Source: Oleisolibacter albus (GTDB lineage Bacteria > Pseudomonadota > Alphaproteobacteria > Azospirillales > Azospirillaceae). Taken from it: a stretch of DNA of 64,000 nt. The notes under the pieces were generated by a model. The model did no database searches, was not told the origin of the DNA, and saw only the letters and a program-made list of their open reading frames with translations. Location of the stretch: contig NZ_QGNJ01000002.1 in the NCBI RefSeq assembly GCF_003336875.1, positions 124,001 through 188,000 of the forward strand. Direction: 5' to 3'. The position numbers and the translations under genes were made by a program. Positions 1-64,000 of the stretch are shown piece after piece (the first letter of the stretch is position 1; each line of letters begins with the position of its first letter).

Positions 1-201
1 GCCAAGGAAAAGCCCCAGGAGGGCGAGGTGGTGGCCGTGGGTCCGGGTGCTCGTGACGAGTCCGGCAAGCTTGTCGCCCTGGACGTCAAGGCCGGCGACC
101 GCGTGCTGTTCGGCAAGTGGTCCGGTACCGAGGTGAAGATCGACGGTGTCGAATACCTGATCATGAAGGAAAGCGACATCATGGGCGTCCTCGCCGCCTG
201 A
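1..201 (+). CDS. groS: Co-chaperonin GroES, C-terminal part (5' end outside window)
   Basis: An open frame enters at base 1 and stops with TGA at 199-201, giving 66 residues that match the second half of the 10-kDa chaperonin: a GPG turn, a [12 protein letters not shown] segment and the usual ending [13 protein letters not shown]. GroES forms the heptameric lid of the GroEL folding chamber in the cytoplasm. It lies 49 bases before groEL in the standard groESL order. The mobile loop and any upstream CIRCE or sigma-32 control site lie outside the window, so regulation cannot be judged here. Confidence 0.97.
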
Positions 202-232
202 GTCGCGCCTCGCGCTTCGCCAGACCCATTGA

Positions 233-1903
<1,671 letters not shown>

Positions 1904-1941
1904 GTCCCGGTCGTCCGGCCGGACAGGCTTGACCGCGAAGA

Positions 1942-1976
1942 CCCCCGGCAGGGTGACCTGCCGGGGGTTTTTGTTT
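1942..1976 (+). terminator. Rho-independent terminator of groESL
   Basis: Eleven perfectly paired bases (1942-1952 with 1957-1967) close a GTGA tetraloop and are followed by TTTTTGTTT. It lies 38 bases after the groEL stop. It is the strongest intrinsic terminator seen in the window. Confidence 0.95.
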
Positions 1977-2013
1977 GGCGCACGCATTTGTTTGGCGCGC
2001 ATTTGTTTGACGG
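1970..2013. repeat. Three imperfect tandem copies of a TTTGTTTGGCGC-type unit
   Basis: Units at about 1970-1986, 1987-2001 and 2002-2013 share TTTGTTTGGCG or TTTGTTTGACG. The first overlaps the T-tract of the groESL terminator, so the array looks like a duplication of the terminator tail. It may give fallback U-rich release sites, but nothing here shows function. Confidence 0.7.
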
Positions 2014-2088
2014 ACGCGAGGGGGCGGCTGTTGCACGGTCGCGCCCGACGGACGATGCTGCCATTCCGATACAGCAGGAGCCGCGCCC

Positions 2089-2622
2089 ATGCTCTGTCCG
2101 TTCCTTTTCCCCGTGCGCCGGATTGCCGCTATTCTGGTATCAGGCTTGGTATCAGGCCTGGTATCGGGCGCCGTGCTGACGGGGGCAGCGGTGCCGGCCC
2201 TGGGGAAGGAGACCGCCATGGATTTGCAGGCTGCCGGGACCTTCGATGTGTCGCTGACGCCGGACGGTACGCCCGATGCCGGCCCCGACGGGACCAAGCT
2301 GGGCATGATGCTGCTGGACAAGCGCTTCCACGGGCCGCTGGAGGCCACGGGCCAGGGCCGCATGCTCACGGCCATGACCGGGGTGGAGGGATCGGCGGTC
2401 TATGTGGCGCTGGAGCGGGTCACCGGCACCCTCGACGGGCGCAGCGGCAGCTTCGTGCTGCGCCATGTCGGCACCATGGACCGCGGCCATCAGCACCTGT
2501 CGATCTCGGTGGTGCCGGACAGCGGCAGCGGGGATCTGGCCGGTCTCAGCGGCGAGATGCGCATCCGCGTCGCCGACGGCCAGCACTTCTACGATTTCAG
2601 CTACAGCCTGCCGGACGACTGA
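2089..2622 (+). CDS. DUF3224 family protein, possibly exported
   Basis: From about residue 44 the sequence matches the DUF3224 family, small beta-barrel proteins of about 130 residues with no assigned reaction: a GTFDV start, DKRFHG, LERVTGTLDGRSGSF and a late GHQHLSISVVPDSGSGDLAGL segment. Two starts are plausible. The ATG at 2089 (AGGAG 9 bases upstream) adds a basic, hydrophobic signal-like leader. The ATG at 2218 (GGGGAAGGAG just upstream) gives the cytosolic 134-residue form usual for the family. The leader carries three LVSG repeats from a 12-nt tandem duplication. The gene stands alone between groEL and the opposite-strand fxsA. Confidence 0.8.
   Translation: MLCPFLFPVRRIAAILVSGLVSGLVSGAVLTGAAVPALGKETAMDLQAAGTFDVSLTPDGTPDAGPDGTKLGMMLLDKRFHGPLEATGQGRMLTAMTGVEGSAVYVALERVTGTLDGRSGSFVLRHVGTMDRGHQHLSISVVPDSGSGDLAGLSGEMRIRVADGQHFYDFSYSLPDD
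2134..2169 (+). repeat. Three in-frame 12-nt tandem repeats in a signal-like leader
   Basis: Units 2134-2145, 2146-2157 and 2158-2169 read CTGGTATCAGGC with one or two changes each and encode LVSG three times. Gain or loss of units would lengthen or shorten the hydrophobic core without a frameshift. Confidence 0.85.
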
Positions 2623-2668
2623 CCCCGCCGGTGCTCCCGGCCGGTGCCGGTTGCCCGGACCGCCGGTC

Positions 2669-3187
2669 TCAGCGTCCGGGCGGGCGCCAGCGGCTGTCCG
2701 GCGGCGGCAGCTTGTCGGGGCCGGCCGCCCCGTCGGGCGGACGCACCTCGTGGAAATCGGCGTCGATCACCGTCGGGTCGGTGTAGCGGGGCTGGCCCTG
2801 GTCGCGCCAGACCGTGGTCCGGCCGCCCATGTTCAGGCTGCCGCTCATCATCACCCCGCCGCGGCGGAACAGCCAGCCGCGCACCGGCGGCAGGAACAGG
2901 GCCAACGCCATCAGGTCGGTGATGAATCCGGGAATGATCAGCAGCACCCCGGCCAGGGCCAGGCACAGCCCGTCGAAGGCTTCGCGCACCGGCGGCTGGC
3001 CGCTGTCCATGCGCTGCTGCGCCCGCCGCAGCGTGTCCAGCCCCTGATGGCGCAGGATCAGCACGCCGGCCAGCCCCGCCAGCAGCACCAGCGCCACCGT
3101 GTTCAGGGCGCCGATCCGGTCCCCCACCCAGGCGAAACCGGCGATCTCCGCCAGGGGAAGCAGCAGGAAAGGCAACAGCGCGCGCAT
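2669..3187 (-). CDS. fxsA: FxsA family inner-membrane protein
   Basis: A 172-residue membrane protein of the FxsA family, named for relief of phage T7 exclusion in E. coli; its cellular role is unknown. The first 120 residues show the family pattern: an N-terminal hydrophobic segment with LAEIAGFAWVG, a second with LVLLAGLAGVLILRHQG, an amphipathic linker, then LALAGVLLIIPGFITDLMALAL. A hydrophilic tail of about 50 residues carries VIDADFHEV, common near the end of alphaproteobacterial members. It faces the TimA-like gene across a 387-base gap, a widespread alphaproteobacterial arrangement. Confidence 0.93.
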   Translation of the reverse strand: MRALLPFLLLPLAEIAGFAWVGDRIGALNTVALVLLAGLAGVLILRHQGLDTLRRAQQRMDSGQPPVREAFDGLCLALAGVLLIIPGFITDLMALALFLPPVRGWLFRRGGVMMSGSLNMGGRTTVWRDQGQPRYTDPTVIDADFHEVRPPDGAAGPDKLPPPDSRWRPPGR

Positions 3188-3574
3188 GGGTATCCTTGCT
3201 CTGGGGGTGGTCGCGGCCTATCTACAGGGAACGGTGCCGTGACGGAACCGGGCCGCACCCCGCTCGGTTCTGGCTTAGACTTAGTGTCTTGCCGCGGCGA
3301 CGTGAAGGGGTGTGGCGTGACGGGGACAGGACCATCTGTCCCACCCCGGCGCAGCGGATCAGCCCCCGGCGCATCGGATCGGCGCCGGATGCGGTGGTGG
3401 CTCTGGTCAGGCCGGCCGGTCTGGTCTAGGGTCGGGACGGGTCCAGGGGCCGCCCAGGGGACCCGGGGGGTCTAGGTCCGGGGGTCTGGGTCCGGCCAGC
3501 CGCGCTGCGGCGGGTCGGCAGCACAGCGGTTCGAACCACAATGGTGCGGACCATGGATATGGGATACGGGTCAC
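3188..3574. other. Intergenic region between divergent fxsA and the TimA-like gene
   Basis: No gene is supported here. The region should hold two divergent promoters, but no clear -35/-10 pair stands out. Two perfect 7-bp hairpins are present: GGGACAG/CTGTCCC at 3323-3342 and CCGGCGC/GCGCCGG at 3366-3388. Between about 3410 and 3505 the sequence becomes a low-complexity run of GGTCTAGG and GGGTCC-like words, suggesting decayed short repeats. Confidence 0.5.
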
Positions 3575-4270
3575 ATGGGTGAAGGCTTCTTTTTCATCGA
3601 TATCCTGATCTTCGCCATGGTGGCCGCCTTCCTGGTGTTCCGGCTGCGCAGCGTGCTGGGCCGCCGCCACGGGGAGGAGCGCCAGCGCCCCAATCCCTTC
3701 GCCCAGCAGCCACCGCGGCCCGGCATGCCGCAGCCCGTGGGGGACAGCGACAATGTGGTGCCGATGCCCGGCCGGACGCCGGTCGAGCCGCCGCCACCGC
3801 CGCCCAGCGACGGGCCGGTTTCGCTGGAGGACGCCATCCGCCAGATCCGCGCCGCCGACCCCGGCTTCAACGAACGCCAGTTCCTTCAGGGGGCCCGCGG
3901 CGCGTTCGAGATGATCGTGCAGGCCTTCGCCGCCGGCGACACGCCCACCCTGCGCCCGCTGCTGGCCGACGATGTCTACGACCAGTTCGCCCTGGCCATC
4001 CGCCAGCGGCAGCAGGCGCGGGAGACGCTGGAAAGCCGCATCCATTCCGTCGAATCGGTCGATCTGACCGCGGCGCGCATGGAAGGCCGCACCGCCTTCT
4101 GCACGGTCACCTTCATCTCGCACCAGACCCATGTCACCCGTGACGCCGCCGGCACCATCGTCGATGGCGACGAGTCCCGGCCGGAAGAGGTGGTGGATAT
4201 CTGGACCTTCGCCCGCAACACCCGGGCCACCGACCCCAACTGGAAACTGGTCGAAACCCGCACGCCGTGA
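3575..4270 (+). CDS. Tim44/TimA family membrane-anchored adaptor
   Basis: The 231-residue protein begins with one membrane segment (FFFIDILIFAMVAAFLVF, about residues 4-22), then a Pro-rich linker (residues 30-80), then a C-terminal Tim44-like domain (about 85-230) starting DAIRQIRAADPGFNERQFLQGA and ending with a typical DIWTFARN..DPNWKLVETRTP. Tim44 domains bind membranes and proteins; the alphaproteobacterial relative TimA is linked to the inner membrane, and its function is little known. The stop overlaps the GTG start of mltA, so the two are translationally coupled. Confidence 0.9.
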   Translation: MGEGFFFIDILIFAMVAAFLVFRLRSVLGRRHGEERQRPNPFAQQPPRPGMPQPVGDSDNVVPMPGRTPVEPPPPPPSDGPVSLEDAIRQIRAADPGFNERQFLQGARGAFEMIVQAFAAGDTPTLRPLLADDVYDQFALAIRQRQQARETLESRIHSVESVDLTAARMEGRTAFCTVTFISHQTHVTRDAAGTIVDGDESRPEEVVDIWTFARNTRATDPNWKLVETRTP

Positions 4271-5496
4271 GGCCCGGCGCCGTGATGGCCGGTCTTTCCC
4301 GGCACCGCCCGGCCCTGTCGCCTGTCCGCCTCCTGTCCGTGGCGGCGCTGCTGCTGGGTCTGGCCGCCTGTACCCCGAAGCCGCCCGAAGCGCCCCCGGC
4401 GCCGAAACTGACCCTCAGCGCCGCCCGGTTCGACGATCTGGCGGGCTGGCAGGCGGACCGGGTGGCCGAGGCGCTGCCTGCCCTGGCGAGATCCTGCGGC
4501 CGGCTGCTGCGCCAGCCGCCGGACCGTGCGCTGGGACCGGACGGGGCCATGGGCCGCATCGCCGACTGGACTGCGCCCTGCCGGGCGCTGGACAGCGTTC
4601 CGGCCGGCGACGATGCCGCCGCCCGCGCCTATGTGGAAACCTGGTTCCAGCCCTGGCTGGCCGCGGACAATGGCACGGCCGAGGGACTGTTCACCGGCTA
4701 TTACGAGGCCGAGTTGCATGGCAGCCGCACCCGCCAGGGTCCCTATCAGACGCCGCTGCTGCGCCGGCCGGATGATCTGGTCATGGTGGATCTGGGAGAG
4801 TTCCGCCCGCAGCTGAAGGGCGAGCGCATCGCCGGGCGCGTGGTCAACGGCCAGCTGAAGCCGTTCGCCGACCGCAAGGCCATTGAGGCTGGCGCCTTGG
4901 CCAACCGGGACCTGGAACTGATCTGGGTCGATGACGCTGTGGACGCCTTCTTCCTGCAGATCCAGGGGTCCGGCCGCGTGCTGCTGGACGATGGCGGCGA
5001 GCTGCGCGTGGGCTATGACGGGCAGAACGGCCATCCCTATGTGGCCATCGGCCGGGAACTGGTGGCGCGCGGCGCCATCCCCAAGGACCAGGTGTCGATG
5101 CAGTCCATCCGCGCCTGGCTGGAGGCCAATCCTGCCGAGGTGCAGGCCATCCTCGACTCCAACCCCTCCTATGTCTTCTTCCGCGTGCTGGAGGGGGAGG
5201 GGCCGGTCGGCGGCCAGGGCATCGCGCTGACGCCCGGCCGTTCCCTGGCGGTGGACCGCAGCTTCATCGCCTATGGCGTGCCCCTGTGGCTGGATGCCCA
5301 GGACCCGCTGGACCCGGCCGCGCGGCTGCGCCGCCTGCTGGTGGCCCAGGACACTGGCGGGGCCATCCGCGGCCCGGTGCGCGGGGACGTGTTCTGGGGC
5401 CATGGGCCGGCGGCGGAACAGCGGGCCGGCCTGATGAAGAGCCGCGGCCGCTATTGGCTGCTGCTGCCGAAGACGGTCAGCCCGTCCCTGTCCTGA
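4267..5496 (+). CDS. mltA: Membrane-bound lytic murein transglycosylase A
   Basis: Cleaves the glycan between MurNAc and GlcNAc, leaving 1,6-anhydro ends, during peptidoglycan turnover. The product has a hydrophobic leader ending LAACTPKPPEAP, a lipoprotein lipobox, so it is probably anchored in the outer membrane. The MltA domain follows (LFTGYYEAELHGSRT near residue 145), and a C-terminal 3D domain contains AQDTGGAIRGPVRGD, with the catalytic aspartate about residue 362. The GTG at 4267 overlaps the preceding stop; an in-frame ATG at 4285 is the alternative start. The stop codon lies in the first unit of a perfect tandem repeat. Confidence 0.95.
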   Translation: MRPGAVMAGLSRHRPALSPVRLLSVAALLLGLAACTPKPPEAPPAPKLTLSAARFDDLAGWQADRVAEALPALARSCGRLLRQPPDRALGPDGAMGRIADWTAPCRALDSVPAGDDAAARAYVETWFQPWLAADNGTAEGLFTGYYEAELHGSRTRQGPYQTPLLRRPDDLVMVDLGEFRPQLKGERIAGRVVNGQLKPFADRKAIEAGALANRDLELIWVDDAVDAFFLQIQGSGRVLLDDGGELRVGYDGQNGHPYVAIGRELVARGAIPKDQVSMQSIRAWLEANPAEVQAILDSNPSYVFFRVLEGEGPVGGQGIALTPGRSLAVDRSFIAYGVPLWLDAQDPLDPAARLRRLLVAQDTGGAIRGPVRGDVFWGHGPAAEQRAGLMKSRGRYWLLLPKTVSPSLS

Positions 5497-5526
5497 CCGT
5501 CCCTGTCCTGACCGTCCCTGTCCTGA
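5482..5526 (+). repeat. Three perfect 15-nt tandem repeats carrying the mltA stop codon
   Basis: CCGTCCCTGTCCTGA is repeated exactly at 5482-5496, 5497-5511 and 5512-5526. The first copy encodes the last residues PSLS and stop of MltA. Because 15 is a multiple of three, the array gives three in-frame stops in a row. Confidence 0.97.
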
Positions 5527-5544
5527 GCCGCCTGCCGGGGCTCC

Positions 5545-5739
5545 TCACGCCCGGTTCTGGTTGGCGCCGGTGACGAATTCGGCCGTCGGTTCCTGCTCCA
5601 CCATGTCGGCCACCACCTCGAACGCCTGGGCGTTGTGGTCCATCTCCAGCCGCAGCGGCTCGTTCTGCTCGCCCACCTGGCGGAAGAAGTCGGCGGCATC
5701 CCGCAGCAGGCGGGCGGCGATTTCGGCATTGGTCGGCAT
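5545..5739 (-). CDS. Conserved-looking small hypothetical protein, 64 aa
   Basis: A small helical, acidic protein without cysteines or membrane segments: MPTNAEIAARLLRDAADFF, then a segment with ALRL-like amphipathic pattern ending in VEQEPTAEF. I do not recognise a family. Two copies of AGGAGAGG (from a 14-nt duplication just upstream) provide a duplicated ribosome site, which supports expression. It is the last gene of a minus-strand run with the DUF2383 protein gene 42 bases upstream, so the two may be co-transcribed. Confidence 0.72.
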   Translation of the reverse strand: MPTNAEIAARLLRDAADFFRQVGEQNEPLRLEMDHNAQAFEVVADMVEQEPTAEFVTGANQNRA

Positions 5740-5740
5740 C

Positions 5741-5768
5741 GGGACCTCTCCTGGGGGACCTCTCCTGG
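5741..5768 (-). repeat. Perfect 14-nt duplication containing a ribosome binding site
   Basis: GGGACCTCTCCTGG occurs at 5741-5754 and 5755-5768. Read on the minus strand each copy contains AGGAGAGG, so the 64-aa gene starting at 5739 has two consecutive Shine-Dalgarno sequences, one at normal and one at long spacing. Confidence 0.93.
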
Positions 5769-5781
5769 TCGGGTGGCGGGG

Positions 5782-6273
5782 TCAGGCGCTGTGGCGCGTC
5801 GCGGGTTCGTCGGCCAGGGCGGGGTCGGTCTTGGCCAGCCGGTCCCGGTCTTGCTGCACCCGCACCAGATGGCCGGACAGGGCGTCGCGCAGGCCCGGCG
5901 GCAGATCATCGGCGGACAACAGGGTCTGGATCTGGCCCAGCAGCGCTTCCTGGTCGCGGACGGCCGCGGCCACAAGCCCGCCGGCGCCGCGGGGTGCAAT
6001 CAGCAGGTTGCCGGCCAGACGGCTGGCCTCCCCCAGGAGCGTGCCCGCCGCTTCCGGCGTCCCGCCCTGGGCGGCCACGCGCTGCTGCAGATCACGCACC
6101 AGGGCGGCCCTGCGCGCAGCCAGATCGTTGAACAGCGACTTGATCGCCGGAATCTCGGCGCGTTCCGCCGCCTGCCGCAGATTGAGATGGCTGTCCTCGG
6201 TCACGCGGATCAGCGCGTTCAGCCGACCGGTCAGCGCGTCCCCGTCCATCGCGTCCCCTCCGTCACCGGTCAT
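5782..6273 (-). CDS. DUF2383 / PA2169-type four-helix protein
   Basis: A 163-residue, mostly helical protein. The segment TGRLNALIRVTEDSHLNLRQAAERAEIPAIKSLFNDLAARRAALVRDLQQRV (about residues 15-65; conserved points are the spaced E and H) matches the DUF2383 four-helix bundle, a ferritin-like fold often linked to stress. A second helical half ends DRDRLAKTDPALADEP. Function is unknown; a metal-binding or stress role is only inference. The start is the ATG at 6273; an internal ATG at residue 9 is possible. Confidence 0.78.
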   Translation of the reverse strand: MTGDGGDAMDGDALTGRLNALIRVTEDSHLNLRQAAERAEIPAIKSLFNDLAARRAALVRDLQQRVAAQGGTPEAAGTLLGEASRLAGNLLIAPRGAGGLVAAAVRDQEALLGQIQTLLSADDLPPGLRDALSGHLVRVQQDRDRLAKTDPALADEPATRHSA

Positions 6274-6428
6274 ATCGGCGGCGGCTCACGCCCACCCAGG
6301 CTCGACCCGCAGCGTCAGCCCGCACGTTCAACCCGAATATGGGGGCCGGGGTTCCCGGCGACAGACACGCTGTGGCTGGCGTGGCCGGCAGGCCCGGGTT
6401 TCGTGTCGGTGAAGAGGATGGTGGGGGA

Positions 6429-6587
6429 TCAGCGGGGCGGCTTGCCGCGGGCGAAGGCCGCCGCCGCCCGCATCAGCCGTTCCATCTCGCGGATGCGTTC
6501 GCCCTGCCGCCGGAGCCGCTCCTGCTCCCGGGTCCGCGCCGTACCATCGTCGGGGGGCTCGTCCCGGGGCGTTTCATTGGCCGCCAT
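6429..6587 (-). CDS. Small basic/acidic hypothetical protein, 52 aa
   Basis: From the ATG at 6587 the product is MAANETPRDEPPDDGTART followed by an Arg/Glu-rich helix (EQERLRRQGERIREMERLM) and a basic end. A GAGGG ribosome site lies about 10 bases upstream; the longer open frame to 6734 overlaps the neighbouring lipoprotein gene and has poor coding character. The helix could form a short coiled coil. No family recognised. Confidence 0.6.
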   Translation of the reverse strand: MAANETPRDEPPDDGTARTREQERLRRQGERIREMERLMRAAAAFARGKPPR

Positions 6588-6682
6588 GATTGGTGTCCCT
6601 CGCGCTCCGTGATCCTGTGCCGGCCATAGCGACCTGGCGTCCTGGCAACGGGCCGGGGGGCATCCGGGTTCCGCCCCGCCCT

Positions 6683-7162
6683 TTATTGCCGGCCGGGCAC
6701 CAGGGCGAGGCAGTTTTCCACGATGGCGTAGCACGCGGCGGGGTCGTCGCTGCCACCGCGGTAGGTCAGCTGCTCCACCCGGCTCTGGCGCACGGTGAAG
6801 GTGGCAACGCAGCCGGAGGCGTCGCGGCTGCCGCCCAGGGGGATGCCGATGCCCAGCCCGACGCCCAGATGGCCGCCGCCGCCGCTGCCCCCGCCGACGC
6901 CCAGCCCGACGCTGCTGCCCGATGACGAGGCGGCGCGGCGGCCCAGGCTGCTGTAGGTGAAGTACTCGGCGGCATCCACGGCCTCGCGCCGGTCGGGGAC
7001 CCCGGCACAGGACAGCAGCGTCTGCACCGGCATGCCGACCAGCAGCTGCTGGGCCGAGCGGGCCTCGTCCGCTTCACGCGTGGCGCAGGCGGACAGCAGC
7101 AGCAAGCCCGCCAGCAGCAGCGGCCGCCCGCCGCCCAGGGTTTTCCACCCGCCCGTCACCAT
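6683..7162 (-). CDS. Putative lipoprotein with glycine-rich centre
   Basis: The start at 7162 is preferred because GCGGAGGTGG immediately precedes it; the in-frame ATG at 7183 would add seven residues. The leader ends LLLLSAC, a clear lipobox with Cys26. The mature part has a SmpA/OmlA-like opening (LLVGMPVQTLLSCAGVPDRRE), where a small protein repeatedly described as a two-layer alpha/beta fold begins, then a Ser/Gly-rich stretch (about residues 78-108) and a C-terminal strand ending LALVPGRQ. Three further cysteines (SCAG, GCVA, ENC) could form disulphides. Likely an envelope protein; exact family uncertain. Confidence 0.75.
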   Translation of the reverse strand: MVTGGWKTLGGGRPLLLAGLLLLSACATREADEARSAQQLLVGMPVQTLLSCAGVPDRREAVDAAEYFTYSSLGRRAASSSGSSVGLGVGGGSGGGGHLGVGLGIGIPLGGSRDASGCVATFTVRQSRVEQLTYRGGSDDPAACYAIVENCLALVPGRQ

Positions 7163-7247
7163 CCACCTCCGCGTTTCATGCATCGAAGATCAACCCTGGC
7201 GGTCGCGGCCGAGTTCCGCACCCGGCATCCGCGACCTTTCGGCGGCC

Positions 7248-8201
7248 TCAGCGCCGGCTGGCGTGGAACCGCCGTTCGATGGCGTCCCACAGCGTCACCT
7301 CCAGCGTCGCATCGTCCAGCCGGTTGATCTCCTGGATGCCGGTGGGGCTGGTGACGTTGATCTCGGTCAGGTAATCGCCGATGACGTCGATGCCGACGAA
7401 GATCAGCCCCTGCTGGCGCAGGGTCGGGCCGATGGCGGCGCAGATCTCCCGCTCGCGCGCGGTCAGGGTGGTCTTGCCGGCGCTGCCGCCGGCATGGAAA
7501 TTGGCCCGTGCCTCGCCGGCCTGCGGGATGCGCGACACGGCGCCCGCCGGCTCGCCGTCGATCAGGATGATGCGCTTGTCGCCCTGGCGGATCTCCGGCA
7601 GGTATTTCTGCACGATCACCGGCTCGCGGTAGAGCTGGGTGAAGGTCTCCAGCAGCGCCCCCAGATTCTCGTCCTCCGGCTTCAGGTGGAAGACACCGGC
7701 GCCGCCATTGCCGAACAGCGGCTTCACGATGATGTCCTTCCAGGCGGCCCGCGCCTCCAGCACCTCCGCCCTGGAGGAGGTGATGACCGTGGGCGGCATC
7801 AGGTCGGGGAAATGGGTGACGAACAGCTTTTCCGGCGCGTTGCGCACGGCGGCCGGATCGTTGACCACCAGCGTCCCGGGATGGATGTGCTCCAGCAGGT
7901 GGGTGGCCGTGATATAGGCCATGTCGAAGGGCGGGTCCTGGCGCATCAGCACGATGTCCATGCTGGCCAGATCCAGCACCGCCTCGGCGCCCAGGGTGAA
8001 GTGGTTGCCGCGCTGGCGCCGCACCTGCAGCGGCCGGGCACGGGCCACCAGCCGGTTGCCGCGCAGGGCCATGTCGCGGGGTTCGTAGTGCCACAGGCTG
8101 TGGCCGCGCCGCTGCGCTTCCAGCGCCATCATGAAGGTGCTGTCGGTGTCGATGTTGATGGACTGGATCGGGTCCATCTGGATGGCGACGCCAAGGCTCA
8201 T
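7248..8201 (-). CDS. gshB: Glutathione synthetase
   Basis: Joins gamma-glutamylcysteine and glycine using ATP, the second step of glutathione synthesis. The 317-residue length is normal. Seen are the N-terminal MDPIQSINIDTDSTF, the RQDPPFDMAYI substrate segment, the ATP-grasp motif VKPLFGNGGAGVF, the KRIILIDGEP lid region and the family end motif TEINVTSPTGIQEI. Start is the ATG at 8201. It lies 85 bases from the lipoprotein gene and about 106 from the SirB1 gene, all on the minus strand, but I see no operon-specific signal. Confidence 0.98.
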   Translation of the reverse strand: MSLGVAIQMDPIQSINIDTDSTFMMALEAQRRGHSLWHYEPRDMALRGNRLVARARPLQVRRQRGNHFTLGAEAVLDLASMDIVLMRQDPPFDMAYITATHLLEHIHPGTLVVNDPAAVRNAPEKLFVTHFPDLMPPTVITSSRAEVLEARAAWKDIIVKPLFGNGGAGVFHLKPEDENLGALLETFTQLYREPVIVQKYLPEIRQGDKRIILIDGEPAGAVSRIPQAGEARANFHAGGSAGKTTLTAREREICAAIGPTLRQQGLIFVGIDVIGDYLTEINVTSPTGIQEINRLDDATLEVTLWDAIERRFHASRR

Positions 8202-8307
8202 CGGTAGGGTCCTTCCCCGCGGGACGACGGTTGGTCTGATGCTGGAGCGGACGACTACGCCCGCCCCCTGTCAAGGGCGATGACCGGCATCACAGGCGGG
8301 GGCGGGC

Positions 8308-9174
8308 TCAGTGCAGGCGCGTGCGCAGCTGCTGCACCAGGGTTGCCGTCTGGTGCAGCAGCTGGGCCGGGGCACCCAGGCGCGCGCCGCGGTCCATGAA
8401 GGTCTCGAAGGCCTGGATGGCGGCCCCCAGATTGCCCAGATGCGCGTTCAGCAGCCCGGCTTCCCGCCACAGGGCCGGCTGGTCGGGGGCGAACAGCAGC
8501 ATATGCTCGATGACATCCACCGCCTTGTCGGCGCGGTCGTTGCGCAGATGGCGGAGCTTCAGATTGTTCTGCAGCCGCAGCAGGATCTCGCGGTTGGACA
8601 CCGGCGCGTAATGGTCGGGCGACAGCTCCGCCTCCAGCCCGGCGGTCTGCTTCAGCAGTTCGCGCAGCGCATGGGGTTCGCGCACGCCCAGCCGGTCGAA
8701 CGGGTCCAGGATGGCGCGGTCGCCCTCATGCTCCAGCCGCACCAGGAAATGGCCGGGGAAGCTCAACCCCACCATCTGCCAGCCCAGGGCGCGGGCGGCA
8801 TGGAGATAGAGGATGCCCAGCGCCACCGGCAGCCCCAGGCGCCGGTCGATGACCCGGACCAGACTGGCGTTCTGCAGATCCTCATAGGTGACGCTGTCGC
8901 CGCGATAGCCGTGGCGGTCGTTGATCACCGCGCGCAGCACCTGGATGCGGTCGCCCAGGGCCAGATCCTCCACCGGGCCGGGGCGGGCCAGGGACGCGGC
9001 CTCGTCCGCCGCCTGGGCGGCCAGTTCGGCCAGGTGCCGGCGATAGGGGGCCAGGTCGGTCTCCGGCAGGTCGAGCGCGGCCAGGGCCAGGGCTGTTTCG
9101 GCAAGATCAATGCGCTCATCCGGCAAAGTGCCGGTCTGGCGCAACAGCTCCAACGCATGGCGGCGCATGCTCAT
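8308..9174 (-). CDS. SirB1 family protein (transglutaminase-like plus TPR)
   Basis: A 288-residue protein of the SirB1/transglutaminase-like family. The core has the pattern LRAVINDRHGYRGDSVTYEDLQNASLVRVIDRRLGLPVALGILYLHAARALGW (about residues 87-140), then FPGHFLVRLE and a DPFDRG-like region. The C-terminal third (about 195-280) forms TPR-like helical pairs. Members lie near protein release and peptidoglycan genes in many bacteria, but their reaction is not established. The usual catalytic cysteine of transglutaminases is not evident here. Confidence 0.88.
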   Translation of the reverse strand: MSMRRHALELLRQTGTLPDERIDLAETALALAALDLPETDLAPYRRHLAELAAQAADEAASLARPGPVEDLALGDRIQVLRAVINDRHGYRGDSVTYEDLQNASLVRVIDRRLGLPVALGILYLHAARALGWQMVGLSFPGHFLVRLEHEGDRAILDPFDRLGVREPHALRELLKQTAGLEAELSPDHYAPVSNREILLRLQNNLKLRHLRNDRADKAVDVIEHMLLFAPDQPALWREAGLLNAHLGNLGAAIQAFETFMDRGARLGAPAQLLHQTATLVQQLRTRLH

Positions 9175-9462
9175 TCAGGCGGCTCCCGGCTGGGACGCGG
9201 GCGGCTTGGGCGGTGCTGTCCTAACGCAGCCGATCGAGTCTTGTCGAGCGAAACACGTCACATCCGCGCGGTGGTGATCCCCTTCCCAGCCGAAAGGATA
9301 GGTCGGCCCCGCACATCGGTTTGGGGCGCCGCGCCGCGGGCCATGGCATGGCATTCCCATGCATGCTGTTGCGTTCATGCCCATGGTTCCCGTTGCCCGC
9401 ATCGCCGTCCTTCCCGTAAGTTCATGGACAGGCCGATATAAGCACAAGAAAGGGGTCCACCC

Positions 9463-10122
9463 TTGACGGTTGAGGATATGAGGAGGGACAAGCCCGGTTC
9501 CGTGTCCCGGGTGCGTCAGACCAAGAAGAGTATCGCCACCCACCAGCGCATCATCGATGCGGCGATCCGCTGTTTCCTGGAGATCGGCTACCACCGCACC
9601 ACCACGTCGGAAATCGCCAAGCGGGCCAATGTCACCCGCGGCGCCGTGCAGTATTATTTCCCGACGACGCCGGAGGTGCTGCGGGCCACCGTGGCCCATA
9701 TCCAGAACAGCATCCTGACCGAATTCGGCCAGGTCATGCGCGATCTGCCCGACGGGGCCGACCGGCTGGATGCCGCCGTGGAGAAAAGCTGGGAACTGGC
9801 CAACAGTCCGCTCTGGACGGTATGGACGGAGCTGCTGGCCGCTGCCCGCACCGACGAGGAACTGCGCGCCATCGTCTATCCCGCCGCCGAGCAGTTCGAG
9901 GTCGACGGCACCACCGTCACGCGGGAGGCGCTGCCCGATCTGGCGGCCCGTGTCGATGCCGACCGCTTCATGTTCGGCCGCTATCTCAGCTGGCAGATGG
10001 TCCTGGGCGTGGCCCGCTGCCATCTGGGGCCGGATGCGCCGGCGGTGAAGCGGCGGCTGATCGACCAGTTGAAGGTCCATATGCACGAATTCTGGGAGAT
10101 GCAGCGCAGCCACAAGGGCTGA
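9463..10122 (+). CDS. TetR/AcrR family transcriptional regulator
   Basis: A 219-residue TetR-type repressor. The DNA-binding head (about residues 21-70) shows the family pattern IIDAAIRCFLEIGYHRTTTSEIAKRANVTRGAVQYYF, followed by a helical ligand-binding body with the segment SWQMVLGVARCHLG. The listed start is a TTG with an AAGGGG ribosome site 9-12 bases upstream; an ATG at 9478 with TTGAGG just upstream is the alternative and would drop five residues. No target gene is obvious: the nearest downstream gene is 282 bases away and the upstream neighbour faces away. Confidence 0.93.
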   Translation: MTVEDMRRDKPGSVSRVRQTKKSIATHQRIIDAAIRCFLEIGYHRTTTSEIAKRANVTRGAVQYYFPTTPEVLRATVAHIQNSILTEFGQVMRDLPDGADRLDAAVEKSWELANSPLWTVWTELLAAARTDEELRAIVYPAAEQFEVDGTTVTREALPDLAARVDADRFMFGRYLSWQMVLGVARCHLGPDAPAVKRRLIDQLKVHMHEFWEMQRSHKG

Positions 10123-10255
10123 ACCGTCCGAAAGGTGGGGCGTCGCGCAGAACGGGCATTTACAAGCGCCCCCGCCCGGCGCTACGGTCATTCACCCATT
10201 CCGGGAGCATGACGCGTGGCACGGACCTGCTTTTCCTTCGTGTCGTTTTATTGGT

Positions 10256-10332
10256 GGACCACCGACCAGGCGGCCCACCGTTCGCGCATGCGCTAAGTCG
10301 AACCCGGGGCCGCCGACGGAAGTCGGTGGTCC
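10256..10332. other. Long nested stem-loop (candidate structured RNA)
   Basis: Three nested inverted repeats share one centre: an 11-bp perfect outer stem (10256-10266 with 10322-10332), an 8-bp middle stem (10269-10276 with 10307-10314) and a 5-bp inner stem (10280-10284 with 10299-10303). The single-stranded parts between are 2-7 bases and the apex about 14 bases. It lies between the TetR gene and the small TrpRS-tail-like gene, about 70 bases before the latter's start, so on the plus strand it would be in a 5' leader. No T-tract follows, so it is not an obvious terminator. Confidence 0.7.
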
Positions 10333-10404
10333 GGATGCGAACTTCGCCCCCTGGCCCGACCGATTTCCGCCCACGGCTCCTGAGCCCAAGGGATTGAGAT
10401 CGCC

Positions 10405-10803
10405 ATGGACCAGCACCATACCAGCAGCACCAGCCGCGACAGCCGTCACCTCGGCCCCCTTGCCGTGGCGGCGGACCCCGCCCGCAATGCTCCGCAGGCC
10501 GATGCCCTGGCGGCGGAGATCGCCGCCCAGGTGGCGCACCTTCCCATTGATGACCGGCTGCCGGGAGAGCCCAAGGACCCCGACGCCAGCCCCCTGTTCC
10601 GCCTCTATGCCGCCTTCGCGTCGCCGACCAAGGCGGAAACCATGCGGCTGCGCTTCCATGGCGGCATCAGCTGGGCCGACGCCAGGACCGACCTGACCAG
10701 TCTGCTGCTGCGGCTCCTGGCCGCCGATCCCGGCGCCCGCGACCGCGTGCGCACGGAACTCCGGGCCGCCGCGGGTCCGGCCCGGCTGGTGCCGGTCGGT
10801 TGA
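10405..10803 (+). CDS. Small protein resembling the C-terminal helices of tryptophanyl-tRNA synthetase
   Basis: A 132-residue protein. Residues about 60-115 (SPLFRLYAAFASPTKAETM then GGISWADARTDLTSLLLRLL) resemble the TrpRS tail pattern in which a helix like LFRAFASP..MR is followed by GG(I/L)GWGEAKQAL. No synthetase catalytic core (HIGH or KMSKS) is present, so this would be a stand-alone piece. The first 45 residues are low-complexity. The match is from memory, not a search, so function stays unknown. It lies just after the nested stem-loop. Confidence 0.62.
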   Translation: MDQHHTSSTSRDSRHLGPLAVAADPARNAPQADALAAEIAAQVAHLPIDDRLPGEPKDPDASPLFRLYAAFASPTKAETMRLRFHGGISWADARTDLTSLLLRLLAADPGARDRVRTELRAAAGPARLVPVG

Positions 10804-10843
10804 GGGGGACACGGCACACGGAGGGGAGACGTGCCGGCGGTCG

Positions 10844-11359
10844 TCACAGGCCGGTCGGCACCAGCAGCCGGTCGCCCGGCCGGCAGATGGCCAGCAGCCG
10901 CAGCAGGTCGGGCCGGTCGAGCGCGACGCAGCCAGCCGTGCCCTCATAGCCTGGCCGGGCCAGATGCAGGAACACGGCGCTGCCCAGCCCCGGCACCGGC
11001 GGGTCGTCATTGTGGCCCAGCACCACGACCAGATCGTAGACATGGTCGTCGCGCCACATCACCTCGTGGCTGGCGGGGAAGGGCCGCTTGACCGGGCGGT
11101 TGTAGGCGGGATGGGCCGGGTCGTCGCACCAGCCGTCGTCCGCGGCGATGGGCGCCGCCGGCAGGCCGGTTTCCGGCGGGGCCAGCCGGTCCGGCCGGTA
11201 CAGCACCCGGCGCAGGGGAAAGGCACCCACGGGCGTGGCCCCGTCCCCCTCGCGCTTGTCGGCGGCGATGCCGGCGCGGCCGATGGCACAGGGCGCGGCA
11301 CCGCCGGGCCAGACCAGGGTCCAGCCGCCATGCGGGCCGCGGGTGACGGTCAGCTCCAT
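10844..11359 (-). CDS. L,D-transpeptidase family protein (YkuD fold)
   Basis: A 171-residue single YkuD domain. The active-site segment is HLARPGYEGTAGCVAL, with His132 and the nucleophile Cys144; the spacing fits the class where T-x-G-C-V-A-L replaces S-x-G-C. Such enzymes cross-link peptidoglycan or attach proteins using a cysteine thiol. No signal peptide is visible from the ATG at 11359, unusual for a periplasmic enzyme, so either an upstream start is missed or it is exported another way. It lies 17 bases after the LpoA-like gene in the same direction, suggesting joint expression of two wall-related genes. Confidence 0.9.
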   Translation of the reverse strand: MELTVTRGPHGGWTLVWPGGAAPCAIGRAGIAADKREGDGATPVGAFPLRRVLYRPDRLAPPETGLPAAPIAADDGWCDDPAHPAYNRPVKRPFPASHEVMWRDDHVYDLVVVLGHNDDPPVPGLGSAVFLHLARPGYEGTAGCVALDRPDLLRLLAICRPGDRLLVPTGL

Positions 11360-11376
11360 GTGCGCAGCGTCCGGGG

Positions 11377-12615
11377 TCAGAAGGCCTGGGGCTGGAAGGT
11401 GGTGGGGGCCTGATCGACCACGCTGGTGCCGGTGCGGGTCACCTCCAGCACCGACAGACCGCGCTCCGGCAGGCCGCTGGGCAGCAGGCGGAAGATGCCG
11501 TCGATGCCGCTGAAGCCGTTGGGGTTGGTCAGGGCCGCCGGAGTGAAGGGCTGGGGGCCGCCCTGCCGGGCCAGCACGGCCGCCAGGGCGGCGGCGTCAT
11601 AGGCCAGGGTGGCCAGCCGGTGCGGCTTGTAGCCGTACAGCTCCTGGAAGCGGCCCTCGAAGGGCTGGCGCGCCTCCGGTGCCGGGGCGGCGAACCAGCC
11701 GCCGACCAGGGCCGGTTCACGTCCCAGGCCCTGTTCGTCCCACAGGCCGGTGCCCAGCAGCCGCACCGGACCCGGATCCAGGTCGAAGAAGGGGAACAGC
11801 GAGGCCAGGGCCCGCAGCTGCTGCCCGCCCTCGGCGATCATCACGGCCTGGAAGGGTGGCTCCGCCGCCTCCTTGCCGCCATGGGCGGCGGCCTTGCGCT
11901 GCTCGAAGTCGGACAGGCGCTTGACCACGGCGGTGGAGTCGCCGCCGGGCGTGTAGCGCTCGATCCTGGTGATCTGACCGCCCGCCTGCTGCACGGCGCC
12001 GGTCATGCTCTCGATCACGGCCTGGCCATAGGGGGTGGCCGGAGCCAGGATGCCGAAGCGCGTCAGCCCCTGGGCGGCGGCGTAGGCCACGACCCGTTGC
12101 ACCTGGTCCTGCGGCTGGAAGCCCAGGGTCCACAATCCGCCGCCGGCCACGGCCCAATCGCTGGAGAAACTCAGGACCGGCACGCCGGCCGCCGCGGCCA
12201 CCGGCTTGATGCCGGCTGCTTCGGGGCTGAACAGCGGGCCCAGGATCAGCTGGGCGCCGTCATTGATGGCCGCCTGCGCCGCCGCGGCCGCATCCTGGGC
12301 ACTGCCCTTGGTATCGCGCGGCATCAGCAGGAACTTGTCATCCGCCAGCTCGAACACGGCCAGCTGGGCCGCGTCCAGCATGCTCTGGCCGACCTGCTGG
12401 CCGCGGCCGCTCAGGGGCAGCAGCAGGGCCACGCGGATCCTGCCGTCCTGGGGCTTGGTGATGGCGGGCGGCGGGGCCACCGGCTGCGGCGCCGCTTCGA
12501 CGACGGGTTGCGGCGGGGGCGGTGGGGCCTGTACGGTCGGGGAACTGCTGGCGCAGGCGGCAAGGCCCAGTGTCAGTGCCAGGGCGGCGACCGCCCGTCC
12601 GAATTTCGCCAGCAT
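11377..12615 (-). CDS. LpoA-like penicillin-binding protein activator lipoprotein
   Basis: A 412-residue lipoprotein: basic start, hydrophobic leader ending LGLAAC (Cys21), a Pro-rich stretch (residues 26-52), then a periplasmic binding-protein fold (IRVALLLPLSGRGQQVGQSMLDAAQLAVFE from about 59). In Gram-negatives this family sits in the outer membrane and activates class A penicillin-binding proteins. The open frame extends much further upstream, but GGAGAAGGGA precedes the ATG at 12615 and the leader begins there, so that start is chosen. It is divergent from rsmI, a common proteobacterial arrangement, with only 28 bases between them. Confidence 0.9.
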   Translation of the reverse strand: MLAKFGRAVAALALTLGLAACASSSPTVQAPPPPPQPVVEAAPQPVAPPPAITKPQDGRIRVALLLPLSGRGQQVGQSMLDAAQLAVFELADDKFLLMPRDTKGSAQDAAAAAQAAINDGAQLILGPLFSPEAAGIKPVAAAAGVPVLSFSSDWAVAGGGLWTLGFQPQDQVQRVVAYAAAQGLTRFGILAPATPYGQAVIESMTGAVQQAGGQITRIERYTPGGDSTAVVKRLSDFEQRKAAAHGGKEAAEPPFQAVMIAEGGQQLRALASLFPFFDLDPGPVRLLGTGLWDEQGLGREPALVGGWFAAPAPEARQPFEGRFQELYGYKPHRLATLAYDAAALAAVLARQGGPQPFTPAALTNPNGFSGIDGIFRLLPSGLPERGLSVLEVTRTGTSVVDQAPTTFQPQAF

Positions 12616-12643
12616 CGGCTTCCCTTCTCCAAATCCAAGCGCC

Positions 12644-13681
12644 ATGGCCACCCCGACCGATCCCGATCTCAACGCCGAAGACGGCCCGTCCGACCCGACC
12701 ACCGGCGACCCGACCTCCGGCGACCCTATGCCGGGGGACGACCCGTCCGATGCGGCGGCCGGGACGGCAGCCGGGTCGGGGGCGGAGCCTAGCGGCGCCA
12801 GGCCCGCACGTAAACCGGGGCCTGGGCTGCATGTGGTGGCTACCCCCATCGGCAATGCCGGCGACATCACCCTGCGCGCCCTGGAGACGCTGCGGGGCGT
12901 GGACGCCATCGCCTGCGAGGATACCCGGGTAACGGCGGGGCTGCTGCGCCGCTACGGCATTGCGACCCCGCTGTTTCCATATCACGAGCACAATGCGGCG
13001 CGGATGCGGCCACAGATCCTGGGCCGCATCGCCGACGGCCAGGCCATCGCCCTGGTCAGCGATGCCGGCACCCCGCTGATCAGCGATCCCGGCTACAAGC
13101 TGGTGCGCGAGGCGCGGGACCAGGGGCTGGCGGTGTACCATCTGCCCGGTGCCAATGCCGCCATCACCGCCCTGGTGCTGTCGGGCCTGCCCAGCGACCG
13201 TTTCCTGTTCCTGGGCTTCCTGCCGCACAAATCCGGCGGCCGCCGGGCGGCGCTGGAGGAGGTGCGGGGCCTGCGCACCACGCTGGTGCTCTACGAGTCG
13301 CCCCAGCGTCTGGCCGACCTTCTGGCCGATGCCGCCGCCATTCTCGGCCCGCGCGACGCGGTGATGGCGCGGGAGCTGACCAAGCTGTTCGAGGAGGTGC
13401 GGCGGGGCAGCCTGACCGACCTGGCCGCCCATTATGCCGCGGCCGGCGCGCCCAAGGGCGAGGTGGTGGTGGTCATCGGCCCGCCCGATGCCGCCGCCGA
13501 ACAGGCCGACGCGGCCGATCTCGACAGTCTGCTGCGTCAGGCCCTGGCCAGCATGAGCCTGCGCGACGCCGCCGCCCATGTGGCCACCGCCACCGGCCAG
13601 CCGCGCAAGACCGTCTATGCCCGTGCCCTGGAACTGGGCCGGACGGGGGACAGCGATGGGACGCCGCCGGACACGCCGTGA
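12644..13681 (+). CDS. rsmI: 16S rRNA 2'-O-ribose C1402 methyltransferase RsmI
   Basis: Methylates the 2'-O of C1402 in 16S rRNA using S-adenosylmethionine. The tetrapyrrole-methylase fold starts at about residue 60 (LHVVATPIGNAGDITLRALE), followed by CEDTRVTAGLLRRYGI, SDAGTPLISDPGYKLVREA and GANAAITALVLSGLPSDRF. The first 60 residues are an unusual Asp/Pro/Gly-rich tail, so a downstream start such as the ATG at 12728 is possible. The 3' end overlaps the start of yraN by 26 bases, so these two are coupled. Confidence 0.95.
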   Translation: MATPTDPDLNAEDGPSDPTTGDPTSGDPMPGDDPSDAAAGTAAGSGAEPSGARPARKPGPGLHVVATPIGNAGDITLRALETLRGVDAIACEDTRVTAGLLRRYGIATPLFPYHEHNAARMRPQILGRIADGQAIALVSDAGTPLISDPGYKLVREARDQGLAVYHLPGANAAITALVLSGLPSDRFLFLGFLPHKSGGRRAALEEVRGLRTTLVLYESPQRLADLLADAAAILGPRDAVMARELTKLFEEVRRGSLTDLAAHYAAAGAPKGEVVVVIGPPDAAAEQADAADLDSLLRQALASMSLRDAAAHVATATGQPRKTVYARALELGRTGDSDGTPPDTP

Positions 13682-14036
13682 CCGTCAGCGCGCCGAACGC
13701 CAGGGCCGCTGGGCCGAATGGCTCTGCTGTCTGTCGCTGTGGCTGCGCGGCTACCGGGTGCTGGCCCGGCGCCTGCGGCTGCCGGCGGCCGAACTGGATA
13801 TCCTGGCGCGCAAGGGCGGGGTGCTGGCGGTGGTGGAGGTCAAGGCCCGCGGCAGGCTGGACCATGCCCTGGCCGCCGTCGGCGGGGCCAGCTGGCGGCG
13901 GCGGTCGCTGGCCGTGGGCCAGTATCTGGCCGGCCGGCCGGCCCTGCACCGCCATGCCATCCGCTACGACCTGATGCTGGTGCGACCGCGGCGCTGGCCC
14001 ACGCACATCAAGGATGTCTGGCGGGCGGAGGGGTAA
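13656..14036 (+). CDS. YraN / UPF0102 endonuclease-like protein
   Basis: A small basic protein of the UPF0102 family, which has a Holliday-junction-resolvase-like nuclease fold and no firm function. Seen are AERQGRWAEWLCCLSLWLRGYRVLARRLR and the acid-core segment ELDILARKGGVLAVVEVKAR. The ATG at 13656 gives 126 residues; longer upstream frames only read through rsmI. The rsmI-yraN pairing next to an LpoA-like gene is widespread in proteobacteria. Confidence 0.93.
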   Translation: MGRRRTRRDRQRAERQGRWAEWLCCLSLWLRGYRVLARRLRLPAAELDILARKGGVLAVVEVKARGRLDHALAAVGGASWRRRSLAVGQYLAGRPALHRHAIRYDLMLVRPRRWPTHIKDVWRAEG

Positions 14037-14056
14037 GGGGCGGGGCCGGCGCGGGA

Positions 14057-14108
14057 TGCGTCGTCACAACGGGTGCGTCGTCACAACGGGGTGCGTCGTC
14101 ACAACAGG
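14057..14108. repeat. Three 17-18-nt tandem repeats spanning the GNAT stop codon
   Basis: TGCGTCGTCACAACGGG-type units lie at 14057-14073, 14074-14091 and 14092-14108. The minus-strand acetyltransferase stop (TCA at 14099-14101) is in the third unit; the copy 18 bases beyond gives a second in-frame stop. Confidence 0.95.
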
Positions 14109-14725
14109 CTCTCCAGGGGCGGCGGCCAGGCGGCCGGCCCCAGGCGCGCCATCATCTCGGCGCCGCTGGCCGGGGTGCCGGCGCGGCGGCCCGTCGGGGC
14201 GGCCGGCACCAGGATCAGGCCGCTGCGGGCGGCCAGCACGGGCACCGACTCGACGGGGGCCTCGGCCAGATCCAGCTCCAGCACATCATCGCCTTCGATC
14301 TCCAACCCGGTTTCCACGAAGCCGTGGCGGACATAGAGCGTGCGGGCGGTGTCGTTGCCGGGCGTGACCTGCAGCCGGATGCGGCGGCAGCCGGGGCGCG
14401 AGGCCAGCCAGGCCAGGATCAGCCGGAAGGCCGGCTTGCCATAGCCCTTGCCCTGCTCACGCCGGTCCAGCATGAACCAGGACAGCCACCAGGTGGCGGC
14501 GTCGCGCAGGTCGCGGCGGGTGATGAAATAGCCCACGGGCTTGCCACGGGACAGCAGCAGCATGGCGATGCTGCCCACATGGCCGTGAATGTCGGTCAGA
14601 ACCTCGTCGGGTGTCCCGAAATACTGGATCTGCGACTCTTCGATCTCAAGGCCGGCCAGCTGGTTCAGCTCGGTCGGGTCCAGGTGCTGTTTTTCCAAGG
14701 CCACAGCGGCCTTCACGGGAGACAT
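14099..14725 (-). CDS. GNAT family N-acetyltransferase
   Basis: From the ATG at 14725 (GAAGGG upstream) the product has 208 residues. The acetyl-CoA-binding motif is DRREQGKGYGKPAFRLILAWLA (glycines about residues 90-95), preceded by a strand ending TWWLSWFMLD and followed by LQVTPGNDTARTLYVRHGFVETGLEIEGDDVLELDL, the usual N-acyl tail of GNATs. A 45-residue C-terminal extension is Pro/Ala-rich and of unknown purpose. The substrate cannot be told from sequence. Confidence 0.9.
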   Translation of the reverse strand: MSPVKAAVALEKQHLDPTELNQLAGLEIEESQIQYFGTPDEVLTDIHGHVGSIAMLLLSRGKPVGYFITRRDLRDAATWWLSWFMLDRREQGKGYGKPAFRLILAWLASRPGCRRIRLQVTPGNDTARTLYVRHGFVETGLEIEGDDVLELDLAEAPVESVPVLAARSGLILVPAAPTGRRAGTPASGAEMMARLGPAAWPPPLESLL

Positions 14726-15052
14726 GATGCCCTTCGCAGGACGTGACTGGGGTGACCGTGCCGGCCCTGGGGCCGTCGGTCGGGCGCGGGTCGGCGGCAT
14801 GATCGCCACCATCGGGCCGGGTCTAGGTGCCCGGTGCGCCAGGAAACAGGGTGACTCGCGATTGGGTCAGAATTGCGCCGGATCTGCGGGAGGGGCGTGG
14901 CAGGCCAAAGCCTGTCATGGCGGCGCGTTCGGCGGCCTGCTGTCGGCCGTCGCCTCGGACGAGGCGGAGGAACATGGAACCCCGACGGGTTGTTTCAGCT
15001 CAGCAAAAGGTACGCCCGCCCGAATGACCTGTCCAGGGGACCGCGGTCTGCC

Positions 15053-15832
15053 TCATTGCCACGGCTGCCCTGCGCTTTTTGCCGCAAGCTCGGCCACGGC
15101 CCCGGTCAGCAGCACCAGGTCCTGCGGGCGCGACAGGCGGTGGTCGCCATCCTTGACCAGGGTCAGCCGCACATCCGGCGTGGCCAGCGCCGCCGCCAGC
15201 TCCAGGCTGCCCTGCCAGGGCACATCGGCATCCTGCTGGCCATGCAGCAGGCGCACCGGGCAGTCGAGGGCGATGGGACCCGCGGGGCCGTCCAGCAGCA
15301 GATGCCGCCGCCCCTCCTCGATCAGGGTGCGGGTGATGGGATAGCCGGCGGGGTCATAGGCGGACGGGGCCAGGAAGCGGCCGTCGCGCTCCACCGCCCG
15401 GCGCTGCTCCGGGGACAGCCGGTTCCAGATCAGCCGTTCGGTGAAATCCACCGCCGGGGCCATGGCCACCAGCCCGGTCACCCGCCGCGGCCGGGCCAGG
15501 GCGGCCAGCAGCGCCAGCCAGCCGCCCATGCTGGACCCCACCAGGATCTGCGGCCCCTCGGTCAGCGCGTCGAGCACGGCCAGCGTGTCGGCCAGCCAGC
15601 CGCCGATGGTGCAATCCTCCCAGCGGCCGGACGAGGCGCCATGGCCCTGATAGTCGAAGCGCACGCAGGCGTGGCCGGCGCCGGCGGCCCACTGTTCCAG
15701 CGCCGCGGCCTTGGTTCCCGTCATGTCGGAGCGGAAGCCGCCGAGAAAGACCACGCCCGGCGCGCATCCCGGCTCCCGTCGATAGGCTATGGTGGCGCCG
15801 CCCCGATCCAGGCTATGTATCGCCGCACCCAT
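15053..15832 (-). CDS. Alpha/beta hydrolase, ABHD10/acyl-thioesterase type
   Basis: A 259-residue serine hydrolase. The nucleophile elbow is GSSMGG with Ser101; the acid is probably Asp201 or Asp203 (HGQQDADVPW) and the histidine His231 (DGDHRLS). The opening DMTGTKAAALEQWA and FDYQGHGASSG resemble the mitochondrial ABHD10 family, which acts as acyl-glucuronide esterase and thioesterase. A CAGGAGCGG ribosome site precedes the ATG. It is divergent from the GT4 gene with 24 bases between the starts. Substrate unknown. Confidence 0.9.
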   Translation of the reverse strand: MGAAIHSLDRGGATIAYRREPGCAPGVVFLGGFRSDMTGTKAAALEQWAAGAGHACVRFDYQGHGASSGRWEDCTIGGWLADTLAVLDALTEGPQILVGSSMGGWLALLAALARPRRVTGLVAMAPAVDFTERLIWNRLSPEQRRAVERDGRFLAPSAYDPAGYPITRTLIEEGRRHLLLDGPAGPIALDCPVRLLHGQQDADVPWQGSLELAAALATPDVRLTLVKDGDHRLSRPQDLVLLTGAVAELAAKSAGQPWQ

Positions 15833-15856
15833 GTCCGCTCCTGTCCCGCACTTGAA

Positions 15857-17092
15857 ATGACAATCCAGGTCGATTCCTCCGGTACCCTATCGCCCGCCCC
15901 CACCGCGGTAAACCGGGAGGACCAGTTCGGGAACGGCCGGCCCGTGGTGCTGCAGGTGATCCCCACCCTGGTCACCGGCGGGGCCGAACGCGGCTGCATC
16001 GACATGGCCGCGGCCATCCAGCATGCCGGCGGCCGCGCCTTGGTGGTGTCCGCCGGCGTTCCCATGGCGCATGAGCTGCAACGCTACGGCGCCACCCACA
16101 TCACCCTGCCGGTGGCCAGCAAGAACCCGCTGACCATCCGCCGCAACGCCGGCCGTCTGGCCGCCCTGATCCGGGACGAGGGGGTGGATCTGATCCATGC
16201 CCGCTCCCGGGCGCCGGCCTGGAGCAGCTATTGGGCCGCCCGGGAAACCGGCATCCCCTTCGTCACCACCTTCCACGCCCCCTACAATTTCAAGTCCGGG
16301 CTGAAGCGCTGGTACAACTCGGTCATGGCCCGGGCCGACCGGGTCATCGCCGTGTCCCGCTTCGTCTACGACCATGTCGCCCATGTCTACGGGGTCGGCC
16401 CCGACCGGCTGCGCCTGATCCATCGCGGCGTCGATGTGGACATCTTCCAGCCCGGCCGGGTGACCCAGGCGCGGCTGGCCGACCTCATCGGCGCCTGGCG
16501 CCTGCCGGAGGACCAGCGCATCGTCATGCTGCCCGGCCGCCTGACCCGCTGGAAGGGGCAGGGGGTCCTGATCGAAGCCATCGCCCGGCTGGGCCGCCCC
16601 GATGTGCGCGCCGTGCTGGTGGGGGCGGACCAGGGCCGCACCGAGTACCGGCAGGAGCTGGAACAGCGCATCAAGGCCCTGGGGCTGGAGGCGCAGGTCA
16701 CCATCACCGGCCACTGCAACGACATGGCCACGGCCTACATGCTGGCCGATGTGGTGGTCAGCGCCAGCACCGAGCCGGAGGCCTTCGGCCGCATCATCGT
16801 CGAGGCCCAGGCCATGGGCCGGCCGGTCATCGTCACCGATCTGGGGGCGGTCAAGGAAACCGTGATCGACCGGGAAACCGGCCTGGTGGTGCCGCCCAAC
16901 GATCCGGACGCGCTGGCCCAGGCCATTGCCGCCGTGCTGGATCTCGACCCGCTGCAGCGGCAGGCCGTAGGGCTGGACGGCATGCGCCATGCCCGGGAAA
17001 ACTTCACCCGCGACCGCATGTGCGCCGCCACCCTGGACGTCTATGCCGAGCTGCTGGCCGGGCGCGGGCCGGCCCGCCGGGGCCGGCGGTGA
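15857..17092 (+). CDS. Glycosyltransferase family 4 protein
   Basis: A GT-B glycosyltransferase of 411 residues, probably acting in surface polysaccharide or LPS core assembly. Seen are the N-terminal VVLQVIPTLVTGGAERG, the PGRLTRWKGQGVLIEAIARL segment and the EX7E-type donor site around EPEAFGRIIVEAQAMGRPVIVT. The ATG at 15857 is chosen because upstream sequence only reads through the antisense hydrolase gene; no strong ribosome site is seen. It ends in GTGA, overlapping the start of the next glycosyltransferase. Confidence 0.93.
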   Translation: MTIQVDSSGTLSPAPTAVNREDQFGNGRPVVLQVIPTLVTGGAERGCIDMAAAIQHAGGRALVVSAGVPMAHELQRYGATHITLPVASKNPLTIRRNAGRLAALIRDEGVDLIHARSRAPAWSSYWAARETGIPFVTTFHAPYNFKSGLKRWYNSVMARADRVIAVSRFVYDHVAHVYGVGPDRLRLIHRGVDVDIFQPGRVTQARLADLIGAWRLPEDQRIVMLPGRLTRWKGQGVLIEAIARLGRPDVRAVLVGADQGRTEYRQELEQRIKALGLEAQVTITGHCNDMATAYMLADVVVSASTEPEAFGRIIVEAQAMGRPVIVTDLGAVKETVIDRETGLVVPPNDPDALAQAIAAVLDLDPLQRQAVGLDGMRHARENFTRDRMCAATLDVYAELLAGRGPARRGRR

Positions 17093-18057
17093 CCGGTCCG
17101 GCGGCAGATCAGGCGGCTGATCGGGGGGCAGATCCGGCGGCGGGCCGGGTCCTGGTCATCCGGCTGGGGGCTCTGGGGGATCTGGTCCAGTGCTTCGATG
17201 CCTTCCACGCCATCCGGCGGCATCATTCCGGTAGCGAAATCATCCTGCTGACCAAACCCGCCTTCGCCGGATTCGGCCGGGCCATGCCCTGGTTCGACAC
17301 GGTGTGGGAGGACAATCGCAGCCGGTCGCCCCTGCATTACTGGCGCATGCGCCAGCGGCTGCGCGGCGCCGGCCTGTCCCGGGTCTACGATCTGCAGAAC
17401 AAGCCGCGCACGGCCCTCTATTACCGGCTGATGCGGCCGGGGCCGCGGCCGGACTGGTCCGGGGCCGCCCCCGGTGCGCGCTGGCCGCTGCCCGCCCTGG
17501 CCGGCCTGCACAATCACGACCGCTATCTGCGGCAGCTGGCGGCGGCCGGGGTGCCCGATGCCGGCGTGGCCGACCTGTCCTGGCTGGAGGGCGACCTGTC
17601 GGGCCTGCTGCCGCCCGGGCCGTTTGCCCTGCTGGTGCCGGGCTGTTCCCCGCATCTGCCGCACAAGCGCTGGCCGGCGGCGTTCTATGCCGCGCTGGGG
17701 CGACAGGTGCTGGACCGTGGCATCACGCCGGTGCTGGTGGGGACGGGGGCCGACCGCGAGGCCGCCGACGCCATCCGGGCCGCCTGTCCACAGGCCGTGG
17801 ATCTGGTGGGGCGGACCAGCCTGCACCAGCTGGGCGCGCTGGCCCGCCGCGCGGTGGCCAGCGTCGGCAACGACACCGGGCCGGTGTTCCTGACGGCGGC
17901 CATCGGCTGCCCGACGCTGATGCTGATGTCCCACCACACCGATCCCGTGCGCTCGGCCCCCTGGGGGCCGCGGACGGCCTGGCTGAAGCGGGACGACCTC
18001 GCCACCCTCCCGGTCGCGGAGGTCATGGCCGTGCTGGACGGGATGTGCCCCGGCTGA
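17089..18057 (+). CDS. Glycosyltransferase family 9 (heptosyltransferase-like)
   Basis: A 322-residue GT9 protein, the family of ADP-heptose:LPS heptosyltransferases that build the inner core of LPS. Seen are VLVIRLGALGDLVQCFDAFHAIRRHH near residue 21, LVPGCSPHLPHKRWPAAFYAALGRQV near residue 180 and the late GNDTGPVFLTAAIGCPTLMLM. The GTG start overlaps the previous TGA by two bases, so it is translationally coupled to the GT4 gene. The exact sugar cannot be told from sequence. Confidence 0.92.
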   Translation: MTGPAADQAADRGADPAAGRVLVIRLGALGDLVQCFDAFHAIRRHHSGSEIILLTKPAFAGFGRAMPWFDTVWEDNRSRSPLHYWRMRQRLRGAGLSRVYDLQNKPRTALYYRLMRPGPRPDWSGAAPGARWPLPALAGLHNHDRYLRQLAAAGVPDAGVADLSWLEGDLSGLLPPGPFALLVPGCSPHLPHKRWPAAFYAALGRQVLDRGITPVLVGTGADREAADAIRAACPQAVDLVGRTSLHQLGALARRAVASVGNDTGPVFLTAAIGCPTLMLMSHHTDPVRSAPWGPRTAWLKRDDLATLPVAEVMAVLDGMCPG

Positions 18058-18234
18058 TCGGCCGCCGCCCCCGTCGTGCCGCTTCCCAAGGCGCCTCTGT
18101 CCCTTTTCGCCGCAATCCTGCCGGCTTTGCGTGGCAGGAGATCGGGCGGACCCCGGCCGGCCTTGCCTAAACGCGGCTTTTTTGCTCTAAGGGGTTCCTT
18201 CCTTCCCGCTGGCGTCATTCCAGGTGGTTGATCC

Positions 18235-18768
18235 ATGTCCTCGCGTTTCCCGTCCCGTTTCGGCCGCGCCGCCCTGCTGGCCACCCTGCTGCTCGGCGTT
18301 GCCGGCTGCTCCTGGATCGACCAGATCGGGTCCGACGGGGAAGGCCCCGGTGCGCCGGGCAATGCCGGCGCCCAGATGACCACGATCCGCCAGAACTCAT
18401 CGGGCTATGCCGGGATGAACATGGCGGCCCGTCCGGCGGCCGGCCAGGCGGTGAACGCCTATCTGTGGCGTGCCGCCCTGGATACGCTGCAGTTCATGCC
18501 GATCCAGCAGGCCGATGCCTTCGGCGGCGTCATCCTGACCGACTGGTACAGCCCGCCGGCCACGCCCAGCGAGCGTTTCAAGATCAACCTCTATATCCTG
18601 GATGCGGCCTTGCGCGCCGATGGCGTCCGCGCCACCGTGTTCCGGCAGGTGGACCAGAATGGCAGCTGGCGCGACGCGCCGGTGGCGCCGGAAACGGCGA
18701 CCCAGCTGGAAGACAGCATCCTGACCCGGGCCCGGCAGCTGCGCCAGGCTGCGACGGCCGCCCATTAA
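18235..18768 (+). CDS. DUF3576 domain lipoprotein
   Basis: A 177-residue protein with leader LLGVAGC (Cys25), a lipobox, then an Asp/Gly-rich stretch and the DUF3576 domain: NAYLWRAALDTLQFMPIQQADAFGGVILTDWYSPPATPSERFKINLYIL. This family lies just before leuS in many alphaproteobacteria and is predicted to sit in the outer membrane. Its function is not known. The intervening 78 bases to leuS show no terminator, so one transcript is likely. Confidence 0.93.
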   Translation: MSSRFPSRFGRAALLATLLLGVAGCSWIDQIGSDGEGPGAPGNAGAQMTTIRQNSSGYAGMNMAARPAAGQAVNAYLWRAALDTLQFMPIQQADAFGGVILTDWYSPPATPSERFKINLYILDAALRADGVRATVFRQVDQNGSWRDAPVAPETATQLEDSILTRARQLRQAATAAH

Positions 18769-18846
18769 TCCGCCGGCGGCGGGCGTGTAGCCCCTTAGTC
18801 GGGTGTCGCCCCGCCGGAGCGCCACCCGACCATCCAGGGCGATCCC

Positions 18847-21444
18847 ATGTCCCGCTACAATGTCCGCGAATCCGAAGCCAAGTGGCAGTCCGTCTGGGCC
18901 GAGCGCAACAGCTTCGCCGTCCAGGCCGACCCGTCCAAGCCCAAGACCTATGTGCTGGAGATGTTCCCCTATCCCTCGGGGCGCATCCACATGGGCCATG
19001 TGCGCAACTACACCATCGGCGACGTGATCGCCCGCTACAAGCGGGCCAAGGGCTTCAACGTCCTGCATCCCATGGGCTGGGACGCCTTCGGCCTGCCGGC
19101 CGAGAACGCGGCGCTGGAGCGCGGCGTGCATCCGGGCAAGTGGACCTACGAGAACATTGCCACCATGCGCGGCCAGCTCCAGTCGATGGGTCTGGCCATC
19201 GACTGGAGCCGTGAGCTGGCCACCTGCCGGCCGGACTATTACCGGTTCGAGCAGAAGATGTTCCTGGACTTCCTCAAGGCCGGCCTGGCCTACCGCAAGG
19301 AGTCCTGGGTCAACTGGGACCCGGTGGACAACACCGTCCTGGCCAATGAGCAGGTGATCGACGGGCGCGGCTGGCGTACCGGCGCCCTGGTGGAGAAGCG
19401 CAAGCTCTCCCAGTGGTTCCTGAAGATCACCCACTTCGCCGACGAGCTTCTGGGGGCCCTGACCAGCCTGGACCGCTGGCCGGAGAAGGTCCGCATCATG
19501 CAGGAGAACTGGATCGGCAAGAGCCAGGGCCTGCGCTTCTTCTTCAGCCTGTCCGGCGGCCATGCCGATCTGGAGGTGTTCACCACCCGCCCGGACACGC
19601 TGTTCGGCGCCTCCTTCGTCGCCATCAGCCCCAACCATCCGCTGGCGGCCACGTTGGCCGAGGGCAATGCCGATCTGGCCGCCTTCATCGCCGAATGCAA
19701 CCGCAGCTCCACCTCGGAAGCCGATATCGAGAAGGCGGAGAAGAAGGGCTTCGCCACCGGCATCACCGCCGCCCATCCCTTCGTGCCGGGCTGGGACCTG
19801 CCGGTCTATGTGGCCAATTTCGTGCTGATGGAATACGGCACCGGCGCCATCTTCGGCTGCCCGGCCCATGACCAGCGCGACCTGGATTTCGCCCGCAAAT
19901 ACGGCCTGCCGGTCAAGCCGGTGGTGGTGCCCGAGGGGCAGGACCCCGCTGGCTTCAGCGTGGGCGACGAGGCCTATACCGGCCCCGGTCTCCTGCGCAA
20001 TTCCGACTTCCTGGACGGGATGGCGGTGGAGGCGGCCAAGACGGCCGCCATCGCCCGCATCGAGTCGCTGGGCCGTGGCACCGGCACCACCATGTTCCGC
20101 CTGCGCGACTGGGGCGTCAGCCGCCAGCGCTACTGGGGCTGCCCCATCCCCATCATCCATTGCCCCGCCTGCGGCGCCGTGCCGGTGCCGGAAGCGCAGC
20201 TGCCGGTGACCCTGCCGGAGGATGTGACCTTCGACGCGCCGGGCAACCCGCTGGCCCGTCATCCCACCTGGAAGCACACGACCTGCCCGCACTGCGGCGG
20301 GGCGGCCGTGCGGGAGACCGACACCTTCGACACCTTCATCGAGTCGAGCTGGTACTTCCTGCGGTTCGCCGATCCGCGCAACGAACAGGTGGCCTTCGAC
20401 AAGGAGCTGGTGAAGTACTGGCTGCCGGTGGACAATTACATCGGCGGTATCGAGCATGCGGTGCTGCATCTGCTCTATTCCCGCTTCTGGACGCGGGCCT
20501 TGTCCCATGTGGGCTATCTGGATCTGCCGGAGCCGTTCGGCGGCCTGTTCACCCAGGGCATGGTGACCCACGCCACCTTCCAGGATGCCGACGGCAAGTG
20601 GGTGTTCCCCACCGATGTCGATCTGCAGGGCGGCAAGGCCACGCTGAAGGCCGGCGGCACGCCGGTGACCGTCGGGCCGGTCATCAAGATGTCGAAGTCG
20701 AAGAAGAACGTGGTCGACCCCCAGTCGATCATCGAGACCTACGGCGCCGACGCGGCCCGCCTGTTCATGATGTCGGACAGCCCGCCCGACCGCGACCTGG
20801 AATGGACCGAGGCCGGCATCGACGGGGCCTGGCGCTATATCAGCCGCCTGTGGCGCCTGGTCACCGAGCCGGGCTTCACCCTGCCGGCGGCCGGCACGCC
20901 GGCGCCCGCCAGCTTCGGCGCCGAGGCCACGGCCATCCGCCGTGCCGCGCACAAGGCCGCGGCCGGGGTCGGCGACGATATCGAGCAGTACCGCTTCAAC
21001 AGCGCCGTGGCCAAGCTGCGCATCTTCAGCAACGCCCTGGGCGAGTCGCTGGCCAGGCTGGCGGCCAAGGCCGCCGAGGGGGCGGCACCGGCGGCGGACG
21101 ACGCCTGGGCCGCGCGTGAGGCGCTGGAATATCTCTGCCAGACCGTGCAGCCGGTGATGCCGCATCTGGCGCAGCAGATGTGGGTGGAGCTGGGTCATTC
21201 CGATCTGCTGGTCGACCGGTCCTGGCCGGTGGCCGACTCGGCCCTGCTGGTGGAGGACACCGCCACCGTGGCCGTCCAGGTCAACGGCAAGCTGCGCGCC
21301 ACCCTTGCCCTGCCGCGCGATGCGGCGGAGGATGTGGCCAAGGCGGCTGCCCTGGCCGACCCGGCCGTGCAGAAGGCCATGGACGGCAAGCCCCCGCGCA
21401 AGGTCATCGTCGTGCCGAACAGGATCGTCAATGTCGTGGTCTGA
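18847..21444 (+). CDS. leuS: Leucyl-tRNA synthetase
   Basis: Charges tRNA-Leu with leucine using ATP in the cytoplasm. The 865-residue product has the HIGH motif as [13 protein letters not shown] near residue 45, the CP1 editing domain with [15 protein letters not shown], a zinc-like pair of CPAC and CPHC near residues 440-485, and [15 protein letters not shown] about residue 617. The tail [20 protein letters not shown] is the usual C-terminal tRNA-binding module. Start [15 protein letters not shown] is standard. The stop overlaps lptE by 14 bases. Confidence 0.99.
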
Positions 21445-22030
21445 CGCCGGACGCCGCCCGCCCTTCTCCCGTGGACGGGCGGCCCTGGCCGCCCTGGTGC
21501 TGGCGGTCACGCCGCTGGCCCTGGGGGGCTGCGGTTTCACCCCCATGTACGGCGCCGCCGCCAACCGCTCGGCCGCGGCGGCGGAACTGGCACAGGTGCA
21601 GATCGATCCGATCTCGGAGCGCAACGGCCAGGTTCTGCGCAACCACCTGATCGACCGCTTCTACACCGGCGGGCGTCCGGCCAACCCCACCTACCGTCTG
21701 GCCATCAATCTGGTGAGCACGGAGGAGGAGCTGGGCATCCGCCAGGACGCCACGGCCACCCGCGCCCGTCTGCGGCTGGTGGCCAATTACGAGCTGATCG
21801 ACACCCGCACCGGCCAGGTGGTCTATCGCACCTTCAGCCGCTCCATCGTCGCCTACAACCTGCTGGAAGCGCAGTACGCCACGCTGGTGTCGCAGCAGGA
21901 CGCCTATGAGCGTGGCCTGACGGAACTGGCGGAGGACATCCGCACCCGTCTGGCCCTGTATTTCAGGCGCGACCCCCAAGCGTCCCAGAACGCGGCCGCG
22001 GATACGGCCGGGAACGCGGCCAAGCCCTGA
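21431..22030 (+). CDS. lptE: LPS-assembly lipoprotein LptE
   Basis: LptE forms the outer-membrane LPS translocon with LptD. The 199-residue product has a leader ending LALGGC (Cys34), a lipobox, followed by GFTPMYG, typical of the family, and a conserved run from residue 70 on: [40 protein letters not shown]. The ATG at 21431 lies inside leuS, giving a 14-base overlap. The leuS-lptE-holA order is conserved across proteobacteria. Confidence 0.94.
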
Positions 22031-22095
22031 TCCGGCGGCGGGGATCTCCCGCCGTCCATGCCGGTGTCCACGGCCCTGTCACCTCCGGTTCCGCC

Positions 22096-23124
22096 ATGAA
22101 GATCCAGCCCCGCAACGCCGATGCCTTCATCAAGCGCCCCGGCCCCGAAGTGCGGGTGGTGCTGGTCTATGGGCCGGATGCCGGGCTGGTGCGGGAACGC
22201 GCCGCCCAGGCCGCCCGCACGGCCTGCGAGGATCTGGCCGATCCCTTCCGCGTGACCGAGCTGAAAAGCGATCAGGTCGCCGGTGACCCGGCCCGCCTGT
22301 TCGATGAGATGGCGGCCCTGTCGCTGATGGGCGGGCGGCGCCTCATCCGCGTGCGCGACGCCGAGGAGACGCTGGCTCCCAGCCTGCAGAAACTGCTGAA
22401 GGACCTGCCGCCCGGCGACAGCCTGCTGGTGATCGAGGCCGGCGATCTCGGCAAATCCTCCAAGCTGCGCGCCGCCGCCGAGGAAGGCGACGCCCGGATC
22501 GCCGCCGTGGCCTGCTATGTGGAGGGCGAGGAGGAGCTGGCCGGCACCATCGCCCGCATGCTGGGCGAGCATGGGCTGCAGATCGATGCGGAGGCGCGCG
22601 ACTGGCTGGCCGGCAATCTGGTCGGCGACCGCGCCCTGGCCCGGGGCGAGATCGACAAGCTGGCCCTCTACATGCTGGGGCAGAAGCGGGTGACGCTGGA
22701 GGATGTGCGGGCGGTGATCGGCGACAGCGCCGCCCTCGGTCTGGACGAGCCGGTCCTGGCGGCGGCGGACGGCAACATCGCCGAGGTGGACCGCAGTCTG
22801 CGCCGCCTGTTCGCCGATGGAACCAGCACCGTGGCCATCCTGCGTGCCGCCCAGCGCCATTTCCAGCGGCTGCACATGGCCGTGGCCCACACGGCCCGGG
22901 GCCAGACGCCGCAGCAGGCGGTGAAGGCGCTGCGCCCGCCGGTCTTCTTCAAGCAGGAACCGCAGATGGTGGCCCAGGTCCGGCGCTGGACCCTGCCGCT
23001 GCTGCATCAGGCGCTGGAACGGCTGCTGGAGGCGGAGATGGATGCCAAGCGCACCAATATGCCGGACGAGACCCTGTGCGCCCGCGCCCTGTTCCAACTG
23101 GCCCAGCTGGCGCGGCGGTCCTGA
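22096..23124 (+). CDS. holA: DNA polymerase III delta subunit
   Basis: Opens the beta clamp within the clamp-loader complex. The 342-residue product starts MKIQPRNADAFIKRPGPEV and contains VYGPDAGLVRERAAQAAR near residue 22, the ALSLMGGRRLIRVRDAEE strand, and the helical GDRALARGEIDKLALYMLG segment. The C-terminal collar domain is present. Its place after lptE is as usual. A GC-rich perfect hairpin follows, before the convergent porin gene. Confidence 0.97.
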   Translation: MKIQPRNADAFIKRPGPEVRVVLVYGPDAGLVRERAAQAARTACEDLADPFRVTELKSDQVAGDPARLFDEMAALSLMGGRRLIRVRDAEETLAPSLQKLLKDLPPGDSLLVIEAGDLGKSSKLRAAAEEGDARIAAVACYVEGEEELAGTIARMLGEHGLQIDAEARDWLAGNLVGDRALARGEIDKLALYMLGQKRVTLEDVRAVIGDSAALGLDEPVLAAADGNIAEVDRSLRRLFADGTSTVAILRAAQRHFQRLHMAVAHTARGQTPQQAVKALRPPVFFKQEPQMVAQVRRWTLPLLHQALERLLEAEMDAKRTNMPDETLCARALFQLAQLARRS

Positions 23125-23184
23125 TCGGCACCGGCCGGGCGATGCCCCGTGGCCGGGGAATCCGCGGTCGGGCGCCACGCACAC

Positions 23185-23208
23185 CGGCCGGCCCCACGGG
23201 GCCGGCCG
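23185..23208. terminator. Perfect 11-bp hairpin between convergent holA and porin genes
   Basis: CGGCCGGCCCC at 23185-23195 pairs with GGGGCCGGCCG at 23198-23208 across a 2-base gap. It sits between the two stops and would fold in either RNA. No T-run follows on either strand, so it may aid Rho-dependent or bidirectional ending rather than act as a classical terminator. Confidence 0.6.
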
Positions 23209-23233
23209 TTCCGCTGTTGTCCCTTGGCCGGGG

Positions 23234-23932
23234 TCAGAAGGCGAAGGTGACGGTGCCGACGATGCGCGAATCGGCAATGTCGCTGTCGTCCAGGTCGGTA
23301 TCGGTATATTTCACGTCAAAGGTGAAGGCGTTGTAGGTGAAGGCGGCTCCGATGTTCCAGTCGACGTAATTGGTCCCTTCCTGGATCCAGGACTTGCCGG
23401 CGGCGTAATAGATCTTGAAGGCGTCGGTGAGGGCGTAGCTGGCGCCGATATTGCCGTAATAGGCATCACCCCCCGCCGGCCCGGTGAATTCCGGGCTCCA
23501 GTAGACCTGGCCGGTGAAGGCGAACTTGTCGAGGGTGTAGCTCCCGGTGAAGCCAAGCTCCACATAGTTCACGTCCGCGCCATCGTCCTGGCCGGGATAG
23601 GTGTACCAGTAGACGCCGGCGGTATAGCTGAAATCGCCGACGCTGTTGGAATAGCCGGCGCTCAGATCCAACTCCACATCGGCCCCCGGGATGAAATCAT
23701 CATCCACGTTGGAGGCCCAGGCGCCCGCCCACAGACCGGATTCATGGCTGACGGTCAGGCCCGCCTGCAGGGCGGCTTTCTCATCGGTCTGGCTGACGCC
23801 GCGGAAGACATAGTCGCTGGTGACGGCGGCGGTGCCGGACAGGGTGAACGGGCCGTCGGCCGCCTGGGCCGTAGCGGCCCCGAAGAGCAGGGCGGCGGTG
23901 GCTGTGGACGCAAGCAGACGCGTGATGGTCAT
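23234..23932 (-). CDS. TorF family outer-membrane porin
   Basis: A 232-residue beta-barrel protein with a signal peptide (cleavage likely after ATAQA, residue 24) and the family opening TLSGTAAVTSDYVFRGVSQTDEKAALQAG. Alternating strands with aromatic residues fill the rest, and it ends in VGTVTFAF with a C-terminal phenylalanine needed for barrel insertion. This family (TIGR02001) is found in proteobacteria; the substrate is not established. An AAAGGAGCGG ribosome site precedes the start. The long AT-rich upstream region suggests its own regulated promoter. Confidence 0.9.
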   Translation of the reverse strand: MTITRLLASTATAALLFGAATAQAADGPFTLSGTAAVTSDYVFRGVSQTDEKAALQAGLTVSHESGLWAGAWASNVDDDFIPGADVELDLSAGYSNSVGDFSYTAGVYWYTYPGQDDGADVNYVELGFTGSYTLDKFAFTGQVYWSPEFTGPAGGDAYYGNIGASYALTDAFKIYYAAGKSWIQEGTNYVDWNIGAAFTYNAFTFDVKYTDTDLDDSDIADSRIVGTVTFAF

Positions 23933-24222
23933 GGACCGCTCCTTTAGTGAGGCTTCGTTATGTCAGGCTTCGTTCGCTCCGCTTCGGGACGCAGCAAAAG
24001 CGATGCCAGCGGCGAGCCGCCTTGTTTTTTCGCATCTGCACTATGGAGGAGCGGCTTGTATCGGCAATATAGGCCGGATCGAGGGGCTTGCATTTATGGG
24101 ACGCTGTTGCAAAATAAATACGCACATGCCTGATTTATGGGCATGTTTATGATAAAATTTGCAGGAAAATTCGCCCGTTTATTGCGCAATCGCGCCGCGG
24201 CGCCGGAACGGCGGCGGCGGCA
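23933..24222. promoter_or_regulatory. AT-rich upstream region of the porin gene with a 7-bp palindrome
   Basis: This is one of the few AT-rich stretches in the window. ACATGCC (24124-24130) and GGCATGT (24140-24146) form an inverted repeat around TGATTTATG, an operator-like layout. AGGCTTCGTT is directly repeated at about 23949-23973. On the minus strand several TATATT and TATAAAT-like words could be -10 sites. No gene is seen; the region ends at the decarboxylase terminator. Confidence 0.55.
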
Positions 24223-24224
24223 TG

Positions 24225-24259
24225 AAAAAGGCCCGCCCCCCTGTATCGGAGGCGGGCCT
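24225..24259 (-). terminator. Rho-independent terminator of the ornithine decarboxylase gene
   Basis: On the minus strand AGGCCCGCC (24251-24259) pairs with GGCGGGCCT (24230-24238) around a 12-base loop and is followed by TTTTTC (24229-24224). It lies 30 bases after the stop of the decarboxylase gene. Confidence 0.93.
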
Positions 24260-24288
24260 GCGGACGCGTCGCCGCGTCGTCGGACGGG

Positions 24289-25422
24289 TCAGATGTAATA
24301 GGCGGACAGCGGTGCGAACCCGTTGAAATTCACCGCGGAATAGGTGGTCGTATAGGCCCCGGTGGCCAGGATCGAGACCCGGTCCCCGATCTTCAGGCTG
24401 GTGGGCAGGCTGTAGGGCGACTTCTCGTACAGCACGTCGGCACTGTCGCAGGTGGGGCCGGCCAGGATCACCGGCGCCGATTCGCCGTCGCCGTCGCGCT
24501 CGGTGACGATGGGATAGCGGATCGACTCGTCCATGGTCTCGGCCAGACCGCCGAACTTGCCGATGTCCAGATAGACCCAGCGCTTGTCGTCATTGGCCGA
24601 CTTGCGCGAGATCAGCACCACCTCGGACTGGATGATGCCGGCATTGCCGACCATGCCGCGGCCCGGCTCGATGATGGTTTCCGGGATGCGGTTGCCGAAA
24701 TGCGTGCGCAGGGCGGCGTCGATGGCCTCGCCATACTGCTGGCTGGTCGGCACGTCACGCAGATAGCGGGTGGGGAAGCCGCCGCCCATGTTGACCATGC
24801 GCAGCACCACGCCCTTCTCCTCCAGGTCGCGGAAGATGGCGGCGGTGGTGGCCAGGGCCAGATCCCATTGGCCGACATCGCGCTGCTGGCTGCCCACATG
24901 GAAGGAGATGCCATAGGGCACCACATTCATGCCGGCGGCCTTCAGCAGCAGGTCGCGCGCCATCTCAGGCTCGCAGCCGAACTTGCGCGACAGCGGCCAG
25001 TCCGCGCCTTCGCCGGAGGTCAGGATGCGGCAGAACACGCGCGAACCCGGCGCGTGCTCGGCGATCTTCTCCAGCTCCTCGATGCTGTCGAAGGCATAGA
25101 GCCGCACGCCCAGCGCATGGGCGCGGGCGATGTCGGACGCCTTCTTGATGGTGTTGCCGAAGCTGATGCGGTCGGGCGTGGCGCCGGCGGCCAGACAGTC
25201 CTGGATCTCCGGGACCGAGGCGGTGTCGAAGCTGGACCCCAGCGACACCAGCAGGCGCAGGATCTCCGGTGCCGGATTGGCCTTCACGGCATAGAAGATC
25301 TTCGAATCGGGCAGGGCGCCCGCCAGTTTGGCATAATTGTCCGCCACCACGTCCAGATCGATGACGAGACAGGGGGTGGCCGGGGATTGCTCACGGAAAA
25401 AACGGGCGATCTTCTCGGTCAT
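24289..25422 (-). CDS. Type III PLP-dependent ornithine (or lysine/ornithine) decarboxylase
   Basis: Removes CO2 from ornithine to make putrescine, the entry to polyamine synthesis. The 377-residue protein has the alanine-racemase-like fold: PLP lysine Lys47 in FYAVKANP, HVGSQQ phosphate-region, the MGGGFPTRY glycine loop, EPGRGMVGNAG, and the active-site cysteine Cys325 in GPTCDSADVLY. GPTCDS favours ornithine decarboxylase over diaminopimelate decarboxylase. A long leader with an upstream ORF precedes it and a strong terminator follows, so it is a single-gene unit with likely leader control. Confidence 0.95.
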   Translation of the reverse strand: MTEKIARFFREQSPATPCLVIDLDVVADNYAKLAGALPDSKIFYAVKANPAPEILRLLVSLGSSFDTASVPEIQDCLAAGATPDRISFGNTIKKASDIARAHALGVRLYAFDSIEELEKIAEHAPGSRVFCRILTSGEGADWPLSRKFGCEPEMARDLLLKAAGMNVVPYGISFHVGSQQRDVGQWDLALATTAAIFRDLEEKGVVLRMVNMGGGFPTRYLRDVPTSQQYGEAIDAALRTHFGNRIPETIIEPGRGMVGNAGIIQSEVVLISRKSANDDKRWVYLDIGKFGGLAETMDESIRYPIVTERDGDGESAPVILAGPTCDSADVLYEKSPYSLPTSLKIGDRVSILATGAYTTTYSAVNFNGFAPLSAYYI

Positions 25423-25808
25423 CGCGGACTCCGAGGCGGCAGGTCGTTGGATTATCGGGTGGGGAAAAGACAGAAAGCACCTTACGCCGGACCCGTTAAG
25501 GTCCGGTTCCGCTCAGGCGTGCCGACGGGGCCGGCCGGAGCGGGTCAGATACTCGACCTGCCGGGAGGTGACATGCGTCCGATGGCCGCCTGGCTCAAGG
25601 CCATGCAACCGGAGACGGATCGGAATCGGGTGGGCGCGGCCGGCCCACCGACAACAACATCAACCATCGTAGCCTCCAATTCGCCGCCTTGCTTAAGGGA
25701 CGGACGAGGATACGCGTTGCGTCGTTGCATAACCCCACCGGGCTGACGGCGCCGCCCGATGCTGTGGGCGGGAGTGGGGGCCATAGGCACGTGCGCTGCG
25801 ACTGAGGC
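25423..25808 (-). promoter_or_regulatory. Long 5' leader of the decarboxylase gene, candidate speF-type element
   Basis: About 380 bases separate a likely promoter (-35 TTGCCC 25832-25837, -10 TATAGC 25809-25814, 17-base spacing) from the decarboxylase start. The leader holds a 40-codon ORF with a strong ribosome site and then a hairpin CCGGACC/GGTCCGG (25487-25506) followed by a T-rich stretch, an attenuator-like layout. A conserved leader called the speF motif is known upstream of alphaproteobacterial ornithine decarboxylases of this class. Position and length fit, but I could not compare sequence with that family. Confidence 0.6.
25545..25667 (-). CDS. Leader ORF, 40 aa, upstream of the decarboxylase
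   Basis: ATG at 25667 follows TTGGAGGC, a good ribosome site. The product starts MVDVVVGGPAAPTRFRSVSG and ends PPGRSSI. It stops 122 bases before the decarboxylase gene, just before the attenuator-like hairpin. In enterobacteria a leader peptide senses ornithine to control speF; a comparable role here is inference, as the peptide sequences are not alike. Confidence 0.45.
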   Translation of the reverse strand: MVDVVVGGPAAPTRFRSVSGCMALSQAAIGRMSPPGRSSI

Positions 25809-25960
25809 GCTATATAAGGCGAAGGGGTAGCGGGCAAAAGTGATTTTTCTGTGGGCAATCCCCGATTTGCGCACGTCTGGGGCGCGCCGGCCACAAATCA
25901 CAATTTCGCCACTTTGCCGGGCGAGTTTGGCCATACGGGCGTGGCCTTTTAGACCGCGCA

Positions 25961-26098
25961 GGGGACGTGATTACCGCTGGGGACCCCGGGTTCCGAGCGT
26001 ACTTCCCGAGTCCGGGAGGAGACGCCCCGACCAGCCAAGCCCCGGCTGGTACCATTGCGGCCACCGCAGGCAGCCCCCCCGCGGTGGCCGTTTCTTTT
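25961..26098 (+). ncRNA. Candidate small RNA ending in an intrinsic terminator
   Basis: The plus strand shows three successive hairpins, TCCCG/CGGGA near 26008-26021, CCAGCC/GGCTGG near 26034-26052, and GGCCACCGC/GCGGTGGCC at 26059-26089, with the last followed by GTTTCTTTT. No plus-strand coding gene ends upstream, so the terminator needs another explanation. A weak promoter (TTGGCC 25927, TTAGAC 25949, 16-base spacing) could start it. It might instead be an attenuator leader of ccmA. No known family was recognised. Confidence 0.45.
26059..26098 (+). terminator. Rho-independent terminator before ccmA
   Basis: A perfect 9-bp stem (26059-26067 with 26081-26089) with a 13-base loop is followed by GTTTCTTTT. 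It points toward ccmA, 95 bases upstream of its start, so it ends either a small RNA or part of the ccm leader transcripts. Confidence 0.85.
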
Positions 26099-26192
26099 AC
26101 GGCCCCCCCTGCTGCCGCTTTCGTTTTGCCATGGCCCCCGGTTCCTGGCTATGGTTCCGGCCCCCTGCCCCTGTCCGGCCGTTCCATCCGCC

Positions 26193-26846
26193 ATGCCCCG
26201 TTTCGAAGGACGCGATCTGACCTGCCTGCGCAGCACCCGCGTCGTGTTCGCCGGCCTGGATTTCGCTGTCGACACCGGGGCGGCCCTGGTGCTGGTCGGT
26301 CCCAACGGCAGCGGCAAGTCCAGCCTGCTGCGGCTGATGGCCGGGCTGTCGCGCCCGTTCGCCGGACAATTCCTGTGGGATGGCGCCGCCATCGCCGACG
26401 AACCCGACGTCCATCGGGCGCGGCTGCGCTATGTCGGCCATCTGGACGCGGTCAAGCCGGCCCTGTCGGTGCTGGAGAATCTGACGGCCTGGGCGGCCCT
26501 GGATGGCGGTGCCGACCCGCGCGGACGGGCGTTGGCGGCGCTGGAGCGGTTCGCCCTGGATCATCTGGCCGATGTGCCGGGCCGCTACCTGTCGGCCGGG
26601 CAGAAGCGGCGGCTGAACCTGTCGCGGCTGGCGCTGGCGGCGGCGCCGCTGTGGCTGCTGGACGAGCCGACCACGGCCCTGGACCGGGCCAGCGTCGCCC
26701 GGCTGGCCGCCGAGATCCGCCGCCACCGGGCCAGCGGCGGCATGGTGGTGCTGTCCACCCATACCGATCTCGATCTGGAGGCGCCGGCGGTGCTGGACGT
26801 GTCCGACTTCGCGGTGCAGCCGGCGCCTGGGGAGGTGCTGCTGTGA
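26193..26846 (+). CDS. ccmA: Cytochrome c maturation ATP-binding protein CcmA
   Basis: ABC ATPase that works with CcmB, CcmC and CcmD to release heme-loaded CcmE. The 217-residue protein has Walker A GPNGSGKSS near residue 37, the signature as LSAGQKRRLNLSRL and Walker B LWLLDEPTTALD. The ATG at 26193 opens MPRFEGRDLTC, the usual family start; the open frame extends upstream but only into the leader. It overlaps ccmB by four bases (GTGA). Confidence 0.96.
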   Translation: MPRFEGRDLTCLRSTRVVFAGLDFAVDTGAALVLVGPNGSGKSSLLRLMAGLSRPFAGQFLWDGAAIADEPDVHRARLRYVGHLDAVKPALSVLENLTAWAALDGGADPRGRALAALERFALDHLADVPGRYLSAGQKRRLNLSRLALAAAPLWLLDEPTTALDRASVARLAAEIRRHRASGGMVVLSTHTDLDLEAPAVLDVSDFAVQPAPGEVLL

Positions 26847-27508
26847 CGGGCTTCCTGCGCCTGGTCGGCCGCGACCTGTCCCTGGCCCTGCGTCAGGGGG
26901 CCGATGCCGCCACGGCCGTTCTCTTCTTCGTGCTGTGCGTGGTGCTGTTCCCCTTCGGCGTGGGACCGGAGCCCAATATCCTGGCCCGCATCGCCCCCGG
27001 GGTGATTCTGGTGGCGGCGCTGCTGGCCTCGCTGCTGTCGCTGGAACGCCTGTTCCAGACCGATCATGACGATGGCTCGCTCGATCTTCTGGCCCTGTCG
27101 CCGCTGCCGCTGGAGGCGGTGGCCATGGCCAAGGTGCTGGCCCACTGGCTGGTGACCGGCCTGCCGCTGCTGGCGGCCAGCCCGCTGCTGGCGCTGCTGC
27201 TGCATCTGCCGGCCGGCGGGCTCGGTGTGCTGCTGCTGACGCTGCTGCTGACGACACCGCTGCTGAGCCTGATCGGCGCCGTCGGTGCCGCCCTGACCCT
27301 GGGCGCCCGGCGCGGCGGCGTGCTGCTGCCGCTGCTGATCCTGCCGCTCTATATCCCGGCCCTGATCTTCGCCGCCGGGGCCGTGGATGCCGCCCTGGCC
27401 GGGCTGGAGGCGCGGCCGCATCTGCTGCTGCTGGGCGGGCTGCTGGCCGGGGCCTTGCCGCTGGCGCCGCTGGCCGCCGCGGCCGGCCTCCGCGCCGCGC
27501 TGGACTGA
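26843..27508 (+). CDS. ccmB: Heme exporter membrane protein CcmB
   Basis: Inner-membrane partner of CcmA, 221 residues, with about six hydrophobic segments. The family-specific LERLFQTDHDDGSLDLLALSPLPLEAV lies at about residues 66-92, and the tail LAPLAAAAGLRAALD is typical. It starts with GTG inside the ccmA stop. The next ccm gene, ccmC, is about 2.2 kb downstream, because a peptidase-bactofilin pair lies between them. Confidence 0.95.
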   Translation: MTGFLRLVGRDLSLALRQGADAATAVLFFVLCVVLFPFGVGPEPNILARIAPGVILVAALLASLLSLERLFQTDHDDGSLDLLALSPLPLEAVAMAKVLAHWLVTGLPLLAASPLLALLLHLPAGGLGVLLLTLLLTTPLLSLIGAVGAALTLGARRGGVLLPLLILPLYIPALIFAAGAVDAALAGLEARPHLLLLGGLLAGALPLAPLAAAAGLRAALD

Positions 27509-27643
27509 CGCAGACCGGGGGGCGCCGGATTCGAACCTTGCCGCCCCCCGTTGGAATCCCCTAAGGTCTACCCGGAAGTGGTAGACGCTGGTCCGGCCGG
27601 GCTGTGACCGGCCTGCGGCGGAAAAGGCGGGACGGGGGGAACG

Positions 27644-28924
27644 TTGCTCGAATCAATCACCCGCAGCGAACGCGTCATCATCGTCGAGGATGACGGGATC
27701 AGGTCCGTTATCATCGGCCCGCGTCAGCGTCTGCGGCCTGCTTTCTTCGTGGCTCTGGCCTGCGTCGGAACGGCGCTGGCGCTGCTGGGCTGGGGCATGA
27801 CGGCCGCCCGGCTGGCGGAGGCCCACCGTACCGCCGCCTTCCTGGAGCAGGGGGCGGAAAGCCTGGCGGCGCAGCTGGACGACAGCCGTCGCCAGATCTC
27901 GGCCCTGTCCGGCGTCCTGGATCAGGCCCGGGGATCGCTGGGACAGGCACTGGCTGACAGTGGCAGCATGACCGAGCGGCTGGCCGCCGCCGACCAGTCC
28001 CTGCGTGCGGTTGACAGCATGACCCGCGATGCCGCGGCCCGCCGGGCCCAGGCGGCCCTGGCCGCCATCGACCAGCTGGCCTCGCAGCCTTTGATCCCGT
28101 CCGACTCGGTGCCGGAGCGGACCAGCGGTCTGGCCCTGGCCCTGGCGGAAGCCCAGGCCGAATCGGCGCGTCTGCGCAGTGAAACCGGCTCGGCCCGGGA
28201 CGAGCGTGACGGCATGGCGGCCAAGGTCGACGCGGTCGAGCGCCAGATGGAGGCCATGGCCGAGGGGCAGGTGGCCCTGCTGTCCCGCCTGTCGGAACAT
28301 GCCGATCTGCGCATCGGCGCCATCGAAACCGCGCTGAAGGACACCGGCATCAATCTCGACCGGGTTCTGCGGGAACTGGAGCGGGGCCGCTTCGGCATGG
28401 GCGGGCCGCTGGTGCCGCTGCCGCAAGCCCTGCCGCCGCAGGCGGAGCAGGCCATGGCCCAGCTGGAAGCCAAGCTGGACCGGCAGGCCCGTCTCCGTGC
28501 TCTGCACGAATTGCTGCCGCTGTCGGCGCCGGTGGATGATTTCTACGTGTCCAGCGGCTTCGGCGGCCGGCGCGACCCCATGACCAATCAGTGGGCACGG
28601 CATGACGGGCTGGATCTGGTCGCCCGGCTGGGTACGCCGGTGATGGCGACGGCGCCGGGCAAGGTGGTCGAGGTGGGATGGGATGAGGGCTATGGCCGCT
28701 CGGTCATCGTCGACCACGGATTCGGCATCCGGACCCGCTATGCCCATCTGGAGAAAGCCACGGTGAAGGAGGGCGACGCCCTGGCCTATGGTCAGGTTCT
28801 GGGCGCCCTGGGCAACAGCGGCCGAAGCTCCGGCCCGCATGTCCATTACGAAGTTCTGATCGATGGCAAGCCCGTCGATCCTCTGCGTTTTATGGAGAAG
28901 GGCCGGCATGTTTGCGAAGGTTAA
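27644..28924 (+). CDS. M23 family (LytM) peptidase with N-terminal anchor and coiled coil
   Basis: A 426-residue bitopic protein: membrane segment at about residues 33-52 (AFFVALACVGTALALLGWGM), a long Ala/Gln/Glu-rich coiled coil (60-260), and a LytM domain (about 300-415). Zinc ligands are visible: His320 and Asp324 (RHDGLDL) and His401 in HVHYE, with His399. It should cut peptidoglycan cross-links in the periplasm. TTG is the likely start, preceded by GGGGGGA. The stop overlaps the bactofilin start by 17 bases. M23-bactofilin pairs control cell shape in other alphaproteobacteria; finding one inside a ccm operon is unusual. Confidence 0.9.
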   Translation: MLESITRSERVIIVEDDGIRSVIIGPRQRLRPAFFVALACVGTALALLGWGMTAARLAEAHRTAAFLEQGAESLAAQLDDSRRQISALSGVLDQARGSLGQALADSGSMTERLAAADQSLRAVDSMTRDAAARRAQAALAAIDQLASQPLIPSDSVPERTSGLALALAEAQAESARLRSETGSARDERDGMAAKVDAVERQMEAMAEGQVALLSRLSEHADLRIGAIETALKDTGINLDRVLRELERGRFGMGGPLVPLPQALPPQAEQAMAQLEAKLDRQARLRALHELLPLSAPVDDFYVSSGFGGRRDPMTNQWARHDGLDLVARLGTPVMATAPGKVVEVGWDEGYGRSVIVDHGFGIRTRYAHLEKATVKEGDALAYGQVLGALGNSGRSSGPHVHYEVLIDGKPVDPLRFMEKGRHVCEG

Positions 28925-29573
28925 GGAACGCATCGACACCGGTGTGAAGGCGGCCGGGGCCGCGGTCGGCAGCGGCGCGACGGCGGCTGCGGATCGTCCG
29001 GTCCCGTCCATCATCGGTCCGGATATGAGCATCACCGGCAATCTGGACACGCCGGGCGAGGTGCATGTGGAAGGGCTGGTCGATGGGGATGTCACCTGTT
29101 CCCGGCTGATCATCGGCGCCAGCGGCCGCATCATCGGCCGGGTCAGCGCCGTTTCGGTGCGCGTGCATGGCAGCGTGCAGGGATCGGTCGATGCCGACGA
29201 GGTCTATCTGCTGAACGGCAGCAGCGTCGAAGGCGACGTCATCCAGGCCAGTTTGGAGATCGCCCCCGGTGCCCGCTTCGAAGGCGCCGTGCGCCGTCGC
29301 CGGCCGGGTGAACGGCAGCCCTTGCCGCCGCGCGTCGTGCCCGAACCGCCTGTGGTCGTTGCCGTGGAGCGGCTGGAGACGAAGGCGGAGGCGCCGGCCG
29401 TGACCGGCGTGCCCGATGCCGGGACGGCCGCGGACGACGACACAGCCGCCGACAGCTCCCCGGCGAGTGCAGCCCCGGCGGATGCCGCCGACGAGCCGGT
29501 GGAGACCGTGGAGGCCGAGGTGGTGGACCCGGCCGCCAAGTCGGCGCGCGAGAAGAAGCGGGCCGGCGGCTGA
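28908..29573 (+). CDS. Bactofilin-type polymer-forming protein
   Basis: A 221-residue bactofilin. The core (about residues 35-125) has the beta-helical repeat pattern ISGNLDTPGEVHVEGLVDGDV, IGASGRIIGRVSAVSVRVHGSVQGSV, LNGSSVEGDV. Bactofilins polymerise without nucleotides and position wall enzymes at the membrane. The tail is a long acidic Ala/Asp/Glu-rich stretch ending in a basic KKRAGG. Start ATG at 28908 follows TGGAGAAGG inside the peptidase gene, so it is coupled. The adjacent M23 peptidase fits the known pairing. Confidence 0.92.
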   Translation: MFAKVKERIDTGVKAAGAAVGSGATAAADRPVPSIIGPDMSITGNLDTPGEVHVEGLVDGDVTCSRLIIGASGRIIGRVSAVSVRVHGSVQGSVDADEVYLLNGSSVEGDVIQASLEIAPGARFEGAVRRRRPGERQPLPPRVVPEPPVVVAVERLETKAEAPAVTGVPDAGTAADDDTAADSSPASAAPADAADEPVETVEAEVVDPAAKSAREKKRAGG

Positions 29574-29742
29574 CCCGGCTGCGGCTTGGTCCGCTCCTGC
29601 ATCGGCGTGTGGCAATGGCGGGCGACGGGTTGGCGGCGGAACCGTTCGCCCGGTGACCTGTGCCTGATTTGGATCAATTCGCCAGATCGCCGCACCCGTG
29701 CCCCTCGTCCGCGGGCGCGGACGATGCTACATAACCGTCGCC

Positions 29743-30471
29743 ATGCATCGATTCGCCAACCCCGCCCGCTTCCTCCGTCTGGCCGCCCTGATCCTGCCCT
29801 GGGCCGCCGGGCTCGCCGTGGTCTGCTTCGCCGCCGGGCTCTACATGGCCCTGCTGGACAGCCCGGCCGACTATCAGCAGGGCCAGACCGTCCGCATCAT
29901 GTACATCCATGTGCCGGCGGCCTGGATGGCCATGTTCGTCTACACCAGCATGGCCGTGGCCGCGGCCACCGCGCTGGTGTGGAAGCATCCGCTGGCCGAG
30001 GTCTATGCCCGCGCCGCGGCGCCGCTGGGGGCTGGGTTCACCCTGCTCTGTCTGGTGACGGGATCGCTGTGGGGCGCCCCCATGTGGGGGACCTGGTGGG
30101 TGTGGGATGCCCGCCTGACCAGCATGCTGATCCTGTTCTTCCTCTATCTCGGCTTCATGGCCCTGGTGAACGCCTTCGACGATCCGGAGCGCGGCAACCG
30201 GGCCGGCTGCATCCTGCTGCTGGTGGGGGTGGTCAACATCCCCATCATCAAATTCTCGGTGGACTGGTGGAACACGCTGCACCAGCCGGCCAGCGTCTTC
30301 CGCATGGGCGGCCCCAGCATCCACCCGGACATGCTGTGGCCGCTGGCGGTCATGGCCATTGCCTTTAAGGCCTATTTCGTCGCCGTGGTGATTGTGCGAA
30401 TCCGCTCTGAACTGGTGGCCCGCAAGATCCAGGCGCTGCGCCTGACCCAGGTCGCCTCGGCCGCGGAGTGA
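29743..30471 (+). CDS. ccmC: Heme transporter membrane protein CcmC
   Basis: Passes heme to CcmE at the periplasmic face. The 242-residue protein has six hydrophobic segments, the tryptophan-rich heme site GTWWVWDARLTSMLILFF (about residues 113-130) and flanking histidines (MYIHVPAAWMAMF and HPDMLWPL). The open frame reaches back to 29698, but the usual N-terminus begins at the ATG at 29743. Confidence 0.96.
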   Translation: MHRFANPARFLRLAALILPWAAGLAVVCFAAGLYMALLDSPADYQQGQTVRIMYIHVPAAWMAMFVYTSMAVAAATALVWKHPLAEVYARAAAPLGAGFTLLCLVTGSLWGAPMWGTWWVWDARLTSMLILFFLYLGFMALVNAFDDPERGNRAGCILLLVGVVNIPIIKFSVDWWNTLHQPASVFRMGGPSIHPDMLWPLAVMAIAFKAYFVAVVIVRIRSELVARKIQALRLTQVASAAE

Positions 30472-30570
30472 GCGGACCGGCGGGACGGCCCCTGCGACCG
30501 GCGGTCGCATCACTTTCGTTGGGACGCCCCCGGGATCATATGGTCCGGGGTCCCGGCGCCGGAGTTGGAG

Positions 30571-30828
30571 ATGAGTGAGTTCTTCGCCATGGGCGGTCAT
30601 GCCGCCTATATCTGGAGCAGCTACGGGCTGGCCGCCCTGGTTCTGCTGGCGCTGCTGCTGGTCAGCCTGCGCGGGCTGCGCCGGCAGCAGGCCCTCCTGG
30701 CGGCGCTGGAAACGGCGCATCCGTCGCGCCGCCGCCGCCGCCAGACGGCGGAGGAGGGGCTTGCCGCCCCCGGTGCTCCTGCCCGCTCCGGCGCCCATGC
30801 CCCGGCCGGTGAAGGGGGGCTGTCATGA
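30571..30828 (+). CDS. ccmD: Heme exporter small protein CcmD
   Basis: An 85-residue protein with the family pattern [27 protein letters not shown] (membrane segment about residues 17-37) and a basic cytoplasmic tail rich in Arg. CcmD helps release holo-CcmE from the CcmABC complex. The ATG at 30571 follows GGAGTTGGAG. The stop overlaps ccmE (ATGA). It is somewhat longer than usual because of the Pro/Ala tail. Confidence 0.9.
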
Positions 30829-31325
30829 CGCGCAAGCGCCGCCGGCTCTATATGCTGCTGCTGGCCATGCTGGGGCTGGGCACGGCCACGGCCCTGACCC
30901 TGGCTGCCTTCAACGACACCGTGACCTATTTCTACAGCCCGTCCGATCTGACCACCAAGGCGCCGGGCGACCGCAACGTCCGCCTGGGCGGGCTGGTTGA
31001 GGTGGGCAGCATCGCCAGATCCGACGACGGGCTGACCATCCGCTTCACCGTCACCGACACCGCCAACAGCGTGCCGGTCAGCTATACCGGCATCGTGCCC
31101 GACCTGTTCCGCGAGGGGCAGGGCGTCGTCGCCCTGGGCCGGCTGCGGCCGGACGGAGTCTTCGCCGCGTCGGAGGTGCTGGCCAAGCATGACGAGAACT
31201 ACATGCCGCCCGAGGTGAGCGACGCCTTGAAGCGGGCCGACCATTTCAAGGCCAATGCCCAGCCGCCCGCCTCCATCGGCGAGAAGGATGGACTGCACAC
31301 CACCTCGACCCTGAAGGGCCAGTGA
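30825..31325 (+). CDS. ccmE: Heme chaperone CcmE
   Basis: Periplasmic heme chaperone, anchored by one N-terminal segment (about residues 8-27). Heme is carried covalently on a histidine, here His122 in the motif [12 protein letters not shown]. The segment [19 protein letters not shown] begins the OB-fold. It is 166 residues long, as expected, and overlaps ccmD by four bases. Confidence 0.97.
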
Positions 31326-31352
31326 CATGACGCGACGCGGGGAGCGCCGGCC

Positions 31353-33347
31353 ATGATTCCGGAACTCGGCCATTACGCCCTGGTGCTGGCGCTGCTGCTG
31401 GCCCTGGTGCAGTCGACCCTGCCCTTCGTCGGTGCCGCCCGCGGCAACCTGGCCTGGATGGAGGTGGCCAAGCCCGCCGCCTATGGCCAGCTGCTGATGA
31501 TCCTGGTGGCCTTCCTGGCCCTGACCTGGGCCCATGTGGTCTCGGACTTCAGCGTGCTGAACGTGGTCCAGAACAGCCATTCGGCCAAGCCCATGCTGTA
31601 CAAGGTGGCCGGCGTCTGGGGCAACCATGAGGGCTCGCTGGTGCTCTGGGTGCTGATGCTGGCCCTGTTCGGCGCCGCGGTCGCCTATTACGGCCGCAAC
31701 CTGCCCGACACGCTGAAGGCGCGGGTGCTGGGGGTGCAGGGGCTGATCGGTGTCGGCTTCCTGCTGTTCATGCTGGCCACCAGCAACCCTTTCGTCCGCG
31801 TCTCCCCGGTGCCGCTGGACGGCAACGACCTCAATCCGCTGCTGCAGGACCCCGGCCTCGCCTTCCATCCGCCCTTCCTCTATCTGGGCTATGTGGGCTT
31901 CTCGGTGGCCTTCGCCTTCGCCGCCGGCGCCCTGATCGAGGGGCGCGTCGATCCCGCCTGGGGCCGCTGGGTGCGGCCCTGGACCCTGGTGGCCTGGTCG
32001 TCGCTGACGCTGGGCATCGCCATGGGCAGCTGGTGGGCCTATTACGAGCTGGGCTGGGGCGGCTGGTGGTTCTGGGACCCGGTGGAGAACGCCTCGCTGA
32101 TGCCCTGGCTGGCCGGCACGGCCCTGGCCCATTCCGCCATCGTCGTGGAAAAGCGCGATGCGCTGAAGACCTGGACCATCCTGCTGGCCATCCTGACCTT
32201 CACCCTGTCGCTGATGGGCACGTTCCTGGTACGGTCCGGGGTGCTGACCAGCGTCCACGCCTTCGCCGTCGATCCGGCCCGCGGCACCGCCATCCTGGTC
32301 CTGCTGGGGCTGGCGACGGGCGGCAGCCTGCTGCTCTACGCCCTGCGTGCGGGATCGCTGCGGGTGGGCGGCGTCTTCGCCCCGGTCAGCCGCGAGGGCG
32401 CGCTGGTGCTGAACAACCTGCTGCTGTCCACGGCCTGCGCCGTGGTGCTGCTGGGCACCCTCTATCCCCTGTTCCTCGATGTGGTCGGCGGCGCCAAGAT
32501 CAGCGTCGGCGCCCCCTTCTTCAACGCCACCTTCCTGCCGCTGGCCGTGCCGCTGGTGGCGGTCATGGGCGTCGGTCCGTTCCTGGCCTGGAAACGGGCC
32601 GATCTGGGCGGTGTGCTGGGCCGGCTGTGGCTGGCGGCGCTGCTGACGGCGGCCTCTGTGCTGTGGGCGCTCTATGCGCATGGGACCCGGCCGGTCATGG
32701 CCCTGGTCGGCATCGGCATGGGGGCCTGGGCCGCCTTCGCCGCCCTGTTCGAGGTGGCGGAGCGCATCAAGCTGTTCCGCGGCCCCCTGGCCGACAGCTG
32801 GGCCCGGGCCAAGGGTCTGCCGCGCGGTGCCTGGGGCACGGCCCTGGCCCATGCCGGGCTGGGCATCGCCATCATCGGCATGGTCGGCACCAGCGTCTGG
32901 CGCGCCGAGGATATCCGCGTGATGCGGCTGGGCGACACGGCCGCGCTGGCCGGCTACAGCTTCAGCCTGGACAAGGTGGAGGAGCTGCGGGTCGCCAACT
33001 ATGTGACCGAGATGGGCACCTTCACCCTGCGCCGGGACGGCCGCGTCATCGCCACGCTGCATCCGGAACAGCGCTGGTACCCGGTGGCGAAGATGCAGAC
33101 CACCGAGGCCGCCATCCACACCACCTTCGTCTCGGACCTCTATGCCGTGCTGGGCGACCGCACCGAGGATGGCAGCGGCTGGGTCGTGCGTCTCTACCAC
33201 CATCCGCTGGTGCCCTGGATCTGGTTCGGCTCCGTGATCATGGTCGCCGGCGGGCTGGTCAGCCTGTCCGACCGCCGCCTGCGGGTGGGGGTGCCGGCCC
33301 GCCGTGTCCTCCCGGCCGCCGGTCCGGCCGCGCAACCCGCCGAATGA
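31353..33347 (+). CDS. ccmF: Cytochrome c heme lyase subunit CcmF
   Basis: A 664-residue multi-spanning membrane protein that attaches heme to apocytochrome c together with CcmH and CcmI. The WWD domain is visible: GWGGWWFWDPVENASLMPW near residues 230-248. Conserved histidines flank it, including HPPFLYLGYVGF upstream. GGGGAG precedes the start. It ends just before ccmG. Confidence 0.97.
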   Translation: MIPELGHYALVLALLLALVQSTLPFVGAARGNLAWMEVAKPAAYGQLLMILVAFLALTWAHVVSDFSVLNVVQNSHSAKPMLYKVAGVWGNHEGSLVLWVLMLALFGAAVAYYGRNLPDTLKARVLGVQGLIGVGFLLFMLATSNPFVRVSPVPLDGNDLNPLLQDPGLAFHPPFLYLGYVGFSVAFAFAAGALIEGRVDPAWGRWVRPWTLVAWSSLTLGIAMGSWWAYYELGWGGWWFWDPVENASLMPWLAGTALAHSAIVVEKRDALKTWTILLAILTFTLSLMGTFLVRSGVLTSVHAFAVDPARGTAILVLLGLATGGSLLLYALRAGSLRVGGVFAPVSREGALVLNNLLLSTACAVVLLGTLYPLFLDVVGGAKISVGAPFFNATFLPLAVPLVAVMGVGPFLAWKRADLGGVLGRLWLAALLTAASVLWALYAHGTRPVMALVGIGMGAWAAFAALFEVAERIKLFRGPLADSWARAKGLPRGAWGTALAHAGLGIAIIGMVGTSVWRAEDIRVMRLGDTAALAGYSFSLDKVEELRVANYVTEMGTFTLRRDGRVIATLHPEQRWYPVAKMQTTEAAIHTTFVSDLYAVLGDRTEDGSGWVVRLYHHPLVPWIWFGSVIMVAGGLVSLSDRRLRVGVPARRVLPAAGPAAQPAE

Positions 33348-33360
33348 TGGCTGATCCGCG

Positions 33361-33891
33361 ATGAAGCGTCTGCTGCTGCTGCTGCCGCTGGTCCTGTTCC
33401 TGGGACTGGTGGGCTATTTCGCCGTCGGGCTGCGCCACGATCCCTCGGTGCTGCCCAGCGCCATGATCGACAAGCCGGCTCCGGACTTCGCGCTCGGGCC
33501 GGTGCTGGACGGCGTGCCGGGTCTGTCGTCGCAGGATCTCAAGGGACAGGTGTCGCTGGTCAATGTCTTCGCCAGCTGGTGCGCGCCCTGCCGGGTGGAG
33601 CATCCGCTGCTGACGCGGCTGGCGCGGGAGCAGGGCATTGCCATCAATGCCATCGCCTACAAGGACAAGCCCGAGGCGACCCGCACCTTCCTGGCGCAGA
33701 TGGGCAATCCCTTCAGCCGCATCGGCATGGACCAGGACGGCCGCGTCGCCATCGACTGGGGCGTCTATGGCGTGCCGGAAACCTATGTCATCGATCGTCA
33801 GGGCCGCATCCGCTACCGCCATGTGGGGCCGCTGATGCCCCGCGACGTGGAGGAGAAGATCCTGCCCATGATCCGGGAGCTGTCGAAGTGA
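33361..33891 (+). CDS. ccmG: Thiol:disulfide oxidoreductase CcmG/DsbE
   Basis: Membrane-anchored thioredoxin-like protein that reduces apocytochrome c. The 176-residue product has an N-terminal hydrophobic segment (residues 3-22) and the active site ASWCAPCRVEHP with Cys74 and Cys77. The later VPETYVIDRQGRIRYRHVGP includes the cis-proline. It ends in TGATG overlap with ccmH. Confidence 0.97.
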   Translation: MKRLLLLLPLVLFLGLVGYFAVGLRHDPSVLPSAMIDKPAPDFALGPVLDGVPGLSSQDLKGQVSLVNVFASWCAPCRVEHPLLTRLAREQGIAINAIAYKDKPEATRTFLAQMGNPFSRIGMDQDGRVAIDWGVYGVPETYVIDRQGRIRYRHVGPLMPRDVEEKILPMIRELSK

Positions 33892-34409
33892 TGCGCCTGC
33901 CGGCCCGTATCCTGGCCGCCGCCGGCCTCGCCACCCTGCTGGCGGGGCCGGCCTTCGCCGTGCTGCCCGACGAGAAGCTGGCCGACCCGGCGCTGGAAGC
34001 GCGGGCGCGGGAGATCAGTCAGGAGCTGCGCTGCCTCGTCTGCCAGAACCAGTCCATCGACGACAGCAATGCGCCCCTGGCGCGCGACCTGCGGGTGCTG
34101 GTGCGCGAGCGGCTGGCCGCCGGCGACAGCAACGGCCAGGTGCTGCAGTACCTGACCGACCGCTATGGCGATTTTGTGCTGCTGAAGCCGCCGGTGCGGC
34201 CCTACACCTGGGTCCTGTGGTTCGGCCCCTTCGCCCTGCTGCTGGTGGCGGGGGCGGGCACGGCCTTCTATCTGCGCAACCGGCGCAGCGAGGCGGTCCA
34301 GGCCGCCGCCGGGCTGACGGCGGAGGAGGAGGCGCGGCTGCAGGCCCTGCTGGCCACAGACGCCGGTGACGGGGCCGGAGACGAGACCGACGGGGAGCGG
34401 CGGCGATGA
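33891..34409 (+). CDS. ccmH: Cytochrome c maturation protein CcmH
   Basis: Periplasmic CxxC protein of the heme-lyase complex. From the ATG at 33891 it has 172 residues with a signal/anchor leader, LRCLVCQNQSIDDSNA (Cys48 and Cys51), and a C-terminal membrane segment near residue 115 (WFGPFALLLVAGAG). A GTG at 33888 is also possible. It is joined to ccmG and ccmI by overlapping codons. Confidence 0.95.
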   Translation: MRLPARILAAAGLATLLAGPAFAVLPDEKLADPALEARAREISQELRCLVCQNQSIDDSNAPLARDLRVLVRERLAAGDSNGQVLQYLTDRYGDFVLLKPPVRPYTWVLWFGPFALLLVAGAGTAFYLRNRRSEAVQAAAGLTAEEEARLQALLATDAGDGAGDETDGERRR

Positions 34410-35791
34410 TCGGATTCTGGCTTGCGGCCGCCGCCCTGACGGCGGTGGCGGTGCTGCTGCTGTTGCGGCCGCTGCTGCGCCCGGCGGCGGAGATGCTGCC
34501 CACGGCCGCTTTCTCCCGCGGCATCTACACGGACCAGCTGGCCGAGATCGAGCGTGACCTGGGGCGCGGGCTGCTGACGCCGGAGCAGGCCCGCGCCGCC
34601 CGGGCCGAGGTGGGGCGCCGCCTTCTGGCCGCGGCGGCGGAAGCGGACAAGGCCGACAAGGGCCGCCATGTCACCGCCGGTCCCAGCCGCAAACTGGCCA
34701 TGGTGCTGACCGTGCTGCTGCCGCTGGCTGCCCTGGGCCTCTATCTGCCGCTGGGCCGGCCCGACCTGCCGGCCGTGCCCTTCGCCAGCCGCACCACCGG
34801 ACCCCAGGTGCCGCCGCAGGTGCTTCAGGCCATGGAGCGGCTGGAGCGCTCGCTGAAGGACAATCCCGACAATCTTGAAGGCTGGACCCTGCTGGGCGGC
34901 ACCTATGCCGCGCTAGGCCGTCATGCCGATGCCGCCGAGGCCTACCGAAAGGCCGTGGGGCTGAGCCAGGGCAATGCCGAGCTGATGAGCGCCTTCGCCG
35001 AGTCGCTGACCAATGCCGCCGACGGCATCGTCGGGCCGGAGGCGCAGTCCTCCTTCGAGGCGGTGCTGGCCGCCGATCCCGGGGATGCCCGTGCCCGCTA
35101 CTATCTCGGCATCGCCCGGCAGCAGGCCGGCGACCTGCAGGGGGCCATCGAGCGCTGGGCCGCCCTGCTGAAGGACAGCCCTGCCGACGCCCCCTGGGTG
35201 GAGCCGCTGCGCCAGCGCATCCGCGCCGCGGCGGAGCAGATCGGTGTCGATCCGGCCACGGTGACGCCGTCCCCGCAGCCGCCGTCGCCGCCGCCGGCCA
35301 TGGCCGAGGGCGGTCCGACGGCGGAGCAGATGCAGTCCATGGCCGCCATGAGCCCGGAGCAGCGCCAGGGCGCCATCCGCGGCATGGTCGACGGGCTGGA
35401 GGCGCGGCTGAAGGACAATCCCGCCGATGTGGAGGGCTGGCTGCGTCTGGCCCGCGCCCGCAGCGTGCTGGGCGAGCCGCAGGCGGCCCTCGATGCCCTG
35501 CGCCAGGCCACCAGGGCCGCGCCGGAGCGGGTCGATGTCTGGCTGGCTTTGGCCCAGTCCCTGGCCCCGGCTGAGGACCAGCCCTCCTCGCCGGAGTTCC
35601 TGGAGACCATGCGCACGGTGCTGCGTCTGGACGCCGACAATCCCCAGGCGCTCTATTACCTGGGCGAGCAGGCGGCGGCCGAGGGCCGGACGGAGGCCGC
35701 GCGCGACCTGTTCACCCGCCTGCTGGCCCAGCTGCCGCCCGACGCGCCCATCCGCGCCGACCTGCAGAAGCGGCTGGAGGCGCTGCGCTGA
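34406..35791 (+). CDS. ccmI: Cytochrome c biogenesis TPR protein CcmI
   Basis: Holds apocytochrome c for the heme lyase. The 461-residue product begins with a membrane helix, FWLAAAALTAVAVLLLLRP, then an acidic helical region (IYTDQLAEIERDLGRGLLTPEQARAARAEVGRRLL), a second membrane segment near residue 105, and two TPR-rich segments (about 140-260 and 310-460) around a Pro-rich linker at about residues 291-300. It ends the ccm operon and overlaps ccmH by four bases. Confidence 0.94.
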   Translation: MIGFWLAAAALTAVAVLLLLRPLLRPAAEMLPTAAFSRGIYTDQLAEIERDLGRGLLTPEQARAARAEVGRRLLAAAAEADKADKGRHVTAGPSRKLAMVLTVLLPLAALGLYLPLGRPDLPAVPFASRTTGPQVPPQVLQAMERLERSLKDNPDNLEGWTLLGGTYAALGRHADAAEAYRKAVGLSQGNAELMSAFAESLTNAADGIVGPEAQSSFEAVLAADPGDARARYYLGIARQQAGDLQGAIERWAALLKDSPADAPWVEPLRQRIRAAAEQIGVDPATVTPSPQPPSPPPAMAEGGPTAEQMQSMAAMSPEQRQGAIRGMVDGLEARLKDNPADVEGWLRLARARSVLGEPQAALDALRQATRAAPERVDVWLALAQSLAPAEDQPSSPEFLETMRTVLRLDADNPQALYYLGEQAAAEGRTEAARDLFTRLLAQLPPDAPIRADLQKRLEALR

Positions 35792-35881
35792 TCCCGTGAC
35801 GCCGCCCCCGCCGCCCCTCCCGCAGTGGCGGGCCGGTACGGCCGGGGCCGGCGCGTCCCGGCGCGGCTCAACCCATGCGGG

Positions 35882-36658
35882 TCAGCCCATGATGTTGTAG
35901 CCGCCGTCCACATAGGTGGTGGCGCCGGTCAGCAGCCGGCCGGCATCGGTGGCCAGCAGGGCCGTGGTCATGCCGACATCGTCGATCTCCACCAGCCGGT
36001 GGGCCGGCGCGCGCGAGGCCACGCGCTGCATCAGCTCGTCGAACTGGCTGAGGCCGGAGGCGGCCCGGGTCTTGATCGGACCAGGGGAGATGGCATGGAC
36101 GCGGATGCCCTTCGGGCTCAGCTCCGCCGCCAGATAGCGCACGGCGGCTTCCAGCGCCGCCTTGACCGGACCCATGACATCGTAATTCTCGATGACCTTC
36201 TGGGCGCCGTGATAGCTCATGGTGAACAAGGTGCCGCCCTGGTTCATCAGCGGCTCGGCCAGCCGGGCCATGCGGATGAAGGAATGGCAGGAAATGTCCA
36301 TGGCGGTCAGGAACCCCTCGCGGGAGCAGTCGACCAGCCGCCCATGCAGATCCTCGCGCGGGGCGAAGGCGATGGAATGCAGCAGGAAGTCCAGCCGGCC
36401 CCAGCGGGCCGAGACGGCCTCGAACACCGCCTCCAGCGACCCCGGCTGCGACACGTCGCAGGGCAGGAACAGCGTGGCATCCAGCGCCGCGGCCAGCGGT
36501 TCCACATGCGGCTTGGCCTTGTCGTTCAGATAGGTGACGGCCAGCTCCGCCCCCAGGCTGTGGAAGGCGCGGGCGCAGCCATAGGCGATGGACTGGTCGT
36601 TGGCGATGCCGACGACAAGGCCCTTCTTGCCCTCCAGGCTGATGGATAGGTTGGACAT
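35882..36658 (-). CDS. fabI: Enoyl-[acyl-carrier-protein] reductase FabI
   Basis: NADH-dependent last step of each fatty-acid elongation round. The 258-residue protein has the FabI nucleotide-binding start KKGLVVGIANDQSIAYGCA, HSIAFAPREDL, and the catalytic Tyr-x6-Lys as Tyr159 and Lys166 (ENYDVMGPVK), with Tyr149 ahead. The ending TTYVDGGYNIMG is usual. Start ATG at 36658. It is convergent with ccmI, 90 bases apart. Confidence 0.97.
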   Translation of the reverse strand: MSNLSISLEGKKGLVVGIANDQSIAYGCARAFHSLGAELAVTYLNDKAKPHVEPLAAALDATLFLPCDVSQPGSLEAVFEAVSARWGRLDFLLHSIAFAPREDLHGRLVDCSREGFLTAMDISCHSFIRMARLAEPLMNQGGTLFTMSYHGAQKVIENYDVMGPVKAALEAAVRYLAAELSPKGIRVHAISPGPIKTRAASGLSQFDELMQRVASRAPAHRLVEIDDVGMTTALLATDAGRLLTGATTYVDGGYNIMG

Positions 36659-36770
36659 GGCGGTCTCCGGGCGCGATGGCTATGTTGCGGTGCAACAATA
36701 GCAGGCCCGTGTCCGTTTGTGCTCCTGTTCAAAGGGCGCGACACACAAGCTTCACAGCGGGGTCTTTCCG

Positions 36771-36855
36771 CCCGGCCCCGTCAGCCCGGCCCCGTCAGCC
36801 CGGCCCTGTCAGCCCAGCCCTGTCAGCCCGTCCCCCGTCAGCCCGGCCCCGTCAG
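36771..36855. repeat. Six 14-15-nt tandem repeats ending at a stop codon
   Basis: CCCGGCCCCGTCAG-type units are at 36771, 36785, 36799, 36813, 36827 (15 nt) and 36842. Each carries TCA, which is TGA on the minus strand; the last unit contains the stop of the adjacent 315-aa gene. Units 1, 2 and 6 are identical. Confidence 0.96.
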
Positions 36856-37799
36856 CGCGGTGCGGCGCGGCTGGCCAGCTTCCACTGGTTGGCCTGGGAG
36901 AATTTGCGGGCCAGGAAGGCATAGGTCTGCTTCAGCAGCGCGTCCAGCGGCGGCCCCTTCTCCACCGGGGTCGTCTCCCACCCCTCCAGCACCTCGTCCC
37001 ACAGCATCAGGCACTGGTGCAGGTCGTCCCGCATCTCGCGGATATAGGCGACGTTCTTATCGAAGGCCCGCAGCATCGACAGGACCTCGCCGGTCTGGGC
37101 GTCCAGCTGGGCGAAGCGCTGTTCCAGGTCGGCGATGGGCGGCATGGACAGGGTCTGCATGCGCACGATCTCCTCGCGCACCGTGCGTTCGATCTTGTAC
37201 AGCCGGTGGGCCGTCTCCAGCCCCTGGCGGATCAGGGCCAGCTTGGCCGCCCGGTCGCGCAGCGCCTCCACATAGGACAGCTCGCCTGCCAGCGCGTCGA
37301 TGCGCTTGCCCAGCTCCTCCTCAGGATTGTCGGTCAGGGCCAGCCGGTCGGCGATGACGCGGAAGGCCTCGGCCACGCGGGCCTTGGTCTTGGGGTCCTC
37401 GGCCACCTGCTCCAGTTCCGTGGGATTGGAGATCACGGTCTCGCCGCCGGTCAGCCAGGTCACCAGCTGCACCGTCAGCCGGGCCTTGGCCCGGATGAAG
37501 TGGGCCTCGTCCACCCGCCAGCTGGCGGTGCCGTCGATCAGCTCGTTGGGGATGCTGTCACCGGGGCGGATCTGGCGCACATAGTTCAGCCCCTTCTCCA
37601 CCATGGCCAGCAATTGCCCGTCGAAGCCCTTGGGGTCGATCTTGAATTCGTTGCACAGCTTGTCGATGGGCACTTCGGCGTCGTTCTTGCCCAGCTTGAA
37701 GCGCATCACCGGCTCCTCGGTGGAGCGCGACAGCAGGAAACGGCAGTCCTCCAGGGTGAAGACCTTGTGCTCGAACAGGAAATGGGTGCTGCGGTTCAT
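36852..37799 (-). CDS. Unrecognised helical protein, 315 aa
   Basis: I do not recognise a family. The protein starts MNRSTHFLFEHKVFTLEDC, has a small N-terminal part rich in strands (about residues 1-70), a region with LVTWLTGGETVISNPTELEQVAEDP, and then long amphipathic, charged helices (about 130-300: ELGKRIDALAGELSYVEALRD, TVREEIVRMQTLSMPPIADLEQRFAQLDAQ) that look like coiled coil. No signal peptide or membrane segment. It ends inside a tandem-repeat array. The neighbours (fabI, amino acid transporter) give no functional hint. Confidence 0.85.
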   Translation of the reverse strand: MNRSTHFLFEHKVFTLEDCRFLLSRSTEEPVMRFKLGKNDAEVPIDKLCNEFKIDPKGFDGQLLAMVEKGLNYVRQIRPGDSIPNELIDGTASWRVDEAHFIRAKARLTVQLVTWLTGGETVISNPTELEQVAEDPKTKARVAEAFRVIADRLALTDNPEEELGKRIDALAGELSYVEALRDRAAKLALIRQGLETAHRLYKIERTVREEIVRMQTLSMPPIADLEQRFAQLDAQTGEVLSMLRAFDKNVAYIREMRDDLHQCLMLWDEVLEGWETTPVEKGPPLDALLKQTYAFLARKFSQANQWKLASRAAPR

Positions 37800-38039
37800 C
37801 GGGGTCCGAGGGGGCTGCGCCGCGCCGGCCGGCCCGGACGAAGGCGAAGAATTGACAGGATAGCATGGGGGGTGACCGGGGGCATGCACAAGCATCCCCC
37901 CTTTGTACAAGGCACGGTCCAGGTTGCTGCACGGCTGCCGGGTTGCGGCAGGCGTGCGGCGGGGGTGCGAAAGGCTCTTCCAGGCCGGGCCGGTGCGCGC
38001 TAGCCTCGGCCCGCCCATCCCCCGGAGTCGCCCGTGCCC

Positions 38040-38834
38040 ATGTCCGCCCCTGTCACGCCCGCAGCCCAGCCCGCCATCGTGGTGGAGGATCTGCACAAGC
38101 GGTTCGGTGACCTGGAGGTGCTGAAGGGCGTGTCGCTGACGGCGCGCGAGCGGGAGGTGGTGGCCCTGATCGGCTCCTCCGGTTCGGGCAAGAGCACGCT
38201 CCTGCGCTGCATCAACCTGCTGGAGGTGCCGGATTCCGGCCGCGTCTGGATCGAGGGGGAGGAGCTGCGCCTGACCACGGACCGGTCGGGCCGGGCCAGG
38301 CCTGCCGACCGCCGGCAGGTGGACCGCATCCGCCGCCGGTGCGGCATGGTGTTTCAGAGCTTCAACCTGTGGACCCACCGCAGCGTGCTGGAGAATGTCA
38401 TCGAGGCGCCGGTGCATGTGCTGGGCCAGCCCCGGGACGAGGCGGTGGCGCGGGCCGAGCGCCTGCTGGCCAAGGTCGGACTCGACCAGAAGAAGGACGC
38501 CTATCCGGCGCAGCTGTCCGGCGGGCAGCAGCAGCGGGCCGCCATCGCCCGCATGCTGGCCATGGAACCGCAGGTCATGCTGTTCGACGAACCGACCAGC
38601 GCGCTGGACCCCGAACTGGTCGGCGAGGTGCTGCGGGTTATGCGCGATCTGGCCGACGAGGGGGCGACCATGCTGATCGTCACCCATGAGATGGCCTTCG
38701 CCCGCGAGGTGTCGGACAAGGTCGTCTTCCTGCACCAGGGCCGCATCGAGGAGGAGGGGCCGCCGGAGCAGGTGTTCGGCAATCCCAGCAGCGAACGCTG
38801 CCGCCAGTTCCTGGCGCGCGAGGGACGTCTTTAA
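38040..38834 (+). CDS. Polar amino acid ABC transporter, ATP-binding protein
   Basis: A 264-residue ATPase like HisP and GlnQ. It shows Walker [10 protein letters not shown] near residue 50, [17 protein letters not shown] (Q-loop and helical part), the signature [17 protein letters not shown] and Walker [14 protein letters not shown], and the H-loop in [15 protein letters not shown] at 38040 is used, with a GTG six bases upstream as alternative. It opens a four-gene transporter cluster. Confidence 0.95.
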
Positions 38835-38940
38835 GTGGTGGCGCTTGACGCCGGCCGGGTTTCGTCTTGAAAGTGCAACATCTTAGGTTCCGTGACGCAC
38901 TCTGGTGGTGCGGGGCGTCGGGCGCGAAGGGGACGATGGC

Positions 38941-39813
38941 ATGAAGAGGGTGTTCGCCGCGGTTGCGGCGTTGGCGGTGACGCTGGTGCTGGCCGGGTGC
39001 GGCCAGGAGGAGAACAAGCAGCAGGCGGCCGACAAGCCCCTTCCCGATCCCATCCGCTTCGCCACCGAGGGCGCCTATCCGCCCTACAACATGGTCGACA
39101 GCAGCGGCAAGCTGACCGGCTTCGAGATCGACATGGTCAACGAGATGTGCAGCCGCATGAAGGTGCGCTGCGAATGGGTGGTGCAGGCCTGGGACGGCAC
39201 CATCCCCGGCCTCCAGGCCGGCCGCTTCGATGCCGCCATCTCCGGCATGTCCATCACGCCGGAACGCCGGCAGGTGGTGGACTTCACCGTCGGGTACGCC
39301 TCCACCCCGGCCTATCTGGTCACGGCCAAGGACAATCCGCTGCAGGCCGTGACCTATGGCATGGAGCGCGTCAATCTGGACGAGATCGACCCGGCGGAGC
39401 AGCAGGCCATCGATCTGGTCCGCGCCCAGCTGAAGGGCAAGACGGTGGGGGTGCAGACCGCCACCATCCATGCCGACTTCGCCGACAAATATCTGGCCGA
39501 CGTGGTCGATCTGCGCCGCTACGACACGCAGGAGAACATGGCGCTGGACCTGCAGTCTGGCCGCATCGAGGTCGGGCTGGCCGATGCCGTGGCCTGGGAA
39601 CCCTTCCTGGACCGTCCGGAGGGGCAGGCCTACAGCTTCTTCGGTCCGGGCTTCGATGGCGGTCTGTTCGGGGCCGGCATGGGCATCGCCCTGCGCAAGG
39701 GCGACGACAAGCTGCTGGATGCGCTGAACGGTGCCATCCGCTCCCTGAAGGAGGATGGCAGCCTGCGCAAGATGGCCGAGCAGTGGTTCGGCTTCGACAG
39801 TTCCATGCCCTGA
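38941..39813 (+). CDS. Amino acid ABC transporter substrate-binding lipoprotein
   Basis: A 290-residue periplasmic binding protein of the polar amino acid type, with a lipobox leader LVLAGC (Cys20). The mature part opens DPIRFATEGAYPPYNMVDSSGKLTGFEIDMVNEMC, then QAWDGTIPGLQAGRFDAAISGMSITPERRQVVDFT, both standard for lysine/arginine/ornithine or glutamine binders. Which amino acid is carried is not clear. AAGGGGACG precedes the ATG at 38941. Confidence 0.94.
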   Translation: MKRVFAAVAALAVTLVLAGCGQEENKQQAADKPLPDPIRFATEGAYPPYNMVDSSGKLTGFEIDMVNEMCSRMKVRCEWVVQAWDGTIPGLQAGRFDAAISGMSITPERRQVVDFTVGYASTPAYLVTAKDNPLQAVTYGMERVNLDEIDPAEQQAIDLVRAQLKGKTVGVQTATIHADFADKYLADVVDLRRYDTQENMALDLQSGRIEVGLADAVAWEPFLDRPEGQAYSFFGPGFDGGLFGAGMGIALRKGDDKLLDALNGAIRSLKEDGSLRKMAEQWFGFDSSMP

Positions 39814-39851
39814 GGCACCATCCGGTGCCCCGCTCTCGCTGATGGTTCCCC

Positions 39852-40562
39852 ATGCTGGACCTCTTGCAATTCGGTGACTCCGGTTGGGGGGACGAGATCC
39901 TGCGCGGCGCCGGGATGACGCTGGTGGTGGCCGTGCTCGCCTATGGCATCGGTCTGGTGCTGGGATCGCTGTCGGCCGCCGCCACCCTGGCCGGCGGCCT
40001 GCTGCTGCGCGGTGCCGCCGCCGTCTACACCACGGTGGTGCGCGGGGTGCCGGCCCTGCTGGTGATCTGGCTGCTGTTCTTCGGCGGCGGCAGCGCCGCC
40101 ACCTGGGCCGCCGGCCTGTTCGGCTTCAGCGGCCGGGTCGACCTGTCGCCCTTCGTCATCGGCGTGCTGGCGGTGGGGTTGGTCTCCGGCGCCTATGCGG
40201 CGGAGGTGATCCGCGGCGCCGTCCAGGCGGTGCCGGCCGGCCAGCTGGAGGCGGCGCGGGCGCTGGGGATGCAGCGGGGGCTGATCCTGCGCCGCATCCT
40301 GGTGCCGCTGGCCCTGCGCTATGCCCTGCCGGGCCTGTCGAATGTCTGGCAGATGACGCTGAAGGACACTTCCCTGATCATGGTCACCGGCCTGGCCGAA
40401 CTGATGCGCGTCTCCTTCGTCGCCAGCGGCTCCACCCGCCAGCCCTTCCTGTTCTACATCGCCGCGGCGGTGATCTTCATGCTGCTGACCACGGGGTCGG
40501 AGCTGCTGTTCCACCGGGCCGAGCGCCGCGCCGCGCGCGGCGTGCGCCGGGCCGGGGCCTGA
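39852..40562 (+). CDS. Amino acid ABC transporter permease (first)
   Basis: A 236-residue inner-membrane protein with about five hydrophobic segments and the permease loop EAARALGMQRGLILRRILVPLALRYALPGLSNVWQM, which binds the ATPase. Its N-terminus carries a His/Glu-poor amphipathic start. It follows the binding-protein gene by 38 bases and pairs with the next permease to form a heteromeric channel. Confidence 0.93.
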   Translation: MLDLLQFGDSGWGDEILRGAGMTLVVAVLAYGIGLVLGSLSAAATLAGGLLLRGAAAVYTTVVRGVPALLVIWLLFFGGGSAATWAAGLFGFSGRVDLSPFVIGVLAVGLVSGAYAAEVIRGAVQAVPAGQLEAARALGMQRGLILRRILVPLALRYALPGLSNVWQMTLKDTSLIMVTGLAELMRVSFVASGSTRQPFLFYIAAAVIFMLLTTGSELLFHRAERRAARGVRRAGA

Positions 40563-40573
40563 GGGGGGCGGCC

Positions 40574-41257
40574 ATGGATTTGACCCTGATCCAGACCTCG
40601 CTGCCGCAACTGGCCGCCGGTGCCGTGCTGACGCTGGAACTGGTGCTGCTGTCGCTGGCCGCCGGCATCGTCCTGGCCGTGGCCACGGCCTTCGGCCGGC
40701 TGTCCCGGCTGCGGCCGCTGTCGCTGCTGGTGGGGGCCTATGTCTTCGTCTTCCGCTCCACGCCGCTGCTGGTGCAGATCTTCCTGATCTATTACGGGCT
40801 GGGGCAGTTCGAGGCGGTGCGCGCAAGCCTGGTTTGGCCGCTGCTGCGCGAGCCCTACTGGTGCGCCATCCTGGCCCTGACGCTGAACACCGGGGCCTAT
40901 GGCGGCGAGATCATCCGCGGCGGCATCCTGTCCGTTCCCTTCGGCCAGATCGAGGCGGCACGGGCGCTGGGCATGGCGCCGGGCCTGATGTACCGCCGCA
41001 TCATCCTGCCTCAGGCCTTCCGCCAGGTGCTGCCGGCCTACGGCAACGAGATGATCCAGGTGGTGCAGGCCAGTTCGCTGGCCAGCACCATCACGCTGAT
41101 GGAACTGACCGGCGTGGCCCGCGCCATCGCCGCCCGCACCTACCAGCCGCTGGAGGTGTTCCTGGTGGCCGGGGCCTTCTATCTGCTGCTCAATCTCGTC
41201 ATCGCCCAGGGTGTGCGCCTGGCCGAACGCCGCCTGGCCCGGGAGACGCGGCGCTAG
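40574..41257 (+). CDS. Amino acid ABC transporter permease (second)
   Basis: A 227-residue permease with VFVFRSTPLLVQIFLIYYGLGQF near residue 55 and the coupling loop QIEAARALGMAPGLMYRRIILPQAFRQVLPAYGNE. The ATG at 40574 is 11 bases after the previous stop, with GAGGGG as ribosome site. It completes the ATPase, binding protein and two permeases expected of this family; the cluster ends before the tRNA gene. Confidence 0.94.
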   Translation: MDLTLIQTSLPQLAAGAVLTLELVLLSLAAGIVLAVATAFGRLSRLRPLSLLVGAYVFVFRSTPLLVQIFLIYYGLGQFEAVRASLVWPLLREPYWCAILALTLNTGAYGGEIIRGGILSVPFGQIEAARALGMAPGLMYRRIILPQAFRQVLPAYGNEMIQVVQASSLASTITLMELTGVARAIAARTYQPLEVFLVAGAFYLLLNLVIAQGVRLAERRLARETRR

Positions 41258-41417
41258 GCCGGGACAGGCGGACGCGCATCCCGGCGGGCCGGCACTGTTC
41301 GCCGGCGGCGTGCGCGTTTGCCCCGCGATGGCGCCATCCCGCCGCGCGGATGGCCCGGCCGCCATTGCGGCAGGCTGGATTGTCGGAGAGAGTCTGTCGG
41401 AAAGGGAAGGAGGGAAA

Positions 41418-41493
<76 letters not shown>

Positions 41494-41799
41494 ACATTTC
41501 CGTCGGCCACCCCTGGGTATCGCGGGCGGCTCGAAGTGGGCGGGATAATGGTCAGGCGGGGGCGGCCTGTCAAGGGCTTTGCGCGGGCCTCATCGGGCAA
41601 ATCGGCGGGCAAATCGGCGGGCAAGGGGCGGAGACGCGGGGGCTCCCGCATCCGTCCGCTGTATCCCGGACCCGCTCTCCGCTCTGCGGTCGTGCATCCC
41701 TGGACAGGGCGGGGCACCGACATTACGTTCATGCCCGGGGAAGAAGCGGTCCGTTCCGGTGGCGCTCCCCCGTATGGCAAACCGAACCAGGCAGGACCA
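41494..41799. other. Region between tRNA-Ala and yggT with a short tandem repeat
   Basis: No gene is supported in this 306-base stretch. It holds the upstream side of the tRNA gene and the promoter area of yggT. GGGCAAATCGGC is repeated exactly at 41595-41606 and 41607-41618 with a partial third copy. No clear promoter hexamers were found. Confidence 0.55.
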
Positions 41800-42111
41800 A
41801 TGGCACCGCTGATCATCGCTCTGTTGCAGCTCATCGATACGGTCCTGGCCCTGTATGTCTGGGTTCTCATCATCTCCGCGGTGTTGAGCTGGCTGATCGC
41901 CTTCGACGTCATCAACACCCGCAACCGCTTCGTCTACACGGTCAGCGACATGCTGTACCGGCTGACCGAGCCGGTGCTGGGCCGCGTCCGCGCCGTCCTG
42001 CCCAATCTCGGCGGGCTGGACCTGTCGCCGGTGGTGGTGATCCTGGCCATCATGTTCATCCGCTCGCTGCTGGCCGGCTATGCCGGATCGATCGTCGGCA
42101 CTTTCGGCTGA
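41800..42111 (+). CDS. YggT family membrane protein
   Basis: A 103-residue protein with two hydrophobic halves: LIIALLQLIDTVLALYVWVLIISAVLSWLIAFDVINTRNRFVY and LSPVVVILAIMFIRSLLAGYAG. This is the YggT family, linked in several bacteria to cell division or osmotic stress, without a firm function. It precedes a DUF167 gene, as in many proteobacteria, separated by eight bases. Confidence 0.94.
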   Translation: MAPLIIALLQLIDTVLALYVWVLIISAVLSWLIAFDVINTRNRFVYTVSDMLYRLTEPVLGRVRAVLPNLGGLDLSPVVVILAIMFIRSLLAGYAGSIVGTFG

Positions 42112-42119
42112 GCGCCGCG

Positions 42120-42443
42120 ATGAAGCCGCCGGTCGAGCCCGTGGCGGGTGGGGTCAAGGTCTATCTCCGCGTCACGCCCAAGGCGTCGCGCACCGCGGTG
42201 CAGGGGCTGGCCGACGGGGCTGACGGGCGCCGGGTGGTCAAGGTCGCCGTCACCGCCGTGCCCGAGGACGGCAAGGCCAACGCCGCCGTCATCGGGCTGC
42301 TGGCCAAGCAGTGGCGGGTGGCGAAATCCAGCATCGACGTGGCCGCGGGTGGCGCCGACCGGTCCAAAGTATTATTCGTAGGCGGCGAACCGCAGGATCT
42401 GGCCGCCCGTCTGTTGGCGTGGGCCGAAGCCCTGCCAGGATAG
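42120..42443 (+). CDS. DUF167 (YggU-type) protein
   Basis: A 107-residue protein of the DUF167 family: GGVKVYLRVTPKASRTAVQGLADGADGRRVVKVAVTAVPEDGKANAAVIGLLAKQWRVAKS. The fold is known but not the role. It follows yggT closely, so joint transcription is likely, and precedes folD by 57 bases. Confidence 0.94.
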   Translation: MKPPVEPVAGGVKVYLRVTPKASRTAVQGLADGADGRRVVKVAVTAVPEDGKANAAVIGLLAKQWRVAKSSIDVAAGGADRSKVLFVGGEPQDLAARLLAWAEALPG

Positions 42444-42500
42444 GGCCTGCCCCCGCCAACAGACGGGCGGACTGCCCAGAACGACCGAGGACCGGAGACC

Positions 42501-43433
42501 ATGTCGGAAGCACGCATCATCGATGGCAAGGCCTTCGCCGCGGATTTGCGCGGACGCATCGGGCAGGCGGTGCAGCGGCTGCGGACCGAGCGCGCCCTGA
42601 TCCCCGGCCTGGCCGTGGTGCTGGTGGGCGAGGATCCGGCCAGCCAGATCTATGTGCGCAACAAGGGCGAGCAGACCCGCGAGTCGGGCATGCACTCCGT
42701 GACGCACCGGCTGCCGGCCGACACCACGCAGGAAGCGCTGCTGCGTCTGGTGGACCAGCTCAACCATGATCCCAGCATCCACGGCATCCTGGTGCAGCTG
42801 CCGCTGCCGGCCCATATCGACAGCGCCGCGGTGCTGGCCGGCATCACGCCGGAAAAGGACGTGGACGGGTTCCATGTGGTCAATGCCGGCCGGCTGGCCG
42901 TGGGGCTGCCGGCGCTGGTGCCCTGCACGCCGCTGGGCTGCCTGATGCTGCTGCGCGACACGGTGGGGTCGCTGCGCGGGCTGCATGCCGTGGTCGTCGG
43001 CCGCTCCAACATCGTCGGCAAGCCCATGGCCCAGCTGCTGCTGCAACAGGACTGCACGGTGACCGTGGCCCACAGCCGGACCGTGGACCTGCCCGCCGTC
43101 TGCCGCGGCGCCGACATCCTGGTGGCCGCCGTCGGCCGGCCGGAGATGGTGCGCGGCGACTGGATCAAGGAAGGCGCCGTGGTCATCGATGTGGGCATCA
43201 ACCGGGTCCCGGCCCGCGATCCCGTGGCCGCCGCGGCCGGCAAGACCCGCCTCGTCGGCGATGTGGCCTTCGAGGAGGCCAAGGCCGTGGCCGGGGCCAT
43301 CACCCCGGTGCCGGGCGGCGTCGGCCCCATGACCATCGCCTGTCTGCTGCTGAACACGCTGACCGCGGCCTGCCGCACGGCGGGCATCGACCTGCCGGCC
43401 GAGGTCACCACCGCCCGCGGGACTCCCGTTTGA
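42501..43433 (+). CDS. folD: Bifunctional methylenetetrahydrofolate dehydrogenase/cyclohydrolase
   Basis: Interconverts 5,10-methylene- and 10-formyl-tetrahydrofolate for one-carbon metabolism. The 310-residue protein has the catalytic [14 protein letters not shown] with Lys55, [15 protein letters not shown], the NADP-binding [31 protein letters not shown] and the ending [23 protein letters not shown] at 42501 with CGGAGACC upstream. Its stop overlaps the TTG start of the CorA-like gene. Confidence 0.98.
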
Positions 43434-44482
43434 TCACGGCCTATGTCCGCGATGGCGAGGGGTTGCAGGCCCGTCTGCTGGAGCCGGGGGCGGCGCTGCC
43501 GCCCGGCACCGTCTGGCTCGACGTGCTGCGGCCGGGGCCGGAGGAGCGCGGGCTGACCGAACGCCTGCTGGGCCTGGAACTGCCCACCGAAGAGGACATG
43601 AGCGAGATCGAGGCGTCGTCCCGCCTCTATGTGGAGGGCGACTGCGCCTTCCTGACCACGCCGGTCATCAGCCGCGGTGACAACGGGCGGCTGGATCTGG
43701 GCCTGCTGACCTTCGTGCTGACGCCGGGCGTGCTGGTCACGCTGCGCAACACCGAGCCGCTGTGGCTGTCGATCTTCGCCGCCCGCGCCCTGCGCAGCCC
43801 GGCCCTGGTGACCACGGCGCTGGAGGCCATGCTGGGCCTGCTGGAGGCGGTGGTGGACCGGGCGGCCGACGTGCTGGAGATGGTGGGTGGCGATCTGGAC
43901 GAGCTGTCCAGCCGCGTCTTCGCCGAGGCCAAGGAGCACGAGCTGCGGACCGACGACCGCGCCGGTGACGGTGCCCGCCGCCGCCGCATCGTGCAGCGGG
44001 CCGTCACCGGCTCGCCCAAGCCTGTGGCCGACAGCCTGAAGGCTGTCATCACCGGTGTGGGCCGGGCCGGCGACCTGACGCAGAAGGTCCGCGCCTGCCT
44101 GGCCGGACTGGAGCGGCTGTGCGCCTTCGCCCTGACCGTGGTGGGCGCACGCATGAACAAGGACCAGAAGGTCCGGCTGAAGACCATCGCCCGCGACGTG
44201 CATTCGCTGGTGGAGCATGCGGGCTTCCAGGCCATGCAGACCAACTTCCTGCTGGATGCCACGCTGGGCGTCATCGACATCCAGCAGACCAACATCATCA
44301 AGATCTTCTCGGTGGCGGCCGTGGTCTTCCTGCCGCCGACGCTGGTGGCCAGCATCTATGGCATGAACTTCCATCACCAGCCGGAGCTGGACTGGTCCTT
44401 CGGCTATCCGCTGGCGCTGCTGCTGATGCTGTTGTCGGCGGTGCTGCCGCTGGTCTATTTCCGTCGCCGTGGCTGGCTGTAG
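43430..44482 (+). CDS. CorA-like divalent metal ion transporter
   Basis: A 350-residue protein with a long cytoplasmic N-terminal domain and two C-terminal membrane segments (about residues 290-345). The family GMN motif is visible as [15 protein letters not shown]. CorA proteins form pentameric Mg2+, Co2+ or Ni2+ channels. The TTG start at 43430 overlaps folD's TGA by three bases, so it may be read by coupled translation. Whether it carries Mg2+ or another metal cannot be told. Confidence 0.93.
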
Positions 44483-44584
44483 CGGAGTCCGGCGGCGCGG
44501 CATTAACCCAACCTTCAAGAATATTCCGTTGTCTCGGCAGGCCGGTCCCGCGCAGGGTGCCCGGCGCCCGGGAGATATCGTCTG

Positions 44585-46465
44585 ATGGAGAGGCGTATGC
44601 CGACGGCTGCTCAGCCGCCCGCACCGCGGCCCGCGCCGCGGTTCGAATCCTGGGCCAACCTGCCCGCCATGTTCTTCGACCAGGCCGACCGGCTGGGGGA
44701 TCGCCCCCTGCTGCGGGTCAAGCGCGACGGCGCCTGGCACAGTCTCAGCTGGCGGCAGGTGGCGGCGCAGGTGGAGCAGGCCGCCCGCGGGCTGGCGGCG
44801 CTGGGCGTCAAGCCCGGCGACCGGGTCTGCATCGTGGCCGAGAACCGGCCGGAATGGCTGGTGGCCGATCTGGCGATCATGAGCCTGGGGGCCGTCACCG
44901 TCCCGGCCTACACCACCATCGGCATCCCGGATTATGTGCATGTGCTGCGCAACAGCGGGTCGAGTCTGGTGCTGGTGTCGGGGGCGGCGCTGACGCGCAA
45001 GGTCCATATGGCCATGCAGGAGACCCGCTGCTGCGCCACCCTGGTCACCATCGGGGTGGAGCCGCCGGCCGATCCCGCGCTGCGCACCCTGGATTGGGCC
45101 GGCCTGCTGGACGCAGGGCGGCAGACGGCGGTTTCCGGCGGGGATCAGCCCGGCGATGTGCTGCCCGGCGGGGCGCTCGACGTGCGGGCGCTGGTCGCCG
45201 GCTGGCCGCTCGACCGGCCCGCCTGCATCATCTACACGTCCGGCACCGGCGGCGCCCCCAAGGGCGTGGTGCTCAGCCACCGGGCGGTGCTGGCCAATTG
45301 CCGCGGCGCCGTCGACGTCATTGCCGAGATCGGCATCGGCACCGAGCTGTTCCTGTCCTGCCTGCCGCTGTCGCACGCCTATGAGCACAGCTGCGGCCAG
45401 TTCTTCCCCCTGACCATCGGGGCCGAGATCGCCTATGCCGAGGCCGTGGACAAGATCGGTGCCAACCTGCAGGAGCTGCGCCCCACCATCGTGCTGGTGG
45501 TGCCGCGCCTGTGCGAGGTGGTGATGCAGCGCATCCAGCGCGAGGTGGACCGGGCGCCGGCCCTGAACCGGCGGCTGTTCCAGCTGGCCCTGGCCCTGGG
45601 TGAGCAGCGCTACCGGGCCGGGGGCCGGCTGCCCCCGCACAAGGCCCTGCTGGACCGGCTGCTGGACCGGCTGGTGCGGCGGAAGGTGCAGGCCAGGCTG
45701 GGTGGGCGCATCCGCGGCCTGATCTCCGGCGGGGCGGCGCTGAACCCCGGTGTGGGCCTGTTCTTCCAGGCCCTGGGCTTCCCGCTGCTGCAGGGCTATG
45801 GCCAGACCGAGGCGGCGCCGCTGATCAGCGTCAACCGCTTCTCCAGCCCGCGCATCGATTCGGTGGGGCCGCCGGTGACCGGCTGCGTCGTCACCTTCGC
45901 CCCCGACGGCGAACTGCTGGTGCGTGGCCCCAATGTCATGCTGGGCTATTGGGACGACGATGCCGCCAGCGAGCGGGCGCTGGTGGACGGCTGGCTGCAC
46001 ACCGGCGATGTCGGCCACCGGGATGTGGAAGGCCGGATCGTCATCACCGACCGCAAGAAGGACCTGCTGGTGACCTCGGGCGGCGACAATGTCTCGCCGG
46101 CGCGGCTGGAGGCGCGGCTGAGCCTGGAGCCGGAGATCGCCCAGGCCGTGGTCTGCGGCGACAAGCGCCCCTATATCGTTGCCCTGCTGGTGCCGGATGC
46201 CGAGATCGCTGCCGCCTGGGCCCGCCGCCGCGGCAAGCCCGAGGCGCTGTCCGTCCTGGCCGGGGATGCCGAGTTCCGCAAACTGGTGGGCGATGCCGTC
46301 GACCGGGCCAACCGCACCCTGGCCGGGGTGGAGCGCATCCGCAAATTCGCCCTGGTGGCCGAGCCCTTCACCATCGACAACGGCATGCTGACGCCGACGC
46401 TGAAGATCAAGCGCGGCGTGGTCCAGGCCCGGTTCCAAGCCCAGATCGACGCCCTGTACGACTGA
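44585..46465 (+). CDS. Long-chain acyl-CoA synthetase (AMP-binding)
   Basis: A 626-residue member of the acyl-CoA synthetase superfamily that activates fatty acids through an acyl-AMP. The AMP-binding loop reads IIYTSGTGGAPKGVVLSH at about residue 217; the common form is TSGTTG, so Gly replaces a threonine here. QGYGQTEAAPLISVN and the TGDVGHRDVEGRIVITDRKKDLLVTSGGDNVSPARLE signature are present. ATG at 44597, with GGAGAGG just upstream, is an alternative start. Chain-length choice is not clear. Confidence 0.93.
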   Translation: MERRMPTAAQPPAPRPAPRFESWANLPAMFFDQADRLGDRPLLRVKRDGAWHSLSWRQVAAQVEQAARGLAALGVKPGDRVCIVAENRPEWLVADLAIMSLGAVTVPAYTTIGIPDYVHVLRNSGSSLVLVSGAALTRKVHMAMQETRCCATLVTIGVEPPADPALRTLDWAGLLDAGRQTAVSGGDQPGDVLPGGALDVRALVAGWPLDRPACIIYTSGTGGAPKGVVLSHRAVLANCRGAVDVIAEIGIGTELFLSCLPLSHAYEHSCGQFFPLTIGAEIAYAEAVDKIGANLQELRPTIVLVVPRLCEVVMQRIQREVDRAPALNRRLFQLALALGEQRYRAGGRLPPHKALLDRLLDRLVRRKVQARLGGRIRGLISGGAALNPGVGLFFQALGFPLLQGYGQTEAAPLISVNRFSSPRIDSVGPPVTGCVVTFAPDGELLVRGPNVMLGYWDDDAASERALVDGWLHTGDVGHRDVEGRIVITDRKKDLLVTSGGDNVSPARLEARLSLEPEIAQAVVCGDKRPYIVALLVPDAEIAAAWARRRGKPEALSVLAGDAEFRKLVGDAVDRANRTLAGVERIRKFALVAEPFTIDNGMLTPTLKIKRGVVQARFQAQIDALYD

Positions 46466-46480
46466 GGCCGGCCGCCGCGG

Positions 46481-47095
46481 TCAGGCCGGCGTCACCCGGC
46501 GCAGGGTCAGGTTGATGCGGCCGCCGCCCGGCACCAGCCGGCTGCTGCCGGGCAGGATGCGGTCGATGCCGTGGTAGCAGACGCGGGACAGGCCGCCGAA
46601 GACCATGGCGGTGCCGCTGGTCACGGCGAAGCTGCGGGTGGGGTCGCCGCGCCGGGGGCCGCCCAGCCGGAACACGGCCGTATCGCCCAGCGACAGGTTC
46701 AGGATCGGGGCGTCGAAGGTCTGCTCGTCCTCGTCCCGGTGCAGGCCCAGCCTGGCGCCGGCCCCGTGATAGAGGTTGATCAGGCAGCATTCCGGATCGG
46801 CGCGGTAGCCGGTCAGTGTCCGCCACAGCGCCAGCAGCGCCTCCGGGATCGGCGGCCAGGGCCGGCCGGTGCCGGGATGGGCCGGGGCATAGCGGTAGCC
46901 GCTGCGGTCGGCCACCCAGCCCAGCGGGCCGGCATTGGTCATGTCGATGCTGAAGGGCCGCCCGGACCCGGGCATGACATAGCGGCTGAACGGCGCCTCC
47001 CCGGCCAGGGTCAGCACGGTCCGCACCAGCGCCTGCTGGGCGGCGGGATCGAGGTGATCGGGATGGTGGCGGAAGCCGTCCACGGCGACCGGCAT
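46481..47095 (-). CDS. alkB: Alpha-ketoglutarate-dependent DNA repair dioxygenase AlkB
   Basis: Removes alkyl groups from DNA or RNA bases by Fe(II)- and 2-oxoglutarate-dependent oxidation. The 204-residue protein has iron ligands His119 and Asp121 (LHRDEDE), His175 (YHGIDRI), and the 2-oxoglutarate arginines Arg193 and Arg199 (RINLTLR). It starts MPVAVDGFRHHPDHL; GGAGATC precedes the ATG at 47095. It is convergent with the acyl-CoA synthetase gene, 15 bases apart. Confidence 0.94.
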   Translation of the reverse strand: MPVAVDGFRHHPDHLDPAAQQALVRTVLTLAGEAPFSRYVMPGSGRPFSIDMTNAGPLGWVADRSGYRYAPAHPGTGRPWPPIPEALLALWRTLTGYRADPECCLINLYHGAGARLGLHRDEDEQTFDAPILNLSLGDTAVFRLGGPRRGDPTRSFAVTSGTAMVFGGLSRVCYHGIDRILPGSSRLVPGGGRINLTLRRVTPA

Positions 47096-47204
47096 GGCGG
47101 GATCTCCAGGCGGGATATCCTGATGTATGGGCGTTGCCTGCCGGACTGCCAAGTCCGGCAAATTCGTCCCAGCCTTCTGCCGGACATGGACTCCCGGCCC
47201 GGGC

Positions 47205-48317
47205 ATGCCTAGATTCGACCCCATGTGGGATGAAGCCTTCGATACGGACCCGGGTTCGGACTGGAGCCCCGTCGCCCTGCGCGGCGGCGTGGCCTCGCTA
47301 CGCCTGCCGGCGGACTGGCGCCGCCTGTCGCGGGATGATGGCGGGCTGGCCTTCCAGTCGCCCGGCCCCAACCCGGTTGACCTGCTGGTGTCGGTCACCA
47401 CCTACCGCAATCCCTATGGCGTGCGGACGGAGGAAGCCATCCAGTATCTCGACCGGGAGAATGTGCTGCCCCACGGCATCGCCCCCTCGGAGGATGGCGA
47501 TGATGACGGGCGGCGCTGGATCGCCTATGCCGTGGCCCAGCCGCCGGACCGCCAGATCTTCGTCTGGAAGGTGGCGGACTTCCAGCCGCCGGATCAGGTG
47601 CGGGTGGTGACGGTGCAGCTGCTGGTGCCCGAACTCAGCAGTGCCCAGCCCGATCTGGACGAGCTGGTGGACCGCCTGGGGGAAGAGGCGGCGCGCATCC
47701 AGTTCCATCCCGCCTCCGAAGCGGAGCCGGTGAAGCGGGTGACCATGCGCAATGTCGGCCATGCCGACATGGTGCGCTTCCGTCTGCCCTGGGACTGGCA
47801 GATGGACAGGGACGGCGACCTCTCCGTCTTTTTCCGCGACGAAGCGGACAGCGGCACCCTGCGTGTGGCCGTCCATAGCTTCCCCCATACGGGAGAAGGG
47901 GCGGAGGGGGAGGCGCTGGCGCGCGTGGTGCTGCAACAGACGGCGCAGCAGTTCGCCGAAGGGCCCGACGGCCGCGTGGGCGAGGGCAGCGTCGAGGATC
48001 TCAGCGGCGACAGCGTGCTGGCGCGCTTCACCACCGATGGCGAGGAGGATGGGGAGAAGCTGCGCTTCCATCTCTGGCTGCGGGGCGTCACCGTCGATAA
48101 CCAGACCATGCTGGCCCTGTTCAGCTATGCCATCGCCGAGGACCGGCGTGGCACGGAGATGGCGCGGGACACGCTGGCCATGCTGGAGCGGGAGATCCGC
48201 GCCGCCGTCCTCGGCCACACCACAGTCGAGGACGAGGATGAGGAGGACCTGTTGCCCGCACCGGATGTGGCCGGCAGCCAGGACGATGACGGTGATGACG
48301 ATGATGACGGTGTCTGA
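47205..48317 (+). CDS. Unrecognised protein with two similar halves and an acidic tail
   Basis: No family recognised. Two segments resemble each other: residues about 22-70 (ALRGGVASLRLPADWRRLSRDDGGLAFQSP) and about 182-230 (TMRNVGHADMVRFRLPWDWQMDRDGDLSVFFRD), both with a LPxDW-like core followed by strands, suggesting an internal duplication. The last 45 residues are very acidic (DEDEEDLL and DDDGDDDDDG). No signal peptide. ATG at 47223 is an alternative start. It precedes irr with 150 bases between. Confidence 0.85.
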   Translation: MPRFDPMWDEAFDTDPGSDWSPVALRGGVASLRLPADWRRLSRDDGGLAFQSPGPNPVDLLVSVTTYRNPYGVRTEEAIQYLDRENVLPHGIAPSEDGDDDGRRWIAYAVAQPPDRQIFVWKVADFQPPDQVRVVTVQLLVPELSSAQPDLDELVDRLGEEAARIQFHPASEAEPVKRVTMRNVGHADMVRFRLPWDWQMDRDGDLSVFFRDEADSGTLRVAVHSFPHTGEGAEGEALARVVLQQTAQQFAEGPDGRVGEGSVEDLSGDSVLARFTTDGEEDGEKLRFHLWLRGVTVDNQTMLALFSYAIAEDRRGTEMARDTLAMLEREIRAAVLGHTTVEDEDEEDLLPAPDVAGSQDDDGDDDDDGV

Positions 48318-48406
48318 TCCGCTGCCCGCGCTGCGGCCGGCTCCGGAACACCTTTTGGTGGCAGAAATGACTTTTTTCGCCGAATCAGGGGCTTGCCAGC
48401 TCCCCC

Positions 48407-48417
48407 GGAATTGTTCC
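48407..48417 (+). promoter_or_regulatory. Irr-box-like inverted repeat upstream of irr
   Basis: GGAATTGTTCC is an 11-base inverted repeat (GGAA/TTCC around TTG) flanked by an AT-rich GATAGATAG. Irr/iron control elements have the form GAANNNTTC, so this could be a self-control site. It lies 51 bases before the irr start. Confidence 0.5.
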
Positions 48418-48467
48418 AGATAGATAGACACCTTCCATACCCTGTGCCGGCATCCCATATCCCCGCC

Positions 48468-48935
48468 ATGACCACGACCGCCGCCCCCCGCACCTACAAG
48501 CCCGCCCTGGATCGTCTGCTCCAGGCCGGTCTGCGTCCCACCCGTCAGCGGCTGGGGCTGGCCCGTCTGCTGTTCGATGGCTGCGACCGCCACATCACGG
48601 CGGAACAGCTGCATGGGGAGGCGGTGGCGGCCGATCTGCCGGTGTCGCTGGCCACGGTCTACAACACGCTGAACCAGTTCACCACCGCAGGACTGCTGCG
48701 TGAGGTGGTTGTGGAGGCGGGACGCTCCTACTTCGACACCAATGTCGGCATCCACCACCATTTCTTCGTCGAGGGCAGCGGCCACCTGCAGGACATCCCG
48801 GAAGAGAGCATCCAGGTCTCCAACCTGCCGGAGCCGCCGCCGGGCACCCGCATCGCCCGCGTCGATATCATCGTCCGCCTGGCCGAAGTCGACGGCGCCG
48901 CCGATCGTGGCCTGGACCAGCCCACGGCGGAGTGA
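48468..48935 (+). CDS. irr: Iron response regulator Irr (Fur family)
   Basis: A 155-residue Fur-family repressor of heme and iron genes. The winged-helix head is RPTRQRLGLARLLFDGCDRHITAEQLHG with the recognition helix VSLATVYNTLNQFTTAGLL. The heme- or metal-sensing HHH (residues 96-98, GIHHHFF) marks Irr. The classical Fur zinc CxxC pairs are missing; the single cysteine is Cys39. In alphaproteobacteria Irr controls heme synthesis, and hemJ follows it. ATG at 48468. Confidence 0.92.
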   Translation: MTTTAAPRTYKPALDRLLQAGLRPTRQRLGLARLLFDGCDRHITAEQLHGEAVAADLPVSLATVYNTLNQFTTAGLLREVVVEAGRSYFDTNVGIHHHFFVEGSGHLQDIPEESIQVSNLPEPPPGTRIARVDIIVRLAEVDGAADRGLDQPTAE

Positions 48936-48973
48936 TCGCCGGTCCTGATCTGCCGGTCCTGATCCGCCGGTCC
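48933..48973 (+). repeat. Three 13-14-nt tandem repeats carrying the irr stop codon
   Basis: Units TGATCGCCGGTCC (48933-48945), TGATCTGCCGGTCC (48946-48959) and TGATCCGCCGGTCC (48960-48973) begin with TGA; the first TGA is the irr stop. Confidence 0.93.
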
Positions 48974-49094
48974 TGGTCCAGCGTGTGTCGTTTCGTCACC
49001 GGAACGGCAGCTGACACCTCTGTGAGCGGCAGGGGGTGGGCCGGGGCGGCTCTGTGCGCTATAAGCCGGAAAACACTTCCGGAGCCTCGGCACG

Positions 49095-49535
49095 ATGGAT
49101 CATCCCCTCTATCTCTGGATCAAGTCCCTGCACATCATCGCGGTGACCGCGTGGATGGCCGGCCTGTTCTACCTGCCGCGCCTGTTCGTCTATCATTGCG
49201 AGGTGCAGCCGGGCACGCCGGAGTCCGAGCGCTTCAAGGTCATGGAGCGGCGGCTGCTGCGCGCCATCATGAATCCGTCCATGATCGCCACCTGGCTGTT
49301 CGGCCTGACGCTGCTGGTGATGGAACCGGGCTGGCTGCAGGGGCAGGGCTGGCTGCATGCCAAGCTGCTTCTGGTGCTGGGCCTGAGCGGCGTGCATGGC
49401 GTGCTGGCGAAGCACCGCAAGGCCTTCGCCGCCGACCAGCGGCCGAAGCCGCAGCGATATTACCGCATCCTCAACGAGGTCCCGACCCTGCTGCTGATCG
49501 GGATCGTCATCCTGGTGGTGGTGAAGCCGTTCTGA
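49095..49535 (+). CDS. hemJ: Protoporphyrinogen IX oxidase HemJ
   Basis: Oxygen-independent type of protoporphyrinogen oxidase used by many proteobacteria that lack HemG and HemY. The 146-residue membrane protein has about four hydrophobic segments, the conserved His13 (KSLHIIAVTAWMAGLFYLPRLFVYH) and Lys90 (WLHAKLLLV), both needed for heme binding in relatives. It lies near irr and rho, a common alphaproteobacterial order. A short minus-strand gene follows immediately. Confidence 0.95.
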   Translation: MDHPLYLWIKSLHIIAVTAWMAGLFYLPRLFVYHCEVQPGTPESERFKVMERRLLRAIMNPSMIATWLFGLTLLVMEPGWLQGQGWLHAKLLLVLGLSGVHGVLAKHRKAFAADQRPKPQRYYRILNEVPTLLLIGIVILVVVKPF

Positions 49536-49554
49536 TCGGCTCGGCGGCGGCGGC

Positions 49555-49770
49555 TCAGGCCGCCGCGCAGGCCCCGTCCTGGCAGCCGCTGCGCCGGTTG
49601 GCCGCCACCTGCTGGACCAGGGCCAGCAGATCCTCGCGATAGACGCCGTCGCGCGCCATCAGCAGCTGCAGCGGCTCATCCTCCAGCAGATCGCGCAGGC
49701 GCGGCTCGGCCAGGATCAGTCCGGTCACCACCGGCCCGGCGACGGTGGCTTCGGGCTCTCGGTTGTCCAT
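49555..49770 (-). CDS. Small hypothetical protein, 71 aa
   Basis: An AGGAGG sequence ideally spaced before the ATG at 49770 supports this start, ahead of the longer frame to 49827. The product is mostly helical: EATVAGPVVTGLILAEPRLRDLL, then LQLLMARDGVYREDLLALVQQVAANRRSGCQDGACAAA. Two cysteines near the end (CQDGAC) could bind metal or a disulphide. No family recognised. It is convergent with hemJ. Confidence 0.75.
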   Translation of the reverse strand: MDNREPEATVAGPVVTGLILAEPRLRDLLEDEPLQLLMARDGVYREDLLALVQQVAANRRSGCQDGACAAA

Positions 49771-49907
49771 GTCGTCCTCCTGATGCTTGGCAGCGCTGCT
49801 GCGTGACGCGCTCCTGCCGCGGACCATGCCCCGGTCCGATTACAGCGGCATGAAGGATCTGCGGCACTTGGGCCGTCCTATCCCAAAGAACAGGGCTTCG
49901 GACTGTT

Positions 49908-49926
49908 GGTTGCAAATGTGGCAACC
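49908..49926. promoter_or_regulatory. Inverted repeat GGTTGC/GCAACC upstream of the 71-aa gene
   Basis: GGTTGC (49908-49913) and GCAACC (49921-49926) form a perfect 6-bp inverted repeat around AAATGTG. It lies 138 bases from the 71-aa gene start and beyond rho's stop, so it may be an operator for that gene. Confidence 0.4.
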
Positions 49927-50048
49927 ATAAGGTCGGGCGTCCCTGTCATGGCGCTGTCGACCGCCCAGAACAGAACCGCCCCGGGCCGGGTGGCCGCGGG
50001 GCGGTTCGTCGCACATCCGTGGGAAAGCCGCCGGCGGGCGGCCCGCCG

Positions 50049-51314
<1,266 letters not shown>

Positions 51315-51736
51315 CGGGATTTGGCTTTGGTCGGGGGCCGTATGGCGAGGGGGAGGAAAGCCGGGATTGGCCGGGGGGCAGGTCGCCGATGTGCCCGCAA
51401 CGGCAGGCGCCGTGGAACACACCGAAGCTCAGGTCCGGGAATCGGGCCACAGTCACGTCGTCCACGAGGCGGACGCCGGAGAACTCTTGACGGTTCTCAA
51501 GGGAAAGGGCCGATGGCCTTGAAGATGGTTATTACACCGATTCCGTCAAGTCAAAGCAAAACCGTGGCCCGCCCCGGCTCTCCCGGGGGATTATGGGGGA
51601 GGGGGGGCGATTCCGCCCCGGCCGGCGGCCGCCGATGCGCCCGGTCATGGCGGCCGATGGTCGTCCGCGTCCAGGATGGGACTGCGCGATGATCCCTTGC
51701 CGTCCGGTGCCATCCCGGCTTTCGAGGAGACAGGCC
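51315..51736. promoter_or_regulatory. Intergenic region between divergent rho and the P-type ATPase gene
   Basis: No gene is supported here. For rho (minus strand) TTGACT/TTGACG near 51543-51553 with an AT-rich GTAATAACC downstream could be a promoter, giving a leader of about 220 bases; rho leaders are often autoregulated. The part next to the ATPase gene is GC-rich and has only a GAGGAGA ribosome site at about 51723. Confidence 0.5.
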
Positions 51737-54478
51737 ATGTCCGACCGCCCCGAACTGCCCACCATCGTCCGTGCCACCGCGGCCGCCGCTACCCCGGCCG
51801 ATGCCCCCGGCTGGCATCGCCTGCCGGTGCCGGAGGTGCTGGCACGGCTGGACAGCGCGCCCCATGGGCTGGCGGAGGCGGAGGCCGCCGCCCGGCTGGC
51901 GCGGCATGGCCCCAACCGGCTGACCCCGCCGCGCCCGGTCTCCGCCCTCCAGCGCTTCCTGCGCCAGTTCACCAATCCGCTGATCGCCGTGCTGATCCCG
52001 GCGGCGCTGGTCATGGCCGCCCTGGGCGATCTGGTGGATGCCGCCGTCGTCGCCGGGGTGGTGCTGATCAATGCGCTGATCGGCTTCATCCAGGAGGGCC
52101 GGGCCGAGCAGGCGCTGGCCGCCATCCGGGACATGCTGTCGCCGCAGGCGGGGGTGGTGCGCGGCGGGCAGCGCCACACCATCCCCGCCGAACATCTGGT
52201 GCCGGGCGACGTGGTCTGGCTGGCCAGCGGCGACCGGGTGCCGGCCGACCTGCGGGTGCTGCAGGCGAAGGGGCTGGAGGTGCAGGAGGCCGCCCTGACC
52301 GGCGAGAGCCTGGCCGTGGCCAAGCACAGCGCCCCGGCGGCGGCGGACGCCGCCCTGGGCGAACGCCATTCCATCCTGCATTCCGGCACGCTGGTGGCCC
52401 GCGGCCAGGGGCAGGGCGTGGTGGTGGCCACCGGCGACCGCACCGAGCTGGGCCGCATCGGCCGCCTGCTGGCCGACACCCAGTCCGGCGAGACACCGCT
52501 GATCCGGCAGATCGGCCTGTTCGGGCGCTGGCTGACGATCGCCATCCTGGCCCTGGGCGCCGCCACCTTCGGCGTCGGTGTGCTGGTGCGCGGCTTCTCG
52601 GTGGCGGAGATGTTCGCCGCCGCGGTGGGGCTGGCCGTGGCCGCCATTCCCGAGGGGCTGCCGGCCATCCTGACCATCACCCTGGCCATCGGCGTCACCC
52701 GCATGGCCCGGCGGAATGCCATCATCCGCCGGTTGCCCGCCGTGGAGACACTGGGGGCCGTCAGCGTCATCTGCACCGACAAGACCGGCACCCTGACCCG
52801 CAACGAGATGGCGGTGCGCACCGCCGTGACCGCAGGCGGCCGTTTCCAGGTCAGCGGCGACGGCTATGATCCGGCCGGCCGGGTGACGGGGCCGGGCGCC
52901 GGCGGCGATGCGCTGCTGCGGGATCTGGCGCGGGCGGTCCTGCTCTGCAACGACGCCGCCCTTGACCACGGCGCCGAGGGCTGGCGGGTGGAGGGTGATG
53001 CCGTGGACGGGGCGCTGCTGGCCTTCGCCGCCCGCGCCGGCCTGGACCGGGTGGCGGAGACGGCCCGCCACCGGCGGCTCGATGGCATCCCGTTCGAAAG
53101 CGACCGGGCCTACATGGCCACCCTGAACCGCGCGCCGGACGGGGAGGCCATGGCCTATGTCAAGGGCGCGCCGGAGACGCTGCTGGCCCGCGCCGCCGCG
53201 GTGCTGACGCCGGACGGTGCGCGGCCGCTGGACCGCGACGCCTGGCGCCGGAGCATGGACGCGCTGGCGGCCGAGGGGCAGCGCCTGCTGGCCGTGGCCT
53301 GCAAGCCGCTGCCGGGGGCGGAGACGCTGGTGCCGGGGGATGTGGAGGACGGGCTGCTGCTGCTGGGGCTGGTCGGGCTGATCGACCCGCCGCGGGCCGA
53401 GGTGCCGGCGGCCGTGGCCGAATGCGGCCGGGCCGGCATCGCCGTGAAGATGATCACCGGCGACCATGGGGTGACGGCCCGCGCCATCGGCGCCCAAATC
53501 GGGTTGCAGGCCGGGTTGCAGGCCGGGTTGCAGGGAGGAGTCATCACCGGTCCCGCGCTGGACCGGCTCGACGGGGACGGGTTCGACCGCGCCGCCTGCG
53601 ACCATGCCGTCTTCGCCCGCGCCACGCCGGAACACAAGATCCGGCTGGTGGAGGCGCTGCGCCGGGCCGGGCACATCGTCGCCATGACCGGCGACGGGGT
53701 CAACGATGCCCCCGCCCTGAAGCGGGCCGATGTCGGCATCGCCATGGGGGCCAAGGGTACCGAGGCCGCCAAGGAGGCCGGCGACATGGTGCTGGCCGAC
53801 GACAATTTCGCCACCATCGTCCATGCGGTGGAGGAAGGGCGCACCGTCTTCGACAATCTGCGCAAGGCCCTGATCTATGTGCTGCCCACCAGCTTCGGCG
53901 AGGCGGGCACCATCGTCGTGGCCGTGCTGCTGGGCATGGCCATGCCGATCACGGCGACTCAGATCCTCTGGGTCAACATGGTCACCGCCGTCACCCTGTC
54001 GCTCAGCCTCGCCTTCGATCCGGCCGACCGTGACCTCATGGACCGGCCGCCGCGGCCGCGCGACGTGCCGCTTCTGTCCGGATTCCTGGTCTGGCGCATC
54101 GCCTTCGTCACGATGCTGATGGTGGCGGGCTGCGCCTTCATCTTTGCCGATGCATTGGCCGCCGGCCGGCCGGAGGCCACGGCCCGCACGCTGGTGGTCA
54201 ATGCCCTGGTCCTGTTCGAGGTGGCCTATCTGTTCAATTGCCGGGTCCTGGTCGCCGCTGCCTTCACGCGGGCGGCGCTGTTCGGCAATCCGATCGCGCT
54301 CTGGGCCGTGCTGGCCGTGCTGGCGGCGCAGCTGCTTCTGACCTATGCGCCGCCCATGCAGGCCCTGTTCGCCACCACGCCCCTGACCGGCGCCGACTGG
54401 CTGCGCCTGACCCTGCTGGCCGTGCTGCTGTTCCTGCTGGTGGAGGGGGAGAAGGGCCTGCGTCGGCGTCTGGGGTGA
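51737..54478 (+). CDS. P-type cation-transporting ATPase (HAD family)
   Basis: A 913-residue P2-type ATPase like Ca2+ or Na+/K+ pumps. It shows an N-terminal cation-ATPase domain, TGES (ALTGESLAVAKH), the M4 motif AAIPEGLPAILTI, the phosphorylation site CTDKTGTLTRNE with Asp348, KGAPE, MITGDHGVTARAIG, TGDGVNDAPALKRADVGIAMG, and a C-terminal group of membrane segments. The ion is not determined. ATG at 51737 is chosen (GAGGAGA upstream). Residues about 588-600 carry a short repeated GLQA stretch from a 12-nt tandem repeat. Confidence 0.94.
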   Translation: MSDRPELPTIVRATAAAATPADAPGWHRLPVPEVLARLDSAPHGLAEAEAAARLARHGPNRLTPPRPVSALQRFLRQFTNPLIAVLIPAALVMAALGDLVDAAVVAGVVLINALIGFIQEGRAEQALAAIRDMLSPQAGVVRGGQRHTIPAEHLVPGDVVWLASGDRVPADLRVLQAKGLEVQEAALTGESLAVAKHSAPAAADAALGERHSILHSGTLVARGQGQGVVVATGDRTELGRIGRLLADTQSGETPLIRQIGLFGRWLTIAILALGAATFGVGVLVRGFSVAEMFAAAVGLAVAAIPEGLPAILTITLAIGVTRMARRNAIIRRLPAVETLGAVSVICTDKTGTLTRNEMAVRTAVTAGGRFQVSGDGYDPAGRVTGPGAGGDALLRDLARAVLLCNDAALDHGAEGWRVEGDAVDGALLAFAARAGLDRVAETARHRRLDGIPFESDRAYMATLNRAPDGEAMAYVKGAPETLLARAAAVLTPDGARPLDRDAWRRSMDALAAEGQRLLAVACKPLPGAETLVPGDVEDGLLLLGLVGLIDPPRAEVPAAVAECGRAGIAVKMITGDHGVTARAIGAQIGLQAGLQAGLQGGVITGPALDRLDGDGFDRAACDHAVFARATPEHKIRLVEALRRAGHIVAMTGDGVNDAPALKRADVGIAMGAKGTEAAKEAGDMVLADDNFATIVHAVEEGRTVFDNLRKALIYVLPTSFGEAGTIVVAVLLGMAMPITATQILWVNMVTAVTLSLSLAFDPADRDLMDRPPRPRDVPLLSGFLVWRIAFVTMLMVAGCAFIFADALAAGRPEATARTLVVNALVLFEVAYLFNCRVLVAAAFTRAALFGNPIALWAVLAVLAAQLLLTYAPPMQALFATTPLTGADWLRLTLLAVLLFLLVEGEKGLRRRLG
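53501..53536 (+). repeat. Three in-frame 12-nt tandem repeats in the ATPase gene
   Basis: GGGTTGCAGGCC at 53501-53512 and 53513-53524 and GGGTTGCAGGGA at 53525-53536 encode GLQA twice and GLQG. They sit between the TGD motif and the VND motif of the P-domain, an insert not needed for family architecture. Confidence 0.92.
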
Positions 54479-54830
54479 GCGGGGGCCGGCGGTCCGGTCA
54501 GGTTCGGGCGCTATGGGACGGCCGGATGCGTGTCGCGGCCGGGATGTGCCACGCCTGATGCGGCGTCCACACCATCTCCCTCGTCATCAGGCTCCCTGGT
54601 CAGGGCGCGCTTGCGCGCAAGCCCCTCGCTGGTGCGCAGGCTGACCGGGCCGGGAGCGTCACCGGGCCAGTGCTTCGCCTCGTGGACGGCCGCGCCGGCA
54701 TCGGTCATGGCCGTCCCGTTCGGGGGGGACGGTCGCCCGGACGGGGGAGTGCGGGCCGGGAGATGGAACATCCGCGCGCGGTGGCGGGTTGCAGCGGGAC
54801 CCTGCAACCGCATTTCCGGAGCCGCCTCCC
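54479..54830. other. Intergenic region between the ATPase and DUF4398 genes
   Basis: This 352-base region holds the possible small gene at 54511-54708 and an 8-bp perfect inverted repeat GGTTGCAG/CTGCAACC at 54787-54809, just before the DUF4398 gene (start 54831). The palindrome is operator-like or a hairpin; its arms share GGTTGC/GCAACC with the one at 49908-49926. No clear promoter was seen. Confidence 0.5.
54511..54708 (-). CDS. Possible small protein, 65 aa
   Basis: The ATG at 54708 with GGGAC upstream opens MTDAGAAVHEAKHWPGDAP and runs for 65 residues with reasonable GC-rich third positions at its start, less at its end. The sequence is Pro/Asp/Arg-rich with no recognised family. It may be a chance frame; the region is otherwise empty. 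Confidence 0.35.
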   Translation of the reverse strand: MTDAGAAVHEAKHWPGDAPGPVSLRTSEGLARKRALTREPDDEGDGVDAASGVAHPGRDTHPAVP

Positions 54831-55274
54831 ATGTTGCGCGCCTGCCGCCCGCTCCTGCCGGTCCTGCTGCTGGCTGGCCTCGCCGCCTGTTCCTCCACGC
54901 CCGATGCGCCACCGCCCAGCCTGCCGGCGGCCCGGGCCGCGCTGGACGGGGCCGATCCCCAGATCCTGAACCGCTATGCCCCGGTCGAGATGCGGGCGGC
55001 GCAGGATGAGGTGGCGGCGGCCGAGGCGGCCTGGCGCGCCGAGGATTACGCCCGCAGCCGGCGGCTGTCGGAGCAGGCCCTGGCCACCGTGCGCCTCGCC
55101 CAGTCCAAGGCCCAGGCGGCCCAGGCCGAGGAAGCGCGGGAGGATGTGGCCCGCACCATCAATGCCCTGCAGGCGGAGGTCGGCGGCACGGGGCCGTCAT
55201 CGGCCGGGTCAATGCCGCCACCGGCAGCCACGGGCAGCACCGTTCCGCTGTCGCCGGTTCCGACCGGCGACTGA
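54831..55274 (+). CDS. DUF4398 domain lipoprotein
   Basis: A 147-residue lipoprotein with LAGLAAC leader (Cys20). The mature part has the DUF4398 helical pattern: NRYAPVEMRAAQDEVAAAEAAWRAEDYARSRRLSEQALATVRLAQSKAQAAQAEEAREDVARTI. It is followed by a larger DUF4398 protein with an OmpA domain. The pair probably sits at the outer membrane and peptidoglycan. The short Pro/Ser tail has no known role. ATG at 54831. Confidence 0.88.
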   Translation: MLRACRPLLPVLLLAGLAACSSTPDAPPPSLPAARAALDGADPQILNRYAPVEMRAAQDEVAAAEAAWRAEDYARSRRLSEQALATVRLAQSKAQAAQAEEAREDVARTINALQAEVGGTGPSSAGSMPPPAATGSTVPLSPVPTGD

Positions 55275-55325
55275 TCCCGCGCCGCCATGTCCGCCCCTTC
55301 CGTGACCGAATCCGAGGATGCCCCC

Positions 55326-56174
55326 ATGAGCCAGCCGCCGATGATCCTGCCGCTGTCGCGTCTGCTGACCGCTGCCGCCCTGCTGGGGCTGGCCGCCTGC
55401 TCCTCCGCGCCGAAGAGCTATGCGCCCCTGGCCGCCCTGGAACAGGATTTCGATCAGGCGCGCCTGACCCAGGTGCCGTCGCTGGCGCCCGTGTCCTTCC
55501 AGGATGCCGAGCGGTCGTTGCAGACGGCCCGGAGTGCGCTGGGCGAGGCCGACGAGGCCGAGCTGGGCCATCTGACCGATCTGGCATCCCGCCGGCTGGA
55601 GGTGGCCCGTGCCGATGCCGCCGCCGCCCGGTCGCGGGAGGAGCGCCAGACCCTGGTGCAGCAGCGGGACCGCATCCTGCTGGGCGCGCGCGAACAGCAA
55701 CTGACCCAGGCCCGCCTGACGGCCGAGCAGGAACGCCAGCGCGTGCAGGCGCTTGAGGCGCGGCTGGCGGACTATGAATCCCGCCGCACGGCCGAAGGGC
55801 TGGTGCTGACCCTGCGCGACATCAACTTCGATCTCGACAGTGCCAATCTGGCGCCGGGTGACGCCCAGCGCCTGCAGCCGCTGGCCGACTTCCTGAAGCA
55901 GAACCCGGACCGCATGGTCACCATCATCGGCCATACCGACAGCAGCGGCGACCAGTCCTACAATCTGGCCCTGTCCAAGCGCCGGGCCGATGCGGTGGAG
56001 GATTTCCTGGTCGGCCAGGGCATCGACCCCGGCCGCATCCGCACAGATGGACGTGGGGCCGCGGTTCCGGTGGCCAGCAACACCACCCAGGCCGGCCGGC
56101 TGCAGAACCGCCGCATCGAAGTGACCATCAGCGATCCTGGTGCGGTGCGGGGTGTCGCTTCCAGCCGTGGTTGA
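55326..56174 (+). CDS. DUF4398 plus OmpA-like lipoprotein
   Basis: A 282-residue lipoprotein with leader LGLAAC (Cys25), a DUF4398-like helical part (about residues 35-165: FQDAERSLQTARSALGEADEAELGHLTDLASRRLEVARADAA), and a C-terminal OmpA domain (about 170-270: FDLDSANLAPGDAQRLQPLADFL, IIGHTDSSGDQSYNLALSKRRADAV, RTDGRGAAVPVASN). OmpA domains bind peptidoglycan. The ATG at 55326 is 51 bases after the previous stop. Likely a coregulated envelope pair. Confidence 0.92.
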   Translation: MSQPPMILPLSRLLTAAALLGLAACSSAPKSYAPLAALEQDFDQARLTQVPSLAPVSFQDAERSLQTARSALGEADEAELGHLTDLASRRLEVARADAAAARSREERQTLVQQRDRILLGAREQQLTQARLTAEQERQRVQALEARLADYESRRTAEGLVLTLRDINFDLDSANLAPGDAQRLQPLADFLKQNPDRMVTIIGHTDSSGDQSYNLALSKRRADAVEDFLVGQGIDPGRIRTDGRGAAVPVASNTTQAGRLQNRRIEVTISDPGAVRGVASSRG

Positions 56175-56204
56175 GTCCGGTTTTCGATGTTCGACTGCCT
56201 GACA

Positions 56205-56225
56205 TGGTAAAAAGCACTATTACCA
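56205..56225. promoter_or_regulatory. Inverted repeat in the promoter region of the response regulator
   Basis: TGGTAA (56205-56210) and TTACCA (56220-56225) form a perfect inverted repeat with a 9-base centre. The segment from 56180 to 56270 is AT-rich, including CATGATATATATGG with a TATA-like -10. This is probably the regulated promoter of the signalling operon. Confidence 0.55.
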
Positions 56226-56284
56226 ATTCCGTGGGAGCCATGATATATATGGTCGAATAATAACCACAGGCGTAAACTGGGGCG

Positions 56285-56896
56285 ATGCGGCTTCTTATTG
56301 CGGACGATCATGATCTCGTGCGCGACGCCTTGCGATCGCATATCGAGCGAGCCTCTCCCGAGACCATTGTCCTGGGGGCCGGTACCGTCAATGACGCCTT
56401 GAAGGTCATGGGGGAACCGCCCGGCGTCGACATGGTGCTGCTGGATTTCCGTATGCCGGGCATGAACGGCCTCAACGGCCTGATCCGGCTGCGGGAGCGG
56501 CATCCGTCGGTCAAGGTGGTCTTCATGTCGGGCGAGGCCCGGCCGGAAGATGTGCGCGCGGCCCTGGCCCATGGCGCCTCGGGTTTCCTGCCCAAGACCC
56601 TTCCCGGGGCCGAACTGGTGGAAGCGGTCAACCGCATGGCGGCGGGGGAGGTGTTCATTCCCGCCGGTGCGCCGCAGGATGCCTCGCCGACCGGCGCCGC
56701 GGCCGGGTTCACCCGGCGCGAGCGCGAGGTGCTGGACTATCTGCTGAAAGGCCAGTCCAACAAGGAGATCGCCCGTGCCCTCGACCTGGAGGAGGTCACG
56801 GTGAAGCTGCATATCCGCGGTCTCTGCCGCAAGCTGGGGGCCAAGAACCGGACCCAGGCGGCCATGCGGGCGGTGGAGTTGGGCCTTGGCCGCTGA
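56285..56896 (+). CDS. LuxR-type (NarL/FixJ) response regulator
   Basis: A 203-residue two-domain regulator. The receiver (residues 1-120) has the acidic pair Asp7/Asp8, phospho-acceptor Asp54 (VLLDFRMPGMNG) and Lys104 (GFLPKTL). The C-terminal HTH (about 145-200) is GFTRREREVLDYLLKGQSNKEIARALDLEEVTVKLHIRGLCRKLGAKNRTQAAMRA, a NarL type. The ATG at 56285 is used. The next gene starts inside its last codons (TTG 56886), so the two are coupled. Confidence 0.94.
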   Translation: MRLLIADDHDLVRDALRSHIERASPETIVLGAGTVNDALKVMGEPPGVDMVLLDFRMPGMNGLNGLIRLRERHPSVKVVFMSGEARPEDVRAALAHGASGFLPKTLPGAELVEAVNRMAAGEVFIPAGAPQDASPTGAAAGFTRREREVLDYLLKGQSNKEIARALDLEEVTVKLHIRGLCRKLGAKNRTQAAMRAVELGLGR

Positions 56897-57386
56897 GCGG
56901 CCGGATCGTCCCGTCGTGCCGGGCCTGCCGCCCGGCCTCCGTCATGATCTCCTCAACGCCCTGAACGCGGTTCTGGGCTATGCCACCTTCCTGGTCGAGG
57001 ATCTGCCCGACGGGCCGCAGCGGGACTTCGCGCTGCGCCTGCAGCGGGCCGGAGAGGAGGCGCAGCGTCTGGCCGAACTGCTGCCGCGCACGCCGCGCCG
57101 GTCGCGCGCGGTGCTGATGCTGTCGCCGTCCCCCCAGGCCGACTCCCTGCTTCTGCAGCTGGATGCGCTGGGCTTCGACGGGCTGCGCCTGTCGACCTCG
57201 GCCGAGCTGGTGCGCACACTGGCGGCAGCGCCGGCCTCCTGGCTGGCGGTGCTGCTGGACCCCGGTCCCGTCCCGCCGGACATCGCCAATGCCGCCGCCG
57301 CTGCGGGCAAGCCGCTGCTGCACCGGCGGGAGGGGGAGGATGCCGCCGGCCTGGCGGCCCGGCTGGAGCAGTTGGGCGAGGGGTGA
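56886..57386 (+). CDS. Kinase-less DHp protein with a degenerate receiver-like domain
   Basis: A 166-residue protein. Residues 14-55 (GLRHDLLNALNAVLGYATFLVEDL, His20) resemble the HisKA/DHp helices of histidine kinases, with a phosphorylatable histidine, but no HATPase domain follows. Residues about 72-165 (SRAVLMLSPSPQADSLLLQLDALGFDGLRLSTSAELV) resemble a receiver fold without its acidic pair. It could pass phosphate between the response regulator and the hybrid kinase or act as a dimerisation or inhibitor protein. The TTG start overlaps the regulator stop. Confidence 0.75.
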   Translation: MAAERPDRPVVPGLPPGLRHDLLNALNAVLGYATFLVEDLPDGPQRDFALRLQRAGEEAQRLAELLPRTPRRSRAVLMLSPSPQADSLLLQLDALGFDGLRLSTSAELVRTLAAAPASWLAVLLDPGPVPPDIANAAAAAGKPLLHRREGEDAAGLAARLEQLGEG

Positions 57387-57465
57387 TGCCCGTTCGATCT
57401 GGCGCAAGCGGGGGTGTGGTGCAAGGATGGGGGCCACCCCGTCCGCAGGCCCTCCGTCATTGCCG

Positions 57466-60204
<2,739 letters not shown>

Positions 60205-60240
60205 CCGGCCGCCCTTGCGCCCGGTGCGTCCGGTCCGGGA

Positions 60241-60657
60241 TCAGCGGTAGGTCTCGACATAGGCGGCGGTGCGGTTCAGCAGGAACCGCCATTGCCGCAC
60301 CAGGGCGGCATTGTGCGCGGCGGTACAGGGGCCTTCGCGGCCGATATTGACGCCCAGCTCATAGATGGCCTCGATGCGGGCACGGCTGCGGGCCAGATGG
60401 TAATGGTCGTACCAGGTCATCAGCTCCTGCCGGTTGGGCTTCAGGCCGAAGCCGCAGGCTGCCTCGAATCCGGTCAGCTGGCCCGACACCAGCATCAGCT
60501 CGCCATGCAGTTCGAAATCCGCCGGCACCTGACCCAGCGTGCCGCCGGTGGAGGGGCGCGCGTCCTGCGCCCGCAGCGGCGGCACCGCCGCGGTCTGGGC
60601 CAGGAGCAGCAGCAGCAGAACCGGGCCGAAGCGGGTGTGCCGTATCGGAGGTGGCAT
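60241..60657 (-). CDS. Small exported hypothetical protein with a cysteine pair
   Basis: A 138-residue protein with a signal peptide (VLLLLLLAQTAAVPPLRAQ, cleavage about residue 31). The mature part is helical and contains two cysteines, FEAACGFGLKPNRQE and GREGPCTAAHNA, likely joined in the periplasm. No family recognised. It converges with the hybrid kinase gene, 36 bases apart. An AGGAGG-like site lies about 9 bases before the ATG. Confidence 0.8.
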   Translation of the reverse strand: MPPPIRHTRFGPVLLLLLLAQTAAVPPLRAQDARPSTGGTLGQVPADFELHGELMLVSGQLTGFEAACGFGLKPNRQELMTWYDHYHLARSRARIEAIYELGVNIGREGPCTAAHNAALVRQWRFLLNRTAAYVETYR

Positions 60658-60787
60658 GGATGACCTCCTTCGTCCGTGTCGTCATTCGGGAAGACAACGC
60701 GCCAGACCCGGATCGGCTCCCGTCATGGGGGACGATCCTGTACGAAGGCGTTCAGCGCGGGCGGCGCGTCCGTGGCACACTGGCGGC

Positions 60788-61147
60788 ATGCATGACCATG
60801 CCATCCCCTTCGCGCCGCGGCGCCGCGGTCTGTCCCAGCCGGGGGTCCTGCTGGGGACCCTGTCGGCGTGTCTGCTGCTGATGGCGGGGCCGGCGCTGGC
60901 CGGGCCGTGCCGGATGCCACACCTGCAGGCGGCGCGGCAGGACGATCCCGGCATGCTGGCCCGCGACCGGGCGGCGCTGGATCTTTATGAGGCCTGCCTC
61001 GGTTCCGAGCAGGCGATCCTGACGGCGCTGGACCCGGCCGGCGCCCGTGGTGTCGAACGCCAGCGCCGGGCGGTGGCGGCGCTGCGTCAGACGCTGGAGG
61101 CCTGGCAGACGGCCAAGGAACAGGCGGCGGATCGCGACCGGCGATAG
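60788..61147 (+). CDS. Small exported hypothetical protein
   Basis: A 119-residue protein with a signal peptide (LSACLLLMAGPALAG, cleavage near residue 39). The mature part begins PCRMPHLQAAR and has LYEACLGSEQAILTALDPA, again with two cysteines, then helices. No family recognised. It is divergent from the previous exported gene, 130 bases apart, so they may share control. Confidence 0.72.
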   Translation: MHDHAIPFAPRRRGLSQPGVLLGTLSACLLLMAGPALAGPCRMPHLQAARQDDPGMLARDRAALDLYEACLGSEQAILTALDPAGARGVERQRRAVAALRQTLEAWQTAKEQAADRDRR

Positions 61148-61150
61148 GCG

Positions 61151-61192
61151 CCGGTCACAGCGGGCCGGGTCACAGCGGCCGGGTCACAGCGG
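61151..61192 (+). repeat. Three 14-nt tandem repeats after an exported-protein gene
   Basis: CCGGTCACAGCGGG (61151-61164) and two copies of CCGGGTCACAGCGG (61165-61178, 61179-61192). The array starts four bases after the stop of the 119-aa gene. Confidence 0.93.
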
Positions 61193-61303
61193 CCGAGGCC
61201 GCCCGATATGGACGGGACCCGACCGATCGGGCGATGAGGGCTATCGGACGGGGGCGCGCACGCCGCCAGGGGGTGGCGCGCCGTCCCGGACCGGCTGTGG
61301 CGG

Positions 61304-61636
61304 TCAGCCGCCGGCCTTGGGGCTGAAGAACTTGGCGTATTTGTCGGCCACGTTCTTCCAGTCGTCGGCGTCGGCCGGCGCGTCCTTCTTGCGGGTGATG
61401 TTGGGCCAGCTGCCGGCATAGTCCCGGTTCAGGGCCAGCCAGGCCTCGGCCTTGGGATCGGTGTCGGGCAGGATGGCTTCCGCCGGGCACTCAGGCTCGC
61501 ACACGCCGCAGTCGATGCACTCGTCCGGGTGGATCACCAGCATGTTCTCGCCCTCGTAGAAGCAATCCACGGGGCAGACTTCCACGCAATCGGTGTATTT
61601 GCACTTGATGCACAGTTCGGTGACGACGTACGGCAT
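61304..61636 (-). CDS. fdxA: Seven-iron ferredoxin FdxA
   Basis: A 110-residue electron carrier with one [3Fe-4S] and one [4Fe-4S] cluster. Cysteines are at 9, 12, 17, 21, 25, 40, 43, 46 and 50; by match to Azotobacter ferredoxin I, Cys9, Cys17 and Cys50 hold the 3Fe cluster and Cys21, Cys40, Cys43 and Cys46 the 4Fe cluster. The long C-terminal tail ([34 protein letters not shown]) is typical of this type. Start ATG at 61636. Confidence 0.97.
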
Positions 61637-61688
61637 GCTCGTCCTCTCTTCCTCGGACCCGGTCGGCGCCGCTGTCGGTCTGGAACCG

Positions 61689-62168
61689 TCATTCCGGCAA
61701 GGCAGGTCCCTGGGGCAGCCCCAGCTTGGCCTTCACACGCCGCTGGGCTTCGCCTCGATCCCGGTCGGAGACGTAGAGCAATCCACCCACCCTGCGCAAC
61801 AGGCTTGATTCGAGATGGTGCAGTTCGCCATCGGCATAGGCCACCTCCCACAGCATCTCGATCAGCTGCACGCGCTCGTCGTAATCGAAGGCGTCGGCCA
61901 GGGTGGAGGTGAAGCGGTGCCACTGGGCCGGCCCTTCCGCCACCTTGGCGGCAGAGGCCAGAAGATCGTCGGCCTCGGCCGTGTCCAGGCCGAAACGGCT
62001 GCGCACCAGGGCGTGGATGCGTCCCGTCTCCTCCGCGGTCACGCTGTCGTCGAGGCCCGCCGCTTCCAGCATCAGCACGGCGGCGGCGAGGTGGAGCCGG
62101 TCCGGGCGCTGCAGGCTGGCGAGCGCGCGGTCGGGCTGGTCGAACAGGCGGCGGATACGGTTCAGCAT
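61689..62168 (-). CDS. TerB-family protein
   Basis: A 159-residue protein with the TerB fold: [39 protein letters not shown] and [37 protein letters not shown], each with acidic metal-binding-like D/E residues. TerB proteins are linked to tellurite resistance and stress, here probably cytoplasmic. The start ATG at 62168 is chosen; the longer frame reads into the divergent DUF938 gene. It lies 52 bases before fdxA in the same direction. Confidence 0.88.
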
Positions 62169-62322
62169 GGCCTGAAAGGTTGGGGTGGGGCGGGGCGGCG
62201 ACAAGGGGTGCGCCTCTGACCGGAACGCCGTTCCCGCCCCCGGCGTTCCCGGCGCTTGAGAGCATCTGGCCGATCGGTCACGATCGGACGGCCGTTGATC
62301 GTCGCCTTCTTCTCCCGCCCGG

Positions 62323-62934
62323 ATGACCGCCATGACCGATCCCCGCCGATTCGCCTCCGCCACGCTGCGCAACCGGCAGCCGATCCTGGAGGTGTTGCAG
62401 CGGGTGCTGCCGGCACGCGGCACGGTGCTGGAGGTGGCCAGCGGCAGCGGCGAGCACGCGGTCTTCTTCGCCACGGCGCTGTCGGCGCTGAGCTGGCAGC
62501 CCAGCGATCCCGATGCCGACTGCCGCGCCAGCATCGCCGCCTGGACGCGGGAGCTGGGACTGCGCAATGTCTGCGCCCCGCTGGCCCTGGATGCCGCCGC
62601 GCCGGACTGGCCGCTTGATGCCGCCGATGCGCTGGTCTGCATCAACATGATCCATATTTCCCCGTGGGCGGCGACGCTGGGACTGTTCGCCGGAGCCGCC
62701 CGGCTGCTGCCGGCCGGGGCGCCGCTGCTGACCTATGGTCCCTACAGGCGCGGCGGGCAGCACACCGCCCCCTCCAACGCCGCCTTCGATGCCGACCTCA
62801 AGGCGCGCAATCCCGCCTGGGGCCTGCGCGACCTGGAGGCGGTGGAGGCCCTGGCCGCCAGCCACGGCTTCCCCTTGGCCGAGGTGGTGGAGATGCCGGC
62901 CAACAACCTGACCCTGGTCTTCCGCAAGGGCTGA
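62323..62934 (+). CDS. DUF938 SAM-dependent methyltransferase-like protein
   Basis: A 203-residue protein of the DUF938 family with a Rossmann methyltransferase fold: VLEVASGSGEHAVFFATAL as the SAM-binding loop near residue 35, LDAADALVCINMIHISPWAATLGLFAGAARLLPAG and LLTYGPYRRGGQHTAPSN. The substrate is not known. ATG at 62323 or 62332. It is divergent from the TerB gene with 154 bases between. Confidence 0.93.
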   Translation: MTAMTDPRRFASATLRNRQPILEVLQRVLPARGTVLEVASGSGEHAVFFATALSALSWQPSDPDADCRASIAAWTRELGLRNVCAPLALDAAAPDWPLDAADALVCINMIHISPWAATLGLFAGAARLLPAGAPLLTYGPYRRGGQHTAPSNAAFDADLKARNPAWGLRDLEAVEALAASHGFPLAEVVEMPANNLTLVFRKG

Positions 62935-62981
62935 TCCGCGCATGATTCCGTTGCCAGCACCGGGGCGGCTTGGCATGGTTG

Positions 62982-63005
62982 CGCTATGTCTATCTGGATA
63001 TAGCG
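62982..63005 (+). promoter_or_regulatory. ModE/Mop-box-like palindrome upstream of modA
   Basis: CGCTATGTC at 62982-62990 mirrors GATATAGCG at 62997-63005; eight of nine arm bases pair. ModE-type operators have CGnTATATA-type arms around a 6-8 base centre, so this fits molybdate repression. It is 10-13 bases before the likely modA starts and would block ribosome or polymerase access. Confidence 0.75.
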
Positions 63006-63017
63006 TCGGGGTCGATG

Positions 63018-63794
63018 ATGCGCGTTCCGTTCCCCCGGTTGGCCGCCTGGCTGGTTGGCCTGCTGCTGGCCGTTGCCCCGGTGATGCCCGCCCTGGCCGG
63101 GACCACCGTCTTCGCCGCCGCCAGCCTGAAGACGGCGCTGGATGCCATCAGCCGCGATTACCAGGCGCGGACGGGCCGCAGTGTCACCCTGTCCTATGCC
63201 GCCAGTTCGGCCCTGGCCCGCCAGATCGAGGCCGGGGCACCGGCCGACCTGTTCCTGTCCGCCGATCTCGACTGGATGGATTATCTGGCCGGCAAGGATC
63301 TGATCGATCCGGCCAGCCGGCGGACGCTGCTGGCCAACCGTCTGGTGCTGATCGGCCCGGCCGGCCGGGCCGGTACGGTGGTCCTGGAGAAGGGGCTGGA
63401 TCTGCGTCCGCTGCTGGGGGCCGACGGGCGTCTGGCCGTGGGCGATGTGGCCGCCGTTCCTGCCGGCAAATATGCCAAGGCGGCGCTGCAAGGTCTGGGC
63501 GCCTGGGACGGGGTCGCGGACCGGCTGGCCCAGGCCGAGAATGTGCGGGTGGCCCTGGCGCTGGTGGCGCGGGGGGAGGCGCCGCTGGGCATCGTCTATG
63601 CCACCGATGCCAAGGCCGAACCGGCAGTGCGGGTGCTGGGCAGCTTCCCGCCCGGCAGCCATCCCGACATCCTCTATCCCGTGGCGCTGACCCGCACGGC
63701 CGGGGCGGAGGCGCGGGATTTCCTGCTCTATTTGACGGGACCGCAGGCGCAGGCGATCTTCACGGCCAACGGCTTCACCCCGGTGGAGCGCTGA
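63018..63794 (+). CDS. modA: Molybdate ABC transporter substrate-binding protein
   Basis: Periplasmic molybdate/tungstate binder feeding ModB and ModC. The product has a signal peptide (LVGLLLAVAPVMPALAG, cleavage near residue 27), then TTVFAAASLKTALDAISRDYQARTGRSVTLSYAASSALARQIEAGAPADLFLSAD, the oxyanion-binding serines of ModA. It ends TGPQAQAIFTANGFTPVER. ATG at 63015 or 63018 can start it; an upstream frame to 62970 contains the operator. Followed by modB. Confidence 0.96.
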   Translation: MRVPFPRLAAWLVGLLLAVAPVMPALAGTTVFAAASLKTALDAISRDYQARTGRSVTLSYAASSALARQIEAGAPADLFLSADLDWMDYLAGKDLIDPASRRTLLANRLVLIGPAGRAGTVVLEKGLDLRPLLGADGRLAVGDVAAVPAGKYAKAALQGLGAWDGVADRLAQAENVRVALALVARGEAPLGIVYATDAKAEPAVRVLGSFPPGSHPDILYPVALTRTAGAEARDFLLYLTGPQAQAIFTANGFTPVER

Positions 63795-63807
63795 GCCGGA
63801 TGTGCCG

Positions 63808-64000
63808 ATGCCCTTTCCCTTCTCGCCAGAGGAGCTGACCGCCATCCGCCTGTCGCTGCGGGTGGCGCTGTGGGCGACGGTGCTCAGCCTGCCCGCCGGT
63901 ATCGCCGTGGCCTGGCTGCTGGTGCGCTGCCGCTTCCCCGGCCGGCTGCTGCTGGACGGGCTGGTGCATCTGCCGCTGGTGCTGCCGCCGGTCGTGACCG
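63808..64000 (+). CDS. modB: Molybdate ABC transporter permease ModB (runs off the window)
   Basis: The first 64 residues are present. It starts 13 bases after modA with ATG and reads MPFPFSPEELTAIRLSLRVALWATVLSLPAG, then the typical first membrane segment VAWLLVRCRFPGRLLLDGLVHLPLVLPPVVT. These match ModB openings, including LPLVLPPVV. The rest lies beyond base 64000. Confidence 0.95.
   Translation, partial: MPFPFSPEELTAIRLSLRVALWATVLSLPAGIAVAWLLVRCRFPGRLLLDGLVHLPLVLPPVVT

Follow-up and report, generated by a model that had tools for sequence, protein, structure and literature searches.

A conserved, probably cis-regulatory leader with Trp codons upstream of a TrpRS-tail-like gene in Oleisolibacter albus

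The locus and its neighbors

The window, by which we mean the whole 64,000-nt stretch of Oleisolibacter albus DNA that was analyzed, carries a TetR gene (TetR_N, E = 2.5e-14) ending 97 bases before position 10220, then a short leader ORF overlapped by the 5′ arms of a long nested hairpin, then a small gene with similarity to the C-terminal domain of TrpRS, and downstream of that small gene a YkuD protein as its neighbor. Coordinates are collected in Table 1. The hairpin and the ATG at 10405 are separated by 72 bases, close to the spacing of about 70 bases given in the first-pass annotation. The three genomes referred to here as G022, G019, and G012 have the same arrangement of hairpin and small gene (the tail gene, for brevity), and over the four genomes the distance from hairpin end to tail start codon is 69-82 nt. 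In G019 the arrangement is judged from a gene split over two unjoined contigs: C158 ends in a tail-like N-terminal start, 82 nt past the hairpin, and a C-terminal part is at the edge of C2. Downstream of the tail gene on the opposite strand, an ORF that looks by eye like a pterin dehydratase is present in G022 (L024:5366-5719) and in G019 (L027:1126-1986).

Table 1. Features around the hairpin, in window coordinates
Feature	Position	Strand	Basis or remark
Weak promoter-like pair TTTACA - 18 nt - TACGGT, candidate	10159..10188	+	consensus score 8/12
Shine-Dalgarno-like GGGAG of leader ORF	10203..10207	+	sequence
Leader ORF, 26 codons, GTG start, TAA stop	10216..10296	+	sequence; homologous ORFs in G022, G019, G012
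Tandem Trp codons TGG TGG	10252..10257	+	sequence; first is GGG in G022
Segment 1	10256..10266	+	pairs with 4; together with the Trp codons also with 2
Segment 2	10269..10279	+	GGCGGCCC pairs with 3; 10275-10279 pairs with 10253-10257
Segment 3	10307..10317	+	pairs with 2 or 4
Segment 4	10322..10332	+	pairs with 1 or 3; 3:4 has 11 bp, a 4-nt loop, no U-tract
Outer stem, 11 bp	10256-10266 with 10322-10332		perfect pairing
Middle stem, 8 bp	10269-10276 with 10307-10314		perfect pairing
Inner stem, 5 bp	10280-10284 with 10299-10303		perfect pairing
C-rich stretch from hairpin to gene, possible Rho site	10333..10404	+	suggested by C/G of 1.40
Small gene, 132 aa, stand-alone TrpRS C-terminal domain	10405..10803	+	NF008923 E = 9.7e-15, NF009207 E = 1.2e-9

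The promoter-like pair has a counterpart at a similar place in G022, TTTACA - 17 nt - TAGAGA, and no comparable pair is found at that place in G019 or G012. A separate promoter scan reported no promoter at 10159-10188.

The small protein is related to the C-terminal part of TrpRS

The resemblance of the small gene to a TrpRS tail, already noted in the first-pass annotation, is confirmed by the matches to profiles NF008923 and NF009207. The 132-aa protein aligns to positions 217-287 of the 431-position NF008923 and to positions 222-287 of NF009207, and the tails of G012 and G022 match both profiles too (3/3 tails scanned). The 216-aa tail of G012 also matches PDB ID: 6mtk (E = 3.4e-6) as well as 5tev. 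Pfam gives only Rnk_N for the 132-aa protein, at E = 0.034, below the cut-off. A single-sequence structure model of the small protein is helical with a mean pLDDT of 75, and a fold search with it finds TrpRS in all six best PDB matches, which are weak (E = 0.08-1.8 and rmsd above 10, the first having E = 0.08 and rmsd 11). The tail genes of G022 (L024:5833-6423) and G012 (L025:7278-7928) encode 196 and 216 aa, and the N-terminal part of these two is largely missing from the window protein.

To place the catalytic and anticodon-contacting positions, the tails were aligned with six TrpRS, namely that of E. coli, the genome's own, and four of a second type. The KMSKS region is absent from 4/4 tails, and the GN (HIGH-like) region is absent from the three tails that can be judged, the N-terminal part of the G019 tail being on another contig. 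As read from its sequence, the small protein is a catalytically dead TrpRS fragment without catalytic motifs. The residues of E. coli TrpRS that contact the anticodon are Thr225, Asp226, Ser227, and Lys274, according to PMC12135181. In the tails, Thr225 is replaced in 4/4, Asp226 is kept in 3/4, Ser227 is replaced in 4/4, and Lys274 has become Arg in 4/4. Two of the six TrpRS in the alignment, that of L048 and the genome's own, are also without Ser227, so its loss alone says little.

The tail profile is found in 4/82 genomes of the family. A complete TrpRS is encoded once in each of the four as well, and it is the only one in two comparison genomes that lack the hairpin element. In the class sample the profile finds 8/385, and the seven besides the genome's own are in frames of 328-371 aa, the size of a complete TrpRS. 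An earlier protein search matched 5/59 genomes, the fifth of which, G055, is matched through a complete TrpRS. A plasmid search returned four records that match in part, over 29-31% of the query; one carries the annotation tryptophan--tRNA ligase and three are unannotated.

Inheritance of the leader from a TrpRS of the second type was considered and rejected, since short ORFs with WW were looked for upstream of such genes at 30 loci and few were found. Of 289 class genomes, 41 match NF009207 at E = 1e-70, and the loci of 30 were taken in. None of the 11 high-scoring loci (L047-L057) has a short WW ORF within 450 nt upstream, L056 offering only 31 nt, and among the other 19 loci (L058-L076, the unparsed L073 included in the count) there is one upstream in two, L065 and L075. 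The one in L065, at about 1363-1413, encodes MVKTKKTFSKFTWWRF before the TrpRS gene of an unrelated alphaproteobacterium, and that stretch is not structured (folding z = 0.25). Upstream of the genome's own trpE, no WW leader is seen by eye.

The hairpin and the leader ORF

All three nested perfect stems reported in the first-pass annotation at 10256-10332 are present in the sequence. The common center it gave them holds for the inner two, at 10291.5, but not for the outer stem, whose center is at 10294, about 2.5 bases off. The predicted energy of the 77-nt hairpin is -46.2 kcal/mol; dinucleotide shuffles average -30.9 (sd 3.5), and 1/1000 of them is equally stable. A wider 117-nt stretch has a smaller stability excess (z = -2.37, 4/200 shuffles as stable). 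For the 3′ half and the 5′ half of the element, only 3/1000 and 13/1000 shuffles, respectively, are as stable.

Counted alone, perfect inverted repeats of 11 bp (gap 3-60) are not rare: the window has 10, and 30 shuffles have 4.4 on average and 8 at most. The nine others of the window lie in 1941-50007. An 11-bp repeat around a perfect 8-bp repeat, on the other hand, is found once in the window and in 0/30 shuffled windows, and the hairpin is taken as real. A terminator search of 10050-10900 finds no terminator-like site, and no U run follows the hairpin in any of the four sequences. The Rfam comparison proposed as a check assigns no family to the hairpin region: on 10130-10460, with E up to 10, there are four matches, all far under their gathering scores. 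For the whole window, the sole Rfam match at gathering score is elsewhere, a tRNA gene at 41421-41493 on the minus strand. No tandem repeats are found at 9000-12000.

The leader ORF that the 5′ hairpin arms overlap has the product VARTCFSFVSFYWWTTDQAAHRSRMR. The homologous leader peptides are MLRPFAFQSFYWWTTDMAAHRSRIS in G019, MTKSFPSFSFYWWTTDMAAHRSRF in G012, and VARSSFAFVSFYGWTTDLAAHRSRIS in G022. An in-frame start, a Shine-Dalgarno sequence, and the stop codon are kept in 4/4, and a GGAG is located 34-35 nt upstream of an invariant TCGTTTTAT in all of them. Tandem Trp codons are present in 3/4 leaders, while that of G022 has Gly-Trp and hence one Trp codon. The WW pair is not rare by itself, as 4/111 short ORFs of the window that are preceded by a Shine-Dalgarno sequence contain it. 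Because WW alone proves little, the weight of the leader ORF comes from its conservation and its position. The first-pass annotation mentions neither this ORF within the element nor the alternative pairings treated below.

Distribution and conservation

With E = 0.01 as the limit, a DNA search of 59 genomes, the genome's own included, has matches in 7. Besides the own genome, G022, G019, and G012 hold true relatives, in which 89-116 bases align at 84-86% identity. The remaining three matches, short and weak (E = 0.003-0.008, 22-30 bases; G007, G041, and G023), were dropped, their surroundings when read by eye having no stem. The element thus counted is in 4/82 family genomes and 4/13 genera, and in the genus of the window it is in 1/11 genomes, the genome's own. 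A covariance model of the element gives 4/82 in the order-level search (82 genomes, as for the family), then 1/385 in the class sample and 1/398 in the phylum sample, each of the latter matches being the own genome; these searches ran with stricter filters by which weak matches may be lost. An exact-pattern scan of GTDB contigs gives one locus, on MAG contig JAJUIU010000097.1.

The four genomes with the element are exactly the four of 82 that carry the tail gene, a perfect co-occurrence counted without regard to kinship among the four, and the structured 5′ leader that the first-pass annotation had held plausible is well supported. We conclude that the small gene has a real and conserved leader that is probably cis-regulatory. 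Its core of 90 nt has 91% mean column identity across four genera, the flanks are not conserved, and within the core alignment length differences occur only 3′ of the leader stop codon. Just 5′ of the hairpin, TCGTTTTAT (window 10243-10251) is invariant in 4/4, synonymous sites included, though it is unpaired in the structures considered.

Alternative pairings

The four segments of Table 1 permit the mutually exclusive pairings 1:2, 3:4, 2:3, and 1:4, with the Trp codons in strand 1. As far as the letters can tell, this four-segment layout is the anatomy of ribosome-mediated attenuation. The predicted energies are about -15 kcal/mol for 1:2, about -21 for 3:4, and -25 to -30 for 2:3, with 3:4 reaching -24 to -27 when its basal extension is added. 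For the nested core the energy is -45 to -49 kcal/mol, and in 4/4 the lowest energy of all belongs to the full nested hairpin, at -45 to -52. RNAalifold on the four sequences prefers the two local hairpins 1:2 and 3:4 over the nested form. Counted over alignment cells, pairing is retained in 99.0% for the nested form and in 100% for 1:2 plus 3:4.

In the nested structure, 23/24 pairs are invariant among the four sequences, and with stems so nearly invariant, covariation can hardly be judged, nor the compensatory-change criterion of the first-pass annotation applied. The RNAalifold run has 4 pairs with changes on both sides. Three of them are in the poorly conserved 5′ part of the leader ORF or pair that part with a loop, and one (C-G to A-U, broken in G019) lengthens the base of 3:4. 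The core alignment is without any pair changed on both sides; it does have a GU to AU change within 3:4, which is compatible with pairing.

How a ribosome might choose among these pairings was modeled by folding at equilibrium with masked bases, the mask sizes being an assumption. With the RNA ending at segment 4, a mask on the first Trp codon gives 2:3 in 4/4, one on the second Trp codon gives 2:3 in 3/4 with the window sequence going to 3:4, and one placed over the stop codon leaves 1:4 nested around 2:3 in 4/4. With six more 3′ bases, masking either Trp codon gives the extended 3:4 in 4/4; a stop-codon mask leads to the nested form in 4/4, or to 3:4 in 4/4 once it is made 5 nt longer. The predicted outcome varies with the 3′ end and the mask chosen. 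Because equilibrium folding does not give the classical outcome consistently, a classical switch would require kinetic folding, with 2:3 forming before segment 4 is made. The opposite polarity of the switch is possible by this modeling.

A switch sensed by the ribosome

We hold, at barely better than even confidence, that the element is a Trp-codon leader switch sensed by the ribosome, attenuator-like, in front of a TrpRS fragment gene. The course that we infer, from transcription and stalling through kinetic folding and polarity to the off mechanism and the role of the protein, would be as follows. A ribosome translating the leader ORF of 26 codons would, if little charged tRNA-Trp is at hand, pause at the Trp codons and cover segment 1. 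Segment 2, by then transcribed, would pair with 3 ahead of the synthesis of segment 4, and 3:4 could not form. With ample charged tRNA-Trp, the ribosome would instead move on to the stop codon, which lies between segments 2 and 3, and there block 2:3; 3:4 would then form, and expression would be lowered. That the stalled state is the one that is on is taken by analogy. Since no U-tract follows 3:4, the off state may act through Rho-dependent termination in the C-rich stretch or through an effect at translation. The C/G ratio of the stretch between hairpin and gene is 1.40 in the window and 1.42-2.11 in the relatives, where the window median is 1.00, and it exceeds 1.5 in two of the four stretches. 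Of the window's 75-nt stretches, 6.5% have a ratio of 1.5 or more. These values are no more than suggestive of a Rho site. Overall, the element probably works like a classical trp attenuator, and the missing U-tract is why it is not filed as one.

The product, derived from TrpRS and without catalytic motifs, may plausibly have tRNA-Trp or TrpRS as its target under Trp shortage. The fuller proposal, in which a Trp-starvation switch without a terminator makes a dead TrpRS fragment acting in trans on tRNA-Trp or the housekeeping TrpRS, is tentative, and we would not count on it as a whole. If it is true, it is a small regulatory circuit made from pieces of the very system that is sensed. The charging of tRNA-Trp would then be the physiological signal for an orphan inactive synthetase fragment, and with such a signal the function of the protein would become directly testable. 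Alphaproteobacteria would also have in it a leader switch that combines strong alternative hairpins with the lack of a U-tract.

The leader might instead be structured for reasons other than a sensing peptide, the hairpin being bound by the TrpRS-like protein, by another protein, or by RNase III, with regulation or processing of the mRNA as the result, or being released as a small RNA. The stability of the full nested hairpin in all four sequences is in its favor, as are the loss of one Trp codon in G022, the kinship of the small protein to a tRNA-binding domain, and the invariance of the unpaired TCGTTTTAT. A simple hairpin would have no need of the 1:2 and 3:4 pairings, yet these are kept too, and so are the reading frame, Shine-Dalgarno sequence, and stop in 4/4; we regard this reading as unlikely. 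Less likely again is arrest by the nascent peptide, with SFYxWTTDxAAHRSR stalling the ribosome, in the manner of TnaC, when it meets a ligand, for instance a drug or free Trp. The peptide is nearly identical in four genomes, and its W-x3-D spacing presumably resembles that of TnaC. But the conservation of the peptide is largely imposed by the overlapping pairings, and the first W is G in G022, which breaks the spacing.

A DNA element, either an operator of the neighboring TetR regulator or a mobile palindrome, is very improbable: there is a TetR gene upstream in the window and by eye a TetR-like ORF beside the element in G022, but the upstream ORF is by eye nadC-like in G012 and another, not TetR-like, ORF in G019, so that the element staying with the tail gene despite differing upstream ORFs argues against a TetR operator, and a repeat or mobile palindrome was rejected because the element is single-copy in its own genome (one match at E = 1.6e-52, the next best at E = 0.24).

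Comparison with known systems

The ribosome-sensed Trp-codon switch that we prefer has several neighbors among described systems. Attenuators that work through leader peptides have been described upstream of genes for amino-acid biosynthesis and of some whole synthetase genes. For the Streptomyces case, Vecchione and Sello (2010) is reportedly an experimental paper. Among the literature matches listed, with subscription papers mostly outside the scope, there is no description of a leader before a TrpRS fragment.

PMC1262725 gives predicted Trp-codon attenuators before trpS/trpS2 in Streptomyces. Compared by description, those of trpS2 share with the present element a Trp-codon leader peptide, alternative hairpins, and a TrpRS-type gene downstream; they are described as classical attenuators with terminators, whereas here there is no U-tract and only a fragment of TrpRS. 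The same source describes leader peptides of Mycobacterium cys operons without a terminator, for which its authors suggest Rho as in tna. The missing intrinsic terminator is the likeness to the present case, and the differences are that the mycobacterial leaders have Cys codons and no conserved hairpins, against strong hairpins here.

On the protein side, the comparison is with the C-terminal helical (anticodon) domain of E. coli TrpRS as presented in PMC12135181. The small protein has sequence similarity to that domain and differs in standing alone, in being without catalytic motifs, and in having Thr225 and Ser227 replaced. On the leader side, there is also the Sinorhizobium meliloti trpL attenuator, which controls trpE(G) (PMC7298713). 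That attenuator controls biosynthesis, ends in a terminator, and has a different peptide, but it resembles the element described here in coming from an alphaproteobacterium, in having a leader ORF with adjacent Trp codons, and in forming structures that exclude one another.
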